Positions 1-64,000 of a stretch of DNA of 64,000 nucleotides are shown piece after piece (the stretch's first letter is position 1; each line of letters opens with the position of its first letter). Position numbers and translations under genes: made by a program. Under the pieces are notes generated by a model, which saw only the letters and a program-made list of their open reading frames with translations, ran no database searches and was not told the DNA's origin. Origin of the DNA: Caldithrix abyssi DSM 13497 (GTDB lineage Bacteria; Calditrichota; Calditrichia; Calditrichales; Calditrichaceae); the NCBI RefSeq assembly GCF_001886815.1, contig NZ_CP018099.1:4028501-4092500 (forward strand), written 5' to 3'.

Positions 1-1
1 T

Positions 2-1429
2 CAGGAGAGTGCGGACGGTTTAGGCCAAGGACGATTAATCAAAGACTCATCGAATTGGGCGGAGCGGGAATTTGGCAGCATTCGCTTATATGACAATCGT
101 CTCAAACAGCGTTTGTACGCCATAGCGGATGACTTTTACAACAAGCCGCAGGCCAACATTCCGGAGGCCTGTGGTGGTAAGGCGCGCACGATGGGCGCCT
201 ATCGATTTTTTCAAAACGAGAAGGTAACCATGGATATTATTTTAGATGCACATACCGAGGCGACGATAGATCGCATAAAAGAACACAAGGTGGTTTTAGC
301 GCCTCAGGACACGACCATTTTAGACTACAGCACGCATCCCATGACCAAAGACTTGGGGCCGACAAGCCATATAGATCACCAGAGCATTGGCTTGATTTTA
401 CATGATACATTGGCCTTTAGTGAGGATGGCACGCCGTTAGGCGTATTGGATGCCCAGGTATGGGCTCGTGATCCGAAGGATCGAGGCAAGACGCGTCGTC
501 GTAAGGAATTACCCATTGAGCAAAAAGAGAGTATGAAATGGTTACGTAGTTATCGCCGGGTCAACGAGATAGCTAAGTTATGTCCGGAGACGCTTATCGT
601 AAGCGTGGGCGATCGAGAGGCGGATATCTACGAATTATTTCATGAGGCTCAAAGGAAAGATAGCAAGGCAGGACTTTTGGTACGCGTGGGCAAGCGCCGC
701 AATCGCAAAGTGGCCGGAATTGATCTGTGGGATTACATGTCCAGTCAAGAAGAGCGCGGTCAATTTCAAATTCATGTTCCTCGTAGGGGCAATATCAGGG
801 CTCGTGAGGCCAAGATGTCCTTGCGTTATTCGTCGATAGACTTAGAACCGCCGAAACGATTTTCGTCCTCTAAGCCCATTAAGGTGTGGGCTGTTTATAT
901 CCGAGAGGTCGATCCGCCAGCTGATATTAAGAGTCCAATAGAGTGGATGTTATTGACCACGGTGTCGGTAGAGAATTTTACTGATGCCTATCAACGAGTG
1001 CAGTGGTACACTCGTCGTTGGGGTATCGAGATATATCATCGAACGCTCAAGAGCGGCTGCCGCATAAAAGATCGTCAATTAGGCAGTGCGGATCGTTTAG
1101 AGACGGCCTTAGCCGTGGATATGGTTGTAGCCTGGCGCATTTATCATATGACCATGTTAGGTCGTGAAATACCGGATTCGCCGGCGAGCGTATTTTTCAA
1201 AGAAGAGGAATGGAAAGCGTTGTATTGCTATGTGCATAAGACGCCCATAGCGCCGGAGGAGCCGATGAGTTTACGAGAAGCCATCCGTATGGTAGGTCAG
1301 ATCGGAGGCCATTTAGGCAGAAAGAGTGATGGCGAGCCTGGCACAGTAACGCTCTGGCGAGGAATACAGCGATTGGATACGGCAACCGAGATGTATATTA
1401 TTTTTACTTCAAGCCGAGACGGCCCATAA
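2..1429 (+). CDS. IS4/Tn5-type DDE transposase, 5' end outside window
   Basis: Transposase of the IS4 family, IS50/Tn5-like group, which cuts and pastes its own element. The reading frame is open from base 2, so the true start lies left of the window; the TTG at 113 is internal. An N-terminal AEREFGSIRL block matches the Tn5 DNA-binding region. Catalytic residues are visible: first Asp in APQDTTILDYS, second in VSVGDREADIYEL, and a perfect Y-(2)-R-(3)-E-(6)-K signature in YTRRWGIEIYHRTLK. It is more GC-rich than the AT-rich cluster to its right. The right terminal inverted repeat was not identified; a hairpin-like acccac/gtgggt pair lies just after the stop. Likely a functional transposase. 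Confidence 0.9.
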   Translation, partial: QESADGLGQGRLIKDSSNWAEREFGSIRLYDNRLKQRLYAIADDFYNKPQANIPEACGGKARTMGAYRFFQNEKVTMDIILDAHTEATIDRIKEHKVVLAPQDTTILDYSTHPMTKDLGPTSHIDHQSIGLILHDTLAFSEDGTPLGVLDAQVWARDPKDRGKTRRRKELPIEQKESMKWLRSYRRVNEIAKLCPETLIVSVGDREADIYELFHEAQRKDSKAGLLVRVGKRRNRKVAGIDLWDYMSSQEERGQFQIHVPRRGNIRAREAKMSLRYSSIDLEPPKRFSSSKPIKVWAVYIREVDPPADIKSPIEWMLLTTVSVENFTDAYQRVQWYTRRWGIEIYHRTLKSGCRIKDRQLGSADRLETALAVDMVVAWRIYHMTMLGREIPDSPASVFFKEEEWKALYCYVHKTPIAPEEPMSLREAIRMVGQIGGHLGRKSDGEPGTVTLWRGIQRLDTATEMYIIFTSSRDGP

Positions 1430-1463
1430 CCCACGGTGCTATGTGTGGGTAAAGGTCAGCGAT

Positions 1464-1583
1464 TTTCGGGAGAGGGGGGCAGGGGGTGAGGGCTAATGTA
1501 AAGTTTTCCATGTATTTAAATAAATATACATTTAATTTCTCTTTTGAGACACCCCCGGCTGGGGGATGAGTTTTAAAATTTTC
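1464..1583. repeat. Dispersed repeat, single-arm copy
   Basis: This stretch holds a G-rich block (gggggtgagggcta), an AT-rich centre and a ttttgagacacccc end, followed by gctgggggatgagttttaaaa. The same series occurs as both arms of a long palindrome at 56041-56238, so this looks like one arm of that family. It directly follows the transposase gene. No coding potential was seen. Confidence 0.6.
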
Positions 1584-1596
1584 GCACGCTAAGGCA

Positions 1597-1947
1597 CTAG
1601 ATCTTTCGAAGGAAGTATTCTAAGGGAATAAATATGAATGTACACCCTGCTACATTGGCAAAAATATCAAATAAATTAAACGACCGATATGGCAACCAAT
1701 ATTGCGCCGCCTCCAGTCCGATCCCCCATAATAAAACCACCATTCCTATCTTCCATCTTCTATCAAAAATCGTTGAATAATAACCTATCCCCATGCCGGC
1801 GGCGTAGGCAACGACATGCTGGAAATATCCATGTTTGTCAAAGGACAACGGCCCTTCCGCTAATGCCTCATTATCCGGGAAAACAGACAAAATAAGCACA
1901 GCGATTAACCATATCAAGAAGGCGAGATTTGTTAGACGATGTTTCAT
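1597..1947 (-). CDS. VanZ-like family membrane protein
   Basis: Small integral membrane protein of 116 residues, resembling VanZ-like (PF04892) proteins. The visible family pattern is HVVAYAAGM after the first membrane segment and GLEAAQYWLPYRSFNLFDI near the C-terminus, where an acidic/aromatic loop precedes the last helix. About four hydrophobic segments are predicted by eye (residues 8-24, 42-58, 66-82, 95-112). VanZ itself gives low-level teicoplanin resistance; most family members have no assigned role, and many sit in polysaccharide loci as here. The start at ATG 1947 lies beside a short array of tttag-type repeats (about 1952-1983). Confidence 0.8.
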   Translation of the reverse strand: MKHRLTNLAFLIWLIAVLILSVFPDNEALAEGPLSFDKHGYFQHVVAYAAGMGIGYYSTIFDRRWKIGMVVLLWGIGLEAAQYWLPYRSFNLFDIFANVAGCTFIFIPLEYFLRKI

Positions 1948-2001
1948 TTTTTGTTGAGAGGTTTAGGAGTTTAGGTGTTTAGTGGCGAATGACGGTAAAA
2001 T

Positions 2002-2471
2002 TCAGTAAGCAGTATGCAGTATGGAGTATGGAGTATGGAGAATGGAAAATTTGTTTAATAACAGAACTTTTGCGGATTTTCAATCATTGAAGAAAGCATT
2101 CTTGCTACTTCATCATATTTTTGGATAAAATATTTATATTTTTCTTTGGTCTTATAATTCAAGTCTTTTGAATAATCTAACCAAACTTCTGTTTCTGATT
2201 CTTCTGATAATAAATCGATAAGCTTACTAACAAATGACTTGGGATACTTTCTCTTTCTCCATGCTTCAGCTATATTTGCCGGGACTGATCGGGAAGACCT
2301 TCTTATTTGGTCTGTCAATGAATACAATTCTTCTTTTGGAAAATTTTTAGTTAAATCGAAAATTTCAAGAAATAATCGATAAGATAATTGGTATACCTTT
2401 AAATCTCGAAATCCCCTATACCCCATCCTCCTTACTCCTTACTCAATTCTCCCTACTCCATACTGCCTACT
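2002..2471 (-). mobile_element. Putative IVS-like element A: four-helix-bundle gene between inverted arrays
   Basis: The left arm (2002-2046) is a run of cagtatggagtatggag-type quasi-repeats. The right arm (2428-2471) is the inverse kind (cctactccatactgcctact). They are imperfect inverted repeats of about 44 bp that enclose only the four-helix-bundle gene. The right arm also codes the last residues (KVGSME) and TAG stop of the neighbouring deacetylase. A transcript could fold the arms into a stem with the ORF in the loop, as in 23S rRNA intervening sequences. Calling it mobile is inference. Confidence 0.45.
2055..2426 (-). CDS. Four helix bundle protein (23S rRNA intervening-sequence protein family)
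   Basis: Protein of 123 residues in the family known as four helix bundle or S23/IVP proteins, first seen as ORFs inside 23S rRNA intervening sequences and structurally related to Avd of diversity-generating retroelements. The family pattern is clear: FRDLKVYQLSYRL at the N-terminus, then LTDQIRRSSRSVPANIAEAW in the second helix, then a variable C-terminal half. The molecular function is unknown; nucleic-acid binding is often proposed. It is the only gene between the two arms of element A. Related copies in this window are at 3537, 38099 and 46557. Family assignment is confident. Confidence 0.9.
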   Translation of the reverse strand: MGYRGFRDLKVYQLSYRLFLEIFDLTKNFPKEELYSLTDQIRRSSRSVPANIAEAWRKRKYPKSFVSKLIDLLSEESETEVWLDYSKDLNYKTKEKYKYFIQKYDEVARMLSSMIENPQKFCY

Positions 2472-3472
2472 TTAACGATTCCCCATTTAACTATGTTCTT
2501 CACATTCTGCCAAACCAACTCTTTCACCCACAAAACCGGATCATCCGTCCACCTCTGCGGATGCACCGTTATCATGGCCTTTTGCGGAAATTTCTCTTCT
2601 TCAACAGCTTTGATAATCTCAATCGTTTTTCTAAAACGTGGCCACTTCCCACTCGTCACGCGTAACTCGTTACGCGTCACTTTATCTCCCTCCTTACTCC
2701 CTACTCCATACTCCTTACTGTTTACTAAATTCTGCCTACTGCCTACTGCATATTGCCTACTGTCCACCTTATCCCTCACACTAACAGAATTCCCATCCCA
2801 TCTCCTACCAGTGTCCGTATAATACGCAAATTCCGTAAAATCGATATCAAAATACGGTTCACCGATAATCCCTAATTCCCGATAATCGTATTTACTCCAG
2901 ATCAATTTATTGTCATATTTCGATCTTGGAGACCCATGCATACAAATGGTTTTTATATCAAAATTTTTCCGAAACATCTCCAAATTTTCACAAAAACTCT
3001 CATACGCCGCATCGATTAATTCATCTTTTTGCAACTCATAATTCGTAATTCGTAATTCGTAATTTTTAATTGCAAGGTCCACATCCTCATAATGATAACC
3101 AATCTCATGCCCTAATTCGGCAATCTTATCCATTATCTGCAGGTCATAACTTTCAGGTACCACACGGAAATAGTATGTTCCTTGTATGCCCAGCTCATGT
3201 TCAATAATTGCTGTTTGTAAGGCGTTTTCAGGGATGCGGTCCACATCGTGACGGAGAATGATTAGTTTAGAGGGGGAGAAGTTTAGAAGTTTAGAGGTTG
3301 AGGTGTTTAGAGGTTTAGATATGGAGGTTGAGGTGTTGAGGTGTTGAGGTGTTGAATTGGCTGTTTTTGTATTCGATAATTTACGGATATAATTATGGAA
3401 GGTTGTAAATTGGAATTGGTTTTTTATAAAAGTTTGAAGCAGGTTTTGAAATATTTTTAAGGTAAAATCCAT
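2453..3472 (-). CDS. Polysaccharide deacetylase-like protein carrying in-frame repeat arrays
   Basis: A 339-residue protein with a NodB-type deacetylase signature: LRHDVDRIPENAL (metal-binding His-Asp) at about residues 73-85, then GTYYFRVVPE, GHEIGYHYEDVD and a late ITVHPQRWTDD motif. Such enzymes remove acyl groups from polysaccharides; a lone DUF-type relative in glycan loci is also possible. Three parts of the protein are translated from short-repeat arrays: residues about 39-70 (STSISKPLNTSTS type), 135-147 (NYELRITNYELQ) and 236-275 (SRQYAVGSRQ, KEYGVGSKEG, RNELRVTSG). The reading frame stays open through all of them. The C-terminal KVGSME and stop come from the right arm of element A. 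It may be functional with tolerated loops, or decaying. Confidence 0.7.
   Translation of the reverse strand: MDFTLKIFQNLLQTFIKNQFQFTTFHNYIRKLSNTKTANSTPQHLNTSTSISKPLNTSTSKLLNFSPSKLIILRHDVDRIPENALQTAIIEHELGIQGTYYFRVVPESYDLQIMDKIAELGHEIGYHYEDVDLAIKNYELRITNYELQKDELIDAAYESFCENLEMFRKNFDIKTICMHGSPRSKYDNKLIWSKYDYRELGIIGEPYFDIDFTEFAYYTDTGRRWDGNSVSVRDKVDSRQYAVGSRQNLVNSKEYGVGSKEGDKVTRNELRVTSGKWPRFRKTIEIIKAVEEEKFPQKAMITVHPQRWTDDPVLWVKELVWQNVKNIVKWGIVKVGSME
2648..2765. repeat. Three juxtaposed short-repeat arrays inside a gene
   Basis: Three array types lie end to end within the deacetylase gene: a cgtcacgcgtaactcgttac type, a ccttactccctactcc type and a tgcctactgcctactgc type. The last two match arms of element A only 200 bp away. 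All keep the host reading frame open. Confidence 0.8.
3032..3070. repeat. aattcgtaattcgt array inside a gene
   Basis: Tandem 9-bp-type repeats (attcgtaattcgtaattcg) inside the deacetylase gene, translated as NYELRITNYE. The same array type lies at 33265-33303 and 44305-44375 in intergenic DNA. Confidence 0.8.
3264..3357. repeat. tttagagg / gaggtgttg array inside a gene
   Basis: Runs of gaagtttagaagtttagagg followed by gaggtgttgaggtgttg within the N-terminal part of the deacetylase gene, translated as a Ser/Thr/Leu/Asn-rich linker before the catalytic HDVD motif. Related arrays lie in the intergenic gaps at 1952-1983 and 5063-5118. Confidence 0.8.
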
Positions 3473-3502
3473 GTTTCATGTTTAAAAGTTTAGGAGTTTG
3501 AT

Positions 3503-3980
3503 GTTTAATTGTTGAGTTGTTTATTTGTTGAGTTGTTTATTTGTTTATTTGTGATTTGCGTAAAGAATTCAACTGATTGGAAATTTCATATATTTTTAAT
3601 TTTAAATCATTAAAAATTTTTTCATTAATATATTTCAAATCTAAAGCAAGATAAAAATGACTTAAAACTTCCATTAAACTGCTATAAGAGATATTAGTAA
3701 AATGAGCTTGATCTTTAGATGATAATCTTGAACTTCCTTCTGCAATATTCGCAGGTATTGAAACTGATGCCCGCCTTATCTGATCAATTAGACCAAATCT
3801 TTCATGCTTTGGAAACTTATCGGTTATTTGATAAACTTCCAACACAAATTTTCTCGCATTCTGCCACACCTTTAACTTCTCAAAACTATATTGATATTCT
3901 TTGTGCATAAATTCAAATATGTAATCTTTCGATCAACTAAACAAATAAACAACTCAACAGCTCAACAACTAAACAACTCA
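3503..3980 (-). mobile_element. Putative IVS-like element B: four-helix-bundle gene between inverted arrays
   Basis: The left arm (3503-3551) is made of gttgagttgtttatttgttg units. The right arm (3934-3980) is the inverse, aacaactcaacagctcaac. They pair as an inverted repeat of about 47 bp enclosing one gene. The left arm encodes the last codons and TAA stop of that gene (QINK). The right arm begins 6 bp after the stop of the DUF354 gene. The array sequence is unrelated to that of element A, though the layout is the same. Confidence 0.45.
3537..3908 (-). CDS. Four helix bundle protein (23S rRNA intervening-sequence protein family)
   Basis: 123 residues, same family as the gene at 2055 but clearly diverged. 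The diagnostic block is FEKLKVWQNARKFVLEVYQI, then LIDQIRRASVSIPANIAEGS and SLMEVLSHFYLALDL. The final residues QINK and stop are encoded by the left arm of the flanking array, so its 3' end is part of the element. It is in the same orientation as the polysaccharide genes. Function unknown. The ATG at 3908 starts the family N-terminus (MHKEYQYSFEKLKVW). Confidence 0.9.
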   Translation of the reverse strand: MHKEYQYSFEKLKVWQNARKFVLEVYQITDKFPKHERFGLIDQIRRASVSIPANIAEGSSRLSSKDQAHFTNISYSSLMEVLSHFYLALDLKYINEKIFNDLKLKIYEISNQLNSLRKSQINK

Positions 3981-3985
3981 AAAAT

Positions 3986-5056
3986 CTATTTAAACCGATA
4001 CTGATACTCCGGTTCCTCCCTCATAATCCTCGCGCTTTCCGGATAATTCTCCACGAACCAGACCAGAAAGGCGGTGACATCGATCTTATCTTTCAGCATG
4101 CGTTCGCGGCGTTTTTGCCATTCTAATTTAATATTTTCATCAGACATAATTTCTTTAATTTTATTAAGCAATCCTTCAGTGGATTTAAAATTATAAATCA
4201 AACCATATTTTTCCATATCTTTAACATTAGAATATTGTAAACTATTTACATATATAGAAGGCGTTCCCAGAATTGCTGCTTCCATAGACATAGTGGTACC
4301 TTCACCGATGAATAGATCTGCGTAATAAAGTGCCTGATGCATTCTGTCGGGAGGAAAAGATATTTTATATTTTTTAAAATTTTCATTTAAATTACTCTCT
4401 GTACTAATAAAAACCCTGTATTTCCGCTCCAATAATTTTATTATTTCTCTTAAAGAATTTTTAGAAATACCTTTTTGTCCAATATCATGAGTCGCATTCC
4501 AGGCCACTAATCTTAATAATACGAACTTTTCATTTTTAGCAATATTTAACATTTTAAAAAACGATTCATCCTTTTGAAAATAATTTGGATGTAAATATGT
4601 TAATTCGTGATGCCCCATATACCTGATTTGCTTATTTTTCCCATAATCGATTGGAAAAACATCCGAAGTTAAAATTACCTCAGTAAAAGGCAGATATAAA
4701 CGAACCTGTTCCCAATTACCGGTATCCTCCAGAGCAATATGCGGTTTTCTTAATAAAAAAGCCGCATGCGCGGCATATATGGAACCATGGCTTAGAAAAA
4801 TATCCGGTTTAAATTTAATTCCTGAAATGATTTCTTTTATATCAAACTCAATTAATCCAAGTAATTTCCCTAAAGTGGATACATATTTTTTGCCAAATGA
4901 CTTAAATTTAAATCCATATTTTCTTAATAGGTAAATTTCGAATTCTTTTTCCCGGCAGGTAAAAAAGATTTCATGGCCTTTGTTTTGCATTTGCCAGGCA
5001 AAATGTTTGAATAAATGAACATGGGCCGGATGGCCGATGTCGATAAGTATTTTCAT
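3986..5056 (-). CDS. DUF354 domain-containing glycosyltransferase-like protein
   Basis: A 356-residue protein of the DUF354 family (PF04007), a GT-B-like fold related to UDP-GlcNAc 2-epimerases and glycosyltransferases. It begins MKILIDIGHPAHVHLFKHF, the standard family start, with a P-loop-like turn; later blocks are LSHGSIYAAHAAFL and FIGEGTTMSMEAAILGTPS, the latter resembling the nucleotide-sugar binding end of GT-B enzymes. The biochemical role of the family is not established. It is the most distal gene of the AT-rich glycan cluster and ends 6 bp from the arm of element B. Between it and the next gene upstream is a 60-bp gap with gaggtgttgaggtg arrays. Confidence 0.8.
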   Translation of the reverse strand: MKILIDIGHPAHVHLFKHFAWQMQNKGHEIFFTCREKEFEIYLLRKYGFKFKSFGKKYVSTLGKLLGLIEFDIKEIISGIKFKPDIFLSHGSIYAAHAAFLLRKPHIALEDTGNWEQVRLYLPFTEVILTSDVFPIDYGKNKQIRYMGHHELTYLHPNYFQKDESFFKMLNIAKNEKFVLLRLVAWNATHDIGQKGISKNSLREIIKLLERKYRVFISTESNLNENFKKYKISFPPDRMHQALYYADLFIGEGTTMSMEAAILGTPSIYVNSLQYSNVKDMEKYGLIYNFKSTEGLLNKIKEIMSDENIKLEWQKRRERMLKDKIDVTAFLVWFVENYPESARIMREEPEYQYRFK

Positions 5057-5122
5057 TTTTAAATTGTTTATTTGTTGAGGTGTTGAGGTGATTAATGGTT
5101 TAGCAGTTTAGAAAGTTAGGAG

Positions 5123-6133
5123 TTAGAATCTGAGTTTCTGGTATAATTTTAAGCCGAATTTACCTAAATAGTATAAAAATTTATTATTAATACGGATGTA
5201 TCTTCCGTAATTTACCAGTTCGCCGCCAAATTGGGACTTAAATTTTCGAACGCCATAATCCTGATCCGGTTTTCCGGCGCCCATGAAATCAAAGTATTTT
5301 AAATTATTTTTCATACCATAATAGATTGCCGCCCAGGTTGCCAGAACACTGGGATAAATATCTTTATATTCTCGATCCAGTCCACAGACATACCATTCAT
5401 AAATAGTATCTTTATAAACCGGACACATGATGCCGCCAACAATTTTACTATTATATTCAATTAATAAATATTTGCCTAATTCTTTATTATAAAAAAAATT
5501 TTCAAAAAAAGAAAAAGATGGGAGTGGTTTTTTAACTTTTGATTTATATAAATGAAAAAGAATTTGATAGAATTCCTTCACCTCTTTAATATCAGTGGGC
5601 TCAACAATTTTGGCGCCATTCTTTAATGATTTTTTAATCTGTCTTTTTTTCCCGGAATTGATTCTTTTCCATAATAACTCTTTATCCCTTAAATCAACGA
5701 TAAAGTTATAATGCCCATTAAAAACAAATTTTTCTTCCTCAAATACTTTCTCAAACTCTTTTATAGAAAATAAATTGCGGAATTCGGTATAGATTGTTTT
5801 TCCTGAAAGCGTTTTATTGAATTCTGTTAGCAATAAGCCCATAATTTTTTGAGCATTAGACTGTCCTGAGACTAACGGTCCTCCCCAAATAATACAGCGG
5901 GCAGAAAAAAAACCCGCAAGACGGGTTTCCTTGATTACCACAGCTAAAAGAACGCCAACGATTTTTTTTTGTTTATCTAACGCCACAAAAATATAAGGAT
6001 CATAGTTTTTAACGCTTTTGAAAAACGCATACATTTCCGGCGTCTGAAAAATATTGCCGTTAGGATGTTTTTTTATAAATTCCTGCCATTGGCTGATATC
6101 CACTCTATTATAATCAGAAATAATTTCAATCAT
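5123..6133 (-). CDS. FemAB/GNAT-fold acyl- or aminoacyltransferase-like protein
   Basis: 336 residues with the FemAB/BioF2-like GNAT layout: an N-terminal FQTPEMYAFF block, the middle KKRQIKKSLKNGAKI stretch and a C-terminal half with IYEWYVCGLDREYKD and FDFMGAGKPDQDYGVRKFK. FemX-type members transfer an amino acid from aminoacyl-tRNA to a peptidoglycan precursor; those in polysaccharide clusters may N-acylate sugars or add amino acids. It overlaps the next upstream gene by 8 nt, so it is co-transcribed with the GT4 at 6126. Its position beside an ATP-grasp and an asparagine-synthetase-like gene supports an amide-forming function, but the substrate is unknown. Confidence 0.75.
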   Translation of the reverse strand: MIEIISDYNRVDISQWQEFIKKHPNGNIFQTPEMYAFFKSVKNYDPYIFVALDKQKKIVGVLLAVVIKETRLAGFFSARCIIWGGPLVSGQSNAQKIMGLLLTEFNKTLSGKTIYTEFRNLFSIKEFEKVFEEEKFVFNGHYNFIVDLRDKELLWKRINSGKKRQIKKSLKNGAKIVEPTDIKEVKEFYQILFHLYKSKVKKPLPSFSFFENFFYNKELGKYLLIEYNSKIVGGIMCPVYKDTIYEWYVCGLDREYKDIYPSVLATWAAIYYGMKNNLKYFDFMGAGKPDQDYGVRKFKSQFGGELVNYGRYIRINNKFLYYLGKFGLKLYQKLRF

Positions 6134-7070
6134 TCTTAATCACTGAATTATAAACTTCTATTATCTTTTTTGCAATGGTATCGGAATCCAAACCCAATTG
6201 AATGATTCTTTCTCTCCCTTTAGTTCTTCCAACTTTATCCGAAAAATTCAAAGATAATTTTATTTTTTCAGCCACATCATTTGGATCAAATGACGTTAAA
6301 TAACAGCCATCAACACCATCAATTAACCATTTTACATCACCTACATCTGTCGAGACTATTGGCAGATTACAAGCCATTGCTTCTTTAATGGCATTAGGCG
6401 AGCCTTCCCATAATGATGTCATCAATAAAATATCCGAAGCATATAAATATTCAATCGCTTCAGAATGCTTCTTATCAAATATGGGCAAAAGAATTATTGA
6501 ATCATCTTTCAAATTATTTACCGCATTTTTTGCAAGAGAAAAATTCTTTTCCGGACGTTCAGGATTTGAGAAAAATAAAATATATTTATTATTTTCAAGT
6601 AGCCCCAATTTTTTTCTCATTTCTAATTTATCTCTTAACTCAAATTTCTCAAGATTAACCCCATTAGGTATTACAGAGGCTTTATTGAGATGTAAACTTT
6701 CCTTCATCGATTTGGATTTTACTATTGTATGATCCCAGAATGCCAGGTAACATATTTTAATTAACATTCTCCAGAATATATTCATTCTGGAATCTGTTCC
6801 CATAAGCGATACGACAAATGGGATATTAGGGGAAGCCAGTGTTGTAGCTAATGCAGATAATGAATAATGAGCATGAATTATATCATATTTATTATTTATT
6901 TTATTCCTGATTAAAAATACATTTTTCAAATATCCGAATATCCCTTTCCCCACTATAGTAAAATAATCTATATGTATATCATATTTTTTTATTGATTCGC
7001 CCTGATTATATACAATCGGTGAGATACCAAATTTATTATTTCCAGATGATACAAATAATATTTTTATCAT
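6126..7070 (-). CDS. Glycosyltransferase family 4
   Basis: 314 residues with a GT-B fold. The C-terminal Rossmann half carries the GT4 sugar-nucleotide signature: SNPERPEKNFSLAK, then SLWEGSPNAIKEAMACNLP with the conserved E-x7-E pair, followed by STDVGDVKWLIDG. The N-terminal half has an acceptor-side region (HAHYSLSALATTLA). It would add a sugar from a nucleotide donor to the growing lipid-linked repeat at the cytoplasmic membrane face. It overlaps the ATP-grasp gene upstream by 4 nt and the FemAB-like gene downstream by 8 nt. Donor and acceptor cannot be told. Confidence 0.88.
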   Translation of the reverse strand: MIKILFVSSGNNKFGISPIVYNQGESIKKYDIHIDYFTIVGKGIFGYLKNVFLIRNKINNKYDIIHAHYSLSALATTLASPNIPFVVSLMGTDSRMNIFWRMLIKICYLAFWDHTIVKSKSMKESLHLNKASVIPNGVNLEKFELRDKLEMRKKLGLLENNKYILFFSNPERPEKNFSLAKNAVNNLKDDSIILLPIFDKKHSEAIEYLYASDILLMTSLWEGSPNAIKEAMACNLPIVSTDVGDVKWLIDGVDGCYLTSFDPNDVAEKIKLSLNFSDKVGRTKGRERIIQLGLDSDTIAKKIIEVYNSVIKND

Positions 7071-8104
7071 TTTTTTGTCAATCTTATCGCATCCTCCATA
7101 CGCAAATCGTAAGAAAGATTTGAATTAAACATGCCTTCTTCAAATTTCCATTTTCCACTTGCAAAAACTAATCTACCAGGTTTTCCATTTTTCTCACAAA
7201 TGTGATCTTTAACATGACCAAATATCGTCTGCATTTCATTTATTAAATAAACCCCGTTTCCATCCTCAAATAAATCAAACGCCATAGTATTAAAGAGATA
7301 TTTAGTGCATATATCTTTAACAAAATTTAAAAGTGTTTCAGTTGGAACATCATAGATATATCCTTTTCCTCCGCTACATTTATCTCCAATTTTCTTTTTT
7401 TTGTATCCAAAATATGATTCACCAATACAAACCACTCTCCATTCAAAATCATGAGGAATATATTTTTGTAGAATTACAAAACCTTTTTGTATTTCATTAT
7501 AAACTCTTTTATAGACTTCAATTCTATTCTTAATTCGAGAAGGATTTTTAAAAATTTTCTTCAAACGAAATATCCAATTACCCATTCTCATATTGGGTCC
7601 CCAATCCTGACGCAGACCCTTTATAAATGCGGATTCAATATATTTAATCAACGATTTTCTATCACGAAATATTTTAACACCTTTACCCGAGGCGCCAATA
7701 TTAAACTTGCCAACAATAGGCAAAGCAACCTCATTTGCAAAACTTAACGCCTCTTCTTTATCATAAAAAACATATGTTTTTGGATGCGGAAGTTTATTTG
7801 CTTTCAACCAATAGTATAAGAATTTTTTATTCTCATGAATAACTATTTCATCGTAATTAGGATAACAAAATTTTTTCATTACTTTATTGATAACATATAT
7901 TCGCTCATCATACAATTGTTTATACAGCGATTCTCTTCCGGAAGGACAGGTAAGAAACCCGATGTAATCAAACTTTGATATTTCTTCTAACCAGTTAGAT
8001 TTTGTCAAATCAACAACATCATAATTCTGACCATATTTTTCACAGGCAATCATCCAATTTTTATGATTATCGTCAAATTCATTCTTTAAAATACACCATT
8101 TCAT
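7067..8104 (-). CDS. ATP-grasp domain protein (putative carboxylate-amine ligase)
   Basis: 345 residues. An N-terminal pre-ATP-grasp region (to about 100) is followed by VIHENKKFLYYWLKANKLP, a glycine loop GKFNIGASGKGVKI that fits the ATP-binding flap, and DLFEDGNGVYLINEMQTIF, which supplies the Mg-binding Asp/Glu/Asn residues of ATP-grasp ligases. Family members join a carboxylate to an amine through an acyl phosphate. In this operon it lies between a GT4 and an asparagine-synthetase-like gene, with 1-4 nt spacing, so it may attach an amino acid to a sugar acid of the glycan. The substrate is inference. Confidence 0.8.
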   Translation of the reverse strand: MKWCILKNEFDDNHKNWMIACEKYGQNYDVVDLTKSNWLEEISKFDYIGFLTCPSGRESLYKQLYDERIYVINKVMKKFCYPNYDEIVIHENKKFLYYWLKANKLPHPKTYVFYDKEEALSFANEVALPIVGKFNIGASGKGVKIFRDRKSLIKYIESAFIKGLRQDWGPNMRMGNWIFRLKKIFKNPSRIKNRIEVYKRVYNEIQKGFVILQKYIPHDFEWRVVCIGESYFGYKKKKIGDKCSGGKGYIYDVPTETLLNFVKDICTKYLFNTMAFDLFEDGNGVYLINEMQTIFGHVKDHICEKNGKPGRLVFASGKWKFEEGMFNSNLSYDLRMEDAIRLTKK

Positions 8105-8105
8105 A

Positions 8106-9827
8106 TCATAGTCCTAAATATTTCAAGTTCATGGAGATATTAATGGGATTTGTAAACCGGTGCCAGTATCCTTCTGTTGTTAAATGTCTATCCTTCTCCA
8201 ATTTTTCTATTAACAGACCGCTTTTTATAATTTCTTTTACATAGGGATGTAAATCTATTAATTGAGTTTCAACAAATTCTTTCATCCATATACCATAGGG
8301 GAAATTTTGCGGATATTTATATTTGGATCTATAACGCCATAATCTTTTCAAAATATAGACAATTTTATTGCTTAAATATTCTTCATCGGAGTAAAAACCC
8401 TTTTTAGCGTAAGGAATTTGAGACAATTCTGGCGCCAACAAATAATTTATATTAACGGCAAATTCCGGATATTTCAATTTTCTATGGAAATTGTCTTCGG
8501 AATTATTTTTATGCAACATGCTATATGGTGATGAGAATAATAACTCAAGAAAATCAACATCCATAAACGGATTAACTAAAAATTTAATTTTGGATGAAAA
8601 TATATGGCTATCCTGATAAACGTGCACAGCCCCTAGAACATAAAATAAAAAGTAAAATTCTCTAATTATGTCATCATTTATATTATTCAGGTATGGAAAA
8701 GTTTTTATTTGATTCAATATATATTCTAAATCAAATTCTTTATAATCTATTAAATGGTAAGTAAGTATTTCCTTGATTTTATCAACTTCAGAAATAGCAG
8801 AATATTTCCATAATCGCATGAATTTAGCGGTAATATAATCGTCATAAATAATACCCTTAATATAATCCCCTCCCATAAAACCACATAAAATCATTTCATT
8901 ATCCGGATTATTTTGGATCTCATTTTCGATAGCATCGAGTCGGTGAGCGCGATGGATATTAATTAAAGTGTTACCCATCTCAATAATTTTTAACGCATAT
9001 TTTTCAAACCACTCTTTGGTCGGTTCAGTAACAAAATAATTATGATAGTTTAATCCAACGTAATCTGCAATCTGTTTTGCAATAACTCCATCTGAAGATT
9101 CAGGATTACCAAAAGTAAAAGCATTTGGTTTAATCTTATTTGCCAATAAACCAGTAAGCAGCATTCGACTATCATTACCGCCGGTTAAGGTCATCGTAAT
9201 ATCCTTCGGCGACAAGAAATCAATATATCCACCTATGATTGATTTCCATTGATTTGCCAGATAGTCAAACGAATATTTTCTAATTTTCTGTTTAATTAAG
9301 CTTTCGGGATTCCAGTAATTAGAAATAGCCAATCGTTTTGAGTATTTTATTAATGACGCCGGTTTGCTATACTCTACTTTATCAAATAAAGTTTTTCCAT
9401 TTATAAAGTGTTCAAATAGATAGAAAATAATTGCATTTTCTTTGGAGAATTCTAATTTTATTTTCTCTGAAATTAATTTTATGTTATTACTAATAATAAA
9501 ATATTGTCCATCTTGATAAATAAAAAATTTCTTCAGGCTATGTCTATCATTAAAAATGTAGAATTCATCATTAACAAATAGCACTAAATTAAACACACCC
9601 TTAATATGATTAATAAAATTCATCTTATATTTCTTAAAAAGCTCACCCAAAAGTTCTGTGAAATCTAATTTTCTATATTTTTCATTTTCAGAAATCCTGG
9701 GCACAAAATATCCCTCAAGAAAATAACTTAATCCTTCAGTGATCTTAATAGGAGTAATATTCGTCTGAAAGTTTTTTGTATTTGTTATGGAACCAAAGGC
9801 TGGATGTTTTGCAATATACCAATTCAT
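8106..9827 (-). CDS. Asparagine-synthetase-like protein without catalytic Cys
   Basis: 573 residues with the two-domain plan of class II asparagine synthetase. The PP-loop ATP pyrophosphatase motif is present as TLTGGNDSRMLLTGLL, with GFMGGDYIKG further on. The N-terminal Ntn-hydrolase domain starts MNWYIAKHP instead of MCGI, so the nucleophilic Cys2 of glutaminase is absent and it cannot hydrolyse glutamine in the usual way. Such proteins activate a carboxylate as an acyl-adenylate and use free ammonia or another amine (as in beta-lactam synthetase). It is tightly linked to the ATP-grasp gene (1-nt gap) and the CapA gene (3-nt gap). A glutaminase-proficient paralogue lies at 19688. Confidence 0.85.
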   Translation of the reverse strand: MNWYIAKHPAFGSITNTKNFQTNITPIKITEGLSYFLEGYFVPRISENEKYRKLDFTELLGELFKKYKMNFINHIKGVFNLVLFVNDEFYIFNDRHSLKKFFIYQDGQYFIISNNIKLISEKIKLEFSKENAIIFYLFEHFINGKTLFDKVEYSKPASLIKYSKRLAISNYWNPESLIKQKIRKYSFDYLANQWKSIIGGYIDFLSPKDITMTLTGGNDSRMLLTGLLANKIKPNAFTFGNPESSDGVIAKQIADYVGLNYHNYFVTEPTKEWFEKYALKIIEMGNTLINIHRAHRLDAIENEIQNNPDNEMILCGFMGGDYIKGIIYDDYITAKFMRLWKYSAISEVDKIKEILTYHLIDYKEFDLEYILNQIKTFPYLNNINDDIIREFYFLFYVLGAVHVYQDSHIFSSKIKFLVNPFMDVDFLELLFSSPYSMLHKNNSEDNFHRKLKYPEFAVNINYLLAPELSQIPYAKKGFYSDEEYLSNKIVYILKRLWRYRSKYKYPQNFPYGIWMKEFVETQLIDLHPYVKEIIKSGLLIEKLEKDRHLTTEGYWHRFTNPINISMNLKYLGL

Positions 9828-9830
9828 ATT

Positions 9831-10910
9831 TTATTCGTAACCCTTATAATCTCTAATAAGAAATTTTATTTTTCGAAAATTTTTGATATTGAACAATTGC
9901 TTCAAAGGATTTCTATAATAGCCAAAGAAATATTCATAGATACGATCAATATAACTTTCTTTAACGTTTAAAACCCAATTGAAGAAGGAATAATTAATCT
10001 TTAATTTGTTCAAAAAAGACAAAATAGCAAATTTCCTTTTAACATTACAATCAAGGATTGAAATATAATTTCCTTTATGCTCTTTGGTTAGTATTATCGA
10101 AAAATTTTTAAGATCGTTCACATCTAGTTTGACAATCATGCCAACTTTTGTTTTACGTTTTAATGCCCGTAATTCACCTTCCCAATAGAAATCTCCAAAA
10201 CACAATTGACCAAGACTATAAAAAATTGGCTTCCCCTTGTAAATTTCATAAGGTTGAATCGTATGGGGATGATGCCCCATAATGACGTCCGCACCTCTAT
10301 CTATGATAGCATGGGCCAATTCTTGTTGCTTTTTAGTAAAAAAGTTTGAATAGTCTTTACCCCAATGCAAACTTATAACAACAATATCCGCTTTTTTTCT
10401 TACCTCTCTAATATCTTTGGTTATTTTATCAAGATAAATATAATTAATAAAAAAATTGTCATTGTTTCTAACACTTGGATGGGTTGACTTATCAACATAG
10501 GCTAATACAGCTATAGATTTATTATTCAAATCAAAAATTGCCGGTTCAACATGTTCAGATTTAATACCGGCACCAGTATGAAGAATATTTAAATCATCTA
10601 ATACATCAATTGTTTTTTTAACGCCAGAGAGTCCACAATCATAAATATGGTTGTTAGCGAGGGAAACAACTTTTATTTGTAATAACGGTAATATTGTTTT
10701 AACTACATGAGTGTAAGTATAAAAATGCTTGTCTTTATTAAAATCAAAATTATTTTTATTACCTATTATTGGTACTTCAAAATTTGCTATTATACCTAAA
10801 TTCCTACAAAACAAATGGGCAATCTTTTCAATTCTTTTTTTATTATCTTCTTCTTTTCTTAATAGAAATAAACCATTTATAGCTATGTCGCCCATCAAAA
10901 TAAGAGACAT
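9831..10910 (-). CDS. CapA family protein (metallophosphatase-like, PGA_cap)
   Basis: 359 residues with the full CapA set of motifs: ILMGDIAING at the start, ANFEVPI (NLE-type block), VVSLANNHIYDCG, VISLHWGKDYSNF and VIMGHHPHTIQPYEI. These are the metal-binding Asp/Asn/His motifs of the calcineurin-like fold. CapA is part of the poly-gamma-glutamate capsule machinery in Bacillus; many homologues sit in polysaccharide loci with unknown substrates. There is no obvious signal peptide, so it may be cytoplasmic or anchored otherwise. A 51-residue remnant of a second CapA N-terminus lies just upstream at 11042-11197. PgsB/PgsC are not in the window. Confidence 0.88.
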   Translation of the reverse strand: MSLILMGDIAINGLFLLRKEEDNKKRIEKIAHLFCRNLGIIANFEVPIIGNKNNFDFNKDKHFYTYTHVVKTILPLLQIKVVSLANNHIYDCGLSGVKKTIDVLDDLNILHTGAGIKSEHVEPAIFDLNNKSIAVLAYVDKSTHPSVRNNDNFFINYIYLDKITKDIREVRKKADIVVISLHWGKDYSNFFTKKQQELAHAIIDRGADVIMGHHPHTIQPYEIYKGKPIFYSLGQLCFGDFYWEGELRALKRKTKVGMIVKLDVNDLKNFSIILTKEHKGNYISILDCNVKRKFAILSFLNKLKINYSFFNWVLNVKESYIDRIYEYFFGYYRNPLKQLFNIKNFRKIKFLIRDYKGYE

Positions 10911-11041
10911 TATTCCATTTACCTAAGTTTTTCATAAACTTTCATATACGCGTATTTCATTATTATAAAATCATATTATTTGAAAATTTTTAATACATAT
11001 AAATTTGTTTTAAACAGTTATATTTTAATAAATTTTCTCAT

Positions 11042-11197
11042 TCATATCCCTTGCAAACCGTTTCTAAATTCCCTATTACATAATCTACCTTTTTTTAATA
11101 TATCAGAAATACCTGCAAATGGATTGACATTCTTTTGTCCTAATGTTTTATAATTATTATTTAAGTATATATCACCAAGGAATGAAATTGTTATCAT
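11042..11197 (-). pseudogene. Truncated CapA-like N-terminal remnant
   Basis: A 51-codon ORF reading MITISFLGDIYLNNNY at its start and NPFAGISDILKKG in the middle, ending at TGA. FLGDI followed by NPFAGISDILK matches the first motifs of CapA proteins (normally GDI, then a PFA..LL region before the NLE motif), after which the frame degenerates. The rest of the 290-bp gap (10911-11201) shows no further gene. It looks like what remains of a second capA-type gene after deletion. Confidence 0.5.
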
Positions 11198-11201
11198 AAA
11201 A

Positions 11202-12389
11202 TTATATTGTATTAAAAAAACTTATTAACCTTTTAGTCTGAAATATATAATTAAATTCTTTCATGGACAATTTTTTACCATTTTCACCTATCTTTTTTGC
11301 GAAATTATAATCATTCAATGCTTCTAAGATTTTATTAGCAAAAGCCTCAGAAGAATCTGGTTTTGCAAGAAAAGCATTTACTCGATCTTTCAAATAATAA
11401 GGAATTTCACCAACTCTTGTGACCACCACAGGTTTTCCTGTTGCTAAATATTCTCCTAATTTTGTAGGGAACCCACCTTTTGCTTGAACATTATCCGGCC
11501 TTGAGAGAAGTAATAATTTTGCACCATAAAGCAAATAAGGCATTTCATCTCTGCTAACCTTACCTGTAAAAACTACATTATTAGAAATGCCTAATTTTTC
11601 CAATCTATCAAATAATTTTTTAAATTCATGTTGATTTGAAATATCACCTATCAAAAACAATTTTAGATCTGAATATATTTTAAGAACATTAGAAAATGCT
11701 TCAACTAAAATATCAACCCCATCTTTATCACCCCATAAATAACCACAATAAGCAAGATAATTAAAATTTAACTGAAAATTATTTTTTCTATTTTTAAACC
11801 TTTCAGGTTCTACAAGTATTGGGATAATTATAGAAGGTTTTTTTAAATTTAAGTAATTTTTAAAATATTTTTCTAATTCTTTTGTTATAAAAATATAACC
11901 ATCGAATATTTTTATAACCACATTGCAATAGAAAAAGTAATCTAATTTTTTAAATACGTTTTTTATGCCAATAAAAGGATATTCGTTTCTTTCATGAATG
12001 ATTTTTATTTTTTTGATTTTAGAATAAATAGAAATTAAAAATAAATATATAGAATATGTATGAAAAATTAAAATTACATCAATTTTATTATTTTCGTTTT
12101 TTTTATTTAAATAATAAATTGAGCTAAATATACTTTTAAAAAATATTAAAACTTTAAGAATTCTTGACGACGGAATTATTGTTGATTTACAAGCATATCT
12201 ATATTTAATATTTTCATAAAAGCCTGAAGGCTTTCTATTTCTAGTCCTATTATCCTTTTCAGTAGGATTAAGAATTAATATTTCACAATTATGACCATTT
12301 TTTTGGAAACCTTTTGCAAAGCTTAATATTCTATTAGAAAGAGCTAACCCATAAGGAATCGAAGAAGAAGTAGCAATTACGATATTCAT
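11202..12389 (-). CDS. Glycosyltransferase family 4
   Basis: About 395 residues, GT-B fold. I chose ATG 12389 (MNIVIATSSSIPYG), whose ATGA overlaps the stop of the capG-like gene by 4 nt; an upstream start at 12410 would lie inside that gene. C-terminal motifs: LAYCGYLWGDKDGVDILVEA, VFTGKVSRDEMPYLL and PTKLGEYLATGKPVVVTRVG, typical of GT4 donor binding. The middle is very rich in Lys/Asn/Ile, reflecting the AT-rich codon use. It probably transfers a sugar made by the neighbouring FucNAc genes; linkage unknown. Confidence 0.87.
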   Translation of the reverse strand: MNIVIATSSSIPYGLALSNRILSFAKGFQKNGHNCEILILNPTEKDNRTRNRKPSGFYENIKYRYACKSTIIPSSRILKVLIFFKSIFSSIYYLNKKNENNKIDVILIFHTYSIYLFLISIYSKIKKIKIIHERNEYPFIGIKNVFKKLDYFFYCNVVIKIFDGYIFITKELEKYFKNYLNLKKPSIIIPILVEPERFKNRKNNFQLNFNYLAYCGYLWGDKDGVDILVEAFSNVLKIYSDLKLFLIGDISNQHEFKKLFDRLEKLGISNNVVFTGKVSRDEMPYLLYGAKLLLLSRPDNVQAKGGFPTKLGEYLATGKPVVVTRVGEIPYYLKDRVNAFLAKPDSSEAFANKILEALNDYNFAKKIGENGKKLSMKEFNYIFQTKRLISFFNTI

Positions 12390-13561
12390 TTTTTTTCTAT
12401 TCCAAACCATTTATTACTTAATTTTACAGTACCCATTATCAATTTTAAAACTCGCCAGGAAGTGTCTGTGACTAAATATTCTTTTGGTATTTCCTTTTTT
12501 CTATTTTGTTTATATTCATCAATTGCCAAATTAATTGAATTAAAAATTACGTCTTTACTAAAACCTGTAAGGATAATAGTACCAGAATCCATAGCCTCTG
12601 GTCTTTCCATAGAATTTCTTAAAGTAATTGCAGGGAAATTCAATATAGCCGATTCTTCACTAATAGTACCACTATCCGATATCGTACAAAGAGCGTGCAT
12701 CTGTAGATGAACGTAATCCGAAAATCCGAAAGGTTTTAAAAACTTTATTTTTTCATTTATTTGAATCTCTGATAATGATTGCATTCGCTTTCTTGTACGT
12801 GGATGGGTGGTTACAATTACCGGGAAATCATATTCCTTTACTATAAGATTGAGTATCTCTATTATATTTTGAAGATTAGTTTTATAATCTACATTTTCTT
12901 CACGATGAACGCTCACGATAAAATATTTTTTTCTTTCCAATTTTAACTCATTTAGAATCTTAGAATTACTTATTTTTTCCATATTTTGTTGTAAAACTTC
13001 AAACATAGGTGATCCGGTAAGATAGATTCTCCTATGAGGTAAGCCCTCAGTTAATAAATGTCTTCTGGCATGTTCTGTATAAACCAGATTAAAATCAGCA
13101 ATATGGTCAATGATTCTCCTATTAATCTCCTCTGGCACATTAAAATCAAAACATCTATTTCCTGCTTCCATATGGTAAATAGGAATATGCATTCTTTTGG
13201 CCATGTAAGCAGCTAAACATGAATTAGTGTCACCTAATACCAAAACTGCATCCGGTTTCTCTTTTATTAATACCTCCTCGGATTTTTTGATAATATCTCC
13301 CACTGCAGCGCCCAGGCTGGAAATATCCACATTTAAAAAATAATCCGGTTTTCTAAGATCTAAATCCTTAAAAAATATCTCGTTCAACTCATAATCATAA
13401 TTCTGACCGGTATGAACCAGAATATGATTGACAAATTGATCCAATAATTTAATCGTGGCCGATAAACGAATGATTTCAGGACGAGTACCTACGAAGGTCA
13501 TTACTTTTAATTTTGAAATTTTTGATTCCTGATGGATAATTGATTTTTGAAAATTTGTCAT
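12386..13561 (-). CDS. capG: UDP-GlcNAc 2-epimerase family; probable UDP-L-FucNAc-forming CapG
   Basis: 391 residues of the non-hydrolysing UDP-GlcNAc 2-epimerase family (WecB-like). Family motifs: FVGTRPEIIRL near the start, VHTGQNYDYELNEIFF, LVLGDTNSCLAAYMAKR, HMEAGNRCFDFNVPEEINRR, SVHREENVDYKTN and CTISDSGTISEESAIL. WecB makes UDP-ManNAc, but here CapE- and CapF-type genes lie a few kb upstream in the same operon, which is the three-enzyme UDP-N-acetyl-L-fucosamine pathway (CapE/F/G, WbjB/C/D). In that setting this enzyme would perform the last C2 epimerisation. The specific role is by context; the family is certain. Confidence 0.85.
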   Translation of the reverse strand: MTNFQKSIIHQESKISKLKVMTFVGTRPEIIRLSATIKLLDQFVNHILVHTGQNYDYELNEIFFKDLDLRKPDYFLNVDISSLGAAVGDIIKKSEEVLIKEKPDAVLVLGDTNSCLAAYMAKRMHIPIYHMEAGNRCFDFNVPEEINRRIIDHIADFNLVYTEHARRHLLTEGLPHRRIYLTGSPMFEVLQQNMEKISNSKILNELKLERKKYFIVSVHREENVDYKTNLQNIIEILNLIVKEYDFPVIVTTHPRTRKRMQSLSEIQINEKIKFLKPFGFSDYVHLQMHALCTISDSGTISEESAILNFPAITLRNSMERPEAMDSGTIILTGFSKDVIFNSINLAIDEYKQNRKKEIPKEYLVTDTSWRVLKLIMGTVKLSNKWFGIEKK

Positions 13562-14475
13562 TATAGCCCTTGGATTAATTGATCGATATAAAAAGAAGAT
13601 AATCCACTTTTTTTAATTGATTTTATATAACTGGAAACATTTAGTTTTTTTTCTTTAACTAAAATCTCTTCTTCGTAACGCATAGGATTTCCAGCAACTA
13701 AATGATATTTACTTTTTTTTAAAACCGTAGAGAAAGAAGAAATATCAATATTAAGTTTTTTACATATTTTTTTAACTTCCTGATATGGATTATTTAAGAA
13801 CCGTTCAAAACTAATTATATGATAATCTTTTTTCTTTTTCATTAACATCATTGGTTTTAAGCTTTCATAATAATTTATCCAACTTTTCCATAATTTGCTT
13901 TTATTCTGTGTAACATATTTTGAATTCTTTAATTCATTAATATCACGAATAAGAATAATTGGGAAAACATTATTTTTTTTTTCAATATTATAATACCTAA
14001 TAATATCCTTAGATGAATCAACAATAAATTCTTTATTAATAACTCTAAATATATTTTTATATAACAAAAAATTATTATTTGTTATAATATTATTTTTTTT
14101 TCTATATAGAAATTTATTCAATATTGGATATTTTTTAACTAAATATCTTTGTAATTTTAAATAATAATTATCATTAAAAAAAGATAACTTTTCAAAATAC
14201 TTTAAATTAAATTGATTTGGAAGATCCGATACAGGAATATTTTTTTCTTTCGCAATGTTAGTTAATATATTTGACCAGTAGTAACATTTTATAAACTTTT
14301 TATTACACGTACATTTCCCCTCTTCATCTTCGATATTATTAATTTCTCTATAAAGTTGCCACATCAAATGTTTTAATTCACCAGTAGAAAAAACATTGGG
14401 AAACTGCCCTAATGTCATATCTAATATTGTAGAACCTGAATGTCCCATAGATAAAATATAAATTATTCTATTCAT
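13561..14475 (-). CDS. Sulfotransferase family protein
   Basis: About 304 residues from ATG 14475 (MNRIIYIL); a TTG further upstream would add 13 unconvincing residues. The 5'-phosphosulfate-binding loop is visible at the N-terminus as LSMGHSGSTILDMTL, and a likely 3'-phosphate region as FIVDSSKDIIRYYNI followed by IILIRDINELKNS. PAPS-dependent sulfotransferases move sulfate onto sugars or lipids. Within this cluster it probably sulfates the repeat unit. It abuts the capG-like gene by one nucleotide. A second, unrelated sulfotransferase lies at 59787. Confidence 0.8.
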   Translation of the reverse strand: MNRIIYILSMGHSGSTILDMTLGQFPNVFSTGELKHLMWQLYREINNIEDEEGKCTCNKKFIKCYYWSNILTNIAKEKNIPVSDLPNQFNLKYFEKLSFFNDNYYLKLQRYLVKKYPILNKFLYRKKNNIITNNNFLLYKNIFRVINKEFIVDSSKDIIRYYNIEKKNNVFPIILIRDINELKNSKYVTQNKSKLWKSWINYYESLKPMMLMKKKKDYHIISFERFLNNPYQEVKKICKKLNIDISSFSTVLKKSKYHLVAGNPMRYEEEILVKEKKLNVSSYIKSIKKSGLSSFYIDQLIQGL

Positions 14476-14610
14476 TATTATTCTTTTTTGATTTTGTATC
14501 AATATTTTAAACAATATATATTTTTAGAATCTACCCTTGAGACAATTAATTAAATGTTTTTAATATATTTTTCATAATTTTATCTCTATATTTTTGCCTT
14601 TTATATTGAT

Positions 14611-15729
14611 TTAAACTTTTTCAAAAAATGTATCGGTATCATCGGGATTAAAAATCTCATTGCTCCAAAATAACGTAATCATTTCATCTTTTCCAATATT
14701 CGTTATATTGTGGGTGTACCAAATAGGTATATCGATAAAAGCTGGATTGTTACCATCCACTTCGTATTCAACAATTTTCCGTGTACCAATTTTCCTTAAG
14801 CGAATAATTGCTTGCCCTTTGATAACACAAAATCTTTCTATTTTTCGAATATGGAAATGATTGCCGCGAGTTATACCCGGTAGGGTAAATGAATAAAACA
14901 ATTGACCGCCCGTTCTTTCTTTGACACTTTCTACCAAAAAGCCTCTGTTATCTTCTCTTTTTTCAAGATATACAGGATAAAATTTATCTATGTCTATATA
15001 CGAACGAAAAGTGTTAAAAAGATTACGTTTAAATTCCGTTTGTAATTCCGGAATAGCATTTTGAATAATATAGTTGTTCTTATATTGAGTTAATATTGTT
15101 AATATCTCGCTTACTCTCGTCTCTTCTGTATGTTTGATATAATATTTTTCATTACCAATGGTTTTATGAATAATACGATGTATCTCTTCTATCAATTCCT
15201 GAACATAGATTAGTTTCAATCGCGCATCTACTTCAATTTTTGGCGTTTTGTTATGAATTAATTGGTAAGAAAATGTTGCTACCACAGAATTATAAAAAGG
15301 TCTTCCAAACGGGCCAAAAACATTTGGGATAATTAAACCGGTAAATGTCGCGCCTTTTTCTCTGGCCCACTTAGAGAACATTAATCTGCCTTCTTTTTTT
15401 GATAGTCCATAAGGATTATCCCTTGCCTCCTGGGTGGATGAAGCGAAAATGATATGTGGCTTTGAATTCGTTGCGTTACAGGCGTTTATAATTTTTTCGA
15501 CTAACTGCTTATTGGTTTTAAAAATCTCATCAGGATCATTATGCCGGTTCAATGCCGCCAAATGAACCAAAACATCAGCTTTTTTAACTATACTTTTTAA
15601 TTTAGCTTCATCCTTAAAAAAATGATCTTCAAAAGGGATGATTTCAAAATCTTTCGAAACATATTTTAAATAATTATATAAATGACTTCCAATAAATCCT
15701 GACTGCCCGGTAATAACTATTTTTTTCAA
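14611..15729 (-). CDS. capF: CapF-type bifunctional reductase/cupin (UDP-L-FucNAc pathway)
   Basis: 372 residues, matching CapF/WbjC (about 370). Residues 1-245 form a short-chain dehydrogenase/epimerase domain with nucleotide-binding ITGQSGFIGSHLYNYL and an active-site-type NPYGLSKKEGRL (Y-x3-K). Residues 250-372 are a cupin with GNHFHIRKIERFCVIKGQA. In S. aureus CapF the cupin catalyses a C3 epimerisation and the SDR domain the NADPH reduction of the 4-keto sugar. It lies one gene away from CapE and three genes upstream of the CapG-like epimerase. Confidence 0.9.
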   Translation of the reverse strand: MKKIVITGQSGFIGSHLYNYLKYVSKDFEIIPFEDHFFKDEAKLKSIVKKADVLVHLAALNRHNDPDEIFKTNKQLVEKIINACNATNSKPHIIFASSTQEARDNPYGLSKKEGRLMFSKWAREKGATFTGLIIPNVFGPFGRPFYNSVVATFSYQLIHNKTPKIEVDARLKLIYVQELIEEIHRIIHKTIGNEKYYIKHTEETRVSEILTILTQYKNNYIIQNAIPELQTEFKRNLFNTFRSYIDIDKFYPVYLEKREDNRGFLVESVKERTGGQLFYSFTLPGITRGNHFHIRKIERFCVIKGQAIIRLRKIGTRKIVEYEVDGNNPAFIDIPIWYTHNITNIGKDEMITLFWSNEIFNPDDTDTFFEKV

Positions 15730-16175
15730 ATTAATTCCTTTATCTTATTTTCCCAATCTACCCACAAATTCTGATCAAAACGGAATAAATCATTTTTAGC
15801 TTCTTCAATATTTAAGTTGGAAAACACGAGTAAAATCGAATCATTTTGCATGGCAAAAATTCCATTCGCATATCCCGCAGGTACTACTAAAACTTCATTA
15901 TTTTTTTCTGTTAATATAAATTCTTCAGCTTCTAAGTTTTCAGAAGGATCTAACCACTCGTCGATTTTTACCGTATATATTTTGAATTCTCCTTTAATTG
16001 GATAAAAATATTTAAATTCCTTTTTATGCCCCTGCCAGGCCCGTATTATTCTTTTGTTACAATGGATAATATAAAATCTTTTTATATGTTCTAAACTAAA
16101 ATCATTTACAAACTTCAAAGTACCACGTTTATCAATATGTACACCGCCCTTTATTATAAAAGGATTTTTGAACAT
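15726..16175 (-). CDS. RmlC-like/WxcM-like cupin sugar isomerase
   Basis: 149 residues forming one cupin barrel. The sequence begins with GGVHIDKRGTLKFVNDF, like dTDP-4-keto-sugar 3,5-epimerases and WxcM/FdtA cupins, then RAWQGHKKEFKYFYPIKGEF and VVPAGYANGIFAMQND. The conserved catalytic His of RmlC may correspond to H in WQGHKK. It sits between capE- and capF-type genes with 2-4 nt spacing or overlap, so it probably acts on a keto sugar of the same pathway, although the core FucNAc pathway does not need it. It could also be a non-catalytic binding cupin. Confidence 0.75.
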   Translation of the reverse strand: MFKNPFIIKGGVHIDKRGTLKFVNDFSLEHIKRFYIIHCNKRIIRAWQGHKKEFKYFYPIKGEFKIYTVKIDEWLDPSENLEAEEFILTEKNNEVLVVPAGYANGIFAMQNDSILLVFSNLNIEEAKNDLFRFDQNLWVDWENKIKELI

Positions 16176-16177
16176 TT

Positions 16178-17188
16178 CTATTCAAGCCCTAAATCTTTTC
16201 TAATAGGTCTTAATTTTAATAGTAATTTTTTAATACCATCAATATCAAGTCTTTCCGTATTATGAGATGTATATTCATTAACTGTCGATATTCTATCTTC
16301 TCCTTTAGAAAAATAAAGCTCATAATTTAAATCTCTAGTATCTGCCGGAATGCGATAATATCTGCCTAAATCAATTGCTTTAGCCATTTCTTCCCGGTTG
16401 ACTAAAGATTCATACAATTTTTCCCCATGTCTTGTGCCTATAATTTTTATCTCATTTTTAGCTTCATAGAGATCTAATAGTGCTTTTGCCAGATCTCCGA
16501 TGGTTGCCGCCGGGGCTTTTTGCACAAAAATATCACCAGGTTCGGCATTTTGATAAGCAAACCATACTAAATCAACCGCATCTTCCAATGTCATCATAAA
16601 ACGCGTCATATGGGGATCCGTAATAGTTAGCGGTTTACCGCTTTTAATTTGCTCGATAAATAGAGGTATAACTGAACCGCGCGAAGCCATCACATTACCA
16701 TAACGCGTTCCGCAAAGAATCGTATGATGATTGGCCTCCCGGGATTTTGCGATCATAATTTTTTCCATTAATGCTTTTGACATTCCCATAGCGTTAATTG
16801 GATAAACCGCTTTATCCGTACTCAGTACAATAACTTTTTTTACATTATGTTTGACTGCCGAATTAATAACATTCAAAGCACCAAGAGAATTGGTTTTTAT
16901 TGCTTCCCAGGGGAAGAACTCAGCCGTGGGTACCTGTTTTAATGCCGCCGCATGAAAAACCAGATCGACACCAAACATGGCTGAATCTACGCTTTGCTGA
17001 TCACGCACATCGCCAATATAAAATTTGACTTTAGAATTATTAACTTTTTTCCGCAAATCATCCTGTTTTTTTTCGTCTCTGCTAAAAATACGAATTTCCG
17101 AAAAATCATCACTATCCAGAAATCGATTTAATACTGCATTCCCAAATGAACCGGTTCCGCCGGTTATAAGAAGCGTTTTAGTCGACAT
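16178..17188 (-). CDS. capE: CapE-type UDP-GlcNAc 4,6-dehydratase/5-epimerase
   Basis: 336 residues of the soluble CapD/FlaA1/CapE short-chain dehydrogenase group. NAD-binding loop LLITGGTGSFGNAVL at the N-terminus, an HAAALKQVPTAEFFPWEAIKTN block, STDKAVYPINAMGMSK, and GTRYGNVMASRGSVIPLF, all diagnostic. The usual Tyr of Y-x3-K is Met (MGMSK), as in the PglF/FlaA1/CapE group. The enzyme turns UDP-GlcNAc into a 4-keto-6-deoxy sugar, the first step of UDP-L-FucNAc synthesis. It overlaps the wzy-like gene upstream by 11 nt. Confidence 0.9.
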   Translation of the reverse strand: MSTKTLLITGGTGSFGNAVLNRFLDSDDFSEIRIFSRDEKKQDDLRKKVNNSKVKFYIGDVRDQQSVDSAMFGVDLVFHAAALKQVPTAEFFPWEAIKTNSLGALNVINSAVKHNVKKVIVLSTDKAVYPINAMGMSKALMEKIMIAKSREANHHTILCGTRYGNVMASRGSVIPLFIEQIKSGKPLTITDPHMTRFMMTLEDAVDLVWFAYQNAEPGDIFVQKAPAATIGDLAKALLDLYEAKNEIKIIGTRHGEKLYESLVNREEMAKAIDLGRYYRIPADTRDLNYELYFSKGEDRISTVNEYTSHNTERLDIDGIKKLLLKLRPIRKDLGLE

Positions 17189-18455
17189 TTCTCCCTCTAT
17201 ATGGTATATTTTGGGTTTGATAATATAAATAATATAATCCTGGTATAATTATTAGCAACATGATATAGGGTTCTCTTCCTCCAAGATTCTTCAAAAATCC
17301 CAAAATAATTACACCAAGTAAGGATAAGAAATAATAGAATCTAAATTCTTCGTTAAACATCTTTAATACAGGAACAAAAACTTTATATAGTATCACTATA
17401 TACCCGGCAAATCCAAATATTCCCCATAAGGTTAAACGACTCATCCAATATAAGTGCCCTCCAGCAGCCAGCGCATATTCATAAGCACTGTTATAACTAG
17501 CATCCCCTAAAAATGGCCGCGATAAAAATGCCTGGAATAATAACGGATATCTATTGGCTCTATATGCAATTCCTGTATTAGAAGAATAAATATTGGGATT
17601 GTCTATAAATGATGCGAGATCTATAAATTTATTATGAAGAACCGTAATTGGAGAAAAGAAATTACCAATATCAATAAATAGGTTTACCCATACCTTAACA
17701 GGAATGGAATAAAATACAAATAAAAATAGCAATGTAATAAAAATATTTCTTTTAAATTTCTTAACACCAGAAATAGACAAAAATAATATGACTGCCGCTA
17801 TTAAAATATTTGCAAATATTTGTGATCTAATTAAGACAAACAGAAAAAAGATAAGCAACGCTATCCACATGTGCCGAGAAAACCAAATCTTAGTTTTTCT
17901 TTGTATAAAAAAGTAAAGAATGGGAATCAAAGCAATTAAGGCCGCCATATAACCATAAGATCCAAATCCTAATCTTTCCAAAATAAGATAGCCTGGTAAA
18001 TTGTATTTAAGATTTGAATAGGATGCCCTAACCACCATTGGATTTATATTGGTTGCAACAATTGTCATAATTCCTGTTATTATAATAGAAATAAAACCCA
18101 ATTTTGCCAGTTTGATCCAATTCTTAATCATATAATTATTCTTTAGAATAACATGAAATATTACAACAACAACCATTGCATAGAAATCCTCGAATATGGC
18201 ATGCTTATACCAATCAGTTGCATAAGCCCACAAAGTATATTGTAATATACCTGCATATAGCAGACCATAGATTAAAGAATATAACACTTGTTTGTTATAA
18301 CTCTGTAAATACTCTACAAATGAAAACACCAAAAAAACAGGAGCCCATAGCCATCTAAAGCTTGCCAATATAGGCACATTATTAGCCACTATCATTAACA
18401 ATGATGATATTAATAACATTACTCCTATATAATAAAATATTTTATGTTTAGACAT
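17178..18455 (-). CDS. wzy: O-antigen/polysaccharide polymerase-like (Wzy) membrane protein
   Basis: 425 residues, strongly hydrophobic, with about 11-12 membrane segments by eye. It has a periplasmic-type loop (about residues 285-345) containing NTGIAYRANRYPLLFQAFL and GDASYNSAYEYALAAGGHL, a pattern seen in Wzy/WaaL-type proteins with a GHLYW end. Wzy joins lipid-linked repeat units in the periplasm. There is no strong primary-sequence signature for Wzy, so the call rests on topology and on its place between glycan enzymes, with a Wzx-type flippase in the same cluster. Confidence 0.75.
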   Translation of the reverse strand: MSKHKIFYYIGVMLLISSLLMIVANNVPILASFRWLWAPVFLVFSFVEYLQSYNKQVLYSLIYGLLYAGILQYTLWAYATDWYKHAIFEDFYAMVVVVIFHVILKNNYMIKNWIKLAKLGFISIIITGIMTIVATNINPMVVRASYSNLKYNLPGYLILERLGFGSYGYMAALIALIPILYFFIQRKTKIWFSRHMWIALLIFFLFVLIRSQIFANILIAAVILFLSISGVKKFKRNIFITLLFLFVFYSIPVKVWVNLFIDIGNFFSPITVLHNKFIDLASFIDNPNIYSSNTGIAYRANRYPLLFQAFLSRPFLGDASYNSAYEYALAAGGHLYWMSRLTLWGIFGFAGYIVILYKVFVPVLKMFNEEFRFYYFLSLLGVIILGFLKNLGGREPYIMLLIIIPGLYYLYYQTQNIPYRGRNVD

Positions 18456-18462
18456 TGGTCGA

Positions 18463-19665
18463 TTAACCTAAAGAATCATATACTTTCTCAATTATTTTTA
18501 TATTATCTGGTGAATATTTTTCTTTTGCCACCGTATAGCCCTTCTCTCCCATCCTTTTTGCTTCATTTGGATGATTAGCTATATAATTAATTGTTTTAGC
18601 TAATTCTATTGCATTATCTTTTTCAAAAAGCAAACCATTTATCTTATGTTGGATAATTTCATCCATTCCATATACATTGGAGCCAATTGCAGGTTTCTTA
18701 TATAGGTGGGCCTCAATCACCGGCCTTGAAAAATGAGGTACTGTAAAGGGAGAAATAAGGCAACAGACTTCTTGCAAATATTTATCTACCTGATAGGTCA
18801 TTCCAATTTCTACTGCATTTGTATGACTACGCATTTTTTTAATTGCCGCTTGCCGTTTTTTACCATATCCAATGAAACGTTTTATTATTTGTTTTAACCC
18901 CTTTTTTTTTTGTGATATGGTATAATCCCCTCCAAAATAGATTTTAACATCCTTGTCAAGATAATCCAACGCCTTTACCAAAGTGAAAAAACCCTTAATC
19001 TTTGCAGCACCCCCAAGATACAAAAAACTTTTTGAATAATAAGATTCTTCTTTGTGACTATTTTCCGGAACCTGTGCGAAATTATATATTACTTTTGTCT
19101 TATCAGGCAACCCTATCCTTTTGGCATTATCTTTACTTATAGCAATAATAACATCAGCATATTTTTTATATTGATGTCTAAAATAAAAATGTATAAAATC
19201 CAACCTGCCTTGTCGAAAAGGTTCTCGAATATGAATAACAACCTTGCTCACTTTACTCGAAGGAGCCAACCAATCCGTTAGAGATAATGAATTTAGATGA
19301 ACAATATCCGCTCTATGGTTAAATAATTCTTTCTGGGCAAAATAATATCGTGATAATAGCCACAAAATACTTAAACGAAAAAAACGAATAATCTGATACC
19401 ATTTAATATAGCCGGCTTCACTGTGGATAAAATAATGATAATATTTTTTATAAAATTTTGATCGCGCTACCGAAAAGCTTATCCCATTTTCTTTTAGTTT
19501 ATCCGAGACAATGGAATCTTTTATAAGTAGCACATGGCAACTATACTTTGACTTATCCAAAGAATTTATCAATTGAATCATACTTTTAATTGCTCCACCC
19601 CAACCGATAGCGTGGTGGATGAAAAGGATTTTTTTCTTATTTTTAACTTTTAAATCTTTTTCCAT
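18463..19665 (-). CDS. Glycosyltransferase family 4
   Basis: 400 residues. GT-B plan with an N-terminal glycine loop in HHAIGWGGAIKSMIQLINSL, the central AQVPENSHKEESYYS junction and a C-terminal donor site: YLGGAAKIKGFFTLVKALDYL, then SRPVIEAHLYKKPAIGSNVY and GLLFEKDNAIELAKTI. It is separated from wzy by 7 bp and from asnB by 22 bp. It likely adds one sugar of the repeat unit in the cytoplasm. Confidence 0.87.
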   Translation of the reverse strand: MEKDLKVKNKKKILFIHHAIGWGGAIKSMIQLINSLDKSKYSCHVLLIKDSIVSDKLKENGISFSVARSKFYKKYYHYFIHSEAGYIKWYQIIRFFRLSILWLLSRYYFAQKELFNHRADIVHLNSLSLTDWLAPSSKVSKVVIHIREPFRQGRLDFIHFYFRHQYKKYADVIIAISKDNAKRIGLPDKTKVIYNFAQVPENSHKEESYYSKSFLYLGGAAKIKGFFTLVKALDYLDKDVKIYFGGDYTISQKKKGLKQIIKRFIGYGKKRQAAIKKMRSHTNAVEIGMTYQVDKYLQEVCCLISPFTVPHFSRPVIEAHLYKKPAIGSNVYGMDEIIQHKINGLLFEKDNAIELAKTINYIANHPNEAKRMGEKGYTVAKEKYSPDNIKIIEKVYDSLG

Positions 19666-19687
19666 TATTAAGTCAAAGATAAATAGT

Positions 19688-21502
19688 TTATTGAAAATAA
19701 ATATAGTTATTATGCTTTTTTAGCCAAATCAATAAAACTAACCATTTATAATAATTGTAATCTATCTTATTGTTATTAAAAAACTCGTTATTAAATAAGT
19801 TAACGTCGACCCCTAAAGAATGTAAAATGTCTTTATTATATAAAGAATAAATGTCCCAATTATTTACTAAATAATTACGGGCCCACTGAGGAATCGGTAA
19901 AGAAAAACCTCGTTTTTGAGTTTTATATACGTCTTCTAAAAGAATATCTTTAAAAGCATCTACCAATAATCTTTTATTATATTTTTTACTAATCTTATAA
20001 TGTGCTGGAATATTATTGATTAAATCATAAATTTTTATATCAACAAAAGGGACCCTCATTTCAAGTCCCTGAGCCATTGAAACCGCATCGGAATCTCTCA
20101 ATAATGTATTGGACATATAATGACGGATTTCATAGTTAGAAATTAGTTTAATCACATCATCTGTTTCCACTATCATTCTAATTAGTTTATTTCTCGTGCT
20201 ATTTTTTAATACGGATAAGATTCGTCTTTTAATTAGTGCATTATTGATATCCTTCCCCCTATATTTTAGGTAGTCTTTTTTTAATATAGATTGTATTTTA
20301 TATGGCAATTTCATTAACAATTCATCAATGAATTTTGATTCTTGATGCGCAAAATACAAATCTTTAAAAATGGAATAGCCCGCGAACATCTCATCTCCTC
20401 CCAGGCCGGATAAAACAACTTTAACGCGCTGGGCAATTTTTTTTGAAATGATAAATGTATTAAATCCATCAATACTTGGGAGATCAATGCTTTCAAGAAA
20501 CTCATCGTACATATTGTCAAATTCCGAATAATCTATTAAAATATTCTCATGTTTACTTTGAATATATTTTGCTGTCTTAGAAGCTATAGCTGTTTCGTCA
20601 ATTTTTCTATATTTTTTTTTATTATAATAACCTATGCTATAAGTATTAATTTTTTTCCCTAAAAGTATTGCTGAAATTCCAGCAATTAAAGATGAATCTA
20701 TACCACTACTTAATAAGACTCCAACGGGAACATCCGACACAAAATGTTTATCAATAGAATCAATAATAACGCTTCTAACACGTTGCAATACTTCATTATA
20801 GTTATTAAAAGATTCTAATTTGCCATTATTCCTTTCTGAAAAATATTTGTTAATTTTAATAGAATCATTTTTATATAAAAGATAATGTCCTGGCTTTAAA
20901 AAATTAATTTCATTAAAAATAGTATCTGGCGGTATAAATGAACCTGTTGCCAAATAGTCACTTATTGCTGCAGTGTTTATGGTAAACTTTTCCTTAATGC
21001 CAGAATAAACTATAGGCATAACCAATGAAGAAAAAACAAAAGAATTTCTATCATAGTAATAATATAATGGTTTAATTCCAAAAGGGTCGCGAGCTAAAAA
21101 CCAACTATCGTTTTGTTTATCATAAATACCGAAAGAAAACATTCCTCTTAGCTTTAATAAGGCTTTTTCCCCCCACTCTATGAATGAATATAATACAACC
21201 TCCGTATCAGAAGTTGTAGAAAAAATATAACCTTTATTAATTAATTCTTCTTTAATGTTCTTAAAATTATAAATTTCCCCGTTATAGGTTATTACATACC
21301 TACCACTTTTATCAAAATAAGGTTGATTAGCTCTTTCATTCAAATCAATAATAGCTAGACGTGTATGAAACAGCTTCTTAATTTTTTTACTGTCCGAGAT
21401 ATCAATAATAGAATTATTATCAGGACCTCTTTTGGATAATAATTCTATTATCTTTTCATCATTAAGCTTTTTATTTGCAATATAACCAAAAATACCACAC
21501 AT
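19688..21502 (-). CDS. asnB: Asparagine synthase (glutamine-hydrolysing)
   Basis: 604 residues, usual length for class II AsnB. It starts MCGIFGYIANKKL with the catalytic Cys2, followed by the Ntn block SKRGPDNN, RLAIIDLNERANQPYFD and ITYNGEIYNFK. The synthetase domain has the PP-loop GVLLSSGIDSSLIAGIS and the LSGLGGDEMFAGY motif. It transfers glutamine amide nitrogen to an adenylated carboxylate. In polysaccharide clusters such enzymes often amidate uronic acids rather than make asparagine. It is a complete counterpart of the Cys-less paralogue at 8106. Confidence 0.92.
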   Translation of the reverse strand: MCGIFGYIANKKLNDEKIIELLSKRGPDNNSIIDISDSKKIKKLFHTRLAIIDLNERANQPYFDKSGRYVITYNGEIYNFKNIKEELINKGYIFSTTSDTEVVLYSFIEWGEKALLKLRGMFSFGIYDKQNDSWFLARDPFGIKPLYYYYDRNSFVFSSLVMPIVYSGIKEKFTINTAAISDYLATGSFIPPDTIFNEINFLKPGHYLLYKNDSIKINKYFSERNNGKLESFNNYNEVLQRVRSVIIDSIDKHFVSDVPVGVLLSSGIDSSLIAGISAILLGKKINTYSIGYYNKKKYRKIDETAIASKTAKYIQSKHENILIDYSEFDNMYDEFLESIDLPSIDGFNTFIISKKIAQRVKVVLSGLGGDEMFAGYSIFKDLYFAHQESKFIDELLMKLPYKIQSILKKDYLKYRGKDINNALIKRRILSVLKNSTRNKLIRMIVETDDVIKLISNYEIRHYMSNTLLRDSDAVSMAQGLEMRVPFVDIKIYDLINNIPAHYKISKKYNKRLLVDAFKDILLEDVYKTQKRGFSLPIPQWARNYLVNNWDIYSLYNKDILHSLGVDVNLFNNEFFNNNKIDYNYYKWLVLLIWLKKHNNYIYFQ

Positions 21503-21517
21503 ATATTTTATTTTAAT

Positions 21518-22411
21518 TTAAAATTTTATATTAAAATAACTTATACATTTTTGAAATTGGATATCATTTAGGTTTTTAAAAATATTTTCTTGAGCCAATG
21601 CATTTATATAAGCAGTATCAAGTGGAATAAAGTAGTTACTAAAGTCTGGGTAAGCACCTGTTAAAATAATCTCAGTTCCTTTTTTTAATGACATTATCTT
21701 AAACCAAATGTCGTCCGCTTTAGGACATAATTTTTTTATTAAGTTTTGTTTAAAAACCATGTTATCTAAACTATTGGAAGGATACAATACACCATCAACA
21801 CCTAAAGGTAATAAATAATCAGAAATCATAAATCTGTCTGTAATAGTAGGCCATTCATTGTAAGGCAGAAAATTTCCTTTTTTATCTTTTTTTATTAACA
21901 TCGCAGCATTACAACAAATTGCTTTAGGATAGTTTTTGTGTGTATTGTAAAGATTCTCTATTAAATCAATTGGATAGATAATATCATCGTCAATAGTTAT
22001 AATTAAATAATTTTCAAATTCTTTTAATGCATATAGTAATTTTGTATGTGGTCCAATATCTTCAACATATCGCACCTCTAAGCCTCGTTGCATCATCCAT
22101 TTTAAGGTAATAGGCAAATTATCATCTTGAAAATCTTTTTTCGATAACCACAATACTATTTTATCGGGCTTCATTGTTTGTTGTGCAATACTTTCAATAA
22201 CCAAATAAATATTCTTTATTCTTTCCTTAATCGTAGTGAACGAAACTATAATTTTTTCTTTACGCACCGATGTATTCAAAAAACTACTATTTTTATTACT
22301 GAAAGCTACCCTTTTAATTTCTTGAATTATGATTTCAGAACGGACAATTCTTCTTATTTCATCTTGACGGTGTTTACGAAATTTATTATAAAGTTTATTT
22401 ATGAAATTCAT
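21518..22411 (-). CDS. Glycosyltransferase, GT-A type
   Basis: 297 residues. After about 45 residues of basic helix, an IIVSFTTIKERIKNIYLVI strand-turn and QQTMKPDKIVLWLSKKDFQ open a GT-A-like fold, and LIITIDDDIIYPIDLIE carries the acidic DDD metal-binding motif. The later PKADDIWFKIMSLKKGTEI fits the acceptor region. This form of family (opening with a 'fixed phrase' SFTTIKER) is frequent in capsule loci. Sugar specificity unknown. Confidence 0.8.
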   Translation of the reverse strand: MNFINKLYNKFRKHRQDEIRRIVRSEIIIQEIKRVAFSNKNSSFLNTSVRKEKIIVSFTTIKERIKNIYLVIESIAQQTMKPDKIVLWLSKKDFQDDNLPITLKWMMQRGLEVRYVEDIGPHTKLLYALKEFENYLIITIDDDIIYPIDLIENLYNTHKNYPKAICCNAAMLIKKDKKGNFLPYNEWPTITDRFMISDYLLPLGVDGVLYPSNSLDNMVFKQNLIKKLCPKADDIWFKIMSLKKGTEIILTGAYPDFSNYFIPLDTAYINALAQENIFKNLNDIQFQKCISYFNIKF

Positions 22412-22459
22412 AATTATAATTTTAAAAATATCTGTAGTTCAAAAAATGAAGCCTTATTA

Positions 22460-23356
22460 TCAATCTAAAAGTTTTTCACTATCCATTTCTTCTGGTATAT
22501 ACAAAACAAGACCTCTATCCCCTCCACAATAGGGTTCTATTCTGAAATTTTTTATATCATAAGCTTTATAATTAAATGATTTCATAATTTCAATTAATGA
22601 ATGAATTGATGAATTATTTTTTGATAAGGTTTCACTATTATGCTCAATAAAAACAATTGAATCATGTTGCCTAAGTGTATTTTTCATCCCCTTTAGGACA
22701 TTTGGTTCAAAACCTTCCACATCTATTTTAAACATTTTCTTACCTATTAAATTATTTTCTTCAACAAATGTGTCAATTGTTATTGCTTCAACAACTTCAT
22801 AATTAGAATTATCCTTAAATTGTGGAATACAGCTTGTTGAACCGTCGTTATCAACTCCCGCAAAATATACCTTTATAGCTCCCTCTTTATCTGAAACAAC
22901 TTTATTAATTATATGGATATTATTACTATTATTTAATTCTTTATTTTTAATTAATTTTTGAACGTTACTACTGAAAGGTTCAAAACTATAGATTTGCACA
23001 TTTGGTAAGATAGATGAAACTTTGATAGAATAATATCCGTGATTGGCCCCGATATCAAAAAAAAAATCAATTTTTTCATTTGAAGCTATTCTTAATAATG
23101 CAAATTCGTAAGGCCCTTCAATGTCATAAGCTCCTGTTAAAAAGCACCTAAGACCAATCCAATTTTGGGTATTTATTAGAAATTTCTCGCCTGTTTTTAA
23201 CCGTATAACAGTCTCTAACGCTCTCTTTCGTATAATTTTATCAAATCCACATTTAAAAATGAATTTTTTAACCAATTTAATTCTTCTTGATAAATATCCA
23301 ATAAATAAGTAAATATAATTAAAGTTCATTTTAATAATTTTATTATAGTTATACAT
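22460..23356 (-). CDS. FkbM family methyltransferase
   Basis: 298 residues. A SAM-dependent methyltransferase with the FkbM pattern: FFDIGANHGYYSIKVSSIL (SAM motif I), QIYSFEPFSSNVQKL (motif II), AITIDTFVEENNLIGKKMFK and KIDVEGFEPNVLKGM (motif IV, acidic). FkbM proteins O-methylate sugars or polyketides. Start ATG 23356 has an aaaggat Shine-Dalgarno at suitable distance. It would methylate a hydroxyl in the repeat unit. The 225-bp gap to its upstream neighbour (23357-23581) contains no clear gene. Confidence 0.9.
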   Translation of the reverse strand: MYNYNKIIKMNFNYIYLFIGYLSRRIKLVKKFIFKCGFDKIIRKRALETVIRLKTGEKFLINTQNWIGLRCFLTGAYDIEGPYEFALLRIASNEKIDFFFDIGANHGYYSIKVSSILPNVQIYSFEPFSSNVQKLIKNKELNNSNNIHIINKVVSDKEGAIKVYFAGVDNDGSTSCIPQFKDNSNYEVVEAITIDTFVEENNLIGKKMFKIDVEGFEPNVLKGMKNTLRQHDSIVFIEHNSETLSKNNSSIHSLIEIMKSFNYKAYDIKNFRIEPYCGGDRGLVLYIPEEMDSEKLLD

Positions 23357-23581
23357 CGTAATATCCTTTTGAAATATGCTATCTTTTTTTAAAGGATTCT
23401 AATGAATATTGAAAGTCATGAACGACATAAGGAGGATTTTCATTTTTTTAATCTAATGAGTCCAATATTTTTCTTTCATAAAAAATTTTACTCTTTTTAT
23501 TTTAGAGACAAATATCATCAAAAATTTTTTTTATTAATTATGTTTAAATATAAATTTCTTTCTAAGAATTTTTAATTCTAA

Positions 23582-24535
23582 TTAAATTAAACGATATACG
23601 TTTTTTATAAAAATTTTAACTTCTTTTAGCCAGAGATATTTACGAAAAGGATCCTTTAGCAAAATAATTAGATTAATAAAGTATCGAAAAATACGAACAA
23701 GAATAGGTTCTAAAAAATATTCCGATTTTACTCTAAGGAAAGTCAACCATTTAATATCAACGGTACTTAAATTATCGTAATAATCTGGAATTTTGTCGCA
23801 AAAGTCAAGTATATTTTTATTGATTTCTTTCATACTATCTTGTTTATTCATTAAAACTGAAATTCCAGTTTTTTTAAAATAAACATTTCCAATAACTGAA
23901 ATATAGTAAATTTTGTCAGCGAAATAATAAGGAAGCTGATCAAATAAACCTTCTTGTAATGAACTTGGCAAATCTCCTTTTCTTAATGAAGAAATGTTGA
24001 TTTTTCTCATCGATTCTAAAATACTAGAACTTAAACCTAGTGCACGATTAACAATAAGCCCTCTTAACTTTAATTTAAAAGGATCATATTTTTTTACTAA
24101 ATTATTATTCCTTACTTCTTCTCTCCCATCCGGATATACCACCTTATAATCCGTTAACACACAAAACCTATCTTTTTTATAATCAACCTCCTTGTTAACC
24201 AGCAATTCGCAAGTGCTTTTCAATAAATCTTCTCCCATTGCATCATCGCCGGACAAAAAAAATATTATTTCGCCGGTCACCAAGTGATAGGTGCTTTCGA
24301 GATTTTCGTAAATACCTAAATTTTGCTTATGACGTTGAACTTTGATCTTGCCTGGAAATTTTTCTTTATATTTTTTTACTACGTCCCACGTTTTATCCTT
24401 AGAACAATCATCTGAAATAATAAGCTCGTGTAAATAATCTTTTTGATTTATAACGGAATCTATTGCCCTGCTAATTAATTTTTCCTGATTATAAGTAATA
24501 ATTATTACCGAAATTTTTGGATAAGTAGGCTTCAT
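23582..24535 (-). CDS. Glycosyltransferase family 2
   Basis: 317 residues. GT2 fold: ISVIIITYNQEKLISRAIDS at the N-terminus, LHELIISDDCSKDKTWDVV (first acidic pair), NLGIYENLESTYHLVTGEI and FFLSGDDAMGEDLLK (DxD-like metal site). The C-terminal third is hydrophobic/basic, perhaps membrane-associated. It would use a nucleotide sugar in the cytoplasm to extend the lipid-linked repeat. Confidence 0.88.
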   Translation of the reverse strand: MKPTYPKISVIIITYNQEKLISRAIDSVINQKDYLHELIISDDCSKDKTWDVVKKYKEKFPGKIKVQRHKQNLGIYENLESTYHLVTGEIIFFLSGDDAMGEDLLKSTCELLVNKEVDYKKDRFCVLTDYKVVYPDGREEVRNNNLVKKYDPFKLKLRGLIVNRALGLSSSILESMRKINISSLRKGDLPSSLQEGLFDQLPYYFADKIYYISVIGNVYFKKTGISVLMNKQDSMKEINKNILDFCDKIPDYYDNLSTVDIKWLTFLRVKSEYFLEPILVRIFRYFINLIILLKDPFRKYLWLKEVKIFIKNVYRLI

Positions 24536-24604
24536 TTCATTTTGATAATTTTATTTTTAAAAAAACTCTCAATAACACTAAAAATGTAATCCATTTTAAA
24601 TATT

Positions 24605-25891
24605 TCATACCATATTTAGCTTTGTTTTATTTTTCCATTTAATCCATACAGTTAAAAACATTATATTAATAATCATCATCATAAAATAAGAAATTACGTT
24701 CCCGAAAGCAGCCCCCATAAAATTCCAGTTGGATATTAAAAATGAATACAACAAAACAGTGACCACTACTCCTAATATTTTATTAAATAATGCCAATTTT
24801 GTATATCCTAACACAATTGTAATTTCAGTTGTTACAAAATACATACTCATAGTAAATTGAGAGAATGCCAAAACACGAACATATTTTGTTGAATATACAT
24901 ATCTTCCAGCAGTTAAAATATCGACTACAGTTGGAGCAATTAAGACAAAAACTAAAACTATACTCAAAATACTAAAAATTTGAATTGAAACATACTTTGC
25001 TGTTGTTTTCCAATTTCTATTAACAACTGCTTTATAAACATCCGGTTGAAAAGTATTATTTATTGCGGTTTGGAAAATGCCTATCATGGCAACTATTTGT
25101 ACTGCAACCACATAAAATCCAAATTCTTCTTCATTACCAAGACGTTCTAGATATACTCTATCATAACCATTGGTAAAAAAATGCAACATAGCCCCTAAAA
25201 TTAATGGCCAAACAAAGAATAACATTTCTTTCAAAATAGATAAATCAAATTTTTGTTTGATTACTTCCCACTCACTATAAATAGCATAAAAAAAAAGAAA
25301 TAATGCAGCTAAAAAAGTAGCACTCAACCTGCCCATAGCTCCATATTTAAAAATGACAACTAATAATATACTTAATAATGCGGCTAAAACTCCTTTACTA
25401 ACAGATAAATTAAAAAATTCCTTACTTTTCTTTTCCATCTTATAGTCTGTTAGCTTAAAAGTAATTATTCCTGTTAATGGTATTGAAAAAACAGATAACA
25501 AAGCATAGGGGAAAAAAGAAATTACTGATTTCTTATTAAAAAAATTCATATACACATAAAGGCCTCCCAAAACAAACACTGACATAAAAAAAGAGAGATA
25601 AATCAAAGATTGAACAATCGTTCCTTTAAGTATTTTTCTATCTTTATAATCCATTTCAAAATATTTCTTAGTATAGTAACTAAATGCATAAAAACTGATC
25701 AAAGGAGAAATTAAAGGATTAAAAGAATTGTAAAAACCAACGATTGCATAATCTTTTGGTGCCATATTTAATGCAATTAAAGGATTAATAGCAATTTTAA
25801 TAAAAGTCGGTATAATAGAAGCAAGAAGGTATAGTCCTATTAATGAACTAATATGTCTTATTTTATTTATTAAAAGATTTTTTTCTATCAA
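24605..25891 (-). CDS. wzx: Wzx-type polysaccharide flippase
   Basis: 428 residues with about 12 membrane segments, in the MATE-like MOP family of polysaccharide transporters. Typical family features are the basic N-terminus followed by LIGLYLLASIIPTFIKIAIN, a centre with NGYDRVYLERLGNEEEFGFY (the conserved region after TM7) and FGNVISYFMMMIINIMFL at the end. It flips the finished lipid-linked unit across the inner membrane, supplying Wzy. Only one such gene is in the window. Confidence 0.88.
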   Translation of the reverse strand: MIEKNLLINKIRHISSLIGLYLLASIIPTFIKIAINPLIALNMAPKDYAIVGFYNSFNPLISPLISFYAFSYYTKKYFEMDYKDRKILKGTIVQSLIYLSFFMSVFVLGGLYVYMNFFNKKSVISFFPYALLSVFSIPLTGIITFKLTDYKMEKKSKEFFNLSVSKGVLAALLSILLVVIFKYGAMGRLSATFLAALFLFFYAIYSEWEVIKQKFDLSILKEMLFFVWPLILGAMLHFFTNGYDRVYLERLGNEEEFGFYVVAVQIVAMIGIFQTAINNTFQPDVYKAVVNRNWKTTAKYVSIQIFSILSIVLVFVLIAPTVVDILTAGRYVYSTKYVRVLAFSQFTMSMYFVTTEITIVLGYTKLALFNKILGVVVTVLLYSFLISNWNFMGAAFGNVISYFMMMIINIMFLTVWIKWKNKTKLNMV

Positions 25892-25976
25892 TATTTTATT
25901 TCAACTCTATATTTTGTTTTTCTATTCACATTATTATACAGAGTGGTATATTAACCTAATTATTACAAATTCTACC

Positions 25977-27092
25977 CTAAAATCTATTTATTATTTTCAC
26001 CAATTTCTTAGTGCTTTTATGTTCCATAATTGGGGAATTTGGCAAACTTAAAATTTCTTTGTGTATCTTTTCTGTAATTGCATAACTATAATTATTCCAT
26101 TCTATATACGCCATTTGCTTATTCGGCGGAAGAGGATAGTGTATCAATGTTTGAATACCATTTTCAGTCAAATATTTTTGTAATACATCTCTCTTTTCAG
26201 TCCTTACAACAAATAAATGCCATACATGAGATTTATCATTGATGATTGATGATTGACGATTGTTGACTGGGAGAATTATTTTTTCATTGATTATGTTTTC
26301 ACAATAATATTGAGCTATTTCTCTCCGTCTTTGGTTTTCTTCATCCAGATATTTTAATTTTACATTTAAGATTGCTGCCTGTATTTCATCCAACCGACTA
26401 TTAAAACCTTTATATAAATTGTAATACTTCTTGTGAGAACCATAATTCCTGAGCGCCTTAATTACTTCAGCTAATTCATCATTATTGGTTGTAATGGCTC
26501 CACCATCTCCCAGTGCTCCCAGATTCTTCCCGGGATAAAAGCTAAACCCGGCAGCATCCCCCAGATTACCTGCTCGTTTTCCTTTATAAATTGCTCCGTG
26601 TGCTTGCGCTGCATCTTCAATTACTTTTAAAAGATATTTCTTTGCTATCTCATTAATTCGTTTCATATCCGCCACCCTGCCATATAAATGCACCGGAAGA
26701 ATGGCCCTTGTTCTCTCTGAAATTGCTTCTTCGATTTTATCTGGATCAATATTATATGTCTCTATATCTGGTTCCACTAAAACAGGACGCAATCTGTTAT
26801 GCGTAACAGCCAGTATAGTGGCAATATATGTGTTAGCCGGAACAATAACTTCATCCCCTTCTTTCATAATACCTAATTCCATATAACCACGCAGGATCAG
26901 GAATAATGCATCCAACCCGCTTGCCACTCCAATACAGTGTTTTGCTCCTACATATTTTGCAAAACTTTCTTCAAATTTTTCAACTTCTTCTCCAAGTATG
27001 TACCATCCACTATCTATTACTTTTCTAATAGCTGTTAAAATTTCTTCTTTATGTATATTATTTATTAATTTAATATCAAGAAATTTTATCAA
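25977..27092 (-). CDS. fdtB: DegT/DnrJ/EryC1 aminotransferase, probably FdtB-like (dTDP-3-amino sugar)
   Basis: 371 residues. PLP-dependent sugar aminotransferase: [54 protein letters not shown] and [17 protein letters not shown] with the PLP lysine. In the same operon are two FdtA-type ketoisomerases, so the best match is FdtB/QdtB, which aminates C3 of dTDP-3-keto-6-deoxyhexose. Between the conserved LP and [10 protein letters not shown] segments it holds an extra loop ([10 protein letters not shown]) encoded by a tgattgatgattgacgat-type array at 26235-26270. Confidence 0.85.
26235..26270. repeat. gatgattgatgattgacgatt array inside the aminotransferase gene
   Basis: Four diverged gattgatgatt-type units in tandem, translated in frame as the loop [10 protein letters not shown] just before the conserved HVWHLF segment. 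It belongs to the same phenomenon as the arrays inside the deacetylase gene. Confidence 0.7.
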
Positions 27093-27836
27093 TTATAATT
27101 CTCCATTTTTTATTGTCTTTACAAATCTTGCGGGGGCTCCTCTTACTAATGTGAATGCATCGACGTCCCTTGTAACAACTGACCCAGCTGCAACAAAAGC
27201 CCCTTCCCCAATAGTTATAGCTGGAAGAATACTCGCACTAGCTCCAATTGTTACACCATCTTTAATAATAGGGCCTTTTATTCTTATTTCATCAAATTCC
27301 CTTGTTACAACTATATTATCATTTGTTGTAGAAACTAAAACACTTATAAATACATTATTTCCAATATAACAATTTCCTGTAATATGTGTAAGATCCATTA
27401 TTTTTGTATTATTACCTATTTTTGTATTATAGTTTATTGTAACATATCGACTTATTAAACAATTTTGACCTATCTTGCATTTTTCTCTTATTGATGCACC
27501 GTCTCCAATTAAAGAATTATCGCCTATCTCGACATCATAAAAAATAATTGCATTTGGTCCTATTGCACAATTTTTTCCAATGAGTATTTTTTTATTAAAT
27601 TCTATTTCTCTAGCTGTTGCACCTGCTCCTTTAGGAATTTTTCCAATATATGTACCAGGGAATATTTCTGTACCTTTTTTTATCACTACATTTTCTTCTA
27701 TAATTACATTGGGATGAATAATTACATCATCCTCAAGCGAAACGCCATTTTTAATTATACAAAAATCACCTATTTTAACATTTTTACCAATTTTATCAGT
27801 ATAAATTTTTGATATTTTTTTTTCTTTATATCTCAC
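27093..27836 (-). CDS. Left-handed beta-helix (hexapeptide) acyltransferase, FdtC-like candidate
   Basis: 247 residues made almost wholly of hexapeptide repeats (I/V-G-x4), for example VKIGDFCIIKNGVSLEDDVI, IGKNCAIGPNAIIFYDVEIG and VTIGASASILPAITIGEGAF, ending with VVTRDVDAFTLVRGAPARF, the standard LpxA-superfamily tail. It forms a trimeric acyl-CoA- or acyl-ACP-dependent acyltransferase. It directly precedes fdtB (no gap), so it probably N-acylates the 3-amino group. N-terminal repeats before residue 75 make it longer than FdtC (about 190). Confidence 0.85.
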   Translation of the reverse strand: MRYKEKKISKIYTDKIGKNVKIGDFCIIKNGVSLEDDVIIHPNVIIEENVVIKKGTEIFPGTYIGKIPKGAGATAREIEFNKKILIGKNCAIGPNAIIFYDVEIGDNSLIGDGASIREKCKIGQNCLISRYVTINYNTKIGNNTKIMDLTHITGNCYIGNNVFISVLVSTTNDNIVVTREFDEIRIKGPIIKDGVTIGASASILPAITIGEGAFVAAGSVVTRDVDAFTLVRGAPARFVKTIKNGEL

Positions 27837-27915
27837 CCAACTCCCCTTTGCAAGTTATTTATAATTAAAAATATTATATGTTATTAAAACTTGCTTTAAT
27901 TAAATATTTAATTAT

Positions 27916-28701
27916 CTAATCATTACCTAAACTTTTTTCCCATTTTCCATATCCTTCTTCTTCCCATGGCATACCTTTTTTATAATTATATGGCCACGGA
28001 TAATGCCTTTTACCATTAGTAAAAAAAGGCAACTTTCTTACATCACATACATATTTAGCAGGATTCCCATTTATAAATGAATAATCATCATAATCTTTAT
28101 TAACCACAGAATTTGCACCTACAAGGCAATGTTTACCTAACTTAATTCCTGCAAGTAAAACGGTAGAACTGGCTATTACAGTATATTCGTCTAATTGCGG
28201 GCCAAGCAATTCATTGGAAGGCGGTTTAGAATCATTTGTTAACACCACAAATGGAAATATCTGAACATAATTCGAAATATTTGAATATTGGCCAATTACA
28301 ACAAAACTGTGTAATCTGACATAATTACCAATAGTTGTATATCCCTGTATGTCACATTTCGTACCAATGATACAATTATTACCAATAGTTGTATTTTCTC
28401 GGATTGTAATAAAATGCCCCGTATTAAAATTAGATCCAATCTCACTTCCTGCATAGATGATAGCATTGCTACGAATTAAAGCATTTTCACCAATCAAAGT
28501 TATAGGTTGATTATAATTTTTACTATAATAATATTCCTGAAGCGGTTCTCCTATTATAGAATTATTTCCAATAATAGAATTATCTCCAATTGTAACATTG
28601 TCATATATAACGGAATTATCACCAATCTTCACATTTTTACCGATCTTTACATTTTGTCCAATATAGATATTTTTATTATTAAATTTCATTAATATACTCA
28701 C
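27916..28701 (-). CDS. Hexapeptide-repeat acyltransferase
   Basis: 261 residues with continuous left-handed beta-helix repeats: IGQNVKIGKNVKIGDNSVIY, TIGDNSIIGNNSIIG, HFITIRENTTIGNNCIIGTK and ending VLLAGIKLGKHCLVGANSVV. The C-terminal 40 residues (PFFTNGKRHYPWPYNYKKG) are not hexapeptide and are rich in aromatics. This is a second acyltransferase of the amino-sugar block. Together with the ACP gene at 30646 it may take its acyl group from ACP rather than CoA. Which transferase acts on which amine is unknown. Confidence 0.83.
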   Translation of the reverse strand: MSILMKFNNKNIYIGQNVKIGKNVKIGDNSVIYDNVTIGDNSIIGNNSIIGEPLQEYYYSKNYNQPITLIGENALIRSNAIIYAGSEIGSNFNTGHFITIRENTTIGNNCIIGTKCDIQGYTTIGNYVRLHSFVVIGQYSNISNYVQIFPFVVLTNDSKPPSNELLGPQLDEYTVIASSTVLLAGIKLGKHCLVGANSVVNKDYDDYSFINGNPAKYVCDVRKLPFFTNGKRHYPWPYNYKKGMPWEEEGYGKWEKSLGND

Positions 28702-29430
28702 TTAAATGGTTCCTGAATCGACAAAAATATTTTGCCCGGTAATGGATTGCGATTTTTCACTTAATAAAAATTCAATCGTGCTGGCAACCGAATAAGTGGA
28801 TGTGGGTTCTTTTAATGATGATCTTTTATATATTCTATTTTTTTGTTCATTATCCAATTTTGCACTCATTTCTGTTTCCATAAAACCAGCCACAACACAA
28901 TTTGATCTTATTCCTTTTTTCCCCCATTCTCGAGCCAGATTTTTTGAAAATGCTTCCAATGCGCCCTTTGTAGAGGCATACATGGCTAATCCCTTATACC
29001 CCGTATGAACACTAATCGAAGATACATGAACAATACTTCCCTTAATATTATGCAATAACATATTCCGGATAACATATTTCGTCATAATCATGGGCGAAAA
29101 AACATTTATTCTATACATATTTTCAAGATTATCCTGATTCAAATTAGTAACAATATCATCATAGGCGATGGCAGCGTTATTAACAAAACCATAAATTGGC
29201 GTATCTAACCTTAGAAATTTATTAAATATCCCATTTTTTACTTTTTTTGTTTCAATTAGATCAAATTCAAAATATTTTAATCTTTCAGGATATTCCACCA
29301 TTAAATTTTGCAATTCAATTGTTATGTTTCTGCTAACTCCCCAAATAATATAATCATTTTCCAATAATAATTTTGCTATTTCCAGCCCTAAACCTCTGGA
29401 TATTCCTGTTACAAGAATATTTCTTGTCAT
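28702..29430 (-). CDS. SDR family oxidoreductase (FabG-like ketoreductase)
   Basis: 242 residues, classical short-chain dehydrogenase. NAD(P)-binding TGISRGLGLEIAKLL, VNNAAIAYDDIV, catalytic Ser in VHVSSISVHTGYKG and Y-x3-K in YASTKGALEAFSKNLA, then the C-terminal GQNIFVDSGTI. This matches FabG-like 3-oxoacyl-ACP reductases. Beside an ACP and an acyl-activating enzyme, it could reduce a 3-keto acyl chain to a 3-hydroxyacyl group used to decorate the amino sugar. It overlaps the ligase gene by 4 nt. Confidence 0.88.
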   Translation of the reverse strand: MTRNILVTGISRGLGLEIAKLLLENDYIIWGVSRNITIELQNLMVEYPERLKYFEFDLIETKKVKNGIFNKFLRLDTPIYGFVNNAAIAYDDIVTNLNQDNLENMYRINVFSPMIMTKYVIRNMLLHNIKGSIVHVSSISVHTGYKGLAMYASTKGALEAFSKNLAREWGKKGIRSNCVVAGFMETEMSAKLDNEQKNRIYKRSSLKEPTSTYSVASTIEFLLSEKSQSITGQNIFVDSGTI

Positions 29431-30656
29431 CTTTTGATTTTCCCGCTTCTGGTTACATTTATTGAATCCACAAAATTTATTATCCTTGGTACTTTATATG
29501 GTTGCAACATACTATTTATATACAATCGTAAATCTTTTTCCTTAATCTTTTTTGTTGCAACTACATCCGCTACAACAATATTACCCATCAAAGAATTTTT
29601 AACACCATAAACCCTACAATTCTTTACATTATCATAATTTTTTATTACTTCTTCCACTTCATGTGGATTTACTTTATACCCCCCTACATTTATCATTTCA
29701 TTTTTTCTATTCACAAACCTGATTTTTAATGGTTTTTCTTTAACCACTTCCACCATATCAGATGTCCTATACCATGTACCGTTTAGAGAAATGGAATCTG
29801 ATTCTCCTAATAATTTTTTATGTACATACAATTCGGAATCTATTACTTTCACATATTTATAAAATTCAGGTTTTATCTCAAAATATTCTCCATTTGATGC
29901 AAATAATGTTCCAAATTCCGTTGCAGCATAAACATTAATTATTTTTGCATTGGGAAATAATTTTTTTAGTTGAACTATCAATCCCTTATCAAATTTTTCT
30001 CCTCCACTCGTAATTCTCTTAACCGATTCGTACTCTTTATCAAAGGGCAACAGCATCCTGTAAAAAGTTGGTGTAGCAGAAATATTTGTAATATTATATT
30101 TTTTAATTAAATGTAAAATTTTTTCTCTTCTTTCCCCAAATAACCTTATAATGGTATTCATGTTTAAAAGGGCTTGCATAAACACTTGCACGCCCGCAAT
30201 GTGTGTGGGATTATATGCAACCCCCCAAATATCATCTTTTTTATCTTCTTTAATAACGACTCCTCGTGTCAGGGTCTCAAAGGTATGAGTTACTTTTTTA
30301 GGAATTCCAGTAGTTCCAGAGGTAAATAAAGTTAATTTCCAATTTTTACAATTTCTTATCTTTTCTATAAAATTCTTGCTATTCACTTCAATTTTTTTAT
30401 TTAAACTATAAGATTTATTAATTTCACTAACACTTAATCCCAAATTATTTATTTCTTTTTCACTAAAATCATAGTCCAAAAGCACAACGGGTAAATCAGT
30501 AAGCATGGAAAATATGACTGATTCAAAAATAGAATAAAAATCATTCTCATATACATAAGGATGATAATTATTTCTAGTATTTAAATTTGTAATTAATTCA
30601 TCGTAAGAAATATACTTTTCAATTTTTTCATCAATATAAAAAAATTTATTCGCCAT
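29427..30656 (-). CDS. Acyl-activating enzyme (AMP-binding), probably acyl-ACP ligase
   Basis: About 409 residues from ATG 30656 (MANKFFYID), inside the stop region of the ACP gene; a TTG 12 nt upstream is less likely. It is a shortened ANL-superfamily adenylating enzyme: phosphate loop TLFTSGTTGIPKKVTH, VYAATEFGTLFAS, WYRTSDMVEVV, and NVTRSGKIKR with the C-terminal lysine. Its 10-11 nt overlap with the ACP gene implies translational coupling. It would adenylate a short carboxylic acid and load it on the neighbouring ACP. The acid is unknown. Confidence 0.87.
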   Translation of the reverse strand: MANKFFYIDEKIEKYISYDELITNLNTRNNYHPYVYENDFYSIFESVIFSMLTDLPVVLLDYDFSEKEINNLGLSVSEINKSYSLNKKIEVNSKNFIEKIRNCKNWKLTLFTSGTTGIPKKVTHTFETLTRGVVIKEDKKDDIWGVAYNPTHIAGVQVFMQALLNMNTIIRLFGERREKILHLIKKYNITNISATPTFYRMLLPFDKEYESVKRITSGGEKFDKGLIVQLKKLFPNAKIINVYAATEFGTLFASNGEYFEIKPEFYKYVKVIDSELYVHKKLLGESDSISLNGTWYRTSDMVEVVKEKPLKIRFVNRKNEMINVGGYKVNPHEVEEVIKNYDNVKNCRVYGVKNSLMGNIVVADVVATKKIKEKDLRLYINSMLQPYKVPRIINFVDSINVTRSGKIKR

Positions 30657-30882
30657 TTTTCTTTTCAATTTTTTTTAATATTTCTCCAATGGTGGTCACA
30701 ATACTATCTTCAAAAATGTCAGTGTTAAATTCTTTTTCTATTCTTACTGTAAGTTCTGCCAGGTCAAGGGAATCCAGGTTTAAATCTTCGCGTAAATTCA
30801 TATCATCTTGTATATTATTTATTGTATTTTTATTATTATTTTCAAGTACCGTATTAACTATTTCCAACAATTTTTCTCTCAT
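30646..30882 (-). CDS. Acyl carrier protein
   Basis: 78 residues, acidic, with the phosphopantetheine attachment motif LREDLNLDSLDLAELTVRIE (Ser of DSL). Typical AcpP-like size and helix spacing. The gene is embedded in the polysaccharide operon rather than in fatty-acid genes and overlaps the acyl-activating enzyme at its 3' end and the cupin gene at its 5' end (4 nt). A dedicated carrier for an acyl group transferred by one of the hexapeptide acyltransferases is the simplest reading. Confidence 0.92.
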   Translation of the reverse strand: MREKLLEIVNTVLENNNKNTINNIQDDMNLREDLNLDSLDLAELTVRIEKEFNTDIFEDSIVTTIGEILKKIEKKNGE

Positions 30883-31334
30883 TTAGAACCTTTCTTTTTG
30901 TAGATTATAAAATCCGAGTAATTCCTGATATAATCATTTTCATCATAATATTCTGATGCCAATACTAAGCAAATTGAGCCTGAAGAAAAATTTATTAACT
31001 CTCTCCAAATACCAGGAATTATATGCAATCCTAAATACGGCCTACTAAGTGTAATCACTTTTTTATTATGACCATCATCAATTAAAACATCAAAACTACC
31101 ACTTGCTGCAACAATTAATTGATGCAGTTGTTTATGCGCATGCCCTCCTCTGCTTTCACCACCCGGCACATCATATAAATAATAAATCCGTTTTATTTCA
31201 AAGGGAACTGATTTCATGTTTTCCAGAGGCGTAATATTACCTGCTCTATTTTCAATTTTAGGTAAATACAGAATAGAGCAATCGTAAACTGTGCTTTTTT
31301 TGCTATCTATTTCAAACAGTTTTTTTGAATTCAT
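30879..31334 (-). CDS. fdtA: FdtA/QdtA-type sugar 3,4-ketoisomerase (cupin)
   Basis: 151 residues, WxcM-like/FdtA cupin. Signature RIYYLYDVPGGESRGGHAHK keeps the HAHK motif whose two histidines are catalytic in FdtA, followed by LHQLIVAASGSFDVLIDDGH and GLHIIPGIWRELINFSSGS. It would convert dTDP-4-keto-6-deoxyglucose into the 3-keto isomer aminated by FdtB. It overlaps the second copy upstream by 23 nt and the ACP gene by 4 nt. RmlA/RmlB, needed to make the substrate, are not in the window. Confidence 0.85.
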   Translation of the reverse strand: MNSKKLFEIDSKKSTVYDCSILYLPKIENRAGNITPLENMKSVPFEIKRIYYLYDVPGGESRGGHAHKQLHQLIVAASGSFDVLIDDGHNKKVITLSRPYLGLHIIPGIWRELINFSSGSICLVLASEYYDENDYIRNYSDFIIYKKKGSK

Positions 31335-31719
31335 TAAAATCTCTTATATAATCTTCTTCTTTATAAAAGTCACTTGCTAATATAAGACAAACTGCATTGG
31401 TAGAAAAATTTTCCAAACGTCTCCAATATAATTCTGGTACATATAGTCCATAATAAGAGCGATTCAAAGAAAATTTGAATTCTTTCTTACCATTATGCAA
31501 CACTACATCAAAAGATCCGGAAAGCGCTACAATAAATTCTTGTAAAGTTTTATAAGCATGGCTCCCCCGTATTTCACCACCCGGTACATCATATATCCAA
31601 TACACTCTTTTAATCTCAAAGGGGATATGTTTTTTCTCTTCAATAAAAGAAAGATTTCCGCGCGTATCAATAATTTTTGGTAATTCTATTAATTTTATCT
31701 TAGTATTTAATTCCAGCAT
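31312..31719 (-). CDS. FdtA-like cupin, variant active site
   Basis: 135 residues, tandem paralogue of the cupin downstream. Same framework: KRVYWIYDVPGGEIRGSHAY, LQEFIVALSGSFDVVLHNG and GLYVPELYWRRLENFSTNA. The HAHK motif is HAYK here, so one of the two histidines thought to be catalytic in FdtA is Tyr. It could have another specificity (for example QdtA-like or epimerase) or pair with its neighbour as a heteromer. The N-terminal end overlaps the beta-helix gene by 20 nt. Confidence 0.82.
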   Translation of the reverse strand: MLELNTKIKLIELPKIIDTRGNLSFIEEKKHIPFEIKRVYWIYDVPGGEIRGSHAYKTLQEFIVALSGSFDVVLHNGKKEFKFSLNRSYYGLYVPELYWRRLENFSTNAVCLILASDFYKEEDYIRDFNEFKKTV

Positions 31720-33106
31720 CCTTAATTTCTACTTTCTCAAAAGGCTCAAAAAGAACTTCATACATTAAATCACTTTTATCATTTTTATCATATATTTTTT
31801 TTGTGATCTCAAAATAATTAGCAGTCCCCCAATAACAGTTTTTTGCTTCAACATTCTTATTTACACCTATTCCCTTATAGTGTGGCCCAGAAGCAGAATG
31901 TTTTCCATATAAACTAATTGCAGTATCACTACTAAAAAAATTATTCATTGAAATATATGGTATGCAATATTCATAAACTTGGCTCTCATATGTCTTATTC
32001 ATTTCAATATCCAAATTCGAAAGTAAAAAATCATTTTTTATTACCTCAAATTTACTAGCGCTTGCCGATATACTTATCTTATTGTTTCTGAATTCGTTAT
32101 TTATAATATTTACATCACCTTTTAATGGCCTTAAACCTATTTCGTTTTTTGTTATAAACGAATTATTTATCACTCCCTCTGCGTTATTAAAAAAAATTCC
32201 ATTTGTTTTGTATATGACACATCTATTTATAAAAAATTTATTATTTACTTGAATCGCGTTAAATTTAATATTTTTAAAAACACTATTTCTAATACTCGCA
32301 TTTTCTTCTTTTATATAAATTCCATTTTCACAATTTCTTACAAATATATTATATATTTCAATTAAATCCTCTTTGGCTTTCTCCACAGTTAAAGGATTTT
32401 TTAGAAATTCAAACTGTATATTCCCTATTGAATTTATATGATTGCTGTTTATCCATAAACCGTTTCCTTTTAAATCAATATTAAAAGACGTTACTTTTAT
32501 ATTTGATCTGTTTATTAAATCACCATAAATAGTTAAACTTATATTAGGTTTAAATAATATAACATTATTCTCCGAAAAAGTAATTTTATTGCCTTTAGGA
32601 AGATAAGTGTTTTTGTTAATGCATAGAAATTGATTAGTTTTTAATCTTAAATCATCTTTTATGGGCTCATTTATATAAATAGTCTCTCTTAAAGTATCCA
32701 CCTTTTCTAAATCACTATTAACATTAAAATGATAGATCCAGCCAAACGAATCTTTCCTTACAACTACGTTATACATATTATTTTCAATATTATGAAAAAT
32801 CCATTCTCCATTAGCGTCACACTCGGTTATATATTTAGCAACTTTTTCTCTATGATCAAATTCGCTTTTCTGATTAATTTCCACTCCTACTTGATAGTTA
32901 TTATAGGCATTCAACAAAACGGTATCTATATTACATGCTTCATATAACTCAATAATTACTTCATCTAATTTTTCACCGTTTTCAATAAAAACTCTTCCTG
33001 AAATAGAAATCGTTTTATTACTACCAGTAATATTCTTACACTCCTGAAATAAATATGGTGTAATAATCATTAAAAGTATACTAAAAAATATCTTTTTATT
33101 TTCCAT
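31700..33106 (-). CDS. Exported right-handed beta-helix protein
   Basis: 468 residues. The N-terminus has a signal-like hydrophobic stretch (IFFSILLMIITPYLF) followed by QEC; the lipobox is poor, so a lipoprotein is only possible. Residues about 30-135 resemble a carboxypeptidase-regulatory/Ig-like domain (ISISGRVFIENGEKLDEVII). From about 160 on there are repeated N-rich turns (NNAEGVINNSFITKNEIGLR, NNEFRNNKISISAS) characteristic of right-handed parallel beta-helices. These often bind, cleave or epimerise polysaccharide at the cell surface. Its place at the head of the glycan operon supports this. Confidence 0.7.
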   Translation of the reverse strand: MENKKIFFSILLMIITPYLFQECKNITGSNKTISISGRVFIENGEKLDEVIIELYEACNIDTVLLNAYNNYQVGVEINQKSEFDHREKVAKYITECDANGEWIFHNIENNMYNVVVRKDSFGWIYHFNVNSDLEKVDTLRETIYINEPIKDDLRLKTNQFLCINKNTYLPKGNKITFSENNVILFKPNISLTIYGDLINRSNIKVTSFNIDLKGNGLWINSNHINSIGNIQFEFLKNPLTVEKAKEDLIEIYNIFVRNCENGIYIKEENASIRNSVFKNIKFNAIQVNNKFFINRCVIYKTNGIFFNNAEGVINNSFITKNEIGLRPLKGDVNIINNEFRNNKISISASASKFEVIKNDFLLSNLDIEMNKTYESQVYEYCIPYISMNNFFSSDTAISLYGKHSASGPHYKGIGVNKNVEAKNCYWGTANYFEITKKIYDKNDKSDLMYEVLFEPFEKVEIKDAGIKY

Positions 33107-33229
33107 TTAATACGATTTTTCAATATAAATACAGGATAGTTCTTTTTAACTTTTTCTTTGTCTAAAGCAAGGAGGCCTCCCTGCCTCCCCTTAACTTTAC
33201 ATTTCTTGAAAGTCTTTAATGCGCAATTC

Positions 33230-33303
33230 GTAGTTCGTGCCTTAGGCCTCCCGCTCCGCGTTATAATTCATAATTCATAATTCAAAATTCGTAATTCGTA
33301 ATT
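33230..33303. repeat. cctcccgctccgcg + aattcataattc array
   Basis: Array of aattcataattcataattc units, preceded by cctcccgctccgcgtta. The same pairing occurs at 44290-44375. It overlaps the 3' end of the gene at 33302 and provides its stop codon (TTA on the plus strand). The rest of the 33107-33301 gap shows nothing else. Confidence 0.7.
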
Positions 33304-33868
33304 AACTTAAAGTTTCCTCTCCCGTGGTAATATTACCCGGCTTGTCGCTTACTTTAATTACGATTTTGTCTCCGGCGGTATCGGTATTGTCAACCGTACA
33401 GGTATAAACCCAATCCAGTCCGTTGTCCTGCAATACGGCGTCGCCTTCTTCCACCAGACTGCCGTCGCTATTGTAGATTTCCACATGCACCTGAACGACT
33501 TTAAAATCATCCACCGCGCGCACGCGAATGGTGTCGCCCGCTTTGCCGGAATAATTCGTTACGTCAATTTCATCGATCTGCGGCGCATGTAAAAAATCGG
33601 CCACTGCCACATTATAACCGGTTTTCAAACCTTCGGCCTTCGCTTCATATTCCGCTTTCGTATCAGGATCAGCTATCGCCTGCTTGCCGTAGATAATGGC
33701 CTGTTGAAATTTTTGCTGCTGCGCTTTCTGGGCCTCACTGGGTTCGCCCGTGCGCTTGCCCGGCGCCTGAGATAAAATCACTTCTCCGCCCCGCTGACGG
33801 ATAACAATCTGGTCTCCGATTTTACCGGAAACGCCGTACAGGATTAAGTTTTTCCCGGCCTTAGCCAT
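33302..33868 (-). CDS. Conserved hypothetical protein
   Basis: 188 residues from ATG 33868 (MAKAGKNLILYG), which has a strong aaggagg Shine-Dalgarno; a TTG 6 nt upstream is unlikely. N-terminal block VSGKIGDQIVIRQRGGEVIL and SEAQKAQQQKFQQAIIYGKQ is followed by a helix-rich EYEAKAEGLKTGYNVAVADF and a C-terminal Ig-like half (IDVTNYSGKAGDTIRVRAVD, VSDKPGNITTG). I do not recognise a named family with a function. GC content is higher than the genes on both sides. The last residues and stop come from the array at its 3' end. Confidence 0.75.
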   Translation of the reverse strand: MAKAGKNLILYGVSGKIGDQIVIRQRGGEVILSQAPGKRTGEPSEAQKAQQQKFQQAIIYGKQAIADPDTKAEYEAKAEGLKTGYNVAVADFLHAPQIDEIDVTNYSGKAGDTIRVRAVDDFKVVQVHVEIYNSDGSLVEEGDAVLQDNGLDWVYTCTVDNTDTAGDKIVIKVSDKPGNITTGEETLS

Positions 33869-34203
33869 ATTCAATCCTCCTTATTTTGCGTCGTCCTCAC
33901 AGCCTGATTCCCTGAAGACCGCAAAGCCTTCTACTGCAAGAACGCACGTCAACTTTATTTAATTATGGAATCAGCGATTGGACGCCGTCCCTGGTAATAT
34001 AAATAAAGCGCCGTAAAGTGAGGATTAAACAGTCATCCGCTAAAGCTTTTTTTCCTTTTCTTTTTGTCCCATATCGTATCTTTTATTTATTTTATATTTT
34101 TTATTTAATCTTCAATCTTTTAATTCATCATCTTCAAATACAAAATTGACCAAACAATCTTCCTATTTTGTATTTTTTATTTTATATTTACTATTTGAAA
34201 ACT
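33869..34203. other. Intergenic stretch with a TA-spacer array
   Basis: The first half, upstream of the conserved hypothetical gene, holds that gene's leader. The second half (about 34070-34200) is a pyrimidine-rich array of attttatattt and aatcttcaatctt units that recurs between the toxin-antitoxin modules to the right. No gene seen. Confidence 0.6.
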
Positions 34204-34575
34204 TTACGTCGTATAAAGAACTATCTGCGTTTCGCTAATAGATTTCAATTGCTGATCTGCTGTAATTAATGGAATGTTTAAAAATTTTCCGGTAGCTACT
34301 ATAATAGCATCTGGTAATTTAATTCTTCGTTTTTTCCTTAAATCGATTACAAAATCTTTTATTCTCTTATTAATATCTATTATAATTACGTCATCAAGAA
34401 ATCCTTTAATTATTTCTTCTTCTTTTTCAGAAAGTTTTTTAAAGCTCAATAATTCTAATTCAGAAATAAAGGAGAGAAATATTTGATTTTGATCCAGGAT
34501 ATCTGCAATCCGTTCGTCTCCGGCTAATAAATAGATAGCGATATTGGTATCTATTAAATATCTATTTCCATTCAT
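34204..34575 (-). CDS. vapC: VapC-like PIN domain ribonuclease toxin
   Basis: 123 residues. PIN fold with the metal-binding acidic residues: YLIDTNIAIYLLAGD at the start, SELELLSF (Glu), KLPDAIIVATGKFLNIPLIT (Asp) and TADQQLKSI (Asp). VapC toxins cleave tRNA or rRNA. It overlaps a 54-residue upstream gene by 14 nt, which is the usual antitoxin position, and the ATG follows an antitoxin-encoded gaatgg. Target unknown. Confidence 0.88.
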   Translation of the reverse strand: MNGNRYLIDTNIAIYLLAGDERIADILDQNQIFLSFISELELLSFKKLSEKEEEIIKGFLDDVIIIDINKRIKDFVIDLRKKRRIKLPDAIIVATGKFLNIPLITADQQLKSISETQIVLYTT

Positions 34576-34726
34576 CTCTTAATCGTTTTTGTATTTTTAA
34601 AGGATCTTCTTCAATTTTTAAAATTCCACAATATTTTTTTGCATCTAATCCCTTTAAAGTGATTTGATTAAGCTTCCTTATATATGTTTGTTTTCGATCT
34701 TTTTTTGTAATGGTAATTGTTTTCAT
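34562..34726 (-). CDS. Putative VapB-type antitoxin (54 aa)
   Basis: Short reading frame of 54 residues starting MKTITITKKDRKQTYIRKL and ending KIQKRLRDEWK. Its 3' end overlaps the start of the PIN toxin by 14 nt, the standard order for VapBC. It is basic at the N-terminus (possible DNA-binding strand) with a C-terminal tail that could wrap the toxin. I see no clear named DNA-binding family. The call relies on position, size and codon pattern. Confidence 0.65.
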   Translation of the reverse strand: MKTITITKKDRKQTYIRKLNQITLKGLDAKKYCGILKIEEDPLKIQKRLRDEWK

Positions 34727-34858
34727 TGTATCGTCAATTCTCAGTTTACATCTTTATTTATTTTTTAATTTTTCATCTTTAATCTTTAATCTTTAATCTT
34801 ATTTCTTTTTATTTTGTATTTTTTATTTTGTATTTTATCTTTTTTCTCTAATCTTATT

Positions 34859-35074
34859 TTACGCATAGAGCAATCGCCCTTTAGGAGTCGGAATTTCTCG
34901 CCCCAATTTTTTAGCGGTTTCTATCCATTCCATTATTACAACTTTAACATTTTTTACCGCATCTTCATAAGTTTTTCCGTCAGCCATACATCCTGGTAAT
35001 TCAGGCACTTCAACAATAAATGCTTTATCTTCTTCACTCCAATAAATTATTAATTCATAAGGAGGAATACTCAT
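34859..35074 (-). CDS. hicB: HicB-family antitoxin
   Basis: 71 residues with the HicB partial RNase-H-like fold: YELIIYWSEEDKAFIVEVPE, LPGCMADGKTYEDAVKNVKV and a basic C-terminus. It lacks a C-terminal helix-turn-helix DNA-binding domain. The gene overlaps the upstream HicA gene by 4 nt (ATGA), so they are co-translated. It neutralises HicA and probably represses the pair. Confidence 0.9.
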   Translation of the reverse strand: MSIPPYELIIYWSEEDKAFIVEVPELPGCMADGKTYEDAVKNVKVVIMEWIETAKKLGREIPTPKGRLLYA

Positions 35075-35352
35075 ACTAATTCTCCCATATTGTATTTTAA
35101 AATTAAATTTCTTATTTGTTTAACTTGATAGGCCTTTGCCTTTCCATTCTTCAATGCCTGAATATTAATTATTTCTTCAATCCCTTCTTTATAAAAAATA
35201 TAGTGATCTCCTTTTATTCTTTGGGCGAATCCAAGAGTCTTCAATAAACCACATAAATCATTAAATTGAATATTGGAATATTGGAATCCGAAGTTCCAGA
35301 TAGTATTTTGTTTAATATTTTCTTTTTCTTTGTTAAATACTTTCCTTGACAC
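35071..35352 (-). CDS. hicA: HicA-family mRNA interferase toxin with array-derived insert
   Basis: 93 residues. The dsRBD-like HicA core is IQFNDLCGLLKTLGFAQRIK, GDHYIFYKEGIEEIINIQAL with the catalytic His in GDH, and YQVKQIRNLILKY. HicA cleaves mRNA. Ahead of the core lies an N-terminal stretch including IWNFGFQYSN, encoded by gaatattggaatattggaat-type repeats; in relatives I would expect a short linker here, so the stretch looks like an in-frame array insertion. Confidence 0.87.
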   Translation of the reverse strand: MSRKVFNKEKENIKQNTIWNFGFQYSNIQFNDLCGLLKTLGFAQRIKGDHYIFYKEGIEEIINIQALKNGKAKAYQVKQIRNLILKYNMGELV

Positions 35353-35773
35353 TTAGGTAGTGTTTTATAATTATTGTCTCTTAATTATTTCAGGAAAACG
35401 CAATGGTCTATTTACTCAAATATTTAACATTATAATATTAACAATCAAATTTTTGCTTGTTGAATCGTTGAAACGACGACTTTTTCGTTTATCCCATTTC
35501 TTTATTCTCGCTTTAATGTCTCAACTAATTGTTACGCTTTACTTTGTTACCTTTTAGTGTCTGCGGTTTACCGCGCTAGGATAGGGGAGTGATTTCAAAA
35601 ACTATTATATTTCAACAGAAAAATTCAAAAGTCTTTCACGAAAATCCTTATTAATTTCTTCATTTTTCATTTTTCATTTGTCATTTGTCATTTATCTTTT
35701 TTTCTTTAATCTTTAATCTTTCATCTTAATTCTTTCATCTTAAAATTACTTTTTTCTTTCTTAAACTTTACTC
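35353..35773. other. Intergenic stretch between TA modules
   Basis: No gene is supported. The right half (about 35660-35760) is a pyrimidine-rich array with tttcatttttcatttgtc and aatctttaatctttcatc units, of the type found between the other modules. The left half is unremarkable AT-rich DNA; a 65-codon plus-strand frame there looks spurious. Confidence 0.6.
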
Positions 35774-36007
35774 TCAAATAGGATAAACATTCTCAAAATT
35801 TATTACCTGTGCAGCATAGAACAAGGCCGCATTAATATCCATCTGTTTCAAAAAAGGATATTGTTTCAATATTTCTTCAATAGATGTTCCATAAGCAATT
35901 TTTTCAACAATAATTGAAACCGGTAACCGCGTCCCTTTGATAACGGGCTTTCCTAACATTATATTAGGATTTATTTCTATTCTATCCATCAAATTTTTAT
36001 TTTTCAT
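35774..36007 (-). CDS. DUF433 domain protein (antitoxin partner)
   Basis: 77 residues of DUF433 (PF04255), a small helix-turn-helix-like family. Motifs: DRIEINPNIMLGKPVIKGTR, LPVSIIVEKIAYGTSIEEIL and FLKQMDINAALFYAAQVI. DUF433 genes are commonly paired with DUF5615 PIN-like genes; the pair is regarded as a toxin-antitoxin unit. It overlaps the upstream DUF5615 gene by 4 nt. Confidence 0.9.
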   Translation of the reverse strand: MKNKNLMDRIEINPNIMLGKPVIKGTRLPVSIIVEKIAYGTSIEEILKQYPFLKQMDINAALFYAAQVINFENVYPI

Positions 36008-36372
36008 TTAATATCTCCTAAAGGTCTAATACGTATTTTTTTATCGGATAAAACAATAAAATTAAGTTCTATTTCTTCTAAATGTAAATCGATTAACTTT
36101 TTTAATACTTTTAATTTTTTATTAACATCTTGCCCTTTTATACGTAATAATATAATCCCTTTAGATACTTTCCTTTGATAAAAAACAATTTCGCCAAAAT
36201 CTTTATCATTAGTAATAAGCACTCTACCTTCTTTATTTGCAAGGAATAATAATTCATCATCTTGTAATTTACAATTATAATCAGGTATCCAGAGAACATC
36301 AAAACCCTGATTATTTAGAAAATCTACAATATCTTTTTCAACATTTACATCAGCAATAAATTTAATCTTCAA
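36004..36372 (-). CDS. DUF5615 PIN-like protein (putative toxin)
   Basis: 122 residues, the DUF5615/Mut7-C-type PIN-like fold: KIKFIADVNVEKDIVDFLNN, GFDVLWIPDYNCKLQDDELL, GRVLITNDKDFGEIVFYQ and KGIILLRIKG. The acidic residues in ADVN, DDE and TNDKDFG correspond to the PIN metal site. It is coupled to DUF433 by a 4-nt overlap. Ribonuclease activity is expected from the family, not seen here. Confidence 0.88.
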   Translation of the reverse strand: MKIKFIADVNVEKDIVDFLNNQGFDVLWIPDYNCKLQDDELLFLANKEGRVLITNDKDFGEIVFYQRKVSKGIILLRIKGQDVNKKLKVLKKLIDLHLEEIELNFIVLSDKKIRIRPLGDIK

Positions 36373-36447
36373 AATATTTTAATTTATCTTTTTTGTCTTT
36401 TGTCTTTGATCTTTAATCTTTAATCTTGTTTCTTTATTCTTTTTAAA

Positions 36448-36888
36448 TTAGGTAGCAAAGGGATTGATTACATTTAGTTCTTCTATTACTGAAAAATCTT
36501 TATCGTTTCCGGTTAAAATGATCTTTATCTTATGATCGATTGCCATAGAGGCTAATACAAAATCGAAAATTTTTTTCTTTTTTATATGGTATTTATCCAA
36601 TAGGTTAAATAAAATGTTCATTGAATTATATGAAGGCATTATGAGTTTGATATTTGATGAAATAATAAAATTGATAACTTCAATAGCTTCTTTAACGGTT
36701 ATCGGTTTTTCCACTCTTTTTGAGTCTGTAATAATAGCAAAAAACTCATACAGACTTTTATCAGCTATATAGGCTTTCATTTCCCCATTTATGGCATCCT
36801 CCATAATACGTAGAGCTTGATTATTAAATTCGGAATCCAAATTAAAGGCGTAAATAATTATGTTAGTATCTATCAGATAAGTATTCAT
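36448..36888 (-). CDS. vapC: PIN domain toxin (VapC-like)
   Basis: About 146 residues from ATG 36888 (MNTYLIDTNIIIYAF); a TTG 21 nt upstream would add MIARIFL without reason. Acidic residues are in LIDTN, KSLYEFFAIITDSKR, KKIFDFVLASMAIDH and LTGNDKDFSVIEEL, the last typical of VapC. It overlaps the antitoxin gene by 26 nt. Related to, but distinct from, the PIN toxin at 34204. Confidence 0.87.
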   Translation of the reverse strand: MNTYLIDTNIIIYAFNLDSEFNNQALRIMEDAINGEMKAYIADKSLYEFFAIITDSKRVEKPITVKEAIEVINFIISSNIKLIMPSYNSMNILFNLLDKYHIKKKKIFDFVLASMAIDHKIKIILTGNDKDFSVIEELNVINPFAT

Positions 36889-37063
36889 TAAAAAGATCCG
36901 CGCGATCAATGTTTTTAAGCTTACCTAAATGTTTTGCAGGAAATTTCACTTTTCCCTTAGTCGATTCTGGTAAAAATGTAACTAATACCTTAGCTTTTTT
37001 TATTCTGGGTTTCTTTTTAAACGTTAACTTTCCTTTTTCGTATATGGCTTCATATGTTTTCAT
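36863..37063 (-). CDS. Antitoxin of the adjacent PIN toxin
   Basis: 66 residues: MKTYEAIYEKGKLTFKKKPR, then a basic RIKKAKVLVTFLPESTKGK and a C-terminal KNIDRADLFNEYLSDRY. The N-terminal YEAIYEKGKL beta pattern resembles AF2212/DUF104-like or DUF2281-like antitoxins. Start ATG 37063 is preceded by agaggaaag. It runs into the toxin gene. Assignment rests on position as much as sequence. Confidence 0.75.
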   Translation of the reverse strand: MKTYEAIYEKGKLTFKKKPRIKKAKVLVTFLPESTKGKVKFPAKHLGKLKNIDRADLFNEYLSDRY

Positions 37064-37634
37064 TTCTTTCCTCTTTGTTCTTACATCAATATATCAATAA
37101 ACTGTTCTTACGAATTTTTGTTTCTATTAAAAACTTAGTCAATACTAAATTAAATATTACCTTAACCGTATAATAGGTTATGGCTTGGAGAAAGGTTGAT
37201 TGCTTACAAGAAAAAAGAAAAAGGAAAAAAGATTATTTTTATTGGATTTTTTACTTTTCATTATTTCGGCTTCTTATTCATTATATGTTTTTTTATTATC
37301 TGCTTTTGAAACAATTGCGCCATATATATTTTATATGTCTTTACATTCAGAAATTAAATTTTCGAGAATTTCTACATTTCCTATTTGCAATCTTTTAATT
37401 AACCATTTATAAATACAAAATCTACCAATCAATCATCCTATTTTTTATTCTTTATTTTGTATTCAATCTTTTTTCTTTTGTCATTTTTTGTGCGCTGGAA
37501 ATCTTACCGGGGACTGTCAATCTTGCACACTTTATTCCTTCGCTCTTCCTTCGTCGATCCTTCGTTCATCCTTCGTTCGTCAGACACATATAACAAATAT
37601 TGAAATTTGCCAATTTGTCAGCAACACCTTTAAT
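37064..37634. other. Intergenic stretch right of the TA island core
   Basis: No gene supported. A 71-codon plus-strand frame (about 37200-37412) gives a hydrophobic peptide but has no recognised family. A pyrimidine-rich spacer array lies near 37440-37490, then cttcgctcttccttcgtcg repeats near 37535-37580. Confidence 0.5.
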
Positions 37635-38079
37635 AATTTCGAAATCCTAAGCACGAAACCATAAACAATACTTAATTACCAAAAATTCAAATCACCAAAA
37701 CTTTTAACACAAACATGTTTCGAATTTCGCTCATTTTGATTTTGAATTTGTTTAGAGATTAGATATTCGAATTTCGGATTTTTTTTAATTTCAAAATCCT
37801 AAGCACGAAACCATAAACAATACTTAATTACCAAAAATTCAAATCACCAAAACTTTTAACACAAACATGTTTCGAATTTCGCTCATTTTGATTTTGAATT
37901 TGTTTAGAGATTAGATATTCGAATTTCGGATTTTTTTTAATTTCAAAATCCGAAGCACGAAATCATAAACAATACCTAATTACCAAATCTCAAATCACCA
38001 AAACTTTCAACACAATGATGTTTTGAATTTCAGTCATTTGGATTTTGAATTTTTTTAGAGATTTGGATTTTTTAATTTC
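37635..38079. repeat. Three tandem copies of a 152-bp partly palindromic repeat
   Basis: Copies begin at 37635, 37787 and 37939 (spacing exactly 152 bp). The first two are essentially identical apart from the first bases; the third is shorter (about 135 bp) and diverged. Each starts aatttcaaaatcctaagcacg and ends with tattcgaatttcggatttt, which is roughly its inverse, so a unit could fold on itself. Partial copies lie at 38548-38625 and 39524-39650. Confidence 0.85.
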
Positions 38080-38507
38080 AAATTTTGTATTTATTACCTT
38101 ATTTTTTATTCTCAACTTTCCTTAATATAGCTCCAAAAATACTCATCAATTCTGTTGCTTCATTTTCTAAATCGATTCTTTCTCTTTCAAGCTCATCTTT
38201 ATTCTGTGTATCAATTAACCTAAGCCAATAGCGACTTTCCTTAGCCTCTTTTCTACAAATCTTTATTCTCATTAAAAAATCTTTTTTGCTTAATGCTTCA
38301 TTTGCTTCAATGTAATTTGCTCCAACTGAACCTGAAGATCTTATTAATTGCTTTCCATCCTCTATATTTGATATTGTTTTATTCAATTTTTTAACCAGAG
38401 CTCTAACATTTTTAGCAAATAAATGTGTTCGATCTTCAAGGTCATATTGGTTTGATTTTCCAGAAGAAAACATAATTTTTAAAATATCGAAATTCTAAAT
38501 AAATTCT
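38047..38507 (-). mobile_element. Putative IVS-like element C: four-helix-bundle gene between inverted arrays
   Basis: The left arm (38047-38075, gaatttttttagagatttgg) and right arm (38479-38507, inverse of gaatttatttagaatttcg) form an imperfect inverted repeat of about 28 bp around the gene at 38099. The left arm is at the same time the end of the third 152-bp tandem copy. The layout matches elements A, B and D but the sequence differs. Confidence 0.4.
38099..38473 (-). CDS. Four helix bundle protein (divergent subtype)
   Basis: 124 residues, same family as the other three copies but a distinct subtype: YDLEDRTHLFAKNVRALVKK, QLIRSSGSVGANYIEANEAL, KKDFLMRIKICRKEAKESRY and WLRLIDTQNKDELERER. 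The GANYIEAN block replaces the PANIAEG of the other copies. Function unknown. It lies between 152-bp-type repeats and the HepT/MntA pair. Confidence 0.88.
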   Translation of the reverse strand: MFSSGKSNQYDLEDRTHLFAKNVRALVKKLNKTISNIEDGKQLIRSSGSVGANYIEANEALSKKDFLMRIKICRKEAKESRYWLRLIDTQNKDELERERIDLENEATELMSIFGAILRKVENKK

Positions 38508-38547
38508 ATTTATTATAATTTAAATAATGATAAAAACCTATAACTTA

Positions 38548-38625
38548 AGAACGTTTTGAATTTCGCTCATTTTGATTTTGAATTTGTTTAGAGATTAGAT
38601 ATTCGAATTTCGGATTTTTCGATTC
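38548..38625. repeat. Partial 152-bp-type repeat
   Basis: Contains aacgttttgaatttcgctca, ttttgaatttgtttagagat and tattcgaatttcggattttt, the second half of the 152-bp unit, in the same orientation. It separates the four-helix-bundle gene from the HepT gene. Confidence 0.8.
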
Positions 38626-38685
38626 CGAGCTTCTATATTTAACATTCCCAATTCATCAATCCATGCTACTATTCACCGTGCACTA

Positions 38686-39105
38686 TTATATCCCCAGATA
38701 ATCCATTATCTGCTGCAACAATTGCGCAATATCTTTCTTTTTGTCTTTGATGATTTCATAGGTTGTTTCCAGATTCATTTCTTCATATTCATGCACCAGA
38801 CGGTTTCGGAAGCCATAAATTTTTATAAAAACATCGCGGTAATCGCTGCTTATTACATTGTGTTTTACTAACGTATCGGCCACATTTGCTTTATGTAAAA
38901 CAACCCCCCATCCCTCATCCGAAACAACATGAAAAGCCAGATCGATTAAAGCCTGAATTGCTTTTTCCAATTGAAAGATAAGCGCATACTGCAGCACCAG
39001 GTTGTTTTTAAATTCTTCGAAGGTGATATGTTCATGTTGGGCAAGAAATTCCAGCGCATCGCTAATCGTCTGTATTTTTCGATTAATAACAACTTTCTTA
39101 ACCAT
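38686..39105 (-). CDS. hepT: HepT-type HEPN RNase toxin
   Basis: 139 residues of the DUF86/HepT family. The HEPN catalytic motif R-x4-H-x-Y is present as GFRNRLVHEYEEMN. Its start abuts the MntA gene by one shared base, so the order is mntA then hepT in the direction of transcription. In characterised systems the MntA nucleotidyltransferase AMPylates the HepT tyrosine (in the RX4HXY motif) and inactivates it. Confidence 0.93.
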   Translation of the reverse strand: MVKKVVINRKIQTISDALEFLAQHEHITFEEFKNNLVLQYALIFQLEKAIQALIDLAFHVVSDEGWGVVLHKANVADTLVKHNVISSDYRDVFIKIYGFRNRLVHEYEEMNLETTYEIIKDKKKDIAQLLQQIMDYLGI

Positions 39106-39518
39106 TAAACCAGATTCCTTGCCCTGCGCATCAACCCTTTAGACATTAGGTCTTCAAAATACTTTAAATCACTATACTCGCTCAACTTCAGAGCTTGAAA
39201 GGCAACGCGTTTTTCTCTATCCCTTTCAAAGACCAACTCGCCTTCATTGAAAATTTCATACAACAAAGGATAATCCGCGCTATTCATGTCGACAATATCT
39301 AATTCATATTCATCAGAAAGATCCGCATAATATTGCAAACATAAATTAAATCGTTTTTGTTGCGTTAAATTAAATTCAAATAGAACCGCAATATCCACAT
39401 CGCTTCCCGGTCTCTGTCTATTGGCGGCATAGGAACCAAAAAGATAAACGGCAATGATTTGAGGATTATCTTTAAAATAACGTTTTATCTTTTCTAAAAA
39501 CAAACGAATGTCTTTCAT
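39105..39518 (-). CDS. mntA: MntA-type minimal nucleotidyltransferase antitoxin
   Basis: 137 residues. Nucleotidyltransferase signature G-S-x10-D-x-D in LFGSYAANRQRPGSDVDIAV, with a third acidic site in YELDIVDMNSAD. Active-site residues appear intact. It forms the antitoxin of a type VII pair with HepT. Flanked on the left of the pair and on the right by 152-bp-type repeats. Confidence 0.92.
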   Translation of the reverse strand: MKDIRLFLEKIKRYFKDNPQIIAVYLFGSYAANRQRPGSDVDIAVLFEFNLTQQKRFNLCLQYYADLSDEYELDIVDMNSADYPLLYEIFNEGELVFERDREKRVAFQALKLSEYSDLKYFEDLMSKGLMRRARNLV

Positions 39519-39523
39519 TTTTT

Positions 39524-39650
39524 AATTTCAAAATCCTAAGCCCGAAATCATAAACAATAATTAATTACCAAATCTCAAACCACCAAAACTTTCAACACGA
39601 AGATGTTTTTAATTTCAGTCATTTGGATTTTGGATTTGTTTCGCTTGCCC
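39524..39650. repeat. Partial 152-bp-type repeat
   Basis: Begins tttaatttcaaaatcctaag, continues ccaaaactttcaacacgaag and ends tcatttggattttggatttg; a diverged copy of the 152-bp family in the same orientation as those at 37635. With 38548 it brackets the HepT/MntA pair. Confidence 0.8.
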
Positions 39651-39962
39651 TGCGAGGATTTCGATATTCATCATTCATCAATCCTCCGGGCACAGCTCCG
39701 CCCCGTCACTTACATCCATCTTAAAATGGATGCAGAATTCCAGGCTAAAATATAACATTAAATATATTAAACCAAATTAAAAATGAATTATTAAACCGGT
39801 ATGATTAAACGTCAAATAATGTATGGTAATTATGTTTTCATCGATTTGTCGTCTCTTTTCTTTTTTCAATGCATAATTTTAATAAACAATTCAGAATGAT
39901 GCAAGCCCTATTTTCAACAATTTTTGGACTGTCCTATTCAAATCTTGTAGTAGAACAAATTA
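39651..39962. other. Intergenic stretch without recognised gene
   Basis: Contains tccgggcacagctccgccccg followed by acttacatcc, which recurs near 43680-43705, and otherwise AT-rich DNA. No supported ORF or RNA was found. Confidence 0.5.
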
Positions 39963-40085
39963 TGAGTCCACTCTAAAAAGGTATTATTATCAAATTTCAT
40001 TAAAATGGGACTATTGTTTTTATTTAAATTACATAAAATATATTCGTGTCCATTCGCTAAATTCGTGGTTTTTACACTGGACTCA
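39963..40085. mobile_element. MITE-like element, copy 1 (123 bp)
   Basis: Starts TGAGTCCACTCTAAAAAGG and ends with the inverse of TGAGTCCAGTGTAAAAACC, giving terminal inverted repeats of about 17 bp. The interior (tattattatcaaatttcatt and tattcgtgtccattcg) has no ORF. A second copy of the same length and orientation is at 44107. Confidence 0.75.
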
Positions 40086-41740
40086 TCTCTTTTATTAATT
40101 TACCGTTAAATTTATGTTTCATTTCTCAACATTGCCGCTTCCCAATACCAATTCACGGATAAATAAAAGTTCACTAAAAGAAGTTAAAAGATTTCTCACT
40201 TCGTTCGAAATGACATGTCGCGCTTTTTGGGACGAATTCATAACTCCCCCTTCCTTTTTTTAAAGGGAAGGGGGGCGGGGGGATGGGTTTTAAAACAACA
40301 ACATTCATCCCAATGTAAAAGGCGTGTAAATTACAGATTTTAAAACATCCCCAATAAAAGCTAAATCGTTTTTTATTGAAGTTAAAAGATTTCTCTCTGC
40401 GTTCGAAATGACATGTCGCGCTTTTTGGGAAGAACTCATAACTCCCCCTTCCTTTTTTTAAAGGGAAGGGGGCAGGGGGGATGGGTTTTAAAACAACAAC
40501 ATTCATCCCAATCTAAAAGGCGCGTAAATTACAGCTTTTAAAACATCCACAATAAAAGCTAAATCGTTTTTATTGAAGCTAAAAGATTTCTCTCTGCGTT
40601 CGAAATGACATGTCGCGCTTTTTGGAACGAACTCATAACTCCCCCTTCCTTTTTTTAAAGGGAAGGGGGCAGGGGGGATGGGTTTCAAAACAACAACACA
40701 CATCCCAATTTATTCGGCGCGTAAATTACTTCTTTTAAAACATCCCTAAAAAAGCTAAATCGTTTTTATTGAAGTTAAAAGATTTCTCTCTGCGTTCGAA
40801 ATGACATGTCGCGTTTTTTTGGACGAACTCATAACTCCCCCTTCCTTTTTTTAAAGGGAAGGGGGCAGGGGGGATGGGTTTTAAAACAACAACATACATC
40901 CCAATGTAAAAGGCGTATAAATTACAGCTTTTAAAACATCCCCCATAAAAGCTAAATCGTTTTTATTGAAGCTAAAAGATTTCTCACTGCGTTCGAAATG
41001 ACATGTCACGTTTTCTACTACTCGAGTAAGAAAATCCTTTAATATGGTAGTTTGTTTCACACCTGTCCAAAATAGGAGTTTTGTAAAGTGCAACTCTAAC
41101 TCGGTACGCCTGATCCCTACTGTCCTGCGGACATCCCCCCTTTCTAAGGGGGGAACCAAAGGGGGGATCCTAAAATCGATCTGAACAGGCAATTAGTAAA
41201 TGATGCAGCATAACTCTTTAAATAACAATGTACTTTTTTTGAGATTTACTTTATTTTGGACAGCAATTAGTTTGTTTTTATTGAAGCTAAAAGATTTCTC
41301 ACTTCGTTCGAAATGACATGTCGCGTTTTTTTGGACGAACCCATAACTCCCCCTTCCTTTTTTTAAAGGGAAGGGGGCAGGGGGGATGGGTTTTAAAACA
41401 ACAACATACATCCCAATGTAAAAGGCGCGTAAATTACAGATTTTAAAACATCCCCCATAAAAGCTAAATCGTTTTTATTGAAGCTAAAAGATTTCTCACT
41501 TCGTTCGAAATGACATGTCTCGCTTTTTGGGACGAACTCATAACTCCCCCTTCCTTTTTTTAAAGGGAAGGGGGTAGTGGGGATGGGTTTTAAAACAACA
41601 ACACACATCCCAATTTATACGGCGCGTAAATTACAGCTTTAAAAAATCCCCAATAAAAGCTAAATCGTTTTTATTGAAGCTAAAAGATTTCTCTCTGCGT
41701 TCGAAATGACATGTCGCGCTTTTTAGAGCGAACTCATAAA
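40086..41740. repeat. Left part of a ~197-bp repeat array (units 1-8)
   Basis: Units are aligned on gttcgaaatgacatgtc at 40203, 40401, 40598, 40794, 40991, 41306, 41503 and 41699: spacing 196-198 bp, except 315 bp at the fifth, whose middle is replaced by about 118 bp of extra unrelated DNA with a ccccccttt/aaggggggaa hairpin. Each unit has aagatttctcacttcgttcg, a hairpin ccccctt/aaggggg, and acattcatcccaatgtaaaa. Minus-strand reading frames in it (CHFERSEKS-type peptides) are almost surely not genes. The eighth unit breaks off after aactcataa, at the coiled-coil gene. Confidence 0.9.
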
Positions 41741-41778
41741 TAACAAATATTAAATAGCAAATAGTAAATAAAAAATTA

Positions 41779-42840
41779 TCAATCTCCTTTACCGCCCGTC
41801 TTTTCCGAAAGGATCTTCTGTAAATCGTTAAAAGACTTCATACTGGCCGTACCGTCGATGGCTTTAATGGCCACTTCCTGCACCTTTTGATATGCCTTAT
41901 CTAACTTGGCGCTCAATTCCGCTATTTTGGCTTCCTGATCTTTTACCAATTTTTCAAGGCTGGCGATCTTTGTACTCAGAACATTCTTCTGGCCTTCAAA
42001 TTCTTTTTTCAACAGTTCTTCGCGGTTTTTAAACTCGCTTTGCAGTCTGACGGTTGTTTCCTTAACGGCTTTGTCCACTGCCGCTTTGAGTTCCGCATCC
42101 ATTTTCTCAGCGCGCGCTTTCAGTTCGGCGAATTCTTTTTCTCTGGCCTTGATAACCTCCTGACGGCTTTCCAGGTCCGCCCGCATTTGCTCCAGTTTTT
42201 CCATAAATTCTTTTTCGCGCTTTTTCAATTCATCTTCTAACTTATCCCGGGCCATCTGCTTTTCGCGCTTAAAATGGTATTCATACTCTTCTTTTTCTCT
42301 CTGACGCCTTTTCTCTTCTTCCTTTAAGCGCTCCTTTATTTCCGCTTCCTTTTCGGCCTTCTCTTTTTCCCACCGGGCGCGCGTCTCTTCGATTTCACGC
42401 AGCAGGGTATTTTTCTTTTCATTCATCTCCGCTTCAAATTCTTCTTTCTTTTGATTCTGGGCTTCTATTAAAGCCGCAAGGGAATAAGCGGATTTCTCGA
42501 TTTCAAAAATTTCTTTTAATTCTCTCTCTTTAACCTCTATGGCCTGTTGAATGCTTTCTAATTTTTCCAGCTCGCTGTATAATCTACTTTTCAATTCTTC
42601 AAGAAATTTAAGATGCTCCGTTTTTAAGGATTCAACCGTCTGCTCAATCAGCTTTAAATTTAAGCCTTGAACCTTATCAACAATCTCCTTTTGACGTTTT
42701 TGTTCAACGATTTTCTCCGGCTTTAACTGCCCCTTCTCCTTTTCCACCAGCTTTTTTACGAGCTCGTTATAAGCGTCCAACAGCTCTTTTTTGGTATTCT
42801 GCATAGACAGCTTTTTGGGCTTTAATTCCGCGTTTTCCAT
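41779..42840 (-). CDS. Coiled-coil protein, function unknown
   Basis: 353 residues from ATG 42840 (MENAELKPKK), preceded by gaggtg; the GTG 9 nt upstream lies in that Shine-Dalgarno. Nearly all of residues 35-335 is Glu/Lys/Arg/Gln/Leu-rich heptad coiled coil (for example KEEEKRRQREKEEYEYHFKR). No membrane segment or signal peptide is seen. The ends (NTKKELLDAYNELVKKL and IDGTASMKSFNDLQKILS) are the non-repetitive parts. The gene stands inside the 197-bp array, replacing the middle of a unit. A structural or scaffold role is possible; I do not recognise a family. Confidence 0.8.
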   Translation of the reverse strand: MENAELKPKKLSMQNTKKELLDAYNELVKKLVEKEKGQLKPEKIVEQKRQKEIVDKVQGLNLKLIEQTVESLKTEHLKFLEELKSRLYSELEKLESIQQAIEVKERELKEIFEIEKSAYSLAALIEAQNQKKEEFEAEMNEKKNTLLREIEETRARWEKEKAEKEAEIKERLKEEEKRRQREKEEYEYHFKREKQMARDKLEDELKKREKEFMEKLEQMRADLESRQEVIKAREKEFAELKARAEKMDAELKAAVDKAVKETTVRLQSEFKNREELLKKEFEGQKNVLSTKIASLEKLVKDQEAKIAELSAKLDKAYQKVQEVAIKAIDGTASMKSFNDLQKILSEKTGGKGD

Positions 42841-42861
42841 TTTTTTCACCTCTTATCTTAT

Positions 42862-43499
42862 TTTTATTGGAGCTAAAAGATTTCTCACTTCGTTCGAAAT
42901 GACATGTCGCGCTTTTTGGAACGAACTCATAACTCCCCCTTCCTTTTTTTAAAGGGAAGGGGGTAGGGGGGATGGGTTTTAAACAACAACATTCATCCCA
43001 ATGTAAAAGGCGTGTAAATTACAGCTTTTAAAACATCCCTAATAAAAGCTAAATCGTTTTTTATTGAAGTTAAAAGATTTCTCACTGCGTTCGAAATGAC
43101 ATGTCGCGCTTTTTGGGACGAACTCATAACTCCCCCTTCCTTTTTTTAAAGGGAAGGGGGGCGGGGGGATGGGTTTTAAAACAACAACATTCATCCCAAT
43201 GTAAAAGGCGCATAAATTACATCTTTAAAAAATCCACAATAAAAGCTAAATCGTTTTTATTGAAGTTAAAAGATTTCTCACTGCGTTCGAAATGACATGT
43301 CGCGCTTTTTGGGAAGAACTCATAACTCCCCCTTCCTTTTTTTAAAGGGAAGGGGGTAGTGGGGATGGGTTTTAAAACAACAACATTCATCCCAATGTAA
43401 AAGGCGCGTAAATTACAGCTTTAAAAACATCCCCAATAAAAGCTAAATCGTTTTTATTGATGCTAAAAGATTTCTCACTTCGTTCGAAATGACAAATCG
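42862..43499. repeat. Right part of the ~197-bp repeat array (units 9-12)
   Basis: Units at 42892, 43089, 43285 and 43482 (spacing 196-197 bp) have the same orientation and composition as units 1-8. The array resumes at tttttattggagctaaaag directly upstream of the coiled-coil gene and ends at gaaatgacaaatcgtc. Not a CRISPR: whole units are conserved and there are no spacers. Confidence 0.9.
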
Positions 43500-43502
43500 T
43501 CT

Positions 43503-43602
43503 TTTGTCATTCTGAGTCTCGCTTCAGCGGGGAGAAGAATCTCTTCCAGGCAGCAATAGGATTTTTCTCCGGCAAGGGCTGGATCAGAATGACAGAACGA
43601 GA
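43503..43602. repeat. Palindromic repeat (tcattctgag type)
   Basis: The ends gtcattctgagtctcgc and gatcagaatgacagaacgagac are inverse of each other, forming a hairpin of about 100 bp at the array's right end. This resembles the widespread REP-like ttctgag/cagaatgaca family. It is non-coding. Confidence 0.65.
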
Positions 43603-44106
43603 CACTTCTTACTGCCTACTGCTTACTGCCTACTGTGTACTGTATGCAAACCGTCAATCTTCCACAATCCCCGCCGAACACAGCTCCGCCCCGTCAATTA
43701 CATCCCCAATGGAATGCACATCAAAAAACCAATAACCAATATAAGTGATCCACGTCCTGTGATGCAAAAACGTCCCTGTTGTTCTAATTTTTTCGGAATG
43801 ATTGTTTAATTTAAAACGCCGTTCATTCCATGTTGTGATTAAACCGGCAGATTTGCAGAATCAACACAGACCTCCGCGTCCCTGTCTTCTTTTTCTGCAA
43901 TGCCCTATAATCGGCGTCCTCATCTGCCACTTTAATAGAAAAATTTCACTTTTTAGAAGGCCCGGAATGCCTCTGCCGTGGCAAAGCGAAGAATCCGATT
44001 TTAATCGAAAACAGGCCCTCCGGTATCGATTTGATGATCTCTTTTGCAGAATACAAAATCCGCAACAACTCCTGCATTCGAATGATAATTCCTCAAAAAA
44101 TATATA
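43603..44106. other. Intergenic stretch without recognised gene
   Basis: Contains a tactgcctactgcttactgcc array (43607-43645), the cacagctccgccccgtca phrase also seen near 39690, and then non-repetitive DNA. Reading frames on both strands (about 43802-44203 plus, 43861-44115 minus) are opposed, cross the MITE and have no family features; I do not call them. Confidence 0.5.
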
Positions 44107-44229
44107 TAAGTCCACTCTAAAAAGGTATTATTATCGAATTTCATTTAAATGGTACTATTGTTTTTATTTAAATTACATAAAATATATTCGTGTCCATTCG
44201 TGAAATTCGTGGTTTTTATACTGAACTCA
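44107..44229. mobile_element. MITE-like element, copy 2 (123 bp)
   Basis: Starts taagtccactctaaaaagg and ends tttttatactgaactca; terminal inverted repeats and interior match copy 1 at 39963 with few differences. The ends sit in ata-rich DNA (left tatata, right tatat), a possible short target duplication. The two copies bracket the whole 197-bp array. Confidence 0.75.
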
Positions 44230-44379
44230 TATATTTCTCACTCATTCACCCGAAATCCAACGGATCATTCGTCAATCATCAATCCTACCCCGGCCCTCCC
44301 CTCCGCGTGATAATTCGCAATTCGTAATTCGGGCACAGCCTCCCGCTCCGCGTGATAATTCGTAATTCTTAATTCCTTA
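44230..44379. repeat. aattcgtaattcgg arrays with cctcccgctccgcg
   Basis: Two runs of cgtgataattcgcaattcg and cgtgataattcgtaattc units, each next to ctccgcgtgata. Same family as the array at 33230-33303. Located just after the stop of the acetyltransferase gene. Confidence 0.7.
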
Positions 44380-45003
44380 TCATTCCTCCCCTACAACCGG
44401 TTTATCCTCCGGCCAATCCAGACAACGCAACACTTCTGGTTCCACTTCCTTATAACGCCAGCCGCTCTTAGGACAGACCATAATGCCATTTTCATCCGCT
44501 TTGGGCAACCGTTCGCCGTGGCGACTCACCCAGCCCACACGTTTGGCCGGTACGCCCACCATTAACGCGTAATCCGGTACGTCTCTGGTAACCACCGCGC
44601 CGGCAGCGATAAAGGCAAAACGACCGATGGTGTTGCCGCAAACGATGGTGGCATTGGCGCCGATAGAAGCCCCGTGTTTAACCAGAGTTTTTACATAAAA
44701 AGACGCGCCCCTTTGCGGAAACTCGCAGCGGGGATTCAAAATATTGGTAAAGACCATGGACGGGCCGCAAAACACGTAATCTTCCAGCTCCACCCCTTCA
44801 TAAATGGAAACGTTATTCTGGATCTTACAGTAATCGCCAATCCGTACATTATTGCCCACATTTACATTCTGTCCCAGCGTGCATTTTTTGCCGATAATCG
44901 CTCCGCTCTGCACATGCGAAAAGTGCCATATCTTCGTTCCTTCGCCAATTTTCACGCCCTCATCCACATAGCTGGATGGATGCACAAAGTAAGTGTTTGA
45001 CAT
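44380..45003 (-). CDS. WbpD/WlbB-type hexapeptide N-acetyltransferase
   Basis: 207 residues from ATG 45003 (MSNTYFVHPSSYVDEG), with aaaggaa upstream; a longer frame that starts in the IS target duplication at 45108 is not believable. Left-handed beta-helix: IWHFSHVQSGAIIGKKCTLG, IGDYCKIQNNVSIYEG, then PSMVFTNILNPRCEFPQRGA, HGASIGANATIVCGNTIGRF, and DVPDYALMVGVPAKRVGWVS. This pattern matches 3-N-acetyltransferases acting on UDP-3-amino-2,3-dideoxy uronic acid (WbpD, WlbB). Partner genes WbpA/B/E are not in the window. The 60 bp upstream carries a tagttgaatggttgaa array. Confidence 0.87.
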   Translation of the reverse strand: MSNTYFVHPSSYVDEGVKIGEGTKIWHFSHVQSGAIIGKKCTLGQNVNVGNNVRIGDYCKIQNNVSIYEGVELEDYVFCGPSMVFTNILNPRCEFPQRGASFYVKTLVKHGASIGANATIVCGNTIGRFAFIAAGAVVTRDVPDYALMVGVPAKRVGWVSRHGERLPKADENGIMVCPKSGWRYKEVEPEVLRCLDWPEDKPVVGEE

Positions 45004-45113
45004 AGGAGTTTCCTTTCTATGATTAATAGTTGAATAGTTGAATGGTTGAATTCGTTCTCTGTTTGCTAAAATTTTCGGTATGTAAAATTGCTTTCGAAAC
45101 TGTTTCATTTTTA

Positions 45114-46401
45114 GGCTCTACTGGGATTCCTGTGGAAAAAGGTCTAATTTACCAAGAAAGAAAAGTATTGCTATCCTAAAATTTTCAAATTTTCTAAAGC
45201 CTCTACCAACTGTTTTTATCTCCTGTATCTTGCCGTTCAACCATTCGGCTACTGAATTATCTATCTGATATCTTATATAGTTTAATAAGCCATCTGAATG
45301 AGCAATGAGCATTTTTGCTACTTTAATCATTTTATTTAAAGAACGTCCCTTAATATCCTGATACCATTCCGCAAAAAAGAATTTCGCATCATTTATTGTT
45401 TCACTCCTAAAGAATTCTTTGAAGTTCTCTTTGGCCGCCCAAGCCTGGGAAGTGATAAGGTTAAGTTCTTGAATTTTTCTGAAACGCGATAATTGCTTGT
45501 CCGTCATATTTTCCGGATTCTTTAAAAATAAATATTTACTTTTCACTAAGGTTTTATCATTAGATTTTTGTAATTTACGGGCTTCCTCTCGTCTGGTTTT
45601 ATCCACTCCATCATTTAAATACTTCATTATATGAAATTTGTCATGCACTATGGAAGCATTGGGAAGCTCCTTTTGAACAGCTTTAATAAAAGCTTTCCAC
45701 ATATCCATACTGACCGCTTTGAGGCCCTCCTTTTGTTTCTCTGTTAATCCCTTGTTTATTAAGGAACTGGCAGAGCTTGTTGTGCGACCTTCACTTACAT
45801 CTATTACACGTCTTCTTTCACTATCGGATAATACGCTTACATAAGTATGACCTCTTTTCATACTCTTCTCATCTATCCCGATATATTTAATGTCCTCTTC
45901 CGTTCGGCGTGATAGCCCGCGTTCCACTGCTTTGCTCATTATATGATGAAGCATATCAAAGCTGATCCGTAAAAATTGTGCCGTTTTGCTCTGGTTTTTG
46001 GAGGCCAGTAATAACTCAATAGCAAAACGTTCAAATAATAAAGTCGTTCGACTCGACTTTTCTGCCCAAGGAACTTTGATCGTTTTTACTCCGTGTTCCT
46101 TGCATTTAATGCGGGGAACTTTGCAGACAATATAGGTCTTCATTTGGCATGTATCCAAATGCCGCCAACGACGTTTTTCGCGATGATCATAAATATCATA
46201 TTCCACTTCGCATTCGGGACAAAAACCTTTTTTTGACTTATAGATAATCTCTATTTCTACTTCCTCATTCGCAATATCTAAGTCAACTTTAGACACTTCC
46301 CAGGGATGCGAAAGTCCCAAAATCTGTTTAAATAATTCTTTATCTTTCATAAACTCAATCTAAGGATTATTTTTGTTTTTCACAAAAATCCCAGTAGAGC
46401 C
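45114..46401 (-). mobile_element. Complete ISL3-family insertion sequence (1288 bp)
   Basis: Terminal inverted repeats: GGCTCTACTGGGATTCCTGT at the left and the inverse of GGCTCTACTGGGATTTTTGT at the right. Both ends are flanked by the 8-bp direct repeat CATTTTTA (45106-45113 and 46402-46409), the length expected for ISL3. It carries one intact transposase gene. It lies between the acetyltransferase leader and a four-helix-bundle gene. The perfect duplication points to a recent insertion. Confidence 0.93.
45118..46350 (-). CDS. ISL3 family transposase
   Basis: 410 residues, full length. An N-terminal zinc-ribbon region (GFCPECEVEYDIYD with later Cys in HLDTCQMKTYIVCKVP) is followed by a helix-turn-helix and the DDE_Tnp_ISL3 core: IKYIGIDEKSMKRGHTYVSV (first Asp), AVSMDMWKAFIKAVQKELPN (second Asp), VHDKFHIMKYLNDGVDKTRR and a C-terminal VAEWLNGKIQEIKTVGRGFR (Glu). 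No frameshift. The end FFLGKLDLFPQ lies next to the left inverted repeat. Confidence 0.95.
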   Translation of the reverse strand: MKDKELFKQILGLSHPWEVSKVDLDIANEEVEIEIIYKSKKGFCPECEVEYDIYDHREKRRWRHLDTCQMKTYIVCKVPRIKCKEHGVKTIKVPWAEKSSRTTLLFERFAIELLLASKNQSKTAQFLRISFDMLHHIMSKAVERGLSRRTEEDIKYIGIDEKSMKRGHTYVSVLSDSERRRVIDVSEGRTTSSASSLINKGLTEKQKEGLKAVSMDMWKAFIKAVQKELPNASIVHDKFHIMKYLNDGVDKTRREEARKLQKSNDKTLVKSKYLFLKNPENMTDKQLSRFRKIQELNLITSQAWAAKENFKEFFRSETINDAKFFFAEWYQDIKGRSLNKMIKVAKMLIAHSDGLLNYIRYQIDNSVAEWLNGKIQEIKTVGRGFRKFENFRIAILFFLGKLDLFPQESQ

Positions 46402-46556
46402 CATTTTTAATTTATTTTTCATTTTAATATGATTTAAATCTATTTGATTTTAAAACTTGAGAATTGGTCTAAATTTATTTTATTCAATTTAAAAGGATAT
46501 TTTAAAAAAAACCAATTTAAGTTTTGTGTAAATATAAAGAATTAAGCACAAAGGAA

Positions 46557-46937
46557 TTAATTACCTTTAGTATTTTCCCTGCCGTTTAAATATTTTATAA
46601 ATTGATTTATCATTTTTATATTTGTGTATATAATATCTTCAATCTTTTTAAAACTTTCTTCCTTAATAAAATTTTGATCTTTACATGTAATTAGATGATC
46701 CAATAATTCATACAAGGAGCCCCTTGCCATTCTCAAAAATTGGATGTTTTCTTTAAAATGATATCTTCCAAATCCTTCAGCAATATTCGCTGTTACTGAT
46801 ATGGCTGCTCTTTTCATTTGATCTATAAGCACGAATTTTTCTTCTCTGGGAAGTGTTTTACATAGCTTGTAGATTTCTATTCTTATTTCCCTACCTTTTT
46901 TCCAGACGTCAAGATCTGTAAAACTTGTTATTTTCAT
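46557..46937 (-). CDS. Four helix bundle protein (23S rRNA intervening-sequence protein family)
   Basis: 126 residues from ATG 46937 (MKITSFTDLDVWKKGR), with aggagggga 5' of it; an ATG 24 nt upstream lies in the repeat array. Family blocks: LDVWKKGREIRIEIYKLCKT, LIDQMKRAAISVTANIAEGF, RYHFKENIQFLRMARGSLYE. Fourth copy in the window, inside element D. The array upstream places its start directly beside the end of the glycosyltransferase gene. Confidence 0.92.
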   Translation of the reverse strand: MKITSFTDLDVWKKGREIRIEIYKLCKTLPREEKFVLIDQMKRAAISVTANIAEGFGRYHFKENIQFLRMARGSLYELLDHLITCKDQNFIKEESFKKIEDIIYTNIKMINQFIKYLNGRENTKGN

Positions 46938-46981
46938 CTCCCCTCCTACCCAACCATTCAACTATGCAACTATTCAACCAT

Positions 46982-49066
46982 TCAACCATTCCTCTCTCCC
47001 CAAACCGCCTTCATCAATAGCTCCAGGTCCATAAACAAACCCTGGTTTTTAATGTAGTGTGCTTCGTAGGTCTCGCGCATCTCGTCGTCGGTGATTTTTT
47101 CTCTGTTTAATTGCACAATGCCCGTTAAACCCGGTTTGTAGTCATAAATGGGCGCTTTTTTATGGTCGGATGTCATGGGCGCGCCGACAAAAGAAATTTT
47201 GCCGGCCAGAATGTTTAATAGATTCAGCGTAAAACGCAATCCCTTTTTGTCTGCGGTTAAAACGGGAATCTCTTTGCCGCCCTGGCCGATCAGCGTTTTT
47301 TGGGCAATGCGTCCTGCGCCTGTTAACACATTCCACAAATGGAAGGGCAAAAGAACAATCAACAACAACAGGGCCAACCCCAGATCAAACAGCCGTTTAA
47401 TGATTTTATTGAACGGTTTTCCATAGCCAAACTCAATATCCACCAGCGGCAGGGCGTCCAGGCGCTCCACATTGGACTTGCCGATCATAAACTCCAGATG
47501 ATCGGGCACCATCTTAAACTCGATGTCCGGCCTCTGCACTCTGGACATGGTAGTTAAAATTTCCTGAAACGACAGATGGTGGGTTGTGAAGATCACCAGA
47601 TCAATGCGATTTAAGCGAATATATTCAGGCAAATCTTTAAGCGTGGTTACCACCGGTATTCTTTTCAAAGATTTGCCCACATCCTTTCGCTCAAGCGCGG
47701 CCAGTCCCAGAATTTTAATGCTTGAAGTCACATACTTCTGCAGTTTTTCCAGCAATTTCCGCGTCTCCGAATCAAAACCGACGATGATCGTGCGTTTTAA
47801 AAAGTAATCGCGACTCAAAGCCGACGTGGTCTTGCGGCGTAAGGCGCGCAAAAGAATACGCCACAACACCATGGCCATCATACTTCCCACGGCCGAAACC
47901 ACCACCACAAATCGAGAAAAAGCAAATTGCTTAAAAAAGAAAGTCAAAGCCGAAACAAAGGTAAAAGTGGTCAACGTGGCCTTAATAATCTTGCTCACCG
48001 AAAAGCGATCGCGCTTAACCGTTTCGAAAAACAGGGCGGACAGAAAAAAAGCGACGGTGGTGATCAGATTGATGATGATATATTGATTAAAAAAATCGTT
48101 AAAATGAAATCCGCCGCGCAGCTCGTAACGAATCCAGAAATTAACAAAAAGAATCAGATTCAACAGCCCCAGATCGATCAACAACGGATAATAGAGCTCC
48201 AGATTATTTTTGATAAAAATCATGATTCCGCGCAATATAGTGCCCAACACAATTAGCCATTTAAAAGGATACACATAGCGCTTTTGGTAATGCTTTTTGT
48301 AGAATTTGTAAAGCGATTTATTAAAGGTAATCACATAATCCAGGTTGTATTTTTTAGTGCTCTCGCCCTTGTAATGAATGATCTGCGAATCCGGCACGTA
48401 AAAAATTTTGCCGCCGGCCTGATTAATACGGTAGCAGTAGTCGATGTCCTCGCAGTACATAAAAAAGTCTTCGTCTAATTTGCCCACCTTTTGCACAATC
48501 TCGCGGCGCATCATCATAAAAGAACCGGAAATCGCTTCCACCTGGTAAGTGTCATTCTCGTCAAGATAGGTTAAATTGTACCTGCCGAAGATTTTGCTTT
48601 TAGGAAACAGACGCGACAGGCCGGTTACCTTCCAGAAGGCCGTTAGCGGCGTTGGAATGCTGTGCCGGCAGTCGATGGAAAAGGTGCCGTCCGGATTGAT
48701 GATTTTACAGGTGGCGGCAGACGCTTCCGGCGTGCGTTCAAAGAAATCAAGCAATTTGCTGAACGTATCCTCCTGCACAATCGTATCGGGATTAAGCAGC
48801 ACGATAAACTTTCCGCGGGCTATTTCCAGCCCCTGATTATTGGCGGCCGAAAACCCGACATTCTTTTTGTTTTCGATTAAAATCACCTCGGGGAAACGAC
48901 GGCGCACCATCTGCACCGAATCATCCACCGAAGCGTTATCCACTACAATGACTTCCGACGAAATGTCTTTTAAAGCGCGCTGCACCGAGAGCAGAGTCTG
49001 CTCCAGAAACTCCCGCACGTTAAAATTGACAATGATGACCGAGATTTCTACTTCTTCTGTCTTCAT
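46982..49066 (-). CDS. GT2 glycosyltransferase fused to a degenerate sugar-phosphate transferase module
   Basis: 694 residues. Residues 1-250 are a GT2 rhamnosyltransferase-like domain (ISVIIVNFNVREFLEQTLLS, SEVIVVDNASVDDSVQM, LLNPDTIVQEDTFS, FFMYCEDIDYCYR). Then 4-5 membrane segments, a nucleotide-binding-like domain (TIIVGFDSETRKLLEKLQKY) and a C-terminal bacterial sugar transferase-like part (YKPGLTGIVQLNREKITDDE). In that part the catalytic Asp-Glu of monotopic phosphoglycosyltransferases (SLDELPQLWNVL type) is Arg-Phe (FTLNLLNIL context). The stop comes from the array of element D. It overlaps the next gene by 4 nt. The GT2 part should be active; the rest is probably structural or regulatory. 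Confidence 0.85.
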   Translation of the reverse strand: MKTEEVEISVIIVNFNVREFLEQTLLSVQRALKDISSEVIVVDNASVDDSVQMVRRRFPEVILIENKKNVGFSAANNQGLEIARGKFIVLLNPDTIVQEDTFSKLLDFFERTPEASAATCKIINPDGTFSIDCRHSIPTPLTAFWKVTGLSRLFPKSKIFGRYNLTYLDENDTYQVEAISGSFMMMRREIVQKVGKLDEDFFMYCEDIDYCYRINQAGGKIFYVPDSQIIHYKGESTKKYNLDYVITFNKSLYKFYKKHYQKRYVYPFKWLIVLGTILRGIMIFIKNNLELYYPLLIDLGLLNLILFVNFWIRYELRGGFHFNDFFNQYIIINLITTVAFFLSALFFETVKRDRFSVSKIIKATLTTFTFVSALTFFFKQFAFSRFVVVVSAVGSMMAMVLWRILLRALRRKTTSALSRDYFLKRTIIVGFDSETRKLLEKLQKYVTSSIKILGLAALERKDVGKSLKRIPVVTTLKDLPEYIRLNRIDLVIFTTHHLSFQEILTTMSRVQRPDIEFKMVPDHLEFMIGKSNVERLDALPLVDIEFGYGKPFNKIIKRLFDLGLALLLLIVLLPFHLWNVLTGAGRIAQKTLIGQGGKEIPVLTADKKGLRFTLNLLNILAGKISFVGAPMTSDHKKAPIYDYKPGLTGIVQLNREKITDDEMRETYEAHYIKNQGLFMDLELLMKAVWGERNG

Positions 49067-51534
49067 CTTGCTCCTTTACGCCCCATAAAAATCAAAAAGG
49101 AACGCATTAAAATCCGCAAATCAAAAGAAAGCGACATATTTTCCAGATAAAACAAATCCTGTTTAAGTTGATCGCGCTTGTATTTCAGGGCTTCTTCGTA
49201 ACGATATTTGACCTGCGCCCAGCCCGTTAATCCGGGCCTGACCTGAAAACGGCGGTTGTAGAATTTGATCTTCTGGCGTAAATGTTTCACCACTTCCACG
49301 GTTTCCGGCCGCGGGCCCACAAAACTCATCTTCCCCAGAAAGATGTTGATCAGCGCCGGCAACTTGTAAATTCTGCTATTGTAAAGCAGCCTGCCGATCA
49401 ACGGTTGTTTTCCGGTCTGCCGATTGACCGTCGCAAAATTGAGCATGCCAAAAATCCGTCCGTGCTTGCCAACCACATTTTGCACTTCAAAAGGCGGATG
49501 AATTCCACTTAGCAGCTGCAGCAGCACTATCAGTAAAAAGAGCGGCGCCAGCGCAATCATCAAAAACAGACTGAGCGTAATGTCCAGCAGGCGCTTAACC
49601 ATCCATTGCCAGGGCCGCATGGCTTCAGGGAACAATCGGATCAACGGATGGCCGATGACCTCTTCGGTGCGCAGTCCGGAAATGGCGTCGTACATCTGCG
49701 GCAGGACTTTAAAAATCACCGAAGGCGAATCAATACGCGACACCAGATTCAATATTTCATCCCGGGAACGCTCATTAATAGCGATGATCACTTCTTCAAT
49801 GCCTTCCCGACGAATGATTTCGGGCAACTGGTCGTAGGTCCCCAGAAAAGGCAGGCCGGCAAAGTGCTTATCTTGCGCTTCTCTGGTTACATAACCGCGC
49901 ACATCATACAACAGATGCGGATTTTGCCGGATGTCTTTAAGCAACCGCCTGGCTTTGGTTGAATTACCGATTAAAAGGGTGCGGTGCGGGGCGTATTCTA
50001 AAATTTTTAATCTTTTTTCAAGATTGATCACCGCCAGGCGACCAGCGCTCACCAGCAGCAGCAAAAATCCGCCGTAAATCAAAAGACTCAATCGGCCTTC
50101 AGAAAACGGTTCGGCCGGATTAAAGGTTAACACAAAGAGAATGATCACCCCAAACAAAATGGTTCGGAAAACACGCCGCAGATGATCGAAACGCGAAACA
50201 TCCCAGCGTAAATTGTACAGATTGTTCATGTAAAATAGCGCTACCCAGCCCAGCGTAAAAATAATCATGACCGTCGGCTCAAACACCAGGCTGGCCGACG
50301 GGGCGCTTTCGTACGGCATCCATCCGGAGCGAAAGCGAAACCACCAGGTCATGAACAGGGCAGCGTTAACCGTGAATATATCCACGCAGAGCAATAAAAA
50401 TTTATGGATCAACCGCGTTACAGAAAGGGGGCCGGGCATGGGCTGCGCTTCGAAGATCAGACGATCTCCGTAATACGTTTTAGTGCGCTCCGCCTCTAAA
50501 AAGCCAAGCCGTTTTAAACCAAAAGCGGCCAGCCCGGTTACCAGCGCCAGAGCGATGCCGCCCGTTAAAAAATAATGCTGCGCGAGTAAAAAGGCTGTAA
50601 TCCCAAAAGCGGCCCCTGTTAAATAGATCATGTAAACGGCATGCGCATGCGAAAGCCCCAGGTACACCAAGCGGTGATGCAAATGATCTTTATCGGGCTT
50701 AAAGGGATGCTTTCCTTTATTTAAACGGCGAAAAAAGGCCACGCTGGTATCGCCAATGGGAATGGCCAGCGCCAGCATGGGCACCAGCAGACCGATCCTG
50801 CCGGGCGTGGTTTCAAAACCGCGAATGCTAATGGCCGCTAAAATCAGGCCCAAAAACAAAGAGCCCGTATCGCCCATAAAAATCGTTGCCGGATGGCGGT
50901 TGAACTTTAAAAAGCCCAGAATACCACCAATCAAAGCCAGATTAACAATAAAAAAAGCAAAGTTGCCGTTCAAATAAGCCAGGGCGGCGAACACGGCGCT
51001 GGCAATGGCGCTAATGCCCCCTGCCAGGCCATCCAGCCCGTCCAGCAGATTCACAGCGTTGCTAACGCCAATCAGCCACAAATAGGTGATGGGAACGGCC
51101 AGCCATCCCAGCTCAATATCCATGGCAAAGGGCAGGCTAATGCGCTCGATGACGCAGCCAGAGAGGATGATCATGGTGGCCGACAAAAATTGGCCAAAAA
51201 ACTTTTTCCCCGCCGAAAGGCCTTTTAAATCGTCGTAAACGCCCAGCGCAACAATGACCACCGAAGCCAGCAAGATGCCGCCGAATTGCTTGACGAGCTG
51301 AACGTAAATTTCCGGCAGCAGCCAGGCCGAACTAAAGACGCCCACCAAAAAACCGGTGTAAATTCCCAGCCCGCCCATGTGCGGCATAAAGGTTTTGTGC
51401 ACCTTACGCGGATCGGGCATTTCGCCTATTTTAAAGCGTCGCGCAACAGCGCGCACAAAATAGGTTGCCATAAGTCCGGCAGCCAGCGAGAGAAGAAAGA
51501 TTAACGAAAAAATTATTTTTTGATTTTCCACCAT
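49063..51534 (-). CDS. WecA/MraY-like transferase fused to a WbaP-like module with altered active site
   Basis: 823 residues. The N-terminal third (1-345) is a polytopic phosphoglycosyltransferase of the WecA/TagO family: MGGLGIYTGFLVG, LLDGLDGLAGGISAIAS, IFMGDTGSLFLGLILA, DHLHHRLVYLGLSHAHA. Residues about 370-823 copy the WbaP plan: membrane segments, a Rossmann-like TLLIGNSTKARRLLKDI, and a sugar transferase end (GKMSFVGPRPETVEVVKHL, RPGLTGWAQVKYRYEEAL). The catalytic Asp-Glu dyad of the second part is Tyr-Lys (NSRIYKLPALINIF) and KFRSM is LNFATV. So it likely starts lipid-linked synthesis through the WecA half only. The 4-nt overlap with the next gene implies coupling. Confidence 0.85.
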   Translation of the reverse strand: MVENQKIIFSLIFLLSLAAGLMATYFVRAVARRFKIGEMPDPRKVHKTFMPHMGGLGIYTGFLVGVFSSAWLLPEIYVQLVKQFGGILLASVVIVALGVYDDLKGLSAGKKFFGQFLSATMIILSGCVIERISLPFAMDIELGWLAVPITYLWLIGVSNAVNLLDGLDGLAGGISAIASAVFAALAYLNGNFAFFIVNLALIGGILGFLKFNRHPATIFMGDTGSLFLGLILAAISIRGFETTPGRIGLLVPMLALAIPIGDTSVAFFRRLNKGKHPFKPDKDHLHHRLVYLGLSHAHAVYMIYLTGAAFGITAFLLAQHYFLTGGIALALVTGLAAFGLKRLGFLEAERTKTYYGDRLIFEAQPMPGPLSVTRLIHKFLLLCVDIFTVNAALFMTWWFRFRSGWMPYESAPSASLVFEPTVMIIFTLGWVALFYMNNLYNLRWDVSRFDHLRRVFRTILFGVIILFVLTFNPAEPFSEGRLSLLIYGGFLLLLVSAGRLAVINLEKRLKILEYAPHRTLLIGNSTKARRLLKDIRQNPHLLYDVRGYVTREAQDKHFAGLPFLGTYDQLPEIIRREGIEEVIIAINERSRDEILNLVSRIDSPSVIFKVLPQMYDAISGLRTEEVIGHPLIRLFPEAMRPWQWMVKRLLDITLSLFLMIALAPLFLLIVLLQLLSGIHPPFEVQNVVGKHGRIFGMLNFATVNRQTGKQPLIGRLLYNSRIYKLPALINIFLGKMSFVGPRPETVEVVKHLRQKIKFYNRRFQVRPGLTGWAQVKYRYEEALKYKRDQLKQDLFYLENMSLSFDLRILMRSFLIFMGRKGAR

Positions 51535-51556
51535 GCGCTTTCACTTTGCTAAATTT

Positions 51557-52897
51557 TTATTTTTCGACCACCTGCCAGTGCCCGCCCCTGGCCGGCCCGA
51601 TGCGCTTAATTTTGCCTTGTTTTTTTAACCTGGCCAGGTTCCATTCAATACCTCTTCTACTCAAACCGAGCAATTCAGCCAATTGAAGTGTTGTTATTTC
51701 AGGATTCTCTTTAATAGCATGCAAAATTTTCTCCACAGTTTTTCCCACAGTTTTCTCCACAGTCCTGCCATAATCTTTAGACTTTAGCTCTGGTCTTTCA
51801 AAAGTAACCAAAAAACCCGTCTTCAACAGATTAAACTTTACCGTAACGCCATTACTTAAACACGCCTTGTGGATTCTTTCCAGCCCACTGCCCCAGCGTT
51901 CAATGTCTTTGGTAAAATAAAATATCTCTGCAATTTTCGGATTTCGCAAATAGGAGCGTTCCTTGCCGCTGATAAAATCTTCCGGTTTTAGCCCAGGCGG
52001 AAAGGTGCCGGGGTTGTAAATTTCCACTCTGTCTTTAAAAATGGCGATTTCATTTCCCTTTGGATTGGCAAAATCGCGATGTACCAGCGAATTAACCAGC
52101 GCCTCGCGCACGGCGGCCAGCGGAATTTCTGGCACTTCTTTGCGTTTCATCGTTTCATCAAATTCGACGCGCCAGTTGATCTTCTCTTTAATGTAATTTT
52201 CCGCCGCCTCCAGCAGTAAAAATAAATTTCCCTCAAACTTCTTAAAATCCAGAAACGTCACACGATCGGCACCGGCAAAAACCGCGCATTGAATTTCAAT
52301 ATCATGCGCACTGGTAAAAAGAAATTTTGCGGCATGAGTCAATTTACCATTTTTTATTAGGTTTAGTTTGTTTAAATTCTGGCGCCAGTCAACCGTGCTT
52401 AATTTTAATCGATTAACTTCTTTTGCTCTGCTCAAAAACTCATTAAACACTTCTTTCTCGATCATTTCAACCGGTAAGTCCGTTAACTCCGTATCCCAGC
52501 GGCGAGAATAGATGTCTCTTTCTAAAATAAATCGTTTCAATTCATTGGGCGATAGCTTACGCTCCTCATCCGCCACCCTGATATAAGCAACGCCGAAGGC
52601 AAAATAGGGGCGCTCCCTGCCTTCAAATTGTATGCGGATACATACCTTGCCCTGCAAATTGACTTTTTCGATCAAGGGGAAAATTTTTGGTTCAATACCT
52701 TCGGAAATCTTTTGCGATATCTGACGCAATGTGCTTTCCGTAACCTGTTGCCCCACCACCTGTCCGCTATTCTCAACGCCAAAGTAGAGCTCTCCCCCGC
52801 CATGTTTGTTCAGAATGGCCAAAATGGAAATTAAAGCCTGCTTTAATGAACTCGTTGACTTCTTTAACTCAACGGTTTCAGATTCTTTTAGAATCAT
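51557..52897 (-). CDS. AlbA_2/Schlafen-type putative transcriptional regulator
   Basis: 446 residues. Residues 5-125 are an AlbA_2 (Schlafen-like) domain: ETVELKKSTSSLKQALISIL, KHGGGELYFGVENSGQVVGQ, PYFAFGVAYIRVADEERKLS. The centre has the GHKL-like PAAVREALVNSLVHRDFA type (here PLAAVREALVNSLVHRDFAN) and GSGLERIHKACLSNGV. The last 60 residues are a winged helix (LHAIKENPEITTLQLAELLG) after a VEKTVGKTVEK linker. Such proteins are common accessory regulators; the target is unknown. It lies between the WecA-fusion and Wzi genes in the same direction. Confidence 0.87.
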   Translation of the reverse strand: MILKESETVELKKSTSSLKQALISILAILNKHGGGELYFGVENSGQVVGQQVTESTLRQISQKISEGIEPKIFPLIEKVNLQGKVCIRIQFEGRERPYFAFGVAYIRVADEERKLSPNELKRFILERDIYSRRWDTELTDLPVEMIEKEVFNEFLSRAKEVNRLKLSTVDWRQNLNKLNLIKNGKLTHAAKFLFTSAHDIEIQCAVFAGADRVTFLDFKKFEGNLFLLLEAAENYIKEKINWRVEFDETMKRKEVPEIPLAAVREALVNSLVHRDFANPKGNEIAIFKDRVEIYNPGTFPPGLKPEDFISGKERSYLRNPKIAEIFYFTKDIERWGSGLERIHKACLSNGVTVKFNLLKTGFLVTFERPELKSKDYGRTVEKTVGKTVEKILHAIKENPEITTLQLAELLGLSRRGIEWNLARLKKQGKIKRIGPARGGHWQVVEK

Positions 52898-52914
52898 TTT
52901 AAATGTTTCTGTTT

Positions 52915-54612
52915 TTAATATTTCAACGCCAGCCCGACGAAATATTCCTGATAGGCGCTTTCCCGCTCTTCAATCTTTAAACGCCCGATTGTAAACGCGC
53001 CCTTTAGATAGAAATCGTTAAAAATTTCATAGGTGGCGTAAAACTGTGCCGTTTGACGCGTGGTTAAAATGCCTTCTAAAAACTTGCGCGTTTCCCGCGG
53101 CTCGGTCTGACTGCCCAGCAACACAGAGCGCCCTTTTAAGATGTCGCCGCCAATGTTTTCATTCGGATAATTATCGCCGTGCTTGTACTGCTGCAATTTC
53201 AGTCCGCTGCGCAAGCGGGCGTGCCAATCCTTTTGCACATGCAGATAATACAACTCGGAATTGGGGCCGGCCCAGTGCCCGAGGCTGCGCTGATCCGAAA
53301 CGTAGGCGTTGATCAGGTACTTGTGCGTGTAAACCCAGGGCATGATGGCCGTGTATTCAAATCTTAAAGAAAGGTTGGCCAGGCGGAACGGATCCACCCA
53401 CCAGAAGCCAAACAAAAAGGCCTGTTTGTTGCCGAACCAATTGGTGCCAATTTTGCTCCGCCGAAACTCGTCCAGAAAGACCGTGCCGTAAACTTTAAAG
53501 CCGGGCCGTACCAGATATTCGGCATCAATGGCAATGGTGGCGTTGTCGCGGTCGCGCAGCTTGTGCTGCACGGCGCGGTAAAAATTAAAGGGCAGTAAAT
53601 ACGCCCAGTCAGCGTAACGATTGCCGTAAATAAAACACTCATTTAAACCAATGGTCACTTTGTGCCATAGGCTCATTTCCAGCCGATGTGCGGCCAGCCA
53701 TTTATCGGGAAAGACCTTATAACCGTCGTCAAGCGTATCAGCCCAGAAAGATTGCAGCTTACCGTGCAGGGCAATGAATTTAAACCAGCCCCAGTTTTTG
53801 CTAACGCTTAAGTAAGGATAGGGCGGCGTATTATTTGACAGAATAAGCTGGCCAGATTCTCCGTATCCCCAGGTTATTTCTTGCTGAGCAAAGCGGAAGT
53901 CAAAATATCGGGAATGAAAGGCCAGTTCGCCGCCTGTAAAATCGGAATAACGAACTTCGTCGTCGCTCAACCCGGTCCAACCGCCTTTTAAAATGGGATG
54001 TTCTTGAATGTATGCGCTATTGTTGCCGCGCAAGCCCTGCAAACTGACTTCAAAATGGTAACCAAAGTTTTCGTTTAGCACGCCACGGAACTTGTAAGTT
54101 TGCCAGCTTGCCGAGCGCGTCATGCCATCGGTATGGGCCTGAATGTCCGCTCCCTGTTCGTAGTCGAAATAAAAATTATCGTTGCCGCGCTCCCACAAAA
54201 ACACATGATTTTCTTCTTCCGGAAAGTTTTGCTGAAAAAAGCGCCGAAAATCTTTTTTAAAATTATTCCAGCTGGCTAAAATGGAATACCAGTTTTGCCC
54301 CTCGGGTACCAGCGGATTGCGTTGCGCACGGTTAATCTCCCAGCGAAAGTCGAGTAAAAAATCGTCCAGCCTTCTGCGGTCAATAGCCGTTAACTGGCTG
54401 CGGCGTTCGGCGATTTCCTGCAGATAGGCCGCCACTTCTGCCCGATCGAAAGGCTTGATGCCGTTGAACACGTCTTTGACAAAACCCAGTGTTTCCATCC
54501 GCTCCAGAAACTCGTAAACCGGATTACTCAACGGTACAGATGTAGGGTTGCCCGCTGGTAGATTAGCAATGAGCCCCGCGAAGATCAAGACCATTAAAAC
54601 TATTTTACGCAT
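52915..54612 (-). CDS. wzi: Capsule assembly Wzi family outer-membrane protein
   Basis: About 565 residues from ATG 54612 (MRKIVLMVLIFAGLIANLPA), whose ATGCGTAA overlaps the stop of the GT4; an ATG 12 nt upstream is also possible. Signal peptide to about residue 22. The mature part matches Wzi: PVYEFLERMETLGFV, then many amphipathic beta strands with YGESGQLILSNNTPPYPYLS and a final Phe/Tyr-type strand EYFVGLALKY, as in 18-stranded beta-barrels. Wzi binds capsule at the cell surface. It follows the GT4 in the operon. Confidence 0.88.
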   Translation of the reverse strand: MRKIVLMVLIFAGLIANLPAGNPTSVPLSNPVYEFLERMETLGFVKDVFNGIKPFDRAEVAAYLQEIAERRSQLTAIDRRRLDDFLLDFRWEINRAQRNPLVPEGQNWYSILASWNNFKKDFRRFFQQNFPEEENHVFLWERGNDNFYFDYEQGADIQAHTDGMTRSASWQTYKFRGVLNENFGYHFEVSLQGLRGNNSAYIQEHPILKGGWTGLSDDEVRYSDFTGGELAFHSRYFDFRFAQQEITWGYGESGQLILSNNTPPYPYLSVSKNWGWFKFIALHGKLQSFWADTLDDGYKVFPDKWLAAHRLEMSLWHKVTIGLNECFIYGNRYADWAYLLPFNFYRAVQHKLRDRDNATIAIDAEYLVRPGFKVYGTVFLDEFRRSKIGTNWFGNKQAFLFGFWWVDPFRLANLSLRFEYTAIMPWVYTHKYLINAYVSDQRSLGHWAGPNSELYYLHVQKDWHARLRSGLKLQQYKHGDNYPNENIGGDILKGRSVLLGSQTEPRETRKFLEGILTTRQTAQFYATYEIFNDFYLKGAFTIGRLKIEERESAYQEYFVGLALKY

Positions 54613-55846
54613 CGTTTGTCCCATGTTTAATTAAGCGGTGAAGTAGCCGCTGGTATTGTGCGGCCAATTTATTGCGATCGAAATGTTCTTCTACAAATTT
54701 TCTGCCATTGGCGCCCAGTTGCTTTCGCCACTGCGCATTATTTTTAAGTTCAAGAATCTTTTCCTTCAGCATTGAGGCGTCTTCCGGCTGTGAAAAAACG
54801 CCGGCGCCAGCCTCTTCCACCAAACGGCGGGATTCGCCATCCACACTGATGATAATGGGACGGGCCATGGCCATAATCTCAAAAATTTTAGATGGGATCA
54901 CACTGCGGAACAGTGGTAAATCCCGCAAAGTAACCAGAATGATGTCCGACAGTCCGTAAAAATCGGGCAATTGTTTTTTATCGATCTGATCCAGAAATTT
55001 AACGTTTTGCAAATTCAACTCTCTGGCTTTTTTGATTAAATTTTCCTTTTCCGCGCCTTCGCCCACCAGTAAAAAGAGAATATCCCTTTCATCTTTTAAC
55101 AGGTTTGCCGTATCCAGCACCCGGTCCAGTGCATGCGACAGGCCGTGCGTGCCAATGTACGAAACAATGAAGCGGCCGCCAAAGCCGTATTTTTCTTTTA
55201 ACGCGCCGGAATCGCCGTTGCCGTGAAACAGCTCCAGATCAACGCCGTTTTTGATGATCGTAATTTTTTCGGCAGGCACGCCGCGGGCTGTTAAAATGTC
55301 CACAGTAGAGTCAGCCACGCCCACGATGTGAATGGCCTTGCGATAGAGCGTCATTTCAATCCATTCCAGAAAGCGGATCAACCACCTGTTTTTAAGCTGC
55401 CCAAGCTGAACAATGGACTCCGGCCACAAATCACGCACTTCGAAAATGAAAGGAATGCCCTTTAAACGGCTGATGAAATATCCGGCAATGCCCACAAAAA
55501 ACTGCGGACTGGTGGCAATAAGCACATCCTGTTTGCCGACTTTACGCGTCCCCTGAATGACGCTGGAAAACATAAAGGAAATGTAAGATAAAACGCGCTT
55601 AAAAAATCCCTTGTTAGGGGCGGCAAAAATATAGGTGCGGACAATGCGGATGCCGTCTTTTTCCTCTTCCAGAAAACGATACCCACGATATTCCGGCGGA
55701 ATAACGCCCGTGGGATGATTGGGGAAACTAGTTAAGACCGTAACCTGATCGCCGTTTTTAACCCAGTGCCTGGAAAGCTCGTAAACGCGCGCCGAAGGAG
55801 CGCCCATTTCTGGCGGAAAATATTGTGAAAGATAAAGTATGCGCAA
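54605..55846 (-). CDS. Glycosyltransferase family 4 (WbuB-like)
   Basis: 413 residues. N-terminus MRILYLSQYFPPEMGAPSAR and VTVLTSFPNHPTGVIPPEYR are typical of the WbuB group, in which WbuB is an L-FucNAc transferase. Further blocks: FIFEVRDLWPESIVQLGQL, ITIIKNGVDLELFHGN, VSYIGTHGLSHALDRVLDTA, VIPSKIFEIMAMARPIIISV and EDASMLKEKILELK. If the assignment holds, it could use the UDP-L-FucNAc made by the CapE/F/G genes. It leads this operon section; 980 bp without a gene lie upstream. Confidence 0.87.
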   Translation of the reverse strand: MRILYLSQYFPPEMGAPSARVYELSRHWVKNGDQVTVLTSFPNHPTGVIPPEYRGYRFLEEEKDGIRIVRTYIFAAPNKGFFKRVLSYISFMFSSVIQGTRKVGKQDVLIATSPQFFVGIAGYFISRLKGIPFIFEVRDLWPESIVQLGQLKNRWLIRFLEWIEMTLYRKAIHIVGVADSTVDILTARGVPAEKITIIKNGVDLELFHGNGDSGALKEKYGFGGRFIVSYIGTHGLSHALDRVLDTANLLKDERDILFLLVGEGAEKENLIKKARELNLQNVKFLDQIDKKQLPDFYGLSDIILVTLRDLPLFRSVIPSKIFEIMAMARPIIISVDGESRRLVEEAGAGVFSQPEDASMLKEKILELKNNAQWRKQLGANGRKFVEEHFDRNKLAAQYQRLLHRLIKHGTNDA

Positions 55847-56040
55847 AAATCTACTCCTTAAATACCATTCTCCCGGCTATATTAAAAAGTAAATTTACCA
55901 GCAGGCTTTATTAAGTGCAAATCTATGATCTGTGCCAAAAAAAACGTCATCATTCGTTGATCAGAAGCGAGCTAAATCGGAATGGTTAGGATACTTCCAA
56001 TGAAAGATCAATCCCGCCCGGGCTGGATTTGAAAATTTTT
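55847..56040. other. Intergenic stretch, likely leader region
   Basis: This DNA upstream of the WbuB-like gene shows no ORF or recognised motif; it may contain its promoter, which I cannot pin down. Confidence 0.4.
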
Positions 56041-56238
56041 GCGCTGCTTTTAAAACTCATCCCCCAGCCCGGGGCTGTCCCAAAAGTCAGAGAAAATGTA
56101 TTTTTATAAAGTTTTTCTTTCCCTCACCCCCTTTAATTCCCCCTCTCCCGAAATCGGGAAGGGGGTGAGGGCTATTGTAAACTTTTTCATATATTTTTAT
56201 AAATTTACATTTGATATCGCTTTTGAGACACCCTCGGG
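56041..56238. repeat. Long imperfect palindrome (about 190 bp)
   Basis: Left arm 56074-56133 (tgtcccaaaagtcagagaaa up to ccctcaccccc) is inverse to right arm 56160-56234 (gggggtgagggctattgtaa up to ttttgagacaccc), with a short centre of cccctctcccgaaatcggga. The family also occurs as one arm at 1464-1583. A strong cruciform or hairpin is possible. Confidence 0.75.
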
Positions 56239-56521
56239 CGTAAATAGCGCCGGTTTTGTTTATCTTTTGTCTTAAATGTTAAATCCTTTTCTGCGATTAT
56301 TGGCGTAATCTGCGAGAAAATTACTTTGCGCGCGTTGCGGTTGATTTTGGTTGCGGCTTCACTGCTTTAGAGTACTTCCTTTAAAAAATGTAATGCATTA
56401 GCGTTCGAAAATCTTTGCGCTGCTGTATTGGTTGAATAGTTAATTAGTTGAATGGTTGAATAGTTAGTCTGTCATTCCAAATTTGTTTCTGTAAATATAG
56501 TGAATTCCTACCACCGTTTAT
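56239..56521. other. Intergenic stretch with a small gttgaa array
   Basis: Includes the run ggttgaatagttaattagttg near 56430-56466, the same motif as in element D, but without a four-helix-bundle gene nearby. Otherwise no gene or RNA is seen. Confidence 0.5.
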
Positions 56522-56628
56522 GTAGGGGCGAAGGATTTCCAAGAACAATTCAGCGCTGGCAAGCATTAATCTTTAGTAATAAAAAAAACACTCTGGATAA
56601 AGTAGGGTTGGAAATCCTTCGCCCTTAC
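56522..56628. repeat. Small inverted-repeat element (107 bp, MITE-like)
   Basis: The arm gtaggggcgaaggatttcca (from 56522) is inverse to tggaaatccttcgcccttac (to 56628), an almost perfect 20-bp pairing with a 65-bp spacer. The 67-codon plus-strand reading frame across it is not convincing. Downstream to 56826 no gene is seen. Confidence 0.7.
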
Positions 56629-56826
56629 AAGTACGTTCATTCCCTGATCTTTTGTATGGGAGTGAGAATCGAGCGAGCAAGCAAGGGTAATTTAATTTAA
56701 AATATTCATTGCGCCCTTTGTGACCTCTCCGCGCTCTCTGTGGTTGCTTAAATCCCTGATGAAAAGTTTTTGTTGCAGCTATGCTACTTTAGTGGTGTAG
56801 GTGCTCATTGGGCAATGATTGTTTGG

Positions 56827-58533
56827 TTAAAGCAAGTTAATCCGATAACGCATCTCTGTCGCCTCTCTTTCCTTCGGCTGGAGAACAATCATTGAAGCAG
56901 GCAATACATTACCAAATTCAGGGACATAAAACCAATCGCGTAATTCGGCCTTTACCTTTTGCCCGTCAAAGACCAGGCTTAGCAAGAGGTCATCACGTTT
57001 GATGCGCACAACACCTGATGCGAATTCCACCTGACATTCTGGATGTAGGTGAATTAAATTTTCAACAACCTGTAATTTTTTTGTCTTCCATTGATCTTCA
57101 AACTCAATAGCCTGGTTTATTCGGATGGTGCGCTGGTGCCAGTACGCTAATTTTTTATTCAGTCTATTGTAATACGCCCCCCGAAATTCGAAAACCGGTT
57201 CGAGTTTATATTGGACGTCCTCCGGAACGATGCGCCGCCCCATGCGAAAGGCCGACCAGATTTCCCCCTGTTCCAGGCCATTAATCACCAGCGTATTATG
57301 ACTGTAAATACTGCGCGCTTGATTTCTCAACCTACCTGGCAAATATTCGCCAATACCTGAATCAACAATAATACGCCGGCCCTTTACAGAGAATTCGTAA
57401 CTCAAAAAATCGCAATGGGCATGGCCGGGTTGATAGCTGACTCCTAACTCCCCGCCATCAATCAGCAGAAACAGGACTTCATCACGATAAACAAAATAAC
57501 CGCTTTGGGGTAATGCTCGTTTGCTTGCTGTCTTTTTCTGCTGAAGCGGCTCTTTTAAAACTTGTGTAAAATATTGTCCAATTTGTTTAGTCGAAGGCGC
57601 AATGCCCAGGGCCGTATCGCCCATAAGCGGTAATTGTCCAGCCGGTTGGGTAATCGTTTCCAGCCAATGCCACATCAATCGAGCCTTATCGATTAATTCT
57701 TCGTTAAATTTTAATAAGCTATGCTCAAACTCCGTTCGGAATGACTTCCTGACAGAGATTAAATTAATAACATCAAGCACATCTACTAAAACTAACGCAT
57801 GGTACATGGGGCTGCGTTCGTAATGACCGCCGTCCGCTAAAACTTGCTTTTCCAGTTCTTTTCGGACCAGGCGAAGCCCCTTTTTAATCCAGCGCTGTTC
57901 ATCAAAAAACAAGCCGGCAAAAAGCAGAGTTTTTACATTGACCCAGAGATGATTAGCCTGCAGGTGCTTTTCAAAAAAATGAGTTAAATAGTCCACCTGT
58001 TGAAAAAGATTGGTTAAAAATTTTTTGCTGAGTGAAGGCTCTTGCTTAAAAAAATCGAGATAGGCATCGTAGAAAAAAATCCAGTTAACGGCGCGTAAGG
58101 AAATAGGATACGGTTCCCAACCAATACCCTGCCCTATTGGGTTATTTTCCATCCAGTCTTCAAGAATTTCTTTCGCCAGGTCAAAATTTTTCTGATTCAC
58201 ATCATGAGTTAAGGGGATAAGATATTCAAAATAATGTAGATTGTACAACCAGAGTTTGGGTTTGGTCGCGTCAGACCAGCAAATTTTTTCTTTGTAAATG
58301 CTTTCAATATTCAAAAATTCAAATTTGTTTTCAGACAAATTCTGTACGGCGTACTTTGAATAACATCGTTTTGTTAAATTTAGGGGCAGCGGCAATCCTG
58401 AAAACCTTTGTTTTTTAACCTTCTTCACGATGGCCGGTTTTAACAGAGTCCTTTTTAAAACAAAGTTTAAGCGGCCGACGACTTGGACCGGTTTTAAAAA
58501 TTTAAGCGTATGCCAGTAAAGCAACCATTTCAT
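56827..58533 (-). CDS. Heparinase II/III family polysaccharide lyase-like protein
   Basis: 568 residues. N-terminal (alpha/alpha)-toroid region with GWEPYPISLRAVNWIFFYDA, LQANHLWVNVKTLLFAGLFF and GGHYERSPMYHALVLVDVLD; the C-terminal beta part has QPGHAHCDFLSYEFSVKGRR, IVDSGIGEYLPGRLRNQARS and SHNTLVINGLEQGEIWSAFR. This is the Hepar_II_III plan (PF07940). Homologues in capsule clusters often carry no signal peptide, as here, and may modify the glycan rather than degrade it. Its start overlaps no other gene; a 270-bp gap (58534-58805) follows with nothing recognised. Confidence 0.85.
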   Translation of the reverse strand: MKWLLYWHTLKFLKPVQVVGRLNFVLKRTLLKPAIVKKVKKQRFSGLPLPLNLTKRCYSKYAVQNLSENKFEFLNIESIYKEKICWSDATKPKLWLYNLHYFEYLIPLTHDVNQKNFDLAKEILEDWMENNPIGQGIGWEPYPISLRAVNWIFFYDAYLDFFKQEPSLSKKFLTNLFQQVDYLTHFFEKHLQANHLWVNVKTLLFAGLFFDEQRWIKKGLRLVRKELEKQVLADGGHYERSPMYHALVLVDVLDVINLISVRKSFRTEFEHSLLKFNEELIDKARLMWHWLETITQPAGQLPLMGDTALGIAPSTKQIGQYFTQVLKEPLQQKKTASKRALPQSGYFVYRDEVLFLLIDGGELGVSYQPGHAHCDFLSYEFSVKGRRIIVDSGIGEYLPGRLRNQARSIYSHNTLVINGLEQGEIWSAFRMGRRIVPEDVQYKLEPVFEFRGAYYNRLNKKLAYWHQRTIRINQAIEFEDQWKTKKLQVVENLIHLHPECQVEFASGVVRIKRDDLLLSLVFDGQKVKAELRDWFYVPEFGNVLPASMIVLQPKEREATEMRYRINLL

Positions 58534-58805
58534 GTGAATTTCAATCCATTTTTTTAGTAAACAACGTTAAAAAGGTACGATTTTTTTTAGAAAAAATAAA
58601 ATTTTGGGGATTTCAATTACGCCAGTTTAAAATCATCGCCAATGTTTAATTTTGGTGGCATGAGTCAGGCAACTATTAAAATATTTTCGTATTAGAAGCA
58701 CGAAAAAAAGTCGCTGGCTTGCAGCCTGTTACAAAAAGCAAGAAAGAGAAACTCAGGGAAAAGCTAAAAACTTGAATTAAGCGTTTTATTAAAAAGTAAG
58801 ATTTT

Positions 58806-59651
58806 TTATTTCAATTCGTAAGACCAGTAGTATTTAATCTTTTGGTTTTTTAATTCTTCCTCGGCGCGGGGATGGAACTGATAAGCCAGAGCCAGAGGAA
58901 AAATCGGTTTATCCAAATGTTTTTTTACTCTTGCCAAAAGTTTCAAAAATTGCTTAACATCTTTTAAGCCGAACTGGGCCTTGCTTTCGCCAATCACGAT
59001 GATCTCGTCGCCGTTTTTTCGCCCTTCGCCGTAAATATTGATTTCATCAAATTTCCCGGAGGGATAAACAATATTTCTACGGATTAATCGAGGCACTTTG
59101 ATGGCAAATTCATCTTCCAGCAATTTTCTCAAAGGTTCAAAGGAACGATCTTCAAGAGAATAGCCAATGGTATTGCTAATACCACCCAATTGGTCTTCAA
59201 TATTACCAACGCGTCTGGTTAATTTCTGAACTTGCAGTTCTGTTTGCTTCTGTGCTTGCGCCAGTTCTTCCAATCGATGCTCAGTGCGTTTTTGTGCTTC
59301 TGCTAATTCATTGACACGTCCCGCCAACTTATCAAGACGTTGTTCGGTGCGCTTTTGCGCTTCGGCTAACTCATTGACGCGTCCCGCCAACTCACTAAGA
59401 CGTTGTTCGGTGCGCTTTTGTGCTTCGACTAATTCATTGACGCGTCCTGTCAACTCATCGAGACGTTGTTCGGTGCGCTTTTGCGCCTCTGCTAAATCAG
59501 CGACGACCTCTTTTAATTCATTGAACTCTTTCTTTGTCACAGCATCTGACAAATCCTGATAGATTTGCCCCAACACCTCTGTTAGCTTTGAGGCAGCCTG
59601 CTCGCCAAAATTTTCTTTTAATTCTTCGTAAATTTTAAAAGTATCTAACAT
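58806..59651 (-). CDS. Coiled-coil protein with PD-(D/E)XK-like C-terminal domain (DUF3782-like)
   Basis: 281 residues. Residues about 53-143 form tandem coiled-coil units [21 protein letters not shown] (21 residues each), three close copies and two 14-residue partial ones. The C-terminal part has [11 protein letters not shown] and [20 protein letters not shown], fitting the D...ExK metal site of the PD-(D/E)XK nuclease fold, and ends KYYWSYELK. Similar proteins are annotated as DUF3782. Nuclease activity is not established. It is not obviously tied to the glycan genes. Confidence 0.75.
59307..59495. repeat. Three 63-bp tandem repeats inside a coiled-coil gene
   Basis: Each 63-bp unit (21 codons) encodes one coiled-coil module. 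The DNA is nearly the same in each unit (acgttgttcggtgcgctttt), so the copy number could change by slippage without a frameshift. Confidence 0.8.
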
Positions 59652-59786
59652 CTTTTAACCTCAATACGTTACCAATAATATAATCAAAACCACAGGCAAA
59701 TGAAAGAAAAGTGCACTTAAAAAATTTAACTCTAAATCTAAAAAATAGTTTAATAGAAAATTTAGCATGAAATATTTAATTTTGCA

Positions 59787-60623
59787 TCAGCTTAATTGCT
59801 GTTTTTGAGCTTGGTACCCATACTTATGGTGTAACCATTTTTCCACAGGCCGATACATTCCGTGTCTGAGAATACCGTGAAATAGCAGCTTCATTTTATT
59901 AAAACGGAAAAATGGCTGTTCCTGTTTGAATTTCAAGAGGTCGCTCTCTAAGTTAGGGCCATAGTTCTTTCGGTATTGCGGGAAAAGCGTTTTTTTTACA
60001 AATTCATAAATTTGCAAATCGTTCTGATTCATTTTTTTTATTTGTTCCAGGGTTTCTTTCGAAATTTGCTGGTTGCTTTTTTGTCTGTTCACATTTTGAA
60101 TCTCATAATGCATGTTGTAACCGTTCAGGCGCAGGAAATATTTTAACAATAATAAGGATTCGTCAAATTGTTCCACCAGGCCTACAAACTTAAATTTCTC
60201 CTTCAAATATTGAATGGCCAGACCGGCATCATCTTTTCCGCAAATCCTTTTGGTCATAAAATTATTGAAATGTCCGTCTTGAATAAAAGATTGAATATCC
60301 CAATCAATGTGCATAATCTGTTTATGATAAAAATATTGTGAAATAAAACGTTCTACCGGGTGGCGTAAAAATGTAAAATAGACGATGTCTTTACCAACGG
60401 CTTGTTCGTAATTTAAGTAAACGCGCGTGGTATGTCCGCCAAAACCATGAAAGTAGGGGAATAATTTGAAAAATATTTTCGCTTCCTGAGTTGAAAAAAC
60501 GTTTTCCGGGTCATTGGCCCGAAGGACCCAGGGAGATAATGTAATGTATCGGAACGTATTGTTCTTGAAAATTGAATGCAAGGTAATCCCTGCGGCTTTC
60601 TCTATGTGCACAAAGCAGAACAA
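59787..60623 (-). CDS. Sulfotransferase family 2 protein
   Basis: About 278 residues using TTG 60623, which has ggaagaagg in front; the longest possible frame would begin at 60779, deep inside the upstream gene, and another TTG at 60692 is possible. The PAPS-binding loop begins FVHIEKAAGITLHSIFKNN (5'-phosphosulfate binding) and YFTFLRHPVERFISQYFYHK is the 3'-phosphate motif, both typical of carbohydrate sulfotransferases (Sulfotransfer_2). It overlaps or abuts the bi-domain oxidoreductase gene. It likely sulfates the glycan. Start uncertain. Confidence 0.82.
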   Translation of the reverse strand: MFCFVHIEKAAGITLHSIFKNNTFRYITLSPWVLRANDPENVFSTQEAKIFFKLFPYFHGFGGHTTRVYLNYEQAVGKDIVYFTFLRHPVERFISQYFYHKQIMHIDWDIQSFIQDGHFNNFMTKRICGKDDAGLAIQYLKEKFKFVGLVEQFDESLLLLKYFLRLNGYNMHYEIQNVNRQKSNQQISKETLEQIKKMNQNDLQIYEFVKKTLFPQYRKNYGPNLESDLLKFKQEQPFFRFNKMKLLFHGILRHGMYRPVEKWLHHKYGYQAQKQQLS

Positions 60624-60636
60624 GGGGCCTTCTTCC

Positions 60637-62802
60637 TTAATTTGAATCCAACTCTTTCCAATAAGCAGAAAGCGACATCGCTTTTTGTTCAATTTTCGCC
60701 TGTTCGACAAGCAAAGTGGCCAGATGCACTTCAAACAGCTCTTCTGCAGGGATGAGCGGTTGGCCTGATTTTTCCACACTCTCCAGGAATCTCTTTATCT
60801 CCTGAAAATGGCCTTTATCCTGCTTTAAGCCCGTCTCTTTAACCGGCGAGCCGTAGCTGACCAAACTTTTAAAATTGTCAATCTGAAACACGCGTTGCGA
60901 ACTGAACACTTCCACGCGTTCCTTGGGAAAGCGCGCATGCCCATTGGCCAGGTAATGGATGCAAGCCTGCGAGCCATCTTCAAAACTTAATAAAATCATG
61001 GTCTTGTCTTCGTCGGTTTCTGAATGACCATGGGTGGAAAGCGCCTGCACCGTTTTAATGGACGCCCCAACAAAAAAACGCGCCAGATCAATAAAATGGC
61101 AGCCTTCGCCAATAATGCGGCCGCCGCCCATCACAGGGTCATGCACCCAGTGTTCCTGTGGAATGTATCCGGCATTGACGGTAATGATGATCGAAATCGG
61201 ATTCCCGCGTTCCTCAAGCGCTCTTTTCAACTTTTGACTAAAAGGCGAAAAACGACGATTAAAACCGACCATTAAATGTTGCTCCGGATATTGTTTTGCG
61301 GCCTGGTACACCTCTTTTAATTGCTCCAGGGTTACAGCCAGCGGCTTTTCTACAAACACGTGCTTGTTGTTCTGTAAGGCCTGGATCACCAGTCTGGCAT
61401 GAGAATCGTGCCGCGTGCTGATGAACACCGTATTAATTTCCGGATCCTGCAAAACAAGATTATGGTCTGAGGTTGCTTTGGGGATGCCGAATTTTTTAGC
61501 GGCCACGCTGGCGCTTAGACCATCAGAAGAAGCAACCATTTGAAGGGGCGCGCCCAGTTTTTTTAAATGGGGCAACAACATGGATTTAGCAAAATTTCCC
61601 ACGCCAATAAAGCCGATGCTCAGTTTATCGACTTTTTGTTTGGCTTTATCGGGCAATGGCTGAAAATGTACCATGGAATCTCTTTTAACCTGTCCCTGGT
61701 ACTCTAAAATTATGCCAATCGGATTTTCCTTTTCAATGGTTTCGTAGGCTTTAACGGCCTGTTCAAAGGGAAAGCGATGGGTGATTAATCGGTCAACGTG
61801 AATCTTCTTTTGCTCCAGTAAAAACAAAAAAGCTTCCATATTGCGTTTAGCTGTCCAGCGCACATAGGGCAAGGGGTAATCGTTCCCGCCTTCATACTGT
61901 GGATCGTAGCGTCCCGGACCGTAAGCGCTGCTCACCTGAAAGGTAAGTTCTTTTTCATAGAATAAATTACGCGGCACGGTAATGGGAATAACGCCAATCA
62001 ACACAATTCTTCCGCGTTTGCGTGACATCAATGCGCACTGACTGAGAACGTCTTCCGAAGCTGTTGAAGCGGTAATAATCACGGCATCGGCGCCGAGACC
62101 ATTTGTCTTTCCCAGAACGTACTCAATATTTTCCGGGATTGATTTAGATTGAGCAGCCTCAATTCCAAATGTTTTGGCAAATTCAACCTTTTCTTTGATA
62201 ACATCAAAAGCCAGCACGTGGCAGCCATTGGCCTGCAAAATTTGAGCCGTAAGCTGCCCCAACAGCCCCAGACCTACCACAACCACCGTTTCGCCAATGG
62301 TCGGATTGGCCAGCCGCACACCCTCCAGACAAATGGAACCGGCCACCGTAAAAGAAGCGGCTTCATCGCTCACCGAATCGGGAATAGCCGCCGCTAATGT
62401 CCATGGAACACGAACCATTTCGGCATGTGGCCCGTTGGAAACCACGCGTTGACCAATTTCAAATTGATCCACTAATTGACCTTTATCAACAATAACGCCC
62501 ACATTGGAATAGCCAAGATGCGTGGGTTCATTTAATTTATTCCACACAGCTTGCGCCGTACTGATTAATCCCTCGGTTTTAATTTTGTCCAGCACCTGTT
62601 TCACACGATCGGGTTGCTGTTTGGCTTTGGCCAGGTAAGAAGCCTTTCCGAAATCGAGCATCATCTTTTCTGTGCCCACAGAAATCAGACTTCTGCGCGA
62701 TTCAATCACCAGACTTTGAGGGGGCGCCTTTGGCGCAGGCGCATCAATCAATTCTAATTCACCGGTTCTAAAATATTGGATCAGTTGTTTCATTTTTCTC
62801 AC
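60637..62802 (-). CDS. Bi-domain oxidoreductase (MDR dehydrogenase + Gfo/Idh/MocA)
   Basis: 721 residues in two parts. Residues 1-370 are a medium-chain dehydrogenase: LISVGTEKMMLDFGKASYLA, THLGYSNVGVIVDKGQLVDQ, NAD-loop VVVVGLGLLGQLTAQILQAN. Residues 390-715 are a Gfo/Idh/MocA enzyme: LSIGFIGVGNFAKSMLLPHL, HVFVEKPLAVTLEQLKEVYQ and GEGCHFIDLARFFVGASIKT. The catalytic Lys of the second half is in VEKPLA. This fusion is known in polysaccharide clusters, often beside heparinase-like genes as here; its substrate is undefined. It is 75 bp downstream of another Gfo/Idh/MocA gene. Confidence 0.9.
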   Translation of the reverse strand: MRKMKQLIQYFRTGELELIDAPAPKAPPQSLVIESRRSLISVGTEKMMLDFGKASYLAKAKQQPDRVKQVLDKIKTEGLISTAQAVWNKLNEPTHLGYSNVGVIVDKGQLVDQFEIGQRVVSNGPHAEMVRVPWTLAAAIPDSVSDEAASFTVAGSICLEGVRLANPTIGETVVVVGLGLLGQLTAQILQANGCHVLAFDVIKEKVEFAKTFGIEAAQSKSIPENIEYVLGKTNGLGADAVIITASTASEDVLSQCALMSRKRGRIVLIGVIPITVPRNLFYEKELTFQVSSAYGPGRYDPQYEGGNDYPLPYVRWTAKRNMEAFLFLLEQKKIHVDRLITHRFPFEQAVKAYETIEKENPIGIILEYQGQVKRDSMVHFQPLPDKAKQKVDKLSIGFIGVGNFAKSMLLPHLKKLGAPLQMVASSDGLSASVAAKKFGIPKATSDHNLVLQDPEINTVFISTRHDSHARLVIQALQNNKHVFVEKPLAVTLEQLKEVYQAAKQYPEQHLMVGFNRRFSPFSQKLKRALEERGNPISIIITVNAGYIPQEHWVHDPVMGGGRIIGEGCHFIDLARFFVGASIKTVQALSTHGHSETDEDKTMILLSFEDGSQACIHYLANGHARFPKERVEVFSSQRVFQIDNFKSLVSYGSPVKETGLKQDKGHFQEIKRFLESVEKSGQPLIPAEELFEVHLATLLVEQAKIEQKAMSLSAYWKELDSN

Positions 62803-62877
62803 CTTTTTTTTCTGATTTTAATTCAAATATAATCAACATTGGGATTATTAATCATTTATTATTTTTATATTCGAGAC

Positions 62878-64000
62878 TTATTGGTTGATAATCAGTCGTT
62901 CGTTTTTCTCCAGCGCCTCCTTGGTTTTTAAAAACACCCAGGCGCTGTTTAAGATATGCCTGGAATTTTTTTTAAAATCGTAATCCTCGTTTTTAAATAC
63001 ACTTAAATAGGCGTTAATCACATTACTTCGGTGTCCCTGATCGCGATAAAACTGCGAATGTTTAACCTTTTTTTCCTTTATATCCACTACTAAAGATTGA
63101 AAGTCGTTTAATGACAGAATACAATCGCCTTTTTGCGCGTTGAATTTTTCTCTAACGCCTTCAAACGAGTCGCCTTTTTCTGAAAACGTAATGGCGCCAA
63201 TGCTGCCTTCGCCAAATTTAAACGTTACGGCAATATCAATATCCGCTTTATTCCCGCGCGTTGGATTTATCTCTATCGGATAAATTTGCTCCTCGGGGAT
63301 TAGGTAGAGTAAAAAGTCCGTCCAGTGGCACAAATTGCCCAGAACTCTTCCGCCTTCTTCCGGCCTCAAATACCAGTGATCTTCCTCCAATTTATGACCG
63401 ACGACAAACCAGTTGTAAATCCCTGTTCCCGGTTGTTCGTTTAAGTATTTAAAAACAAGCTGTCCCAAATGACTCGAGGGCCTGTTAAAGCCCAAAAAAA
63501 CCTTCGCTTTTTCTTTTTTAATTTGTTCCATTAATCGTTCAAGTTGAATTTCACTAACCACATGCGGTTTTTCAATATAAACATGTTTTCCTTTTTCCAG
63601 CGCTTTTATGGCATATTCCGCATGGCTGGCGTGATCAGAAGCAATATACAACATTTCTATTTGATCATTATTCAGAACTTCTTCAAAATCATCCGTAAAA
63701 AAAGGGACTTTATAATACTGAGCCAGTGAAGCCGCCCTATTAAGGTTAATATCCATCGCGGCGCCTATCACGTTTCCGAATCGATTTCTCAGGTAATAAG
63801 CCAGCGTGGTAAAAGCAAAGTTACCGCAACCGATAAGCGCTACTTTTTGTTTCGGGCTAAATTTCGTGGAACGTTCTGGTAAAGTCGCGTAAGTTCTTTT
63901 TAAATGAAGTTGGCCCTGCACTTTAATCCAGGTTCTTTTAACACCATATAATCTTAAATATCTGGCAATCTTCTTTATTTTAATGATCGTTTTTTGCTTC
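62878..64000 (-). CDS. Gfo/Idh/MocA family oxidoreductase, 5' end outside window
   Basis: The frame stays open to the right edge, so the start is beyond 64000; the GTG at 63921 is internal. The visible part has the NAD-binding loop QKVALIGCGNFAFTTLAYYL, then LYIASDHASHAEYAIKALEK, GKHVYIEKPHVVSEIQLERL with the catalytic Lys of EKP, and GGRVLGNLCHWTDFLLYLIP. It is the partner of the bi-domain gene downstream and probably acts on a sugar of the same pathway. An N-terminal extension (IARYLRLYGVKRTWIKV) precedes the enzyme domain. Confidence 0.88.
   Translation of the reverse strand, partial: KQKTIIKIKKIARYLRLYGVKRTWIKVQGQLHLKRTYATLPERSTKFSPKQKVALIGCGNFAFTTLAYYLRNRFGNVIGAAMDINLNRAASLAQYYKVPFFTDDFEEVLNNDQIEMLYIASDHASHAEYAIKALEKGKHVYIEKPHVVSEIQLERLMEQIKKEKAKVFLGFNRPSSHLGQLVFKYLNEQPGTGIYNWFVVGHKLEEDHWYLRPEEGGRVLGNLCHWTDFLLYLIPEEQIYPIEINPTRGNKADIDIAVTFKFGEGSIGAITFSEKGDSFEGVREKFNAQKGDCILSLNDFQSLVVDIKEKKVKHSQFYRDQGHRSNVINAYLSVFKNEDYDFKKNSRHILNSAWVFLKTKEALEKNERLIINQ

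Follow-up and report, generated by a model that had tools for sequence, protein, structure and literature searches.

S23 genes between inverted 7- to 8-bp arrays: a probable mobile unit inside and outside rRNA genes

We propose that the S23 gene (PF05635), together with the inverted short-repeat arrays on its two sides, probably forms one mobile unit, the S23 element, which measures 440-540 bp in the gaps that we studied and would move with the help of its ring-forming protein. Judged by comparison of genomes, the unit is shown to be present or absent as a whole at orthologous positions, unrelated S23 lineages occupy one and the same gap, and the arms are specific to each locus and follow the S23 lineage. 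In the open-access literature that we searched, S23 flanked by inverted arrays is nowhere described outside rRNA. PF05635 genes are widespread, and their usual annotation, 'four helix bundle protein' or 'S23 ribosomal protein', comes with no function. A link of S23 with arms, with unoccupied sites, with derivatives that lack the ORF and with scattered arrays would assign a role to the family, and it would explain the origin of many 7-8-bp intergenic arrays. The origin and movement of the intervening sequences (IVSs) of rRNA, an old question, would become directly testable, and mobility without a transposase or a reverse transcriptase, if confirmed, would mean that DNA can spread by a novel route.

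The S23 genes of the window and their arrays

The window is a stretch of 64,000 nucleotides (positions 4028501-4092500) of the complete, 4.98-Mb chromosome of Caldithrix abyssi. It contains four PF05635 genes, designated A to D, which all pass the curated cut-off of 33.8 bits (112.3, 135.9, 49.4 and 123.8 bits); the whole genome has nine PF05635 matches, eight of them above the cut-off. The elements of the window sit between protein genes and none lies in an rRNA gene. Their features, in window coordinates, are as follows.

2003..2050, minus strand: 3' arm of element A, a 7-bp-period array inverted relative to the 5' arm
2055..2426, minus strand: element A, S23/PF05635 four-helix-bundle CDS, 123 aa (PF05635 E=1.6e-32)
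2427..2471, minus strand: 5' arm of element A, a 7-bp-period array of AGTAxGG units
2690..2767, inside ORF 2453-3472: array of the A-arm unit type, with no S23 gene belonging to it
3033..3071, inside ORF 2453-3472: solo AATTACG array, with the motif of the arms of another S23 element of the same genome (L004)
3277..3355, inside ORF 2453-3472: solo 8-bp-period array
3502..3552, minus strand: 3' arm of element B, an inverted 8-bp-period array that overlaps the final S23 codons
3537..3908, minus strand: element B, S23/PF05635 CDS, 123 aa (E=7.3e-40)
3934..3984, minus strand: 5' arm of element B, an 8-bp-period array (GTTGAGTT/GTTTAGTT)
37700..38671: ~151-bp direct repeats surrounding element C, partly palindromic, not simple inverted arms
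38099..38473, minus strand: element C, a more divergent PF05635 CDS, 124 aa (E=5.9e-13)
45025..45051, minus strand: 3' arm of element D, an inverted array, with an insertion sequence (IS) between arm and gene
45114..46401, minus strand: IS of 1.29 kb within element D (transposase ORF 45118-46350)
46557..46937, minus strand: element D, S23/PF05635 CDS, ATG at 46937
46951..46991, minus strand: 5' arm of element D, an 8-bp-period array (GGTTGAAT)

The preliminary description of this DNA had placed a 123-residue gene between inverted arms at 2002-2471, and this is confirmed for element A. Its arms are 77-83% complementary across 36-47 nt in inverse orientation, and their local alignment scores 30, as compared with a mean of 12.1 and a maximum of 22 over 1000 shuffles (z=7.9). 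In the 5' arm, AAGGAGG stands immediately ahead of the S23 start codon. The same layout had been claimed for all four members: it is clear for A, for B (z=6.0 against shuffled flanks) and for D (z=8.3 once the 3' arm beyond the IS is included), but not for C, which lies in direct repeats and whose inverted signal (z=5.1) comes from these AT-rich, partly palindromic ~151-bp repeats. It is likewise correct, for A, B and D, that the element sits precisely at another gene's 3' end; in A (GAGTAG) and D (GGTTGA), the upstream ORF even takes its stop codon from the array. Arm sequences vary among loci and agree within each locus, again as described.

Element D at first seemed to have a 5' arm only, because the IS separates the gene from its 3' arm. 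This IS, which we take to be of the ISL3 type, was inserted later and has ends of its own (GGCTCTACTGGGATT/AATCCCAGTAGAGCC) and an 8-bp duplication (TAAAAATG, at 46402-46409 and 45106-45113). The alternative TTG start of the D gene in the ORF list, at 46961, falls within the array. No transposase gene is found between the arms of A and of B, where S23 stands alone, and the element protein gave no match to Y1 (HUH) transposases, PF05635 and bAvd being its only matches.

The ORF upstream of A (2453-3472), which has no Pfam match, terminates within the arm of A and contains at least three in-frame arrays, with the peptides NYELRITNYELQ, SKPLNTSTSKLL and DSRQYAVGSRQ. These in-frame arrays suggest that coding sequence has also been invaded by short arrays. 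Near the start of the window, at 113-1429, there is an ORF for a Tn5/IS4-type transposase (PF02281, PF14706, PF01609).

Inverted arms across the S23 family

For 140 S23 genes with usable flanks, the 5' flank was aligned locally to the reverse-complemented 3' flank, and the best score was set against those of shuffled sequences. The genes cover many phyla and were drawn from 40 genomes of the phylum, from 84,980 species genomes that were scanned and from further loci. The preliminary description had predicted a family-wide excess of inverted flanking complementarity, and it is borne out: with starts set by rule, flanks taken partly from MAGs and counts from related genomes that are not independent, 67% of the S23 genes have inverted flanks at z>3, against 2% of control genes of the same loci, and 56% against 0% at z>4. 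Likewise, a score of at least 20 is reached by 50% of true arm pairs, by 1.7% of mismatched pairs and by 10% of flanks in direct orientation. About a third of the 140 genes are without significant arms at z>3. Strong 7- or 8-bp periodicity is found in 64% of the 5' flanks and 54% of the 3' flanks, as against 3% of random control stretches. The units are of 7 bp, less often of 8 bp, with a median per arm of 4.7 (5') and 4.5 (3'), and in 90% of 159 elements the coding strand of the 5' arm is rich in G. Altogether, the mismatched-pair, control-gene and period controls exclude chance or low complexity as the source of the arms.

Arms reach significance in no fewer than 13 named phyla, among them the archaeal Methanobacteriota, represented by a MAG. 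Within the phylum of the studied genome, PF05635 is present in 36 of the 40 genomes, with up to 14 copies, and only three S23 relatives were seen in viral contigs. At three loci (L046, L059 and L069, one of them cyanobacterial), long direct repeats flank the S23 gene, replacing or adding to inverted arms, with direct scores of 80, 78 and 129.

The likeness of the arms at unrelated sites rises with the identity of the S23 proteins. Indeed, similar arms are found in 0.6-1.3% of pairs below 50% amino acid identity, in 32% of pairs at 60-70% (n=25) and in three of the four pairs (75%) at 70% or more. The base composition of related hosts may add to this likeness, hardly however at the size observed. 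The arms track the S23 lineage across genomes, which rules out that they are merely background repeats of each genome. The closest non-self S23 paralogs of a genome are usually 37-53% identical in amino acids, with one case of 68%, which indicates that there was no recent burst; a recent amplification of the element was not seen and is rejected.

Occupied gaps, empty gaps and arrays without a gene

Orthologous gaps in Flavobacterium provide the comparison of empty and filled sites. Site 1, a gap behind an upstream ORF that ends in ..GFEENWN, was read in 93 genomes. It holds S23 with its arms in 41 of them, where it measures about 470-540 nt; it is short in 50, from bare gaps of 18-60 nt through ORF-less hairpins, and in the two others it is longer and contains a decayed S23. 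Significant hairpins are present in 23 of 45 S23-negative gaps. A tree built from the downstream gene requires 16 changes of the main S23 label, at least eight of them forced by well supported branches (this is a single-gene tree and the figures are approximate). At least two S23 lineages entered this same gap. The arm sequence varies among species, and arms nevertheless match their own partner: the score is 20.5 with the own partner and 14.5 with permuted partners (sd 0.67; maximum of 5000 permutations 16.9).

Site 2, the fadJ-fadA gap, gives a similar picture. Its bare states are 4 and 5 nt long, full units measure 443-522 nt and belong to at least two lineages with different arms, and there are further states with decayed copies or with one or two ORF-less hairpins. 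Even in genomes whose FadJ is 100% identical to the query over its C-terminal 197 residues, the states differ: the gap is bare in G098, holds S23 in G041, one hairpin in G060 and two hairpins in G097. The preliminary description had made its proposal depend on gene and arrays coming and going together, and at both sites the unit is indeed either whole or missing, with the qualification that ORF-less hairpins and solo arrays exist besides. No target-site duplication could be defined, the gaps being too short and too divergent to align.

The same gaps carry another family of hairpins, of the CCCCAACCCTCTCCAAAGGAGAGGG or CCCCCTAGCCCCCAAAGGGGG type (L195, L200, L210, L215 and others at site 1; L362 and L372 at site 2), as if the two gaps were general landing sites for hairpins.

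S23 elements are also found inside other structures. L006, an S23 gene of the studied chromosome, lies within the sole 23S rRNA gene, with five CAAGG-type heptamers on its 5' side and five CCTTG-type heptamers on its 3' side, and L035, found in a relative, agrees with it in arms and in the rRNA sequence on either side; no empty copy is available for comparison with L006, whose genome contains no second 23S gene. In Coxiella, GACAGAT heptamers precede the S23p ORF of the IVS, which is excised by RNase III (PMC4990558). The arms of L006 and L035 and the heptamers of Coxiella argue that the classical IVS is of the same nature as the intergenic units: when it bears an ORF, the classical IVS of 23S rRNA would be the S23 element in one of its habitats. 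The gaps and the two copies in 23S genes thus support the earlier idea of an IVS-like mobile unit outside rRNA; they do not show that the unit moved out of rRNA. The rRNA genes look like a minority habitat, one among many. Another S23 gene (L007) lies in a CRISPR array, alongside ORF-less copies bearing the same arms. At L265 (G000:C1:2539000-2543500), the S23 element and ORF-less copies, at about 1260-2330, each follow a truncated CRISPR repeat; these repeats end after GTCTCAATCCCCTCTGAATAACGGGG and have lost TACTTTCCGAC and the spacer.

The ORF-less hairpins and single arrays are in part related to resident S23 elements. In three genomes (G097, G053 and G105), those of the fadJ-fadA gap share their motif with a resident S23 that, judged by position, lies roughly one gene further downstream; in G060 and G094, the motif is borne by none of the resident S23 genes that were fetched. 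At L091, the motif of an ORF-less hairpin is that of an S23 element at another site. A survey of 360 kb of the studied genome, away from its own S23 genes, found 18 solo arrays, 14 of which fit the arms of resident S23 genes better than 95% of random S23 arm sets do, chiefly with the motifs of element D and L004. Two further genomes gave 1 of 1 and 6 of 13 solo arrays that matched arms of resident S23 genes. None of the solo arrays in the 360-kb sample has a clear inverted partner.

Since arrays are found without a gene, the S23 gene could instead home into them. The tandem arrays and hairpins would then be an independent class of repeats, and S23 genes, tied to such arrays by their protein, would enter hairpins that carry their motif, at the loop. 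This would fit the abundance of ORF-less hairpins and solo arrays, the significant hairpins in about half of the S23-negative gaps at site 1, and the hairpin of L091 that shares its motif with a distant S23 element. Against it, arms track the S23 lineage across genera and bare gaps are found beside filled ones, and the solo arrays sampled, being without an inverted partner, do not look like ready-made landing loops. We therefore regard this order of events as unlikely.

A second possibility is that S23 is an ordinary resident gene of operons. Its arrays would be cis-regulatory, acting through autoregulation by the protein or through processing or insulation of the operon mRNA, their complementarity would stem from template-switch repair, and what looks like mobility would be ordinary horizontal transfer. 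Such a gene would be expected to show the purifying selection and sense orientation described below, its paralogs are old and divergent, and an array is often near or over the S23 start. It would hardly account for 16 presence/absence changes at one gap, for two S23 lineages in one gap, for insertions within 23S rRNA and a CRISPR array or for dispersed arrays with related motifs, and it seems to us improbable. A mobile S23 element is the reading that we prefer.

The S23 protein, a model of movement and known systems

The S23 protein is under purifying selection, with a median dN/dS of 0.13 over 145 pairs, which argues that it is more than a filler in an RNA. Its closest solved structure, 2gsc, has five chains, and S23p of Xanthomonas is a homopentameric toroid (PMC4990558). 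On these grounds, we favour a ring that reads repeated units of 7-8 nt; such a ring-reading model is inferred from the number of units and the oligomeric state. We suggest that the pentameric ring would read its own array as single-stranded nucleic acid, with roughly one 7-8-nt unit per subunit. Both ends would be bound through the same motif and so be paired by S23, and the segment with its arms would be copied by replication or repair enzymes of the host into a gap that tolerates it. Acting likewise in trans, S23 may disperse hairpins without an ORF and single arrays, much as has been proposed for RAYT proteins and the REP/REPIN repeats. The insertion would be near-harmless, being in sense between co-transcribed genes and forming a hairpin in the transcript that is perhaps cut by RNase III, as in rRNA. 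Moves would be rare, given the age and divergence of the copies that share a genome.

It is also conceivable that the element acts at the level of RNA. The arms would be an RNA stem, RNase III would cut the stem-loop, and any movement would pass through RNA and cDNA, with S23 as an Avd-like helper of a reverse transcriptase. Indeed, PF05635 resembles Avd and the IVSs of 23S rRNA are substrates of RNase III (PMC10053308, PMC4990558). The predicted RNA folds of A and B pair their arms (z=-5.4 and -5.5); strongly paired DNA of any sort, however, folds well as RNA. Antisense insertion is rare, with 124 units in sense and 8 in antisense; the ratio for ordinary short operon genes is 141:18, and the sense bias of S23 is not clearly stronger. 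An RNA stem should tolerate G-U pairs, yet among the arm mismatches G-U is not enriched over A-C (225 vs 273), and selection on the arms as an RNA stem is thus unsupported; the same recognition motif at both ends would explain complementary arms without it. Finally, the complete chromosome contains no RVT_1 protein, nor do 25 of the 40 genomes of the phylum, most of which have S23 (36/40). This speaks against a resident reverse transcriptase, and movement by one is rejected for the studied genome. Altogether, we think an RNA-level element decidedly unlikely, and keep to the S23 element with a ring-forming protein.

Such an element would share with the rRNA IVSs of Leptospira and Coxiella the protein family, a single sense ORF, complementary ends and a similar size. 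It differs from them in that most S23 copies are here between protein genes, in its locus-specific 7-8-bp arrays that track the S23 lineage, in the existence of ORF-less derivatives and solo arrays, and in the absence from its arms of the G-U signature of an RNA stem. The Avd/bAvd proteins of diversity-generating retroelements belong to the same fold family, and the protein of element A reaches 35.4 bits against bAvd, below the curated cut-off of 40; in contrast to these retroelements, the whole genome is here without a reverse transcriptase. Like RAYT/REPIN and MITE systems, one gene is accompanied in the same genome by related, dispersed hairpins or repeats without ORF; unlike them, S23 is neither a Y1 nor a DDE transposase, and its ends are short tandem arrays with no fixed terminal sequence. 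Finally, the lack of a transposase between the arms of A and B and of near-identical copies per genome sets it apart from an IS or DNA transposon.

Two kinds of known repeats resemble the arrays described here, being 7-bp-period intergenic arrays scattered through genomes. One kind is the STRR heptamers of cyanobacteria. For the TAACTGA repeats of Beggiatoaceae, a repeat-binding protein has been considered as the mobile part; S23 is not mentioned in that paper, which reports no link to it (PMC4679880).

It is quite possible, if somewhat less than probable, that S23 elements represent a new class, in which a non-catalytic ring protein would read the 7-8-nt units of inverted tandem arrays and recruit host enzymes, by which units with the gene, hairpins without an ORF and solo arrays would all be spread; many bacterial heptamer and octamer arrays would originate from it, and the rRNA IVSs would be copies that have landed. 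TRAP, a ring of 11 subunits that reads spaced RNA triplets, resembles it by model only, in that the subunits of a ring would each read roughly one of a series of evenly spaced motifs; it has no homology to S23.

Further arrays occur in the window at 33263-36442, where several A/T-rich arrays of 7-bp period are clustered between toxin-antitoxin-like small genes.
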